Shown: positions 1-22,974 of the stretch, piece by piece
Position numbering within the stretch: the first letter of the stretch is position 1
Layout: every line of letters starts with the position of its first letter
Program-made: the position numbers and the translations under genes
Notes under the pieces: generated by a model
Told to the model about the DNA's origin: nothing
Database searches by the model: none
What the model saw: the letters and a program-made list of their open reading frames with translations, nothing else
From: a virus
IMG/VR virus record: IMGVR_UViG_3300035206_000484
Coordinates: 1-22,974 of that record
Strand: one strand, 5' to 3'
Length of the DNA stretch: 22,974 bases

Positions 1-363
1 GACGCCTGGGCGATCCATCCCTGGCCCAGCGAACATTACGTCACACACGCGATGGAAGTGAAGGTCAGCCGCGCCGACTGGAATCGGGAACTTCGGAATC
101 CGATCAAACGGATCGCCGCGATGACGCTGTGCGACTTCTTCTGGATCGTCACGCCGGTCGGGATCGTCAAGCGCGAAGAACTTCCCCCTGGGGTCGGACT
201 GATGGAAGTCGTCGGCGGGGAACGGGGGGTCATACACAAACTGGTCGAAGCCCCGATGTTGGATCGGCCCGAACCGAACTGGGGGTTCACCTGTTCGCTG
301 ATACGCGCGGCCATGCGGGGGAACGACCTTATGCGGGCGGCGGTAAAGAAGGGGAAGCGATGA
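1..363 (+). CDS. PD-(D/E)XK nuclease-like protein (MmcB-like family), 5' end missing
   Basis: The reading frame is open at the left edge and stops at TGA 361-363, so about 120 C-terminal residues are visible and the true start lies outside the window. The text resembles a phage/bacterial family of small PD-(D/E)XK-fold proteins related to MmcB DNA-repair proteins. The visible hallmarks are an Asp at the first visible codon, then E-V-K (visible residues 19-21) followed by SRADW and ELRNPIKR, and later FWIVTPVGIVK and a GLMEV strand. In this fold the Asp and the E-x-K would bind the metal. An ATG at 52 lies inside the conserved domain and would remove that Asp, so it is unlikely to be the start. 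The next gene overlaps the stop (ATGA). DNA processing is the likely role, inferred from family resemblance; the substrate is unknown. Confidence 0.6.
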   Translation, partial: DAWAIHPWPSEHYVTHAMEVKVSRADWNRELRNPIKRIAAMTLCDFFWIVTPVGIVKREELPPGVGLMEVVGGERGVIHKLVEAPMLDRPEPNWGFTCSLIRAAMRGNDLMRAAVKKGKR

Positions 364-683
364 TAACGGACTTCCTGGTCATTCGGCACAGTGGGTTTCG
401 ATCCTGGACGGGGGAGTGGAAACAAAACATTCATATCGTGAAGGGTGAAGCCCAGGATTCGACGCTATGCGGGTTCGTCACTACGGGCTGGGACGGAAGA
501 CCCTTCCTGCCTGACGATTCACGGGCCAGTGATGTTCTGTGCGGGCGATGCAGGAAACGGATTCGGACTTATGAAAGGTACGCGAAGATGCGGGACGCGG
601 GGCAAGATCGACGCCCAGCCCTTGTTCTTCTGGCGATCGAAAAGATGATAGACGGAAAGGAGAAAAATGAAAGCGATACTTGA
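360..683 (+). CDS. Small Cys-rich (possible zinc-binding) phage protein
   Basis: This 107-residue protein starts at ATG 360, which overlaps the upstream stop as ATGA, a sign of translational coupling. I do not recognise a named family. It has a short beta-rich N-terminus (TDFLVIRHSG, then HIVKGEAQDSTLCG), a Cys in STLCG and a CGRC pair in DVLCGRCRKR, so three or four Cys could hold one zinc ion, as in many small phage proteins of early/accessory operons. The C-terminal third is helical and charged. The frame is also open far upstream of 360 (to 129), but that stretch overlaps the nuclease-like gene out of frame and has no plausible protein character. The end overlaps the next gene by 17 bases. 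Confidence 0.6.
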   Translation: MITDFLVIRHSGFRSWTGEWKQNIHIVKGEAQDSTLCGFVTTGWDGRPFLPDDSRASDVLCGRCRKRIRTYERYAKMRDAGQDRRPALVLLAIEKMIDGKEKNESDT

Positions 684-1113
684 CTTCGAATTGTTGCGGG
701 ACGCCGCGTCCAGGAATAAGAAGCCGGAACGCGGGGACGACTTCGGTGAACTGTCGGAAGGAGCGCGGGACATTTTGCGGTCGTGGCATATCGCCGGACA
801 CACGGTCGTGGTCGTCACGGAACATTCCCTTCCGATGGTTCAAGGCTGGATGCGGCTTCACAGGGTTTCGGAATACGTCCTTCGTGTCCTTCAGATCGCG
901 CCGCGACCGGCGATCGCTGTGTGGGACAACTTGGTAGAACTGAAGCATGAACAGGGGCGGGTCGAACTTGTCGGCCACGAAGGGGAAGATTCTGACGGCG
1001 CGCTGGCAGGTGAACGGGAAGCGCGGGCAGATTACGCGGAAGTCCTGGCCCGTGGTGAAGCGGAAGCCGAAAGATACCTGAAGGGCTTCGCTGAAGGGGA
1101 AGGTGACGAATGA
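667..1113 (+). CDS. Degenerate HAD-like (haloacid dehalogenase fold) phage protein
   Basis: This 148-residue protein starts at ATG 667, preceded by a good Shine-Dalgarno (AAAGGAG at about 656-662). The layout resembles short phage HAD-family proteins: an N-terminal strand ending in an acidic residue (ILDFE), a helix, then a hydrophobic strand AGHTVVVVTEHS in the place of HAD motif II (normally ending in T/S), and IAVWDN near the place of the acidic motif IV. The canonical DxDGT nucleophile motif is not present (LDFELL instead), so catalysis is doubtful. This may be a decayed or non-catalytic relative, or the resemblance may be accidental. The C-terminal 40 residues are acidic and helical. Its stop overlaps the next start. 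Confidence 0.45.
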   Translation: MKAILDFELLRDAASRNKKPERGDDFGELSEGARDILRSWHIAGHTVVVVTEHSLPMVQGWMRLHRVSEYVLRVLQIAPRPAIAVWDNLVELKHEQGRVELVGHEGEDSDGALAGEREARADYAEVLARGEAEAERYLKGFAEGEGDE

Positions 1114-1514
1114 TGAATAAACGGGTTCTGTGTGAATTCACAGTCAAGGTCGAAAACCTTCTGACGGAAGAAGGGGTCGGCGTGGTGTTGGAAAGGTGCT
1201 ACGCGCCGGACGGCGGATATATCGGGGAACTGACGGCTGGCCGGATCGCCTGGTGTAAAGAATACGGCGTCCAGCCCCAGAAAGCGAAGCCGGAAGATAC
1301 TGCCTGTTCCATCGGCTGGCAGGAAGACAAAGCGCGCTGGTGGGCGTGGGGGGCCGCGGCGTCACACTGGTTCGCGGAAGGGATTGAAATCCTGGACGGC
1401 GTTTGTGACGTGATCGGCGTTCCCTGGAACACAGCCCCGAAGAATGACGAACAAGCGAAGGAATTCGCGATTATCTTTGCTGAAAAGGTCGCCCGCGCTG
1501 GGACTGTGGTCTGA
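1110..1514 (+). CDS. Hypothetical phage protein, 134 aa
   Basis: The gene starts at ATG 1110, which overlaps the preceding TGA; a second ATG follows directly. I do not recognise the family. The protein is soluble and rich in Trp and Ala in the middle (residues 67-90, including ARWWAWGAAASHW), with a Cys at both the N-terminal strand and the centre, and an amphipathic C-terminal helix. Codon use is typical of the phage backbone (GAA for Glu, no CTC), so it belongs to the phage and not to the following insert. It is the last backbone gene before the compositional break near 1515-1550. Confidence 0.65.
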   Translation: MMNKRVLCEFTVKVENLLTEEGVGVVLERCYAPDGGYIGELTAGRIAWCKEYGVQPQKAKPEDTACSIGWQEDKARWWAWGAAASHWFAEGIEILDGVCDVIGVPWNTAPKNDEQAKEFAIIFAEKVARAGTVV

Positions 1515-1550
1515 TGCTGAAATGCTGGTACGTTCAACACGGCTGGTAGG

Positions 1551-4382
1551 ATGCGGAACTTCCGTATGACCTTGACAGAGAAAGCACTGACACCAGAAAA
1601 TCTGCAGCGCGACTTTGGGGAAAACAGCAACATCGCCCGCCGGGTTGTGCCAGCGCTCTACAATGCTTTGCATACCACCGACAATCGAAAAGTCCACATC
1701 CTCTTCAGACAATGGCAGCGACAGTTCCACGAAGTATCGGGATATGATGAGTCGAACAGCCAACTGAATGTTACCCAAGTGGCTAAGATGTACGCTGTCA
1801 TTGACCCCTCGCCCAACCTGGAGCACATCTTCTTCGCCATCCACACCTACTATGCCGCCTTCACCAAGTTGCTGGCCCTCCAGGTAGTCCACTACTACTT
1901 GATGCCCAAAGTGGGCACTGGGTTGGCTCAGGTAGCCACTTATGACACCGACAGACTGTGCAACTACCTGATTGATATGGAGCAGGGCGGTCTCTTTGCC
2001 CAGTTTGGTATTCGCAACTTTCTAGAAGGAGATTTCTTCGGCTGGTATCTGGATGTATGGGATGATTCCCTTGACTCTTCCCTGCGTCGCCTGATTACCG
2101 ATCTCTCCAATTACTCATTGGTCACGCTGGACGTGGACCCGGAAGAGACGTGCGACCTCCTCAAACAACTCTACCAGAACCTGATGCCGCGCAAACTGCG
2201 CCACGCCCTGGGTGAGTATTACACACCGGACTGGTTGGCGGAGCGGGTGTTGAACCAGTTGGGTTACGATGGCGATCCTACCGCCCGCATCCTCGATCCA
2301 GCATGTGGTTCGGGCACATTCCTGGTGCTGGCGATCAAACGGGTGCACGAATACGCCGATGAGAAGATGCTGCCACCGGCTCAGGTATTGGAGCAGGTGC
2401 TGAGCAATGTGGTCGGATTCGACCTCAACCCGCTGGCCGTCATCTCATCCCGAACTAACTACCTACTGGCCCTAGGCGACCTGCTGCAACACCGTCGGGA
2501 CGACATCAGTATCCCGGTCTATCTGGCCGATTCCGTCCTCACGCCCTCAATGGAACGCTCGGCAGAAGGGCAATTGAGCCTGATAGATATGCGGTCGGAC
2601 GGCGATGCCGTTCGGCAGCCGGGTTTCGGCTTCCACACCGCCGTGGGGCGCTTCAGCGTGCCGAAATCCCTCGTCAGCGCGGGCTACATTGACATGCTGG
2701 CGAACCTGCTGGAAGAGAGCGTCGAAAACGAACTGAAGCCAGACTTGTTCCGAGAGCGTCTCCTGCACACCTTCCCTCTGGTGACCGAACGGGATGAGGT
2801 AGAGATTAAGGTCGCCGTGTCCCTGTATGAGCAACTGTTGGAACTGGATGCACAAGGAATCAACGGCATCTGGGCGCGCATCATCAAGAACGCCTTCGCT
2901 CCCCTTTTTCAGGACAAATTCGACTTGGTGGCAGGCAATCCACCCTGGGTCAACTGGGAGAGCCTGCCCAATGAGTATCGAGACGATACAAAACCTTTAT
3001 GGGTTCATCATGGCCTTTTCCCCCACGGTGGCATGGACACCATCCTGGGAAAAGGTAAGAAAGACATCTCGATGCTGATGACCTACGTGGCAATGGATAA
3101 CTACTTGAAAGATGGTGGGCGGCTGGGATTCCTCATCACGCAGAGTGTCTTCAAGACTGCTGGTGCAGGTCAGGGCTTCCGTCGCTTCCGCCTAGGCAGC
3201 AATACGCTTGTGTCAGTGGTTGCCGTGGATGATATGGCCAGCCTCAAGCCCTTTGCAGGAGCCAGCAACCGCACGGCTATCGCCATTCTTGAACGAGGAC
3301 GCCGAACAAGGTATCCGGTTCCGTACTCTAACTGGTATAAGCCCGGTGGGGGCAGTGTCATTCCTGAAGATGTGACTTTGGAAGATGTTGTCGGTGAGAA
3401 GATCGCCACCTACCGCCAGTTTGCCGCCGAACCGGTGGATGAGGATGAGCCGACCTCACCCTGGATCACAGGCCGACCAAGAGCATTGCGGGCGGTGAAG
3501 AAGGTGCTGGGCGTGTCGGATTATCAGGCTCATGCCGGGGCTTGCACATGGCTGAACGCCGTTTATTGGTTGGAGATTGTGGCCGGGCGGCCCAACGGTG
3601 TGGCTGTAGTTAGCAACATCACAGAGGGAGCCAAACGCAAGGTCGAGAATGTGCAGGTCGCCATAGAGTCAGACCTTCTGTATCCGCTCCTCAGGGGGCG
3701 GGATGTGAGCCGCTGGCAGGCAGTACCTCAGGCATACATCCTGATGGTACAGGACCCGGAGAAGCGTCGTGGATACGATGAAGACTGGATGAATGTGAAG
3801 TATCCCAAAGCATATGCCTACTTGAAGCACTTTGAGGATATACTGCGAAGTCGGTCGGGTTACCATAGGTATTTCAAAGAAACGGACGCATTTTACTCGA
3901 TGTTCAACATAGGTGACTACACCTTCGCGCCGTATAAAGTGGTATGGACTCGTGTCGCAAAGGACATTGTTGGTGCCGTTATTGACTCCTCTGAGGTAGC
4001 AGGCACTGTGAAAACCATTGTCCCGATCGAGACCGCTGTGTTGGTAGCCTTCGACAATGAAACCGAAGCACATTACTTCTGCTCTGTTCTTAACTCAACA
4101 CCTTGGCGATTCGTAATCGTCTCGACAGCAGTACACAGTACAGGTGGATTCGGGTCACCGAATGTTCTACAAAAAGCTCGTATTCCTCAGTATGAGCCTG
4201 CTATCTCTTTTCACACTCGATTGGCAACTCTCTCCCAGCAGGCGCACGCAGCCACGGCAGCGGGAGACACGGACACGGTGAAAGAGATCGAGGCGGAGAT
4301 AGACCGATTGGCAGCCCAGTTGTGGGGCCTGACGGATGAGGAGTTGCGGGAGATTCAGGAAAGTTTGAAGGAGCTGGGGTGA
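1551..4382 (+). CDS. Adenine-specific DNA methyltransferase, Eco57I/type IIG-like, apparently lacking its nuclease domain
   Basis: This 943-residue protein would transfer a methyl group from S-adenosylmethionine to N6 of adenine in a specific DNA motif. The motifs fall in the order of gamma-class enzymes: motif X as GEYYTP (residues 221-226), motif I SAM-binding LDPACGSGTF (248-257), motif II region GFDLNPLAV (about 285), and catalytic NPPW (463-466). A long C-terminal part (about 600-940) is probably the target recognition domain, ending in a helical tail (LWGLTDEELREIQESL). As I recall the related family, full-length members carry an N-terminal nuclease of 150-300 residues. Here the frame is open upstream only to 1521 and nothing nuclease-like precedes it. 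ATG 1551 has a poor ribosome site and ATG 1566 is an alternative. GAG and CTC are common in this gene, unlike in all its neighbours, which points to recent transfer. The likely job is protecting phage DNA from restriction. A BREX/DISARM-type methylase is an alternative label. Confidence 0.85.
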   Translation: MRNFRMTLTEKALTPENLQRDFGENSNIARRVVPALYNALHTTDNRKVHILFRQWQRQFHEVSGYDESNSQLNVTQVAKMYAVIDPSPNLEHIFFAIHTYYAAFTKLLALQVVHYYLMPKVGTGLAQVATYDTDRLCNYLIDMEQGGLFAQFGIRNFLEGDFFGWYLDVWDDSLDSSLRRLITDLSNYSLVTLDVDPEETCDLLKQLYQNLMPRKLRHALGEYYTPDWLAERVLNQLGYDGDPTARILDPACGSGTFLVLAIKRVHEYADEKMLPPAQVLEQVLSNVVGFDLNPLAVISSRTNYLLALGDLLQHRRDDISIPVYLADSVLTPSMERSAEGQLSLIDMRSDGDAVRQPGFGFHTAVGRFSVPKSLVSAGYIDMLANLLEESVENELKPDLFRERLLHTFPLVTERDEVEIKVAVSLYEQLLELDAQGINGIWARIIKNAFAPLFQDKFDLVAGNPPWVNWESLPNEYRDDTKPLWVHHGLFPHGGMDTILGKGKKDISMLMTYVAMDNYLKDGGRLGFLITQSVFKTAGAGQGFRRFRLGSNTLVSVVAVDDMASLKPFAGASNRTAIAILERGRRTRYPVPYSNWYKPGGGSVIPEDVTLEDVVGEKIATYRQFAAEPVDEDEPTSPWITGRPRALRAVKKVLGVSDYQAHAGACTWLNAVYWLEIVAGRPNGVAVVSNITEGAKRKVENVQVAIESDLLYPLLRGRDVSRWQAVPQAYILMVQDPEKRRGYDEDWMNVKYPKAYAYLKHFEDILRSRSGYHRYFKETDAFYSMFNIGDYTFAPYKVVWTRVAKDIVGAVIDSSEVAGTVKTIVPIETAVLVAFDNETEAHYFCSVLNSTPWRFVIVSTAVHSTGGFGSPNVLQKARIPQYEPAISFHTRLATLSQQAHAATAAGDTDTVKEIEAEIDRLAAQLWGLTDEELREIQESLKELG

Positions 4383-4403
4383 CTTCGTCAGCGACAAGAC
4401 TAC

Positions 4404-4432
4404 TTGACAATCAACTGGCAACCTGATAAGAT
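4404..4432 (+). promoter_or_regulatory. Putative sigma70-type promoter for the packaging/structural operon
   Basis: A perfect TTGACA (4404-4409), a 17-base spacer and TAAGAT (4427-4432, 4 of 6 to TATAAT including the key first, second and last bases) form a convincing promoter. Transcription would start near 4439-4441, giving a leader of about 120 bases before the small terminase GTG. It sits just after the methyltransferase stop in a 179-base gap, the only sizeable gap before the terminase genes. The promoter could belong to the phage or have arrived with the inserted gene. This is sequence match only. Confidence 0.55.
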
Positions 4433-4492
4433 TATCGCAGGGGAAGGACTGGGCGACGGCCTGATCCGACATTTCATCCTTCTCCTTTGTGC

Positions 4493-4537
4493 AAAGGGGA
4501 ATCGACTGGCCTTGACGGGCTGGCACGGTTCCCCTTT
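4493..4537 (+). promoter_or_regulatory. Leader hairpin upstream of the small terminase gene
   Basis: AAAGGGGAA (4493-4501) is perfectly complementary to TTCCCCTTT (4529-4537), with a 27-base loop that can form a weak inner stem (GGCC against GGCT). It lies in the presumed leader between the promoter and the GTG start at 4562. The U-rich 3' arm makes it loosely terminator-like, but no separate U-tract follows, so an attenuator or RNA-stability role is equally possible. The rest of 4383-4561 holds no convincing gene. A reading frame continuing upstream of 4562 from TTG 4487 runs through this hairpin and is not protein-like. Confidence 0.4.
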
Positions 4538-4561
4538 TCGCTATCCCCAGGGGGAAACTAC

Positions 4562-5143
4562 GTGACACGAACGAAAAGCGATGTAAACAGGAACGGAAAC
4601 GCGGTCTGTGGCGCAAAGAAACGGCAAGGCAAGGGCGTCTGTCATCTGTACGCTGGCTGGGGGACATATCACGTCGGGGAAGGGAAGTGCAAACTACACG
4701 GGGGCGCATCGGCTGGTCGACCGATCCTTCACGGACGATACAGCATAAAGCACAGAAGAAGGCTGGACGAAATCGTCCAGCGAATGGTGGATGATCCTGA
4801 GCCGACGAACCTGGCGGCTGAACTGGCCCTGTCGCGTGGACTTCTTCAGGATCATCTGGACAAGTTCGTCGACGGGGTGATGCTGGACAGCCAGACGATC
4901 GGGAATATCCAGAACATGATCCAGGGGATCGCTGTCCTGGTCGAAAAGATCGACCGGATCGCGAATCGGGACACGATAGTGGCGACGGATGTGGTGTTCT
5001 TACTTCAGGCTGTTTCGGCGATCGTGAAAACCTATGTCACTGATGAACAATACGCAGATTTTACAACCAAACTTGCTAGGGCTGTCACGGATCATTCTTC
5101 CCTGGCTGGACGGCGAACAGTCGAAGGTCGCGTCAGCGGCTGA
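4562..5143 (+). CDS. terS: Terminase small subunit with Cys/His zinc motif
   Basis: This 193-residue protein starts at GTG 4562, chosen because GGGGG (4550-4554) sits 7 bases upstream, as at other GTG starts in this phage. The N-terminus carries a zinc-finger-like motif, C16-x10-C27-x15-C43-x2-H46, ending in KCKLHGG. This is the familiar HGG motif of proteins encoded directly upstream of large terminases in many siphoviruses. The C-terminal two thirds is helical, compatible with oligomerisation. The small subunit recognises the packaging site and hands DNA to the large subunit. The gene order (this gene, then TerL overlapping by 110 bases, then portal) supports the call. The HGG-family function itself is assigned mostly by context. 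Confidence 0.75.
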   Translation: MTRTKSDVNRNGNAVCGAKKRQGKGVCHLYAGWGTYHVGEGKCKLHGGASAGRPILHGRYSIKHRRRLDEIVQRMVDDPEPTNLAAELALSRGLLQDHLDKFVDGVMLDSQTIGNIQNMIQGIAVLVEKIDRIANRDTIVATDVVFLLQAVSAIVKTYVTDEQYADFTTKLARAVTDHSSLAGRRTVEGRVSG

Positions 5144-6485
5144 ACCGTTCGACGACTGGCTAGTCCGGACAAGCCCGACCTGGACGTGGGACGTTCCACA
5201 CCTGGTTTTGATTCGATACTACCTGCGCCTGATCGACAGCGGCGCGATCAAACGGCTGATGCTTTTCCTTCCTCCCCGACATGGCAAGTCAGAACAAACG
5301 ACGATCCGGTATCCAGCCTGGCGGCTGTCACAGAATCCAGAAGAACGGATTATCATCGCGGCCTACAATCAGATTCTAGCGGAAAAGTTCAGCCGGAAGA
5401 CGCGCCGGTTCGTTCAGGCTGACGGGACGCTGTCACGGGAACGGAAGGCCGTCTATGACTGGGAAACGGAACAAGGGGGCGGGGTTCGCGCCGTGGGCGT
5501 CGGCGGCGGGATCACTGGGCAGGGCGGGAACCTGATTGTTGTGGATGACCCAGTGAAGAACCGCGAAGAAGCGAACAGCCAAGTTTATCGGGACAAGGTC
5601 TATGACTGGTTCACGGATGACCTTTACACACGGCTGGAACCTGGTGCGGCGATCATAATCATTCAGACGCGGTGGCATGAAGACGACCTTTCGGGCCGAC
5701 TTCTTCAGGAAGAAAAGGAAGGAAACCTGGAAGGGTCGGAACCCTGGACAGTCGTAAAGATTCCAGCGGAAGCAAAAGAAGACGAACCTTCCCTTCCTGA
5801 CGGCGTTGGGCGGAAGAAGGGCGAAGCCTTGTGGCCGGCGCGGTATCCGCTTCCGGCCCTGGTCGACCTAAAGAATCGGCTGAAGGGGTCTTATTACGCG
5901 CTGTTCCAACAGGAACCCCAGCCGGAAGAAGGAACGATCTTCAAGATTGGCTATTTCGATCGCCTTCGTCACGAAAACATCCCCGAACGGAAGACCTTCT
6001 CCTTCGTTCTGTCAGCCTGGGATACGGCGTTCAAGGACAAAGAATCGGCTGACTATTCGGCGACGGTCACGGCTGGGATTCTGGGGAACAGAATCTACAT
6101 CCTGGACGCGTGGCGTGAACGGCTGGAATTCCCAGCCCTGAATTCTGCGATCAGGGCGCGCTGGGAACTTCACAGGCCGAACTGGATCGGAATCGAAGAC
6201 AAGGGGTCAGGAACTTCGGCTGTCCAGACGATACAAGCCGCGACACTTCTTCCCATCGTCCCTGTAAGCACGGGCGGGCTGTCGAAGGAAGAAAGGGCGC
6301 GCCTGGTCAGTGGGCTATGTCAGTCGGGGCGGGTCGTAATCCCCGCGACAGCCTGGGGCGACGCCTTACTTGACGAACTGATCCGGTTCCCGACCGGCGC
6401 ACATGATGACTTTGTAGACGCCTTTGTCTATGTTTTGTCGCAGGTTATGTCGGGTCTTTCAGCCTTTTCTATACAGGAGTATTGA
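5034..6485 (+). CDS. terL: Terminase large subunit (ATPase and nuclease)
   Basis: This 483-residue motor drives DNA into the prohead and cuts it. Walker A is PPRHGKS (residues 80-86). Walker B is LIVVDD (D171/D172), followed by PVKNREEA, typical of the terminase ATPase. The C-terminal RNase H-like nuclease shows three acidic clusters: AWDTAF (D330), GIEDKGSG (E388, D389) and HDDFVDAF (D458, D459, D462). The start is uncertain. ATG 5034 and ATG 5043 both lack a clear Shine-Dalgarno and lie inside the small terminase gene. Relatives usually begin near the FDDWL region (about residue 39), so the first residues may be extra. GAG/CTC occurs only three times in 5161-6480. Confidence 0.95.
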   Translation: MSLMNNTQILQPNLLGLSRIILPWLDGEQSKVASAAEPFDDWLVRTSPTWTWDVPHLVLIRYYLRLIDSGAIKRLMLFLPPRHGKSEQTTIRYPAWRLSQNPEERIIIAAYNQILAEKFSRKTRRFVQADGTLSRERKAVYDWETEQGGGVRAVGVGGGITGQGGNLIVVDDPVKNREEANSQVYRDKVYDWFTDDLYTRLEPGAAIIIIQTRWHEDDLSGRLLQEEKEGNLEGSEPWTVVKIPAEAKEDEPSLPDGVGRKKGEALWPARYPLPALVDLKNRLKGSYYALFQQEPQPEEGTIFKIGYFDRLRHENIPERKTFSFVLSAWDTAFKDKESADYSATVTAGILGNRIYILDAWRERLEFPALNSAIRARWELHRPNWIGIEDKGSGTSAVQTIQAATLLPIVPVSTGGLSKEERARLVSGLCQSGRVVIPATAWGDALLDELIRFPTGAHDDFVDAFVYVLSQVMSGLSAFSIQEY

Positions 6486-6488
6486 CAC

Positions 6489-8012
6489 ATGCCTATCGAT
6501 GCGGCGCAACTGGCCTATTTGCAACACTTGGCGGCTGAAGACGGGACGAAACAGGGATGGATCAGGACACTTCGGGAATACATGGTCGGCGAACAGCCGG
6601 TGTATCTGACGGATCGCCAGAAGGAATTCATCGGCCTGAAGGAACCTGACGCGAAGAAACTGTTCAGTCATAATCTGTGTCAGTTGGTTGTCAGCGCGCC
6701 GGTCGAACGGCTGGATGTGACAGGGTTCGGGGCTGTGAAGGTTACAGGCGAAGACGGCATGGAATCCGAAGTCGGGGATTCGGTGACTCTGACTAGGCTG
6801 GCGTCGGCCTGGTGGGAACAAAACCGGATGGACGCCGGACAGGACGACGTTTACGAAGCGGCCTGTCGGGACGGGGAAGCCTTCCTGATCGTCGACTGGC
6901 ATGAACTGGAACAGCGGCCCAGGTGGACGGTCCACGAAGCCTATGACGGAACGCAGGGAATGAAGATTCACTATGATCCTGACACGGACGCGCCCCTGTT
7001 CGCTTCGCTTCGCTGGCAAACTTCTGACCCGATGGAAAAGGGAAGCACGGGGAAGACGCGGGTCACACTGTACTTCCCCGACCGGATCGAAAAGTATATC
7101 AGCAAGGGGGGCGACCCCACGTTTGAAGGGGACTGGGACACGATCATCGACTTCGAAGGCGATCCAGACAACGGGATCGAACCGGAACCGTGGCCCCTTC
7201 CCTGGGTCGGGGCTGATAGAAAGCCCCTGGGCCTTCCGGTGATGCACTTCGAAAACCCAGGTGGGTCGGAAATCGCCGACCTGATCCCGATCCAGGACAT
7301 GGTGAACAAGTCTGACCTGGACTTGATCGCGACGGCGGATATGTCGGGCTTCCGTCTTCTGTGGCTTAGTGGCGTCGCCCCGATCATCGATGTGGAAACT
7401 GGGGAAGAAAAGACGCAGACTATCAGTCCCATGACCCTTTTACGGCTGACCGATCCACAAGCGCGGGCCGGCGCGATTGAACCGGCTGATCTGACGAAGA
7501 TGACCGACACAAGCCGGTACTGGATCGAATCGGCGGCGGGCGTGACTCGGACGCCCCACTTCCTTCTTCGCGCGTCAGGGGCGGATCAGCCTTCCGGTGA
7601 ATCGCTGAAGATGCAAGAAACGGGCCTGGTGGCGAAGGTTCTTCGGAAACAGAAGGTCTTCGGGAACGTCTGGGAAGACGCTGTCTATTTGTCGGCGCGG
7701 CTGACAGCCCTGAAAGACCCTGGTGGAATCACTGACGCGCGGCTACAAACACGCTGGGCCGATCCAGAAACCAGGAACGAAGTCGAACAGTCGCAGATCG
7801 CTGAGAGAATGTTCAAGATTGGCGTCCCCCTTCCGACGATCTTGTCAAAAGTCTATCGAATGACCCAGGAAGAAATCGACGAAGTGATGGACATGGTCAA
7901 GACAACACAGGCCGACGAAATCAATCGGGGCCTGGACGAATTTGAATCGCGATTCAATAGCGGACTGATAGGAGAAGGGGCTGGAAATGGGAATAGTAGA
8001 ACTGCGGCCTGA
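6489..8012 (+). CDS. Portal protein (SPP1 gp6-like)
   Basis: This 507-residue protein forms the dodecameric ring at the capsid vertex through which DNA passes. The length, the position right after TerL and the text fit the SPP1-type portal family: an N-terminal YLTDRQKEF then a LFSHNLCQLVVSAPVERL segment, a central DLIPIQDMVNKSDLDLI segment typical of this family, and a late SGESLKMQETGLVAKV helix followed by an acidic, helical C-terminus. ATG 6489 is preceded by AGGAG at about 6474-6478, one of the few GAG words in the backbone. Confidence 0.9.
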   Translation: MPIDAAQLAYLQHLAAEDGTKQGWIRTLREYMVGEQPVYLTDRQKEFIGLKEPDAKKLFSHNLCQLVVSAPVERLDVTGFGAVKVTGEDGMESEVGDSVTLTRLASAWWEQNRMDAGQDDVYEAACRDGEAFLIVDWHELEQRPRWTVHEAYDGTQGMKIHYDPDTDAPLFASLRWQTSDPMEKGSTGKTRVTLYFPDRIEKYISKGGDPTFEGDWDTIIDFEGDPDNGIEPEPWPLPWVGADRKPLGLPVMHFENPGGSEIADLIPIQDMVNKSDLDLIATADMSGFRLLWLSGVAPIIDVETGEEKTQTISPMTLLRLTDPQARAGAIEPADLTKMTDTSRYWIESAAGVTRTPHFLLRASGADQPSGESLKMQETGLVAKVLRKQKVFGNVWEDAVYLSARLTALKDPGGITDARLQTRWADPETRNEVEQSQIAERMFKIGVPLPTILSKVYRMTQEEIDEVMDMVKTTQADEINRGLDEFESRFNSGLIGEGAGNGNSRTAA

Positions 8013-8478
8013 AGAAATCGCGGTAGTGCTGTATAAGAATGGGCAGATCGGGGCGGACAGCGATGAAGTCGCGATCCCGCGCGGAAAGGCCGTGAAGGAA
8101 GCCGTCCTGGTTTACGAAGACGGCGAACGGGTCAGCCTGAAAACAGGGGCGCGGGAACCTGCGCTGAAGAACGTCTGGCGGCTGGAACTGGGGCGATCCC
8201 CGACCGAACGAAAAGTGATCTTCGACGGCCACGACATAAGCGCGATGGTGAAAGCGGTTCATCTTTCGGCTGACATTTACGACCTGACACATCTGGTCGT
8301 CGAGTACGTCCCCGAAGCGATCGAAGTCGTGGGTGAACCGGACGCGATCGAATGGGTCGTGGCCCACGTTCGCACACAGGACGCCCAGGAAGCCCAGGAC
8401 GGCGTTCCCTGGGACGAACCGTCGGATTATGACGAAGATGACGAAGAATCGCTTGTGGGGGTCTTAGGCGTCGCCTGA
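7987..8478 (+). CDS. Hypothetical head-region protein, 163 aa
   Basis: The start is ATG 7987 with a good ribosome site (AGGAGAAGGGG, about 7969-7979), overlapping the portal end by 26 bases. I do not recognise a named family. The middle (VIFDGHDISAMVKAVHLSADIYDLTHLVVEYV, about residues 77-108) is beta-rich and looks like the small beta-sandwich proteins seen between portal and MuF genes in many siphoviruses. The C-terminal 30 residues are strongly acidic (DEPSDYDEDDEESL). A role in the virion or in head assembly is inferred only from position. Confidence 0.7.
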   Translation: MGIVELRPEEIAVVLYKNGQIGADSDEVAIPRGKAVKEAVLVYEDGERVSLKTGAREPALKNVWRLELGRSPTERKVIFDGHDISAMVKAVHLSADIYDLTHLVVEYVPEAIEVVGEPDAIEWVVAHVRTQDAQEAQDGVPWDEPSDYDEDDEESLVGVLGVA

Positions 8479-10379
8479 TGGGAAGACAGACGGCGTCTTT
8501 GCCGGTGACGCGCTATCCGCCGAAGAACACAGGCCCCGCGGCGATGCTGGTCGCGTCCAGAAACTTCCGGAAGAACCTGGACGCGCGTGACAAGGCGACG
8601 ATGGAATACATGAACAAGTCCTACGCTGGGGTCTATGCGCGGTTACAGGAGTATTCCGACGCGCTGTTCGCTGAAATTGTGTCGAAGGCCGGAGAGACAG
8701 GGAAAGTCAAGCCCTGGAAGATCGCCCGACTGACGACTATGCAGTCCCTGATGGAACAGATCGCGAAGGAAGTTGGGGCCTACGGCCTGGTCGTGGCTGA
8801 CCAGGTTCAGGGGGAAGCGCGGGACATGGCGCGCCTGGGCGAACAGCACATGGCGGAGATTATAAAGGCGGGATTCCCGAAGGAAGTACAGGCGACGATC
8901 GGGGCGTCTTTCCAGATGCTTCCGGCGTCTGCGCTGGAAACGGCGACGGCTTTCACGCATCCCGACAGTCAACTTATGAAGAATCTGACGGTCGGTTATG
9001 GGGAAGCGGCGGCACGATATATCGGGGATTCCCTGATCGCTGGGATCGGGCTGGGGCATAATCCGGAAGAAACGGCGAAGCGGCTGAATAGGTCTATGGG
9101 CTTTCCCCTGATCGATGCGAAGCGGACGATGCGAACGGCGCAACTGTGGGCATATCGGGAAACGAACCTGGCCGTCATGCAAAGGAATTCTGACCTGGTC
9201 AGCGGCTGGCGATGGTATAGTTCGCTGGACGCGACGACTTGCATGGCCTGTATTATAAGACACGGCCAGTTGTTCGGCCTGGAACATGGCCAACACATGA
9301 ACGATCATCATAACGGCAGATGCGCCATGATTCCTGAAATCCGGCCCCTGTCTGAACTGGGCTTTTCTGGTATCGACGCGTCGCCTAAAGTCCATGTTGA
9401 ACACGGTGACGACTGGTTCAGGAAACAGTCGGACGAATTCCAGAAGAAGGTCATGGGGCAGAATGTCTGGGAAGCGTGGAAACTAAAAAAGTTCAAACTG
9501 TGGGAATTACAGGGCTTTTATCAGAACGATGTTTACGGGACAATGGTTGTGACGCTTCCGATCAATCAACTTCTGGGCGCGGGTTGGGACAAGGGGATGA
9601 CGAAAGACCGGAACCTGCGGAAGTCGGGCAAGATCGCCAGAAAGCAGACCGTCGCGACTTCGACGCCTGTCAGCGACGCCCTTGACATGGGCTGGCTGGG
9701 TCCGAAAAGGTCGAAACTACGGAAGGCGGGCGAAACGGCACTGGCGGCGATCGATCTGGTTCATGGTGACGGGCCGCTTCCGGATATTCCCGTGACAGAC
9801 ATGAACAAGGCTTCGACACATGGGGAATATCGGTATAACGTCCGGCGTGGGACGGCGACAGAGATCAAACTTTCAAGGAAGTCTGACGCGCCGGAATTAG
9901 TCATGGTTCACGAAGTCGGCCATTTTCTGGATCACTGGGGGATAGGGCCTGGCGGGGACTTTGCAACAGACGCCTTTCTGTGGGCGCAGAAGGAACCTGG
10001 GCATGACTGGGCGGATGACTTCGAAAACTGGTGGCTGGCGATCATAACTTCAGACGCGCATCTGCACAAGCAGGAACTTATGCGTATGTCAGGAAAGGAA
10101 AGGAACGATATGATCCTTCGGGGGGAAAAGGCCCCGAAGTTAGACTATTTGCGGTATCTTCTGGGGAAAAGAGAAATATGGGCGCGGTCTTATGCACAGT
10201 ATATCGCCATTCGGTCAGGCGACCCTGTGTTGTTACAGCAACTTGTAGAATCGCGTCGGCAACGGCCAGCATACGACCCAGACCAGAATGATTACGCTGA
10301 ACAGTGGGATGATCGTGACTTCACTCCAATCGCTGAAGCGATGGATAAACTATTCAAGACGTTGGGATGGCTGAAATGA
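8478..10379 (+). CDS. MuF-type head morphogenesis protein fused to an HExxH metallopeptidase-like domain
   Basis: This 633-residue two-part protein starts at ATG 8478, overlapping the upstream TGA. Residues 1-290 are a helical MuF-like domain, a minor head protein near the portal, ending in the usual Cys/His signature: C255-x2-C258, a run of His (HMNDHHNGRC) and C282. After a linker, residues about 430-633 contain HEVGH (478-482) in VMVHEVGHFLDHWG, and later REIWARSYAQYI, whose E566 would be the third zinc ligand as in other phage MuF-fused gluzincin-like domains. The active-site Glu479 is present, so catalysis is plausible. Such fusions are thought to be packaged in the head and delivered with DNA, or to act in assembly. 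The target is unknown. Confidence 0.85.
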   Translation: MGRQTASLPVTRYPPKNTGPAAMLVASRNFRKNLDARDKATMEYMNKSYAGVYARLQEYSDALFAEIVSKAGETGKVKPWKIARLTTMQSLMEQIAKEVGAYGLVVADQVQGEARDMARLGEQHMAEIIKAGFPKEVQATIGASFQMLPASALETATAFTHPDSQLMKNLTVGYGEAAARYIGDSLIAGIGLGHNPEETAKRLNRSMGFPLIDAKRTMRTAQLWAYRETNLAVMQRNSDLVSGWRWYSSLDATTCMACIIRHGQLFGLEHGQHMNDHHNGRCAMIPEIRPLSELGFSGIDASPKVHVEHGDDWFRKQSDEFQKKVMGQNVWEAWKLKKFKLWELQGFYQNDVYGTMVVTLPINQLLGAGWDKGMTKDRNLRKSGKIARKQTVATSTPVSDALDMGWLGPKRSKLRKAGETALAAIDLVHGDGPLPDIPVTDMNKASTHGEYRYNVRRGTATEIKLSRKSDAPELVMVHEVGHFLDHWGIGPGGDFATDAFLWAQKEPGHDWADDFENWWLAIITSDAHLHKQELMRMSGKERNDMILRGEKAPKLDYLRYLLGKREIWARSYAQYIAIRSGDPVLLQQLVESRRQRPAYDPDQNDYAEQWDDRDFTPIAEAMDKLFKTLGWLK

Positions 10380-10591
10380 TCTACTTGCCAGGGACGGGCA
10401 TAATCGACCGGACGAAGACCTACGAACAACACGTCGAAGAAACCCTGAAGACCGAAAACATTTCCCCAGACAATGCACGGATCGCCGTGGCGATCGAACT
10501 GGGGATAGTCGGCCCAGGTGGGGACGTGATAGAAGTCGGGTCGGTCTGGGACACGGAAGAAGATATACCGTTCATACCTGACGAAGACTGA
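10376..10591 (+). CDS. Small acidic hypothetical protein, 71 aa
   Basis: ATG 10376 overlaps the MuF stop as ATGA; ATG 10367, three codons earlier in the same frame, is the alternative. Neither has a strong ribosome site, and the coupled start is preferred. The protein is acidic with a DTEEDIPFIPDED tail and a short helix with VEETLKTENISPDNARIAVAIELG in the middle. I do not recognise it. The backbone-like codon use and the tight packing argue that it is a real gene. Confidence 0.6.
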   Translation: MIYLPGTGIIDRTKTYEQHVEETLKTENISPDNARIAVAIELGIVGPGGDVIEVGSVWDTEEDIPFIPDED

Positions 10592-10663
10592 TCTTCGCCG
10601 TCCAGGTGGCGGCGGATTCAGATATAAAGTCGCCCCAGCGGGGCGCAATCCCAGGGGGATAAC
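10592..10663 (+). promoter_or_regulatory. Intergenic region with two GC-rich hairpins before the scaffold gene
   Basis: CGCCG (10596-10600) can pair with CGGCG (10610-10614), and CGCCCC (10631-10636) with GGGGCG (10640-10645) around a 3-base loop. Neither is followed by a U-tract, so they are not classical terminators. A TATAAA lies between them (10623-10628) but has no recognisable -35 at the right distance. The region ends in the GGGGG ribosome site (10654-10658) of the next GTG start. It could mark a transcription or translation boundary between portal/MuF genes and capsid genes. Confidence 0.3.
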
Positions 10664-11410
10664 GTGACAAAGGCTGAACTGTTTTACATCGATGGACAGA
10701 AGTGGTGGAAGATCGGGGATGTTGTGTTCCCAGCGATCAGCGGCGGCGACGACCAGGATGATTCCCAGGATGGTGATTCGTCACAGGATGGCGACGACAA
10801 GTCTGACGACAAGTCGGATGACAAGTCGGATGATAAGTCCCAGGGGGGCGAAGATTCCGACGAATGGGGGGATGACTTCGACGCCGATCGTGCGAAGCGA
10901 ACGATCACGAACCTTCGGAAAGAAGCGAAGGACGCGAAGGCTTCTGATAAGAAGGCCAGCGCGCGCCTGAAGAAACTGGAAGACGCTGAAGCCGAACGGA
11001 AGAAGGGTGAACTGTCCGAAACCGATCGCCTGAAGGCGGAAAAGAAGGAAGCCGAAGAAAAGGCGCAGAAGGCGGAAGCGAAGGCTGAATCGACGCTGAA
11101 GCGGCTGTCCGTAGAACAGGAAGCCGGAAAAGCGAACGTGGCCGATTCTGAAGTCGTTATGGGCTTGGTGGACTTCGGCGAACTGACCATCGATGACAAG
11201 GGCGTCGTGAAGGGAGCCGAAAAAGCGGTCGGCGCGCTGGTAAAGAAGTTCCCTTACCTGGTGAAAGGGTCGACTTCGTTCGACACGAATTCCCAGCAAG
11301 GGCGCGGGCGCGGCGGTACGCAGGGCGACAACCTTACAGCGGCGAAGAAGCGGGAACTGAATCAGCGGTTCAAGATGGGAATTCCGGACGAACCGGCTGG
11401 ACAGACCTGA
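10664..11410 (+). CDS. Capsid scaffolding protein
   Basis: This 248-residue protein starts at GTG 10664, 5 bases after GGGGG. Residues 28-70 are extremely acidic and include four tandem DDKS tetrapeptides (residues 44-59). Residues about 72-150 are a long charged coiled coil rich in Lys, Glu and Ala. A short C-terminal domain follows (VMGLVDFGELTIDDKGVVKG, then KKFPYLVKG), typical of phage scaffolds that bind coat protein. The position just before the decoration and major capsid genes fits. No prohead protease is fused to it. The scaffold would organise coat subunits and then leave the prohead. Confidence 0.82.
   Translation: MTKAELFYIDGQKWWKIGDVVFPAISGGDDQDDSQDGDSSQDGDDKSDDKSDDKSDDKSQGGEDSDEWGDDFDADRAKRTITNLRKEAKDAKASDKKASARLKKLEDAEAERKKGELSETDRLKAEKKEAEEKAQKAEAKAESTLKRLSVEQEAGKANVADSEVVMGLVDFGELTIDDKGVVKGAEKAVGALVKKFPYLVKGSTSFDTNSQQGRGRGGTQGDNLTAAKKRELNQRFKMGIPDEPAGQT
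10793..10840 (+). repeat. Four 12-base tandem repeats encoding DDKS
   Basis: Four copies of a GAYGAYAAGTCN unit lie inside the scaffold gene. They differ only at silent third positions (GAC/GAT, TCT/TCG/TCC) and give an acidic flexible spacer. Copy number could vary by slippage between related phages. Confidence 0.8.
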
Positions 11411-11433
11411 TGACAAAATAGGAGACAAACACA

Positions 11434-11859
11434 ATGGCTGATATCACAGTCACGGCGGCGGACGTTCGACCCCTTCAGGGGGCGATCACGCGTCGGTTTA
11501 CGGCTGGGGGTACTGTTGCGATCGGCGACCTTGTCTATGTCGCATCTGACGGCGACGTCGAAAAGGCGGACGCTGACGCGGCGGCTTCCAGCATCATCGC
11601 GGGGGTAGCAGTTGGGACACCTGACGGCGGATCATCGGCTTCGGCTGGTGAGGAAGTCGACGTAGTTGTCTTCGGCCCCGTAACCGGATTTTCTTCGATG
11701 ACAGCTGGCCCCTACGCCTTCGCTTCGACCACGGCTGGCAAGGCTGAAACTGGCGCGCCGGCTGCAGCGTCTGGCGATTACGTGGGGATTCTGGGGATCA
11801 TCATTTCTGCGACCGTCATCCTGGTGAACCCGTTCACCTATGACGTGACAGCGCAGTAA
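11434..11859 (+). CDS. Capsid cement/decoration protein (DUF2190-like)
   Basis: This 141-residue protein is rich in Ala, Gly, Ser, Thr and Val, almost all beta strand. It has the look of the small proteins that sit on HK97-type capsids between scaffold and major capsid genes: RFTAGGTVAIGDLVYVASDGDVEKADADA, repeated SS/AG turns, and a closing VILVNPFTYD. ATG 11434 follows AGGAGAC (about 11420-11426). The family is usually called DUF2190 or head decoration protein. I infer the role from composition, size and place in the operon; no unique motif proves it. Confidence 0.7.
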   Translation: MADITVTAADVRPLQGAITRRFTAGGTVAIGDLVYVASDGDVEKADADAAASSIIAGVAVGTPDGGSSASAGEEVDVVVFGPVTGFSSMTAGPYAFASTTAGKAETGAPAAASGDYVGILGIIISATVILVNPFTYDVTAQ

Positions 11860-11876
11860 GGGAAAGGTGAAATAAA

Positions 11877-12986
11877 ATGGCAACGCTTGGCCCGAACGCC
11901 CTTTTACAGTATGCCCTTCCCACGAACTGGGATGCGGCAACTTTATCGCAGACAGCCCTTCAGAGTGGCGAGACATACGAAGGGCTTCTTAAGGACATAA
12001 CGGCTGGTCTGGCCGCGAAGAACGCTAGTCTTCTTCAGAATCCGCTTCTTATGTCCCTTGTTGGGCTGACGACAGAACAAACCCTGGAATACGGGATCGG
12101 CGTCAGCAACGGTTTTCAGGTGGCGACCGAATTCACGAGGCCCGATTCGGGTCGTGGGGCAACAGTGGGACACATGCTTCCGCTGGATTCCTTCGACCGT
12201 GGTTTCGGCTGGACGTGGATGTTCCTTCGCAAAGCACGGCGAATCTCGATCGATAACGATATTGCTATGGGGATGAACGACCTTCAGAACAAGTTCGAAT
12301 ACCTGATTCTGAACCGGCTGTTCCTGTCCACGGCGGTGACGATCGGGTCTGGTGGAAAGTCTGTTCCGATCGCTGACGGGGGGACGGCTGATTCGGCTTA
12401 TGTCCCCCCCCACGTTCCGGAACGTGAAACCACGACCTTCACTTCGTCCCACACGCATCTTCTACGCTTGGATGGGATCACACAGGCGAACCTGAACACG
12501 GCTGTCAAAACTGTCTGGGAACACAATCACGATGGCCCCTATGATCTTCTGATCGCGGCGGCTGACCTAAGCGATTGGACGAACACGACAAACGTGACCG
12601 GATATGTAGCGCGGTCACAAGACCTTATCTCTTACGGGTCACAGACCGCGACAGCGGTCGGGATCGACCCTGGTGTGATCGGCGTCGTCGAAACTGATTA
12701 CGGGACTTGTCGGCTTCGTGCTACGGCGCGTATTCCCACGGCCTACTGGTCGGTGTATAAGTCTTACGGCTTGCAAGATCAGCGAAATGTTCTCGCCTTG
12801 CGATACAGTGAGGCGATGGGAATTGGTGCGGTTCTTCTAGCGGGCGATCACATCCGCGAATTCCCGATGGAAAACGCTATCATGTTCATGGAAATGGGCG
12901 TGGGAGTGGGCGACCGGACAGCGGCCGCGATCGTGGAAAACGATTCCAGCGGTGACTACGCTTCGCCGACCATCGTCGAAAACTAA
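11877..12986 (+). CDS. Major capsid protein (HK97-fold)
   Basis: This 369-residue protein starts at ATG 11877 after GGGAAAGG. Its length, its place after scaffold and decoration genes, and its text fit an HK97-fold coat protein: a helical N-arm (ALLQYALPTNWDAATLSQTAL), an E-loop-like stretch around TVGHMLPLDSFDRGFGWTWMFLRKARRISIDNDIAMG, a P-domain helix (MNDLQNKFEYLILNRLF), a central A-domain with DLLIAAADLSDWTN, and a C-terminal half with IPTAYWSVYKSYG and LRYSEAMGIGAVLLAGDHIREFPMENAI. There is no obvious prohead-protease cleavage site and no separate serine prohead protease gene in the window. Confidence 0.87.
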   Translation: MATLGPNALLQYALPTNWDAATLSQTALQSGETYEGLLKDITAGLAAKNASLLQNPLLMSLVGLTTEQTLEYGIGVSNGFQVATEFTRPDSGRGATVGHMLPLDSFDRGFGWTWMFLRKARRISIDNDIAMGMNDLQNKFEYLILNRLFLSTAVTIGSGGKSVPIADGGTADSAYVPPHVPERETTTFTSSHTHLLRLDGITQANLNTAVKTVWEHNHDGPYDLLIAAADLSDWTNTTNVTGYVARSQDLISYGSQTATAVGIDPGVIGVVETDYGTCRLRATARIPTAYWSVYKSYGLQDQRNVLALRYSEAMGIGAVLLAGDHIREFPMENAIMFMEMGVGVGDRTAAAIVENDSSGDYASPTIVEN

Positions 12987-13013
12987 TCAGCGCGACCCTG
13001 AAGGGGGTATAAC

Positions 13014-13166
13014 GTGAAAAGATACAGCCTTCGGGTTGCGCTGGTCGTGGCGGTCATCGTCCTTCTGTTACTGGGCGCGGCGGAAACGATCGATATAACG
13101 ATCGGCGGAACTGACCCAGCGGCTGGTGTAGGCGTGGCTTACATCGTCTATACCAGAGTTCAGTAA
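13014..13166 (+). CDS. Small single-pass membrane protein, 50 aa
   Basis: This gene is easily missed because of its size. GTG 13014 is preceded by GGGGG (13003-13007) in the same arrangement as the terminase and scaffold starts, and the frame closes at TAA 13164-13166. The product begins MKRYSLR, then has a hydrophobic segment of about 17 residues (residues 8-24), then a short exported or cytoplasmic tail (ETIDITIGGTDPAAG) and a second mildly hydrophobic stretch. It could be a membrane protein or have a cleaved signal peptide. It is the first of four small membrane-anchored proteins in this block. Function unknown. Confidence 0.6.
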   Translation: MKRYSLRVALVVAVIVLLLLGAAETIDITIGGTDPAAGVGVAYIVYTRVQ

Positions 13167-13181
13167 CCGACAAACTAATCA

Positions 13182-13207
13182 CAGGGGGGCCATTCAAGGC
13201 CCCCTTG
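13182..13207 (+). terminator. Strong GC-rich hairpin between small membrane gene and adaptor gene
   Basis: CAGGGGGGCC-type sequence at 13182-13191 pairs with GGCCCCCTTG at 13198-13207 (10 pairs including one G-U) around a 6-base loop ATTCAA. No U-tract follows; the next bases are the GGGGG ribosome site of the adaptor gene (13207-13211). It may be a weak terminator, an RNA processing site or a structure limiting translation after the highly expressed capsid gene. Confidence 0.45.
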
Positions 13208-13217
13208 GGGGCAATCT

Positions 13218-13598
13218 ATGGTCGACACGTACGAACTGACGAATGACATTGGAAAGGTTCGCTTCCTGATCCCCGATACCGACATAACCGATGCTGAACT
13301 GTCCGATGCTGAAGTTACGCATCTCCTATCGATCAGCGGCGGAACGGTGAACGCGGCCGCGATCGCTGGGTGTAGATGGCTGTCCAGGAAGTACGCGCAA
13401 CAGATCACACACACAACGGAAGGCGGGGCGCGATTCGACCTGTCGAAGCGGGCTGAAACCTACGCCGCGCGTGCAAAGGAACTGGAAGATCAACTGATCG
13501 GCGGGGCGTCCTTCGTCGGCCTGGATCGGGAAGACGGCTATTCGGAAGAAGCGACTGACTCCGAATACGCGACCCGTCGGGTTTACATCGAAGTGTAA
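13218..13598 (+). CDS. Head-tail connector/adaptor protein (gp6-like)
   Basis: This 126-residue protein starts at ATG 13218 after GGGGG. The opening (TYELTNDIGKVRFLIPDTDITDAELSDAEVTHLL) is the classic start of HK97 gp6/SPP1 gp15-type adaptor proteins: a helix ending in an IPD turn, then an acidic DAELSDAEV helix. A second Ala-rich helix follows (AAAIAGCRWLSRKYA), with a C-terminal coiled segment around ARAKELEDQL. It would form a ring under the portal. Position after the capsid gene agrees. Confidence 0.8.
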   Translation: MVDTYELTNDIGKVRFLIPDTDITDAELSDAEVTHLLSISGGTVNAAAIAGCRWLSRKYAQQITHTTEGGARFDLSKRAETYAARAKELEDQLIGGASFVGLDREDGYSEEATDSEYATRRVYIEV

Positions 13599-13611
13599 GG
13601 GGGGAAAGCGG

Positions 13612-13854
13612 ATGACGACTTCACTTCCTGGCGCGAAATCAATACTAACATCCAGGATGTTCTGGGGGAACCTGATCGTCCTTCTCCTGTGGGCTGGTGA
13701 ATCGACAGGCGTGGTCGACGTTGTCCCTGACGGGGAAAATGTTGACGAAATCACGCTTATCATTGTCACGCTGGTGAATATCATCCTTCGGAAGCGAACA
13801 GATCAGCCGGTCACGTTCAGCCTTCCGAAGTTCGGTCTTCCAAAGAGCGACTAA
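13612..13854 (+). CDS. Holin-like small membrane protein, 80 aa
   Basis: ATG 13612 follows GGGGGG (13599-13604). The text resembles a common class of phage 70-90 residue membrane proteins. SRMFWGNLIVLLLW opens a first membrane segment (residues 17-30), a polar DGENVDE turn follows, and ITLIIVTLVNIILRK forms a second segment (46-60), followed by a basic TDQPV motif and a short soluble tail. Two membrane segments with a polar turn fit a holin, but the position is unusual: it lies between head-tail connector genes and no lysozyme is nearby. A structural or entry-related membrane role cannot be excluded. Confidence 0.6.
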   Translation: MTTSLPGAKSILTSRMFWGNLIVLLLWAGESTGVVDVVPDGENVDEITLIIVTLVNIILRKRTDQPVTFSLPKFGLPKSD

Positions 13855-13886
13855 CACTGATTCAGTAAAGGTAAAAGGCCGTCCTT

Positions 13887-14159
13887 ATGCCGGGCACTGA
13901 AATGGAAGCGCAGATTCGTGACCTTCAAGTGGCCACGAAGCGGCACAGGCTTCTTCTGGAAGGCGGGGATAATGCCATCCCAGGGTATGAAGGGCTTTGT
14001 GCTGTCGCGGCGGCATTGACACAAGACGTGGAAATACTGAAGAAGGAACGCCGCGAACTGGTCGTCTATGCGCGCGGAATTCTCATCGGCCTGGCTTTGA
14101 CTGGGGCCGGTGTGGGAACGACGCTAATCACGGTTCTGACGCGGTACGGGGTCATATAA
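13887..14159 (+). CDS. Coiled-coil protein with C-terminal membrane anchor, 90 aa
   Basis: ATG 13887 has no strong ribosome site; ATG 13902 is an alternative. Residues 5-58 are a charged, heptad-like helix (EAQIRDLQVATKRHRLLLE, later ALTQDVEILKKERREL). Residues 61-84 form one membrane segment (YARGILIGLALTGAGVGTTLI). This coiled-coil plus C-terminal membrane segment is the plan of XhlA-like phage proteins, which work with holins in some lysis systems. The holin-like gene just upstream and the anchored protein just downstream (TAATG overlap) suggest a functional group. Confidence 0.6.
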   Translation: MPGTEMEAQIRDLQVATKRHRLLLEGGDNAIPGYEGLCAVAAALTQDVEILKKERRELVVYARGILIGLALTGAGVGTTLITVLTRYGVI

Positions 14160-14635
14160 TGGGCGAAATGAAAGAAACGGCACGCGAGACATGCGGGACG
14201 CGCTGGGGGAAGGTGATGATTCTGTGGCTGGCCTTCGCCTTCGTCTTCGCCGTGGGCGGAACAGCGGCTGGGGGGTATAGTGTGTTCAAGTGTTGCATCG
14301 AAACGCCCCCCGTGGAATATGCGAACCTGATTCTTCCGGACAGACTGGACCGGGTCTGTCCCGACGACGAAGTCGACTTCCAGGTCGACGTAATAGGGAA
14401 CAGGGCTGAAGCGATCCAGGTCAGTGTTTCGTTTTACGACGTGGCAGAAGGATACACCAGGCTGTCCGGTGTTCCGAAGGGGATGGAAGTCGGCGTCGGT
14501 CGGAAAGTAATGCCCTGGTCTTTCATCGTCCCCGACTTTCCGACGGGACAATACATACGCCAAACGCGGGCGCGGGATCACGGACGATCGGCTGGCTATA
14601 ACATCCCCTTCACGATCATGGAAGGATGTGACTGA
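14159..14635 (+). CDS. N-terminally membrane-anchored protein with beta-rich exported domain, 158 aa
   Basis: ATG 14159 overlaps the preceding TAA (TAATG); ATG 14168 is an alternative start. A basic N-terminus is followed by one strong membrane segment (residues 19-39, VMILWLAFAFVFAVGGTAAGG), then KCC at a possible membrane boundary and a beta-rich domain of about 110 residues (VDFQVDVIGNRAEAIQVSVSFYD, and a WSFIVPDFPTGQY stretch) that resembles an immunoglobulin-like sandwich. The domain would face outside the cytoplasm. The positive-inside rule fits. I do not recognise the family. A spanin, a superinfection-exclusion protein or another membrane accessory protein are possibilities without direct proof. 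Confidence 0.55.
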   Translation: MGEMKETARETCGTRWGKVMILWLAFAFVFAVGGTAAGGYSVFKCCIETPPVEYANLILPDRLDRVCPDDEVDFQVDVIGNRAEAIQVSVSFYDVAEGYTRLSGVPKGMEVGVGRKVMPWSFIVPDFPTGQYIRQTRARDHGRSAGYNIPFTIMEGCD

Positions 14636-15030
14636 TGGCTGATCGCTTCCTGTCCACACAGGACTTGACGAACCTGCGGGCGATCCAGGCAGACGCGCGG
14701 ACGTCCGGCGGGGATACCTGCACGATCCGGCGCGGGACTGTGACATACACTGGCCCAGGGACAGCCGATCCGGTCTTCGCAGACTTGGCGACCGGCGTGA
14801 CTTGCCGCGTGTCCATCCGCGAAGTAACGCCCAGGGAAGCGGCGAATCAGGGTGATGCTGACTTCGTTTGGGGGACGATCGCTTACTTCTTCAGCCTTCC
14901 CTACGACCAGGACATAACACGGAAGGATCGGGTCGTGTTCGGGTCGGAGACTTATGAAGTCCTGGGTGTCCTCAATGTGGGCGCGCTGATGATCGACAAG
15001 GAAGCGATCTGTGTCTGGATCGATGTGTAA
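14635..15030 (+). CDS. Head closure protein (head-tail joining)
   Basis: This 131-residue protein starts at ATG 14635, overlapping the preceding TGA. The organisation is that of SPP1 gp16/HK97 gp7-like closure proteins: an N-terminal helix (LTNLRAIQADARTSGGDTCTIRRG), a small beta barrel with the typical TCRVSIREVTP strand, and a later ITRKDRVVFGSETYEVLGVLN segment, which is the family's usual IxxxDRI...YxVxGV motif. It would plug the connector below the adaptor ring once DNA is packaged. Confidence 0.78.
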   Translation: MADRFLSTQDLTNLRAIQADARTSGGDTCTIRRGTVTYTGPGTADPVFADLATGVTCRVSIREVTPREAANQGDADFVWGTIAYFFSLPYDQDITRKDRVVFGSETYEVLGVLNVGALMIDKEAICVWIDV

Positions 15031-15057
15031 TGGCTGGCGGGAACGGAGAAACCGGTG

Positions 15058-15402
15058 ATGACAACTTCCAAACTGAAGCCCCGACTGGTCGTCGAATACA
15101 ACCACATCGGCCAGTTCAGGAGCGGCGTTCGAAAGAAGGCATGGGCGGCGATCCGAATGTCAGCGATCAAGATCCTGTCGAACACGGTCGCAATCACGCC
15201 CTGGAAAACGGGGAACCTACGGGACAGTTATACGGTCGTCGAAGACGAAGCGAACTTCGTGGTCTATGTGGGGACAAACGTCGAATATGCACCCCACGTC
15301 GAATTCGGAACTTTCCGGTCGACGGCGAAGCCCCACTTGTTCCCGTCGGCTGACCAGGAAGAACCCTTCTTCCTGGATTCTATGGCAAGGATCGCAAAAT
15401 GA
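15058..15402 (+). CDS. HK97 gp10-like head-tail/minor tail protein
   Basis: This 114-residue protein is read from ATG 15058, chosen because GGAGAA (15045-15050) lies 7 bases upstream; the GTG at 15055 is too close. The family signature is clear: a helix with AAIRMSAIKILSNTVAITPWKTGNLRDSY, then VGTNVEYAPHVEFGT and a closing KPHLFPSADQEEPFF helix. This is the HK97 gp10 pattern (TPxxTGxLRxS, YAxxxExGT, PxPFxxPA), here with HLFP. These proteins help join the tail to the head. The gene sits between closure and terminator genes, as expected. Confidence 0.85.
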   Translation: MTTSKLKPRLVVEYNHIGQFRSGVRKKAWAAIRMSAIKILSNTVAITPWKTGNLRDSYTVVEDEANFVVYVGTNVEYAPHVEFGTFRSTAKPHLFPSADQEEPFFLDSMARIAK

Positions 15403-15812
15403 AGGCGACTTCACTGAAGATACACACGAAACTGGCGGCTGGGGCGACGGCTTCGGGGGACGCATCGACACGAATCCATCAGAAACTTGCCCCCCCAGGC
15501 GTCGCCTTCCCGATGGTTGTCTTCCAGAAGGCGGGGGGCGACAACCGATACACGTTCGGGAACACAAAGGTCGCTGTCCGGCTGGTCTATCTGGTGAAGG
15601 CGATCGATCAGTCGTTCGATTCTGACGTGGCTGAAGGGATCATGGATGATGTTGAGACAGACCTTCACGACGCCGATCTGTCCGTCACGGGCTACAATAC
15701 GGCGAACTGTCGGAGACAGCGGGATTTGCCTTCGTATTCGGAAGTTGTGGACGGGAAGCCTTACCAGTACGAAGGCGCGTATTACGAAATCGAACTGACG
15801 CCGTCGGCGTAG
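15399..15812 (+). CDS. Tail terminator/completion protein (DUF3168-like)
   Basis: This 137-residue protein starts at ATG 15399, overlapping the gp10-like stop as ATGA. The text fits tail terminator proteins: a short opening helix, PPGVAFPMVVFQKAGGDNRYTF, a VRLVYLVKAIDQSFDSDVAEGIMDDVETDLHDAD helix-strand core, and a closing YYEIELTPS strand. This protein caps the tail tube at the head-proximal end and stops tube growth. The order closure, gp10-like, terminator, tube is canonical. Confidence 0.78.
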   Translation: MKATSLKIHTKLAAGATASGDASTRIHQKLAPPGVAFPMVVFQKAGGDNRYTFGNTKVAVRLVYLVKAIDQSFDSDVAEGIMDDVETDLHDADLSVTGYNTANCRRQRDLPSYSEVVDGKPYQYEGAYYEIELTPSA

Positions 15813-15822
15813 GGGGTAATCA

Positions 15823-16542
15823 ATGGCGGTTCCACACGGAAAAGCGACTAGGGTTTACGTCGCCGGTTATGACCTATCGGCGAAATTGGACGGGGTGTCC
15901 CCCCAGGCTGAAGTGGACGAACACGAAACGACTGGCTTCGGCGTGGATTCGAAGACCTTTATTCCTGGGCTGACCGATTCGCGTCTGTCCGGCGAAGGCT
16001 TCTGGGACACTGACCTGGCGGATGACAATCTGACTGACGACATTCTGTCGGCAAACCTAGCGGCTGACGGCGTGAAGGTATGCGCGATGTTGTCGGCGGC
16101 GACGATCGGGGATCGGGGTTACGGGATACAAGCGATTGAAAACGCCTACGGCCAGAAGTCGGAACAGGGCGGGGTCGCGCGGGTGAACTTCGAAGCCCGG
16201 TCACAAGTTGGCTTCGATGCGATCCAGGTTCTGCATGTCAAGGCGACGCGGACGACTGACGCTGATGGATCGGCCCTGGACAATTCGGCGTCTTCGGCAA
16301 ATGGGGGGGTCGGCTATCTTCAGGTATTCGCCGCGACGGGCGGCAACGCCGCGACGATCCTGATCGAAGACAGCCCCGATGACGCGGTCTGGTCGACGCT
16401 GGTGGCGTTCGTGGCTGTGACGGCGGTCGGCGCGCAACGGATCGCAGTAACTGGAACAGTGGATCGGTATCTTCGGGCTTCGTGGACGCACGCGTCGCCC
16501 CCAGGATCGGTTCAGTTCTTTGTCGCCTTCGGGCGGGAATAA
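15823..16542 (+). CDS. Major tail tube protein, copy 1, with extra C-terminal beta domain
   Basis: This 239-residue protein starts at ATG 15823, 6 bases after GGGGG. Residues 1-130 form the tube domain (MAVPHGKATRVYVAGYDLSAKLDG, then AEVDEHETTGFGVDSKTFIPGL). Residues about 132-239 look like a separate beta-sandwich (HVKATRTTDADGSALDN, YLQVFAATGG, IAVTGTVDRYLRASWT), of the kind that decorates the outside of some siphovirus tails. The following gene is a clear paralogue of the tube domain. Several copies of this domain probably project along the tail surface; that is inference from analogy. Confidence 0.78.
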   Translation: MAVPHGKATRVYVAGYDLSAKLDGVSPQAEVDEHETTGFGVDSKTFIPGLTDSRLSGEGFWDTDLADDNLTDDILSANLAADGVKVCAMLSAATIGDRGYGIQAIENAYGQKSEQGGVARVNFEARSQVGFDAIQVLHVKATRTTDADGSALDNSASSANGGVGYLQVFAATGGNAATILIEDSPDDAVWSTLVAFVAVTAVGAQRIAVTGTVDRYLRASWTHASPPGSVQFFVAFGRE

Positions 16543-16554
16543 GGGGAAAAGATC

Positions 16555-16965
16555 ATGGCAGTTCCACACGGGAAAGATACTGACTGGCGGCTTGACAATG
16601 CCGCGGCTTCGCTGATCGACTTGTCGGCGTACACGGATTCGGTTGACTTCCCCCAGGAGGTTGACGAAGCGGAAACGTCTGTCTTCGGGCTGTCTTCGAA
16701 GGCTTTTATTGTCGGCCTTCAGAGTACGAGTATATCGATCGGGGGGCCTTTCGATCCAGTGGTCGACTTACAACTGACGGCGGTCGTGGGACAAACGGCG
16801 TCGCTGTCGTTCCAGTATGGCCCCCAGGGAACGACAGGCGGCCAGCGGCAGTATACGGGCGAATGTTTCTTGACGCGATACAATCCGAATTCGGGTGTCG
16901 GCGACGCGGCAAGGTGGACGGCGGAACTTCGCGTGACTGGCGACGTGACACGCGGTACTTACTAA
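16555..16965 (+). CDS. Tail tube protein, copy 2 (paralogue without the C-terminal domain)
   Basis: This 136-residue protein begins MAVPHGKDT like its upstream neighbour and shares EVDExET--FG--SKxFIxGL at about residues 37-57. It ends after the beta strand WTAELRVTGDVTRGTY with no added domain. GGGG at 16543-16546 gives the ribosome site. The pair is a tandem duplication that has diverged. One copy may build the tube and the other decorate it or be incorporated in alternating fashion. The next gene is the tail assembly chaperone, as expected downstream of tube genes. Confidence 0.75.
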   Translation: MAVPHGKDTDWRLDNAAASLIDLSAYTDSVDFPQEVDEAETSVFGLSSKAFIVGLQSTSISIGGPFDPVVDLQLTAVVGQTASLSFQYGPQGTTGGQRQYTGECFLTRYNPNSGVGDAARWTAELRVTGDVTRGTY

Positions 16966-16981
16966 TCACAGGGGGATATGA

Positions 16982-17470
16982 ATGGCTGACGGAACAAAGG
17001 GAAAGGGAACGATGGTTCAGGCGGTCGTGGACGACGACGGCGCAGGCGCGCCGATTGATCCTCTCACGGCGCAGAAGAAACGGGAAGGGACGATAACGCC
17101 TATGTCCCAGGCTTCACAGAACGGCTATCTGACGATCGAAGATATCGCGAAGGCCCCAGACACAGTGACGGAAGAATTGGATGTTCCCGAATGGGGCGGA
17201 AGGCTCGTTATTCGGTCGCTGACGAAGGGACAGCAACAGGACGCGCGCCGAAAGTCTATGCGCGAAGGCGAAATTTCGACCGACCTTCTGGAAATGCACG
17301 TCTTCATTACTGGCGTAGTCGAACCGGCGATGACAGAAGAACACTTCGGGATGTTGCGACAGAAGTCCTTCGGCGTCGTCGAAGGGATCACGCGAAAGAT
17401 TATGAAGGTGTCAGGGATGGATCAGGCGTCGATCGCGAAGGCCCAGGCGTCCTTTCCTTCTGGACAATGA
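16982..17470 (+). CDS. Tail assembly chaperone, short product (gpG-like)
   Basis: This 162-residue protein lies between tail tube and tape measure genes, the fixed place of tail assembly chaperones, and starts at ATG 16982 after GGGGG (16971-16975). It has a low-complexity N-terminus (ADGTKGKGTMVQAVVDDDG) followed by a small globular part with TEELDVPEWGGRLVIRSLTKGQQQDARR, a pattern common in this family. The short product ends SFPSGQ at TGA 17468-17470. The reading frame shifted by +1 continues with phage-like coding to 17624, so part of the ribosomes probably shift and make a longer chaperone. Chaperones coat the tape measure during tail assembly. Confidence 0.78.
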   Translation: MADGTKGKGTMVQAVVDDDGAGAPIDPLTAQKKREGTITPMSQASQNGYLTIEDIAKAPDTVTEELDVPEWGGRLVIRSLTKGQQQDARRKSMREGEISTDLLEMHVFITGVVEPAMTEEHFGMLRQKSFGVVEGITRKIMKVSGMDQASIAKAQASFPSGQ

Positions 17471-17624
17471 AGTTAGGTTCGAACTGATACTGGCCCGTGA
17501 CCTGGGCATGACCAGGGCTGAAATGCGACGCCGTGTGTCCATGTCCGAATACCTGGACTGGACGATCCTGTATAACAAAGAACAGGCTGAACGTGAAGAA
17601 GCCGCGAATAAGGGGAAAAGGTAG
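17406..17624 (+). CDS. Tail assembly chaperone, +1 frame extension (gpT-like part)
   Basis: The +1 frame relative to the upstream gene is open from 17406 to TAG 17622-17624. From 17457 it reads LLDNEVRFELILARDLGMT then RAEMRRRVSMSEYLDW and a charged tail, strongly resembling the C-terminal part of tail chaperones (an acidic FELxLARxxGMTRAEMRxRxS stretch then an aromatic/Trp). It has no good start of its own (the first ATG, 17508, lacks a ribosome site) and stops 2 bases before the tape measure ATG. A frameshift at UUU-C (17453-17456) would give a fusion of about 213 residues. The -1 frame at the same place closes at 17487 and looks meaningless. Confidence 0.65.
   Translation, partial: RCQGWIRRRSRRPRRPFLLDNEVRFELILARDLGMTRAEMRRRVSMSEYLDWTILYNKEQAEREEAANKGKR
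17450..17458 (+). promoter_or_regulatory. Probable +1 ribosomal frameshift site
   Basis: The zero-frame codons are TCC TTT CCT. At TTT-C the Phe tRNA can slip one base forward and pair with TTC (17454-17456), after which CTT begins the extension. It lies 12 bases before the zero-frame stop. Most tail chaperone genes use -1 shifts; +1 is less common. Confidence 0.45.
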
Positions 17625-17626
17625 AC

Positions 17627-20242
17627 ATGGCTGTCGGGGAAGAAATCGCACGAATGTTCGTGTCCGTCGGTGGAGACATCGACGGGTTCGAAGGATCGAT
17701 GAACAAAGTCGAATCGCGGATCAGTTCGGTCAGCCGATCGATGCTGGGGTCGGGCACGGCACTGACAGGGCTGACCGCGCCCCTGATCGGCGCGGCAAAG
17801 ACGGGCGTCCAGCAAGCGATGGCCTACCAGTCGAATATGAACATGCTGGAGGCTGTCAGCGACGCGACTGAAATGCAGATGTTGTCGCTGGGGGCAACGG
17901 CCCAGGCTATGGGGGAAGACCTGACCCTTCCAGGAACGTCGGCTGGTGACGCGGCGGAAGCGATGGTCGAACTTGCGAAGGCGGGCCTGTCCGTCGAAGA
18001 CGTTATGGGGGGGGTAAAGGGAACGCTTCAGTTGTCGGCGGCGGGGCAGATAAGCAACGCGCAAGCGGCCACAATCACAGCGGGAGCGATGAACGCTTTC
18101 AATCTGGAAGGATCGGAAGCGGTCAGGGTCGCCGACCTTTTGGCGGCTTCAGCGAATTCATCGGCGGGTTCAGTCGCGAGTATGGCCGACGGACTTCAAA
18201 TGTCAGCGTCAGTTTACGCGGCGGCTGGACAGCCGATCGAAGACCTGGTCACAGTGATCAGCCTACTGGCAAACGCCGGAATCGTGGGGTCGGACGCTGG
18301 AACTTCCCTGAAGCAAATGATGTTGACGCTGATGTCCCCGTCCGCGGCAGCGGCGGAAGCGTTGACGAAACTGGGGGTGGACGCATGGGACGCACAGGGG
18401 AACATGGTTCCCCTGGTAGACATTATTGGGCAACTTGCGCAAGCAAAGGCTTCGATGACGACGGAGAAGTTCGACGAAGCCATCGCGGCCGCTTTTGGGT
18501 CTGACGCGGCGCGTGCGGCCATGGTGCTGGCGGCTGAAGGGGCCGAAGGTTTCAGTGATATGAAAGGGGCCGTCACAGAACAAGGGGCGGCGGCTGAACT
18601 GGCGGCTGTCCAGATGGAAGGGCTGTCTGGTGCGATCGAAGGGCTAGGGTCGCAGGTCGAAACGGCCCTATTAGGGGTCTTCGAACCTTTGCTGACCACG
18701 ATGGAAGGGGTCGTCGGATTCGTGACAGACCTGGTCACGGGCTTCATAAACCTGGACGAACCGACGAAGGCGGCGATTCTAGCCTTTGCTGGACTTGTTA
18801 CGGCGGCTGGCCCGTTCCTACTTCTGGCAGGTGCAATCGGGACGGCCCTGGCCACGATACTGTCCCCGATCGGCCTGGTCGTGATTGGGATCGGCGCGCT
18901 GGGAGCGGCCTTCGCTTCCGACTTTATGGGAATTAGAACGTCCGTCGAATCGATCGGCCAGGAACTGGGCGGCGCGATCGAAAAAACCTGGAATTCAGCC
19001 CAGCCTACAATCGAATCGGTCGGCCAGGAACTGGGCGGCGTTCTCGATAAAGTCACTTCCGGATACGAATCGGTCGGCCAGGAACTGGGCGGCGTTCTCG
19101 ATGAAGTCACTTCCGGATACGAAGAAGGCGGGATCGGCGGCGCGGCTGACAGCCTGGGCCAGAATATCGCCGATTATATCACGCAGGGAATCACTTATAT
19201 CCAGGACAATATTGGTACTTGGGCTTCAGACCTGGGGTCGGCGATTTCCGACCTGGTCGGTCAGGGAATGGCTTTCATTAGCGACGCCTCGGGGCTGGCG
19301 ACGGGGATAGTGGGCTTGTTCAGCGAGGCGATCAACCTAGCGGTCACGTCCTGGGAAACCTACGGGCCACAGTTATCAGGGGCGATCGGACAACTTCTGG
19401 GGGCGCTGTTCGGGAAAGGGATCAGGTTCGCGATGCAGACCCTGCCTAACATAATGGGGAACCTGGCGGGTTCGATCGTCGGAATCTTCTCTGGGGGCGG
19501 CGCGTCGGAAGCGGCAAAGGAAGTCAGGTTCGCGATGCAGACTGGGGGCGAAGTGCTGAAGGCAGGTGGCGGCTTCGTCGGCAGTCTGGCGGAATGGATC
19601 GTTCAGAACGGTGAACGGGTCGGAAAGGCTATGAAGAACCTGGCGGTTGCCCTACTGACGGGCTTCGCTACAGCGTTCGCGGCAAACGCGCCGGCTGAAG
19701 TCGTCGAAGTGGCGGAAACGCTTCTATCGGAAATGAAGGGGGCAATTTCAGCAATTGCGGCTGATCCGGTCGGGGAATTCATAAAGCTCGGAAAAGCGAT
19801 CATCGATGGACTGATCGCTGGGATAGAGGCGACTGCGGGCCAGCTGGCGAAGGCTGTGACGGATGTTCTTATGTCTGGGATTCCTGGCCCCGTGAAGAAA
19901 TTCTTCAACTTATCTTCGCCTTCTAAACTTATGATGGGATACGGCGTCGACATTATGGCTGGTCTTCAGATCGGGATGGAAAAGGAAGGCGCGCGGATGA
20001 ACGTTCCGATCCCCAGCATGGAAGCCCCAGACGTGGCGGTGACGCGGCTATTCACAAACAAGATGACCGGCGCAGACGGGGGAAGTGTTCGATCAATGGG
20101 GCGTCAGGCAATGCGAATCTTCATCGAAGGAATGGCAGAAGAAGCCCCGAACGGCGACGTTCTGTCGATCTTGGCGAAGGCGATCCATCCCGCGATGGCG
20201 CGGACGTCCGCGATCCAGCGGTCGCGATCAGTGGCGCGATAG
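17627..20242 (+). CDS. Tape measure protein
   Basis: This 871-residue protein starts at ATG 17627, 2 bases after the chaperone extension stop; AGGGG and AAAAGG lie upstream. It sets tail length and is ejected ahead of DNA. The text is typical of the TP901-type core: an N-terminal helix-rich region (about 1-130), then ALGATAQAMGEDLTLP, SAGDAAEAMVELAKAG, LLAASANSSAGSVASMADGL and GSDAGTSLKQMM motifs. A strongly hydrophobic region follows (about 382-430) that could enter a membrane, then Gly/Ala-rich helical repeats. Residues 463-498 are a near-perfect duplicated 18-residue unit. The C-terminus ends in a basic helix (RTSAIQRSRSVAR). At 871 residues it would give a tail of roughly 130 nm by the usual 1.5 angstrom-per-residue rule. 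Confidence 0.9.
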   Translation: MAVGEEIARMFVSVGGDIDGFEGSMNKVESRISSVSRSMLGSGTALTGLTAPLIGAAKTGVQQAMAYQSNMNMLEAVSDATEMQMLSLGATAQAMGEDLTLPGTSAGDAAEAMVELAKAGLSVEDVMGGVKGTLQLSAAGQISNAQAATITAGAMNAFNLEGSEAVRVADLLAASANSSAGSVASMADGLQMSASVYAAAGQPIEDLVTVISLLANAGIVGSDAGTSLKQMMLTLMSPSAAAAEALTKLGVDAWDAQGNMVPLVDIIGQLAQAKASMTTEKFDEAIAAAFGSDAARAAMVLAAEGAEGFSDMKGAVTEQGAAAELAAVQMEGLSGAIEGLGSQVETALLGVFEPLLTTMEGVVGFVTDLVTGFINLDEPTKAAILAFAGLVTAAGPFLLLAGAIGTALATILSPIGLVVIGIGALGAAFASDFMGIRTSVESIGQELGGAIEKTWNSAQPTIESVGQELGGVLDKVTSGYESVGQELGGVLDEVTSGYEEGGIGGAADSLGQNIADYITQGITYIQDNIGTWASDLGSAISDLVGQGMAFISDASGLATGIVGLFSEAINLAVTSWETYGPQLSGAIGQLLGALFGKGIRFAMQTLPNIMGNLAGSIVGIFSGGGASEAAKEVRFAMQTGGEVLKAGGGFVGSLAEWIVQNGERVGKAMKNLAVALLTGFATAFAANAPAEVVEVAETLLSEMKGAISAIAADPVGEFIKLGKAIIDGLIAGIEATAGQLAKAVTDVLMSGIPGPVKKFFNLSSPSKLMMGYGVDIMAGLQIGMEKEGARMNVPIPSMEAPDVAVTRLFTNKMTGADGGSVRSMGRQAMRIFIEGMAEEAPNGDVLSILAKAIHPAMARTSAIQRSRSVAR
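19013..19120 (+). repeat. Two tandem 54-base repeats in the tape measure gene
   Basis: Units 19013-19066 and 19067-19120 differ at one base by eye (GATAAA against GATGAA, Lys to Glu) and encode ESVGQELGGVLD(K/E)VTSGY. A third, partial copy starts at 18947 (ESIGQELGGAIEK). This is a recent in-frame duplication that lengthens the tape measure by 18 residues. Confidence 0.9.
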
Positions 20243-20251
20243 GGGGCCAGT

Positions 20252-20593
20252 ATGCCCGATGTTACGATCAATAGCGTGAATTACAGTCTGGAACGTCACA
20301 AGATCGAAGAAATCGAATCGGCGGCGAACCATGACCTTATGTCCGGCGCGTTCAAAAAAGACGTGTTCGGGGTAAAGTCCAGGTTCGAATGTGGGTCGGA
20401 TCATTTCACGGCGGCGCAACTGGCAACACTGAAGACGGCCTTCGAATTGGGAACGTCCTTCACTTTTGTCGACCTGGATTCGTCGTCTTATACCGTCCTG
20501 TTCGAAGACAACAGGCTTGCAGCGGAAACGAACCGGAACATCCCCTGGTCGAACCGGCGATATATCATGGACTTCGCCCTGCGGGAAGTCTGA
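20252..20593 (+). CDS. Small distal tail protein, 113 aa
   Basis: ATG 20252 follows GGGGG (20242-20246). The protein opens with PDVTINSVNYSLERHKIEE and later has FTAAQLATLKTAFELGTSFTFVDLDSSSYTVLFEDNRL, ending in the strand RRYIMDFALREV. The alternation of short strands and the Phe/Asp-rich turn resemble small tail-tip proteins lying between tape measure and hub genes (distal-tail or adaptor type). No catalytic motif is visible. It overlaps the next start as TGATG. Confidence 0.65.
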   Translation: MPDVTINSVNYSLERHKIEEIESAANHDLMSGAFKKDVFGVKSRFECGSDHFTAAQLATLKTAFELGTSFTFVDLDSSSYTVLFEDNRLAAETNRNIPWSNRRYIMDFALREV

Positions 20594-22974
20594 TGGCCCA
20601 GGACATAAGCGGGACTTCACTGGCGACGAACGTCGAAGACGACAAGCGGGATGTTGACTTCACGGTCGAAGTACAATGGAACGGAACGGACTGGGTCGAC
20701 GAAACAGCGAATGTGAAATCGCTTTCCTGGTCGGAAGCCTTTGCGCCCCCTGAAGAATCTGTCATTCGGCCTGGTGGCGGGTTCGCGAACGAAGCAACCC
20801 TGACACTGTTCAACAATGATGCACGATACAGCCCCTATAACACAGGGTCGGCGATCGCGGCTAACATCTACAATGGGCGATACTACCTGACGGCGGTTCG
20901 AGTGAAGGCTGGGTTCGAATCGGAACTTCTGACTGTCTTCACGGGCTACATATTTGACGCCGACTTCACGTCACGGAAGAACGAAGTCACTTTCACCTTG
21001 CGGGATCGTTCAGCGACGATCCTGGAAGTGAAGGGTACGACGGAAATGAAAGAAGGCATTTCGACCGACGCCTGGCTGGTCATTCTGTGTGGCCTGGTGT
21101 CGATCGCTGGGGGCGACCAGGTCTTCGATAAGGGGACGGTTATCCTTCCCTTCGCCTGGCTGGACGACGAATCGGTCTGGGAACAGATGGCACTTGCGGC
21201 GGCGGCTGAAGGCGGCTGGGTGTACTTCGACTGGGGTGGCAAACTGCACTTCGAGAACGGCGCGCACTGGGCGAATCACGATACCAGTATCTATACATTC
21301 GATCGGGATCACTACTCCGACCTTCAGCCCCAGCATCGACCGGACGAAGTCTATAACGAAGTGACTGTCGAATACAGCCCCCGTGTCGAAGGTGCGGCCC
21401 AGGACTTGTGGAACCTGGAACGTCCGATCACGATCGGGCCTTCAGGGACGTTCGACTTGGTCGCGCGGTTACAACTTCCAGCGACGGCGATCTACACGCC
21501 GACCGAATCCTATGACTTCAGCGCGGCCCTGGTCACGGGCGACAATTCAGACGGCGACCTTTCCATCAGCGGCGAATCGAAATACGGCCAGCGATACGAA
21601 TGTACGCTGACGAACGACAATGCTAATCATTCGATCATCGTGACGAAGTTCAGGGTTCGGGGGGTCCCGATCCTGGGGGAACCGTCGGAAGAAATCACGG
21701 CCACGGGCGTGGCAACCTTTGTCACACAGACGCGGAACCTTCCCGTCAGGGCGAATGTCTTAGTTCAGACTTCGGCCCAGGCGTCGGCCCTTGCGAACTT
21801 CCTGGTCGACCGATACCAGAACCCGCGACACCTCATGTCGATCAGCGGCGCGCCGGCTGTCCCCTGGCTGGAACTGGGGGATCGGGTCACGGTTCAGGAA
21901 CCGGATCATTTCACGGGCGGATACTCGGATCGGATCGGGTTCATCGTGTCGAAGTCGTTTCATCTGGGTCATGGTCAGCCGTTCACGATGGACGCCGAAG
22001 TAATCGGGCTGGGCGGGATGCTCCAGTCGACGGATTACTTCCTTCTGGACACGCATAAGTGGGGAACGGGGGCCGGATCGGGCTATCTGTGGTATGGCGG
22101 AACAGTCGAAGAATCCTGGACAGAAGTCCCTGACGTGGCGACCGGCGACATTCTGTCAGCCCATTATCTGGCGACCCTGGCCGCGAATCTGAACTATGTC
22201 CACGGCCTTCTTATGGGACATGAACACGTCACGGCCTGGTACTTCGGATCAGACGGGACGGCCCCGAATACGACCATCTTCGAAGGGGCGATCTGGCATC
22301 AGTACAGATACCTTCGCTATGACTGTGTCGTGGCTGGGGGCGAAACGATCCAGATCAATGTCAACAGTACGCTTGTGGCAACTGCGACGCCAGGCGCGCC
22401 GAATGGGGTTGCCGACCTAAACGCCCTGGGTCTTTCGACGGGGACGTTTTACGACGTGGACTGCGTCGCGTCGGGCAGCGGGTGCTATATAAACGAACTA
22501 GCGCAACAGGGCGATTCAGCGGTCAGCCCGACCGAACCGACCTTCCCCACGTTCACGGACGGGGCTGTGTCCGACTACGCCGATCTGAATCTGATAAAGG
22601 ACGGAATCGCCTGGATCAAAGATCGCGCGGCCCAGCCCCAACTTCCGCATATCGCGCGGCTGAAGTCACAACGGCCTGGGGCGTGGACGGAAGACGAATT
22701 CGTCGATAACTACATCCTGAATTTCAGGGGAACGGTTCGTCATCGGTTCAATACGCTGGCCTGGAAAACGATATATCATCCAGCGAACTTCAGTAACAAG
22801 GGCAAGATGCAGATTCGGATCCGCGTCGATTCGGCGTCGGCGGGCCAGTATTATGACACGAAGGAAAAGGGCGAAGCCTATGATGACCTGACAGAAACAG
22901 GGACGATCACTTCCTTGTCTGGTCTGTCGGCCCTAGACCTGGCCCTGGTCGAAGTGTATTGTCGGCACGAACTA
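20593..22974 (+). CDS. Large tail tip/hub or minor tail protein, 3' end missing
   Basis: ATG 20593 overlaps the preceding TGA. I translated every codon to the right edge and found no stop, so at least 794 residues are encoded and the gene continues outside the window. Residues about 1-160 are a beta domain (ATLTLFNNDARYSPYNTGS, LLTVFTGYIFDADF, VTFTLRDRS) of the kind found at the start of siphovirus tail-tip proteins. Residues about 160-480 follow the plan of a baseplate-hub-like protein (AAAAEGGWVYFDWGGKLHFEN, ISGAPAVPWLELGDRVTV, FIVSKSFHLGHGQPFTMDAEVIGL). After about residue 485 the sequence changes to Gly/Thr-rich beta stretches resembling receptor-binding or fibre-like parts. It probably contacts the host surface. 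The start of a cleavage or lysozyme domain is not seen. Confidence 0.75.
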   Translation, partial: MAQDISGTSLATNVEDDKRDVDFTVEVQWNGTDWVDETANVKSLSWSEAFAPPEESVIRPGGGFANEATLTLFNNDARYSPYNTGSAIAANIYNGRYYLTAVRVKAGFESELLTVFTGYIFDADFTSRKNEVTFTLRDRSATILEVKGTTEMKEGISTDAWLVILCGLVSIAGGDQVFDKGTVILPFAWLDDESVWEQMALAAAAEGGWVYFDWGGKLHFENGAHWANHDTSIYTFDRDHYSDLQPQHRPDEVYNEVTVEYSPRVEGAAQDLWNLERPITIGPSGTFDLVARLQLPATAIYTPTESYDFSAALVTGDNSDGDLSISGESKYGQRYECTLTNDNANHSIIVTKFRVRGVPILGEPSEEITATGVATFVTQTRNLPVRANVLVQTSAQASALANFLVDRYQNPRHLMSISGAPAVPWLELGDRVTVQEPDHFTGGYSDRIGFIVSKSFHLGHGQPFTMDAEVIGLGGMLQSTDYFLLDTHKWGTGAGSGYLWYGGTVEESWTEVPDVATGDILSAHYLATLAANLNYVHGLLMGHEHVTAWYFGSDGTAPNTTIFEGAIWHQYRYLRYDCVVAGGETIQINVNSTLVATATPGAPNGVADLNALGLSTGTFYDVDCVASGSGCYINELAQQGDSAVSPTEPTFPTFTDGAVSDYADLNLIKDGIAWIKDRAAQPQLPHIARLKSQRPGAWTEDEFVDNYILNFRGTVRHRFNTLAWKTIYHPANFSNKGKMQIRIRVDSASAGQYYDTKEKGEAYDDLTETGTITSLSGLSALDLALVEVYCRHEL

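Follow-up and report, generated by a model that had tools for sequence, protein, structure and literature searches.

A lysis group at the head-tail junction is already known from phage P2 (NC_001895), in which holin Y, endolysin K, lysA, lysB and lysC lie between the head-completion gene L (adaptor Ad1) and the tail genes R and S. Because P2 has such a group, finding one at this junction is not new, and the surprise is limited, since P2 shows that lysis genes can live at this position. In PBSX, XhlA, the XhlB holin and the XlyA endolysin act together, and all are needed (PMC5589764). Among the spanins (Rz/Rz1; T1 gp11), T1 gp11 is beta-rich (PMC6139136). The locus described here probably resembles P2 in carrying a holin and lysis-type genes inside the late head operon, where those of P2 precede the tail terminator gene R. 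The P2 block also includes an endolysin and Rz-like spanins together with the holin, whereas neither an endolysin nor a recognised spanin was found in the present block. The likeness is one of position. What is new is a variant, a putative holin and XhlA-like pair that occupies this slot of a siphovirus without a hydrolase.

We analysed a linear, incomplete 22,974-bp fragment of an uncultured tailed phage (the window, which is the whole stretch of DNA), containing siphovirus late genes and ending inside a tail gene. By profile matches, its 5′ part encodes terminase, portal, head morphogenesis protein, scaffold, decoration and capsid proteins. On the 3′ side of the block come the genes for head closure, neck and tail completion, then those for two major tail proteins, a tail assembly chaperone and the tape measure, and finally the first part of a tail gene. 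The first-pass annotation had placed four small ORFs with membrane segments in the stretch from the capsid gene to the head-closure gene, which also holds the adaptor gene, and all four are there (Table 1; m50, hol, cc and beta). It had also seen no cell-wall hydrolase, and PHROG and Pfam searches found none among the scanned genes of the window.

Table 1. Features of the block between the capsid and head-closure genes, in window coordinates
Feature	Position	Strand	Basis and remarks
m50, 50 aa, GTG start, one strong N-terminal membrane segment (residues 8-26)	13014..13166	+	codon usage, hydropathy
RNA hairpin	13182..13207	+	folding energy
head-tail adaptor gene, phrog_1732	13218..13598	+	PHROG match; outside the membrane group
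hol, 80-aa two-helix protein, probable holin	13612..13854	+	motif family, neighbourhoods, model
cc, 90 aa, cytoplasmic helical part and C-terminal membrane segment (58-76)	13887..14159	+	hydropathy; XhlA-like in architecture only
beta, 158 aa, N-anchored (segment 19-37), exported beta-rich domain	14159..14635	+	codon usage, hydropathy, low-confidence model
head-closure protein gene, flank of the insertion	14635..15030	+	weak Phage_HCP/DUF6093 match; kept in L084, L088, L090 and L091

The four ORFs very probably represent genuine genes that share one message. With a codon usage model trained on eight core genes of the window, they scored +0.24 (m50), +0.28 (hol), +0.23 (cc) and +0.15 (beta) per codon in their own frames and below 0 in all other frames, the same pattern as known genes. 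The stop codon of cc shares bases with the beta start (TAATG), and that of beta with the closure start (TGATG). The stable hairpin between m50 and the adaptor start (10-bp stem, 6-nt loop, −26.5 kcal/mol, z −3.2) is terminator- or processing-like, without a T-run, and may hold back read-through from the capsid gene, which is highly expressed. A separate observation concerns the 943-aa protein encoded at 1551-4382, which matches the type IIG restriction-methyltransferase model PDLC03630 (1044 bits). As the match begins only at model position 158, this protein probably lacks the N-terminal nuclease part, and its codon usage (−0.04 per codon, compared with about +0.3 in core phage genes) suggests a recent gain as a protective methyltransferase.

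The membrane features fell into line with the earlier descriptions to different degrees. Hydropathy gave one strong segment in m50 (2.72), as described, and one near the N-terminus of beta (2.19), which is followed mostly by strands in a low-confidence model, in agreement with an N-anchored protein carrying a beta-rich exported domain. For hol, described as a two-segment protein, hydropathy was weak (1.22 and 1.43), and the two segments appear as helices (15-31 and 46-62) in an AlphaFold2 model built from 14 aligned sequences (mean pLDDT 64). The C-terminal anchor claimed for cc is present (1.79); the claimed coiled coil is loose, consisting of two short helical stretches with a GGDNAIPGYEG break. 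No such membrane segment was found by hydropathy in the adaptor, neck and tail-completion proteins nearby. We found no relatives of m50 and no PHROG or Pfam match to it.

The gene hol itself gave no PHROG or Pfam match, holin families included, up to E = 1. Its relatives were sought by an in-frame scan of 2.9 million viral contigs for the C-terminal motif N-I-I-L-R-x-x-T-x-x-P-[VI], and 13 of the 20 stretches recovered encode small proteins or protein parts, mostly with S[KR]xxWxN near the start. Nearly all of the relatives collected (n = 14) were found by this motif, which was drawn from the window, and their similarity scores are therefore inflated. S[KR] was present in 13 of the 14 aligned sequences and N20 in all 14, and neither was part of the search motif. 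The family thus delimited has two helices, begins S-K/R-x-x-W-x-N and ends N-I-I-L-R-x-x-T-x-x-P; hol has in common with these uncultured-phage proteins both the motif set and the two helices. It differs from them in an extra C-terminal tail and in being the sole member seen inside a head-tail connector block. A divergent annotated member, UOF79205, occurs in MW202608, an annotated phage reached by similarity to one of the motif-found relatives. The signature S[KR]xxWxN ... NIILRxxTxxP should be usable for recognising small, mostly unannotated phage membrane proteins near endolysins.

The genomic company of this family points to lysis. An endolysin lies within about 1.3 kb of the hol relative in at least 5 of the 14. 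Pfam identified GH25 (1e-32, 6e-41) or GH24 lysozyme domains (2e-24, 7e-26, 7e-14) adjoining or near the relative in L121, L134/L149, L135 and L143/L144. In MW202608 the hol relative is followed by 'hemolysin xhlA', one gene without an annotated function and a PlyB-like endolysin (GH25 by Pfam), with a terminase gene further on; the order in L121 is GH25, a C-anchored helical protein and the hol relative. An XhlA-type C-anchored protein directly adjoins the hol relative in these two loci, with the endolysin close by, and also in L122. When 75 genes near hol relatives were compared with PHROG, nine of the ten most-matched families were endolysins, and three Rz-like spanin families were matched too. 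In the corresponding comparison for 70 genes around 16 control loci, the top 25 contained no lysis family. The controls were chance matches to a mis-framed pattern, of which 16 of 17 were used and a near-duplicate was left out. No recognised lysis gene was found near the relatives in L120, L124 and L126. Members of the family match PHROG holin families weakly (2e-4, 5e-4 and 4e-3). We take hol to be most likely a holin: it is a small phage protein with at least one membrane segment (two predicted helices), and at least five records encode its relatives beside or near endolysins. This assignment rests on the genomic company of the family, because the direct profile test of hol was negative.

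The protein cc resembles XhlA in having a soluble helical part and one C-terminal anchor, and in being encoded next to hol. The arrangement of a two-segment holin-type protein beside a helical C-anchored protein recalls PBSX xhlA-xhlB-xlyA and other XhlA-type pairs. Such a pair occurs with an endolysin at hol relatives, whereas here no hydrolase adjoins hol or cc. In sequence, cc is unlike the XhlA families: it had no Pfam match and no relevant NCBIfam match, and hhalign gave a probability of 0.1% against four XhlA-like neighbours of hol relatives.

Conservation of the block was followed through relatives of the head cassette, which were found via the portal and a three-sequence capsid alignment; a single-sequence capsid search of viral contigs and annotated phages returned no match, and terminase relatives had no other gene in common with the window. 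In L084, L088 and L090 the capsids are 51-56% identical to that of the window, the adaptors are 43-50% identical, and the closure gene is also common to them. In L091 the capsid is 48% identical, and the adaptor and closure gene are less similar. If the group were an established unit of this cassette, it would have been expected to stay together at the same position in relatives. This did not hold up: it is absent from all four, and no relative of hol, cc or beta was found in any of them. A hol profile search of 16 records with capsid, portal or terminase relatives likewise found no hol.

What the relatives have instead varies. The closure gene directly follows the adaptor gene in L091 and L084, and L084 has a 101-aa ORF 3′ of the closure gene. 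In L088, the adaptor-closure junction that holds the group here is occupied by an unrelated 324-aa gene. In L090, a 348-aa gene separates capsid and adaptor, and an HNH nuclease gene lies 3′ of the closure gene (7717-8367, minus strand). By eye, the extra proteins of L088 and L090 have the N-terminal stretch 'FRRG-NIR---LI-D----TA-E-N-L' in common, as though virion accessories of a related kind could be placed before or after the adaptor. The distant relatives L095 and L096 encode anchored or exported repeat or lectin-like proteins 3′ of the capsid. With such differing extra genes in the relatives, the junctions between capsid, adaptor and closure genes form an accessory slot in this group of phages. 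The premise that connector blocks are normally compact thus fits some relatives (L091) and fails for others, whose junctions hold accessory genes.

We consider it fairly likely that the genes at 13612-14635 form an accessory membrane module of the lysis type, inserted in a siphovirus between its adaptor gene and its head-closure gene, and the three-gene group is probably part of the lysis machinery of the phage in an unusual, non-conserved place. The displaced lysis group proposed by the first-pass annotation thereby survives for hol, through the company its family keeps, and for cc by architecture and position only, and gains no support for the spanin-like part. Several points count against the reading as a lysis module: hol is without a holin match, cc does not align to the XhlA set, beta has neither relatives nor spanin hallmarks, no endolysin stands beside the group, some hol relatives are without a recognised lysis gene nearby, and the similarity scores of the motif-found relatives are inflated. 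From its place in the head operon, the group would be expected to be expressed late, along with the virion genes. As a putative small holin, hol, with its two predicted membrane helices and short acidic loop, would accumulate late in infection and permeabilise the inner membrane so that a soluble endolysin could reach the wall, and cc may work with it as an XhlA-like helper. Made from the same message, the anchored and exported beta may affect the envelope or modulate the action of the holin. The missing hydrolase may lie beyond the window end, by analogy with L091: in this 47.6-kb record, the longest of the relatives, a lysis set consisting of a C-anchored helical protein, a holin (phrog_1299, 7e-12) and an Amidase_2 endolysin (1e-12) lies behind the tail genes, which would most likely be the place of an endolysin outside our 23-kb fragment. 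A holin-type gene pair would then have entered the operon for the head-tail connector as an accessory unit, at a site where other relatives have unrelated genes.

The part of the group least explained is beta. We found no relatives of it: tblastn of its domain up to E = 10 returned nothing convincing, a scan for a candidate motif, LCPGDxVxY, gave unrelated proteins only, and the single-sequence model, mostly strands after the anchor (pLDDT 41), was too poor for a fold search. It shares an N-terminal anchor with i-spanins and a beta-rich composition with T1 gp11, but the earlier comparison of this 158-aa protein to spanins was not borne out. As a u-spanin it was rejected, having neither a lipobox nor a C-terminal membrane segment besides its single segment. 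As the i-spanin of a two-component system it was rejected as well; under the criteria used, no lipobox ORF of at least 35 aa, and hence no lipoprotein partner, was found in any frame of the window.

The same accessory slot bears on a reading of the group as a moron unrelated to lysis, in which N-anchored or exported proteins made with the virion proteins would alter the host surface for superinfection exclusion or display. The extra genes of L088 (324-aa), L090 (348-aa and HNH) and L084 (101-aa) are what such a reading would predict at the capsid-flanking junctions, and beta fits the pattern of anchored or exported proteins in L095 and L096. We nevertheless regard it as unlikely, as hol relatives neighbour endolysins and spanins rather than exclusion genes, and PADLOC profiles gave no match to any of the four proteins up to E = 1. 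The earlier suggestion of an entry system or one for excluding rival phages likewise gained nothing in its favour.

The ordinary cassette of L091 raises another explanation, in which hol and cc form a second or decayed lysis set (a duplicate holin or an antiholin pair) that tunes a complete cassette behind the tail genes. The block holds no hydrolase, as this would predict, but the genes are tightly packed with normal codon usage and no decay, and the corresponding region downstream of the window lies outside the record of this phage; we judge this explanation distinctly unlikely. A role in virion assembly or genome entry, for example by aiding assembly from a membrane tether or by supplying a membrane protein for injection, would suit the connector-operon position and the codon overlaps that link cc to beta and beta to the closure gene, but is very unlikely, since four head-cassette relatives have adaptor, closure, neck and completion genes and lack relatives of hol, cc and beta, so that assembly does not need the group. 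Least probable of all, hol, cc and beta might make up a kind of membrane module not described before, with translation of the exported beta domain kept in step with that of the head-closure protein; membrane permeabilisation or a change of host surface would then be tied to the number of finished heads, not to a separate lysis clock.

The relatives of the head cassette showed further differences. More than 5 kb separates capsid and adaptor in L095 (10404-15838), a stretch with genes for an N-anchored protein of 131 aa, for a protein that has a Laminin-G domain and three predicted membrane segments, and for a secreted PTATPTPTNTATAT-rich protein. Such threonine-proline tracts recall secreted proteins of Chloroflexota, which we take to be a hint at the host. 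In L096, the gene directly 3′ of the capsid gene (11176-12759) runs off the end of the locus; its product has at least 528 aa, with an N-terminal membrane segment and D-G-D/L-T-G-D repeats. The head-morphogenesis (MuF-like) protein of the window matches L090 (1469-3388) in two pieces about 750 bp apart, which may reflect an inserted element or domain. In L084 (6717-7532), two tandem decoration-protein genes lie 5′ of the capsid gene, where the window has one.
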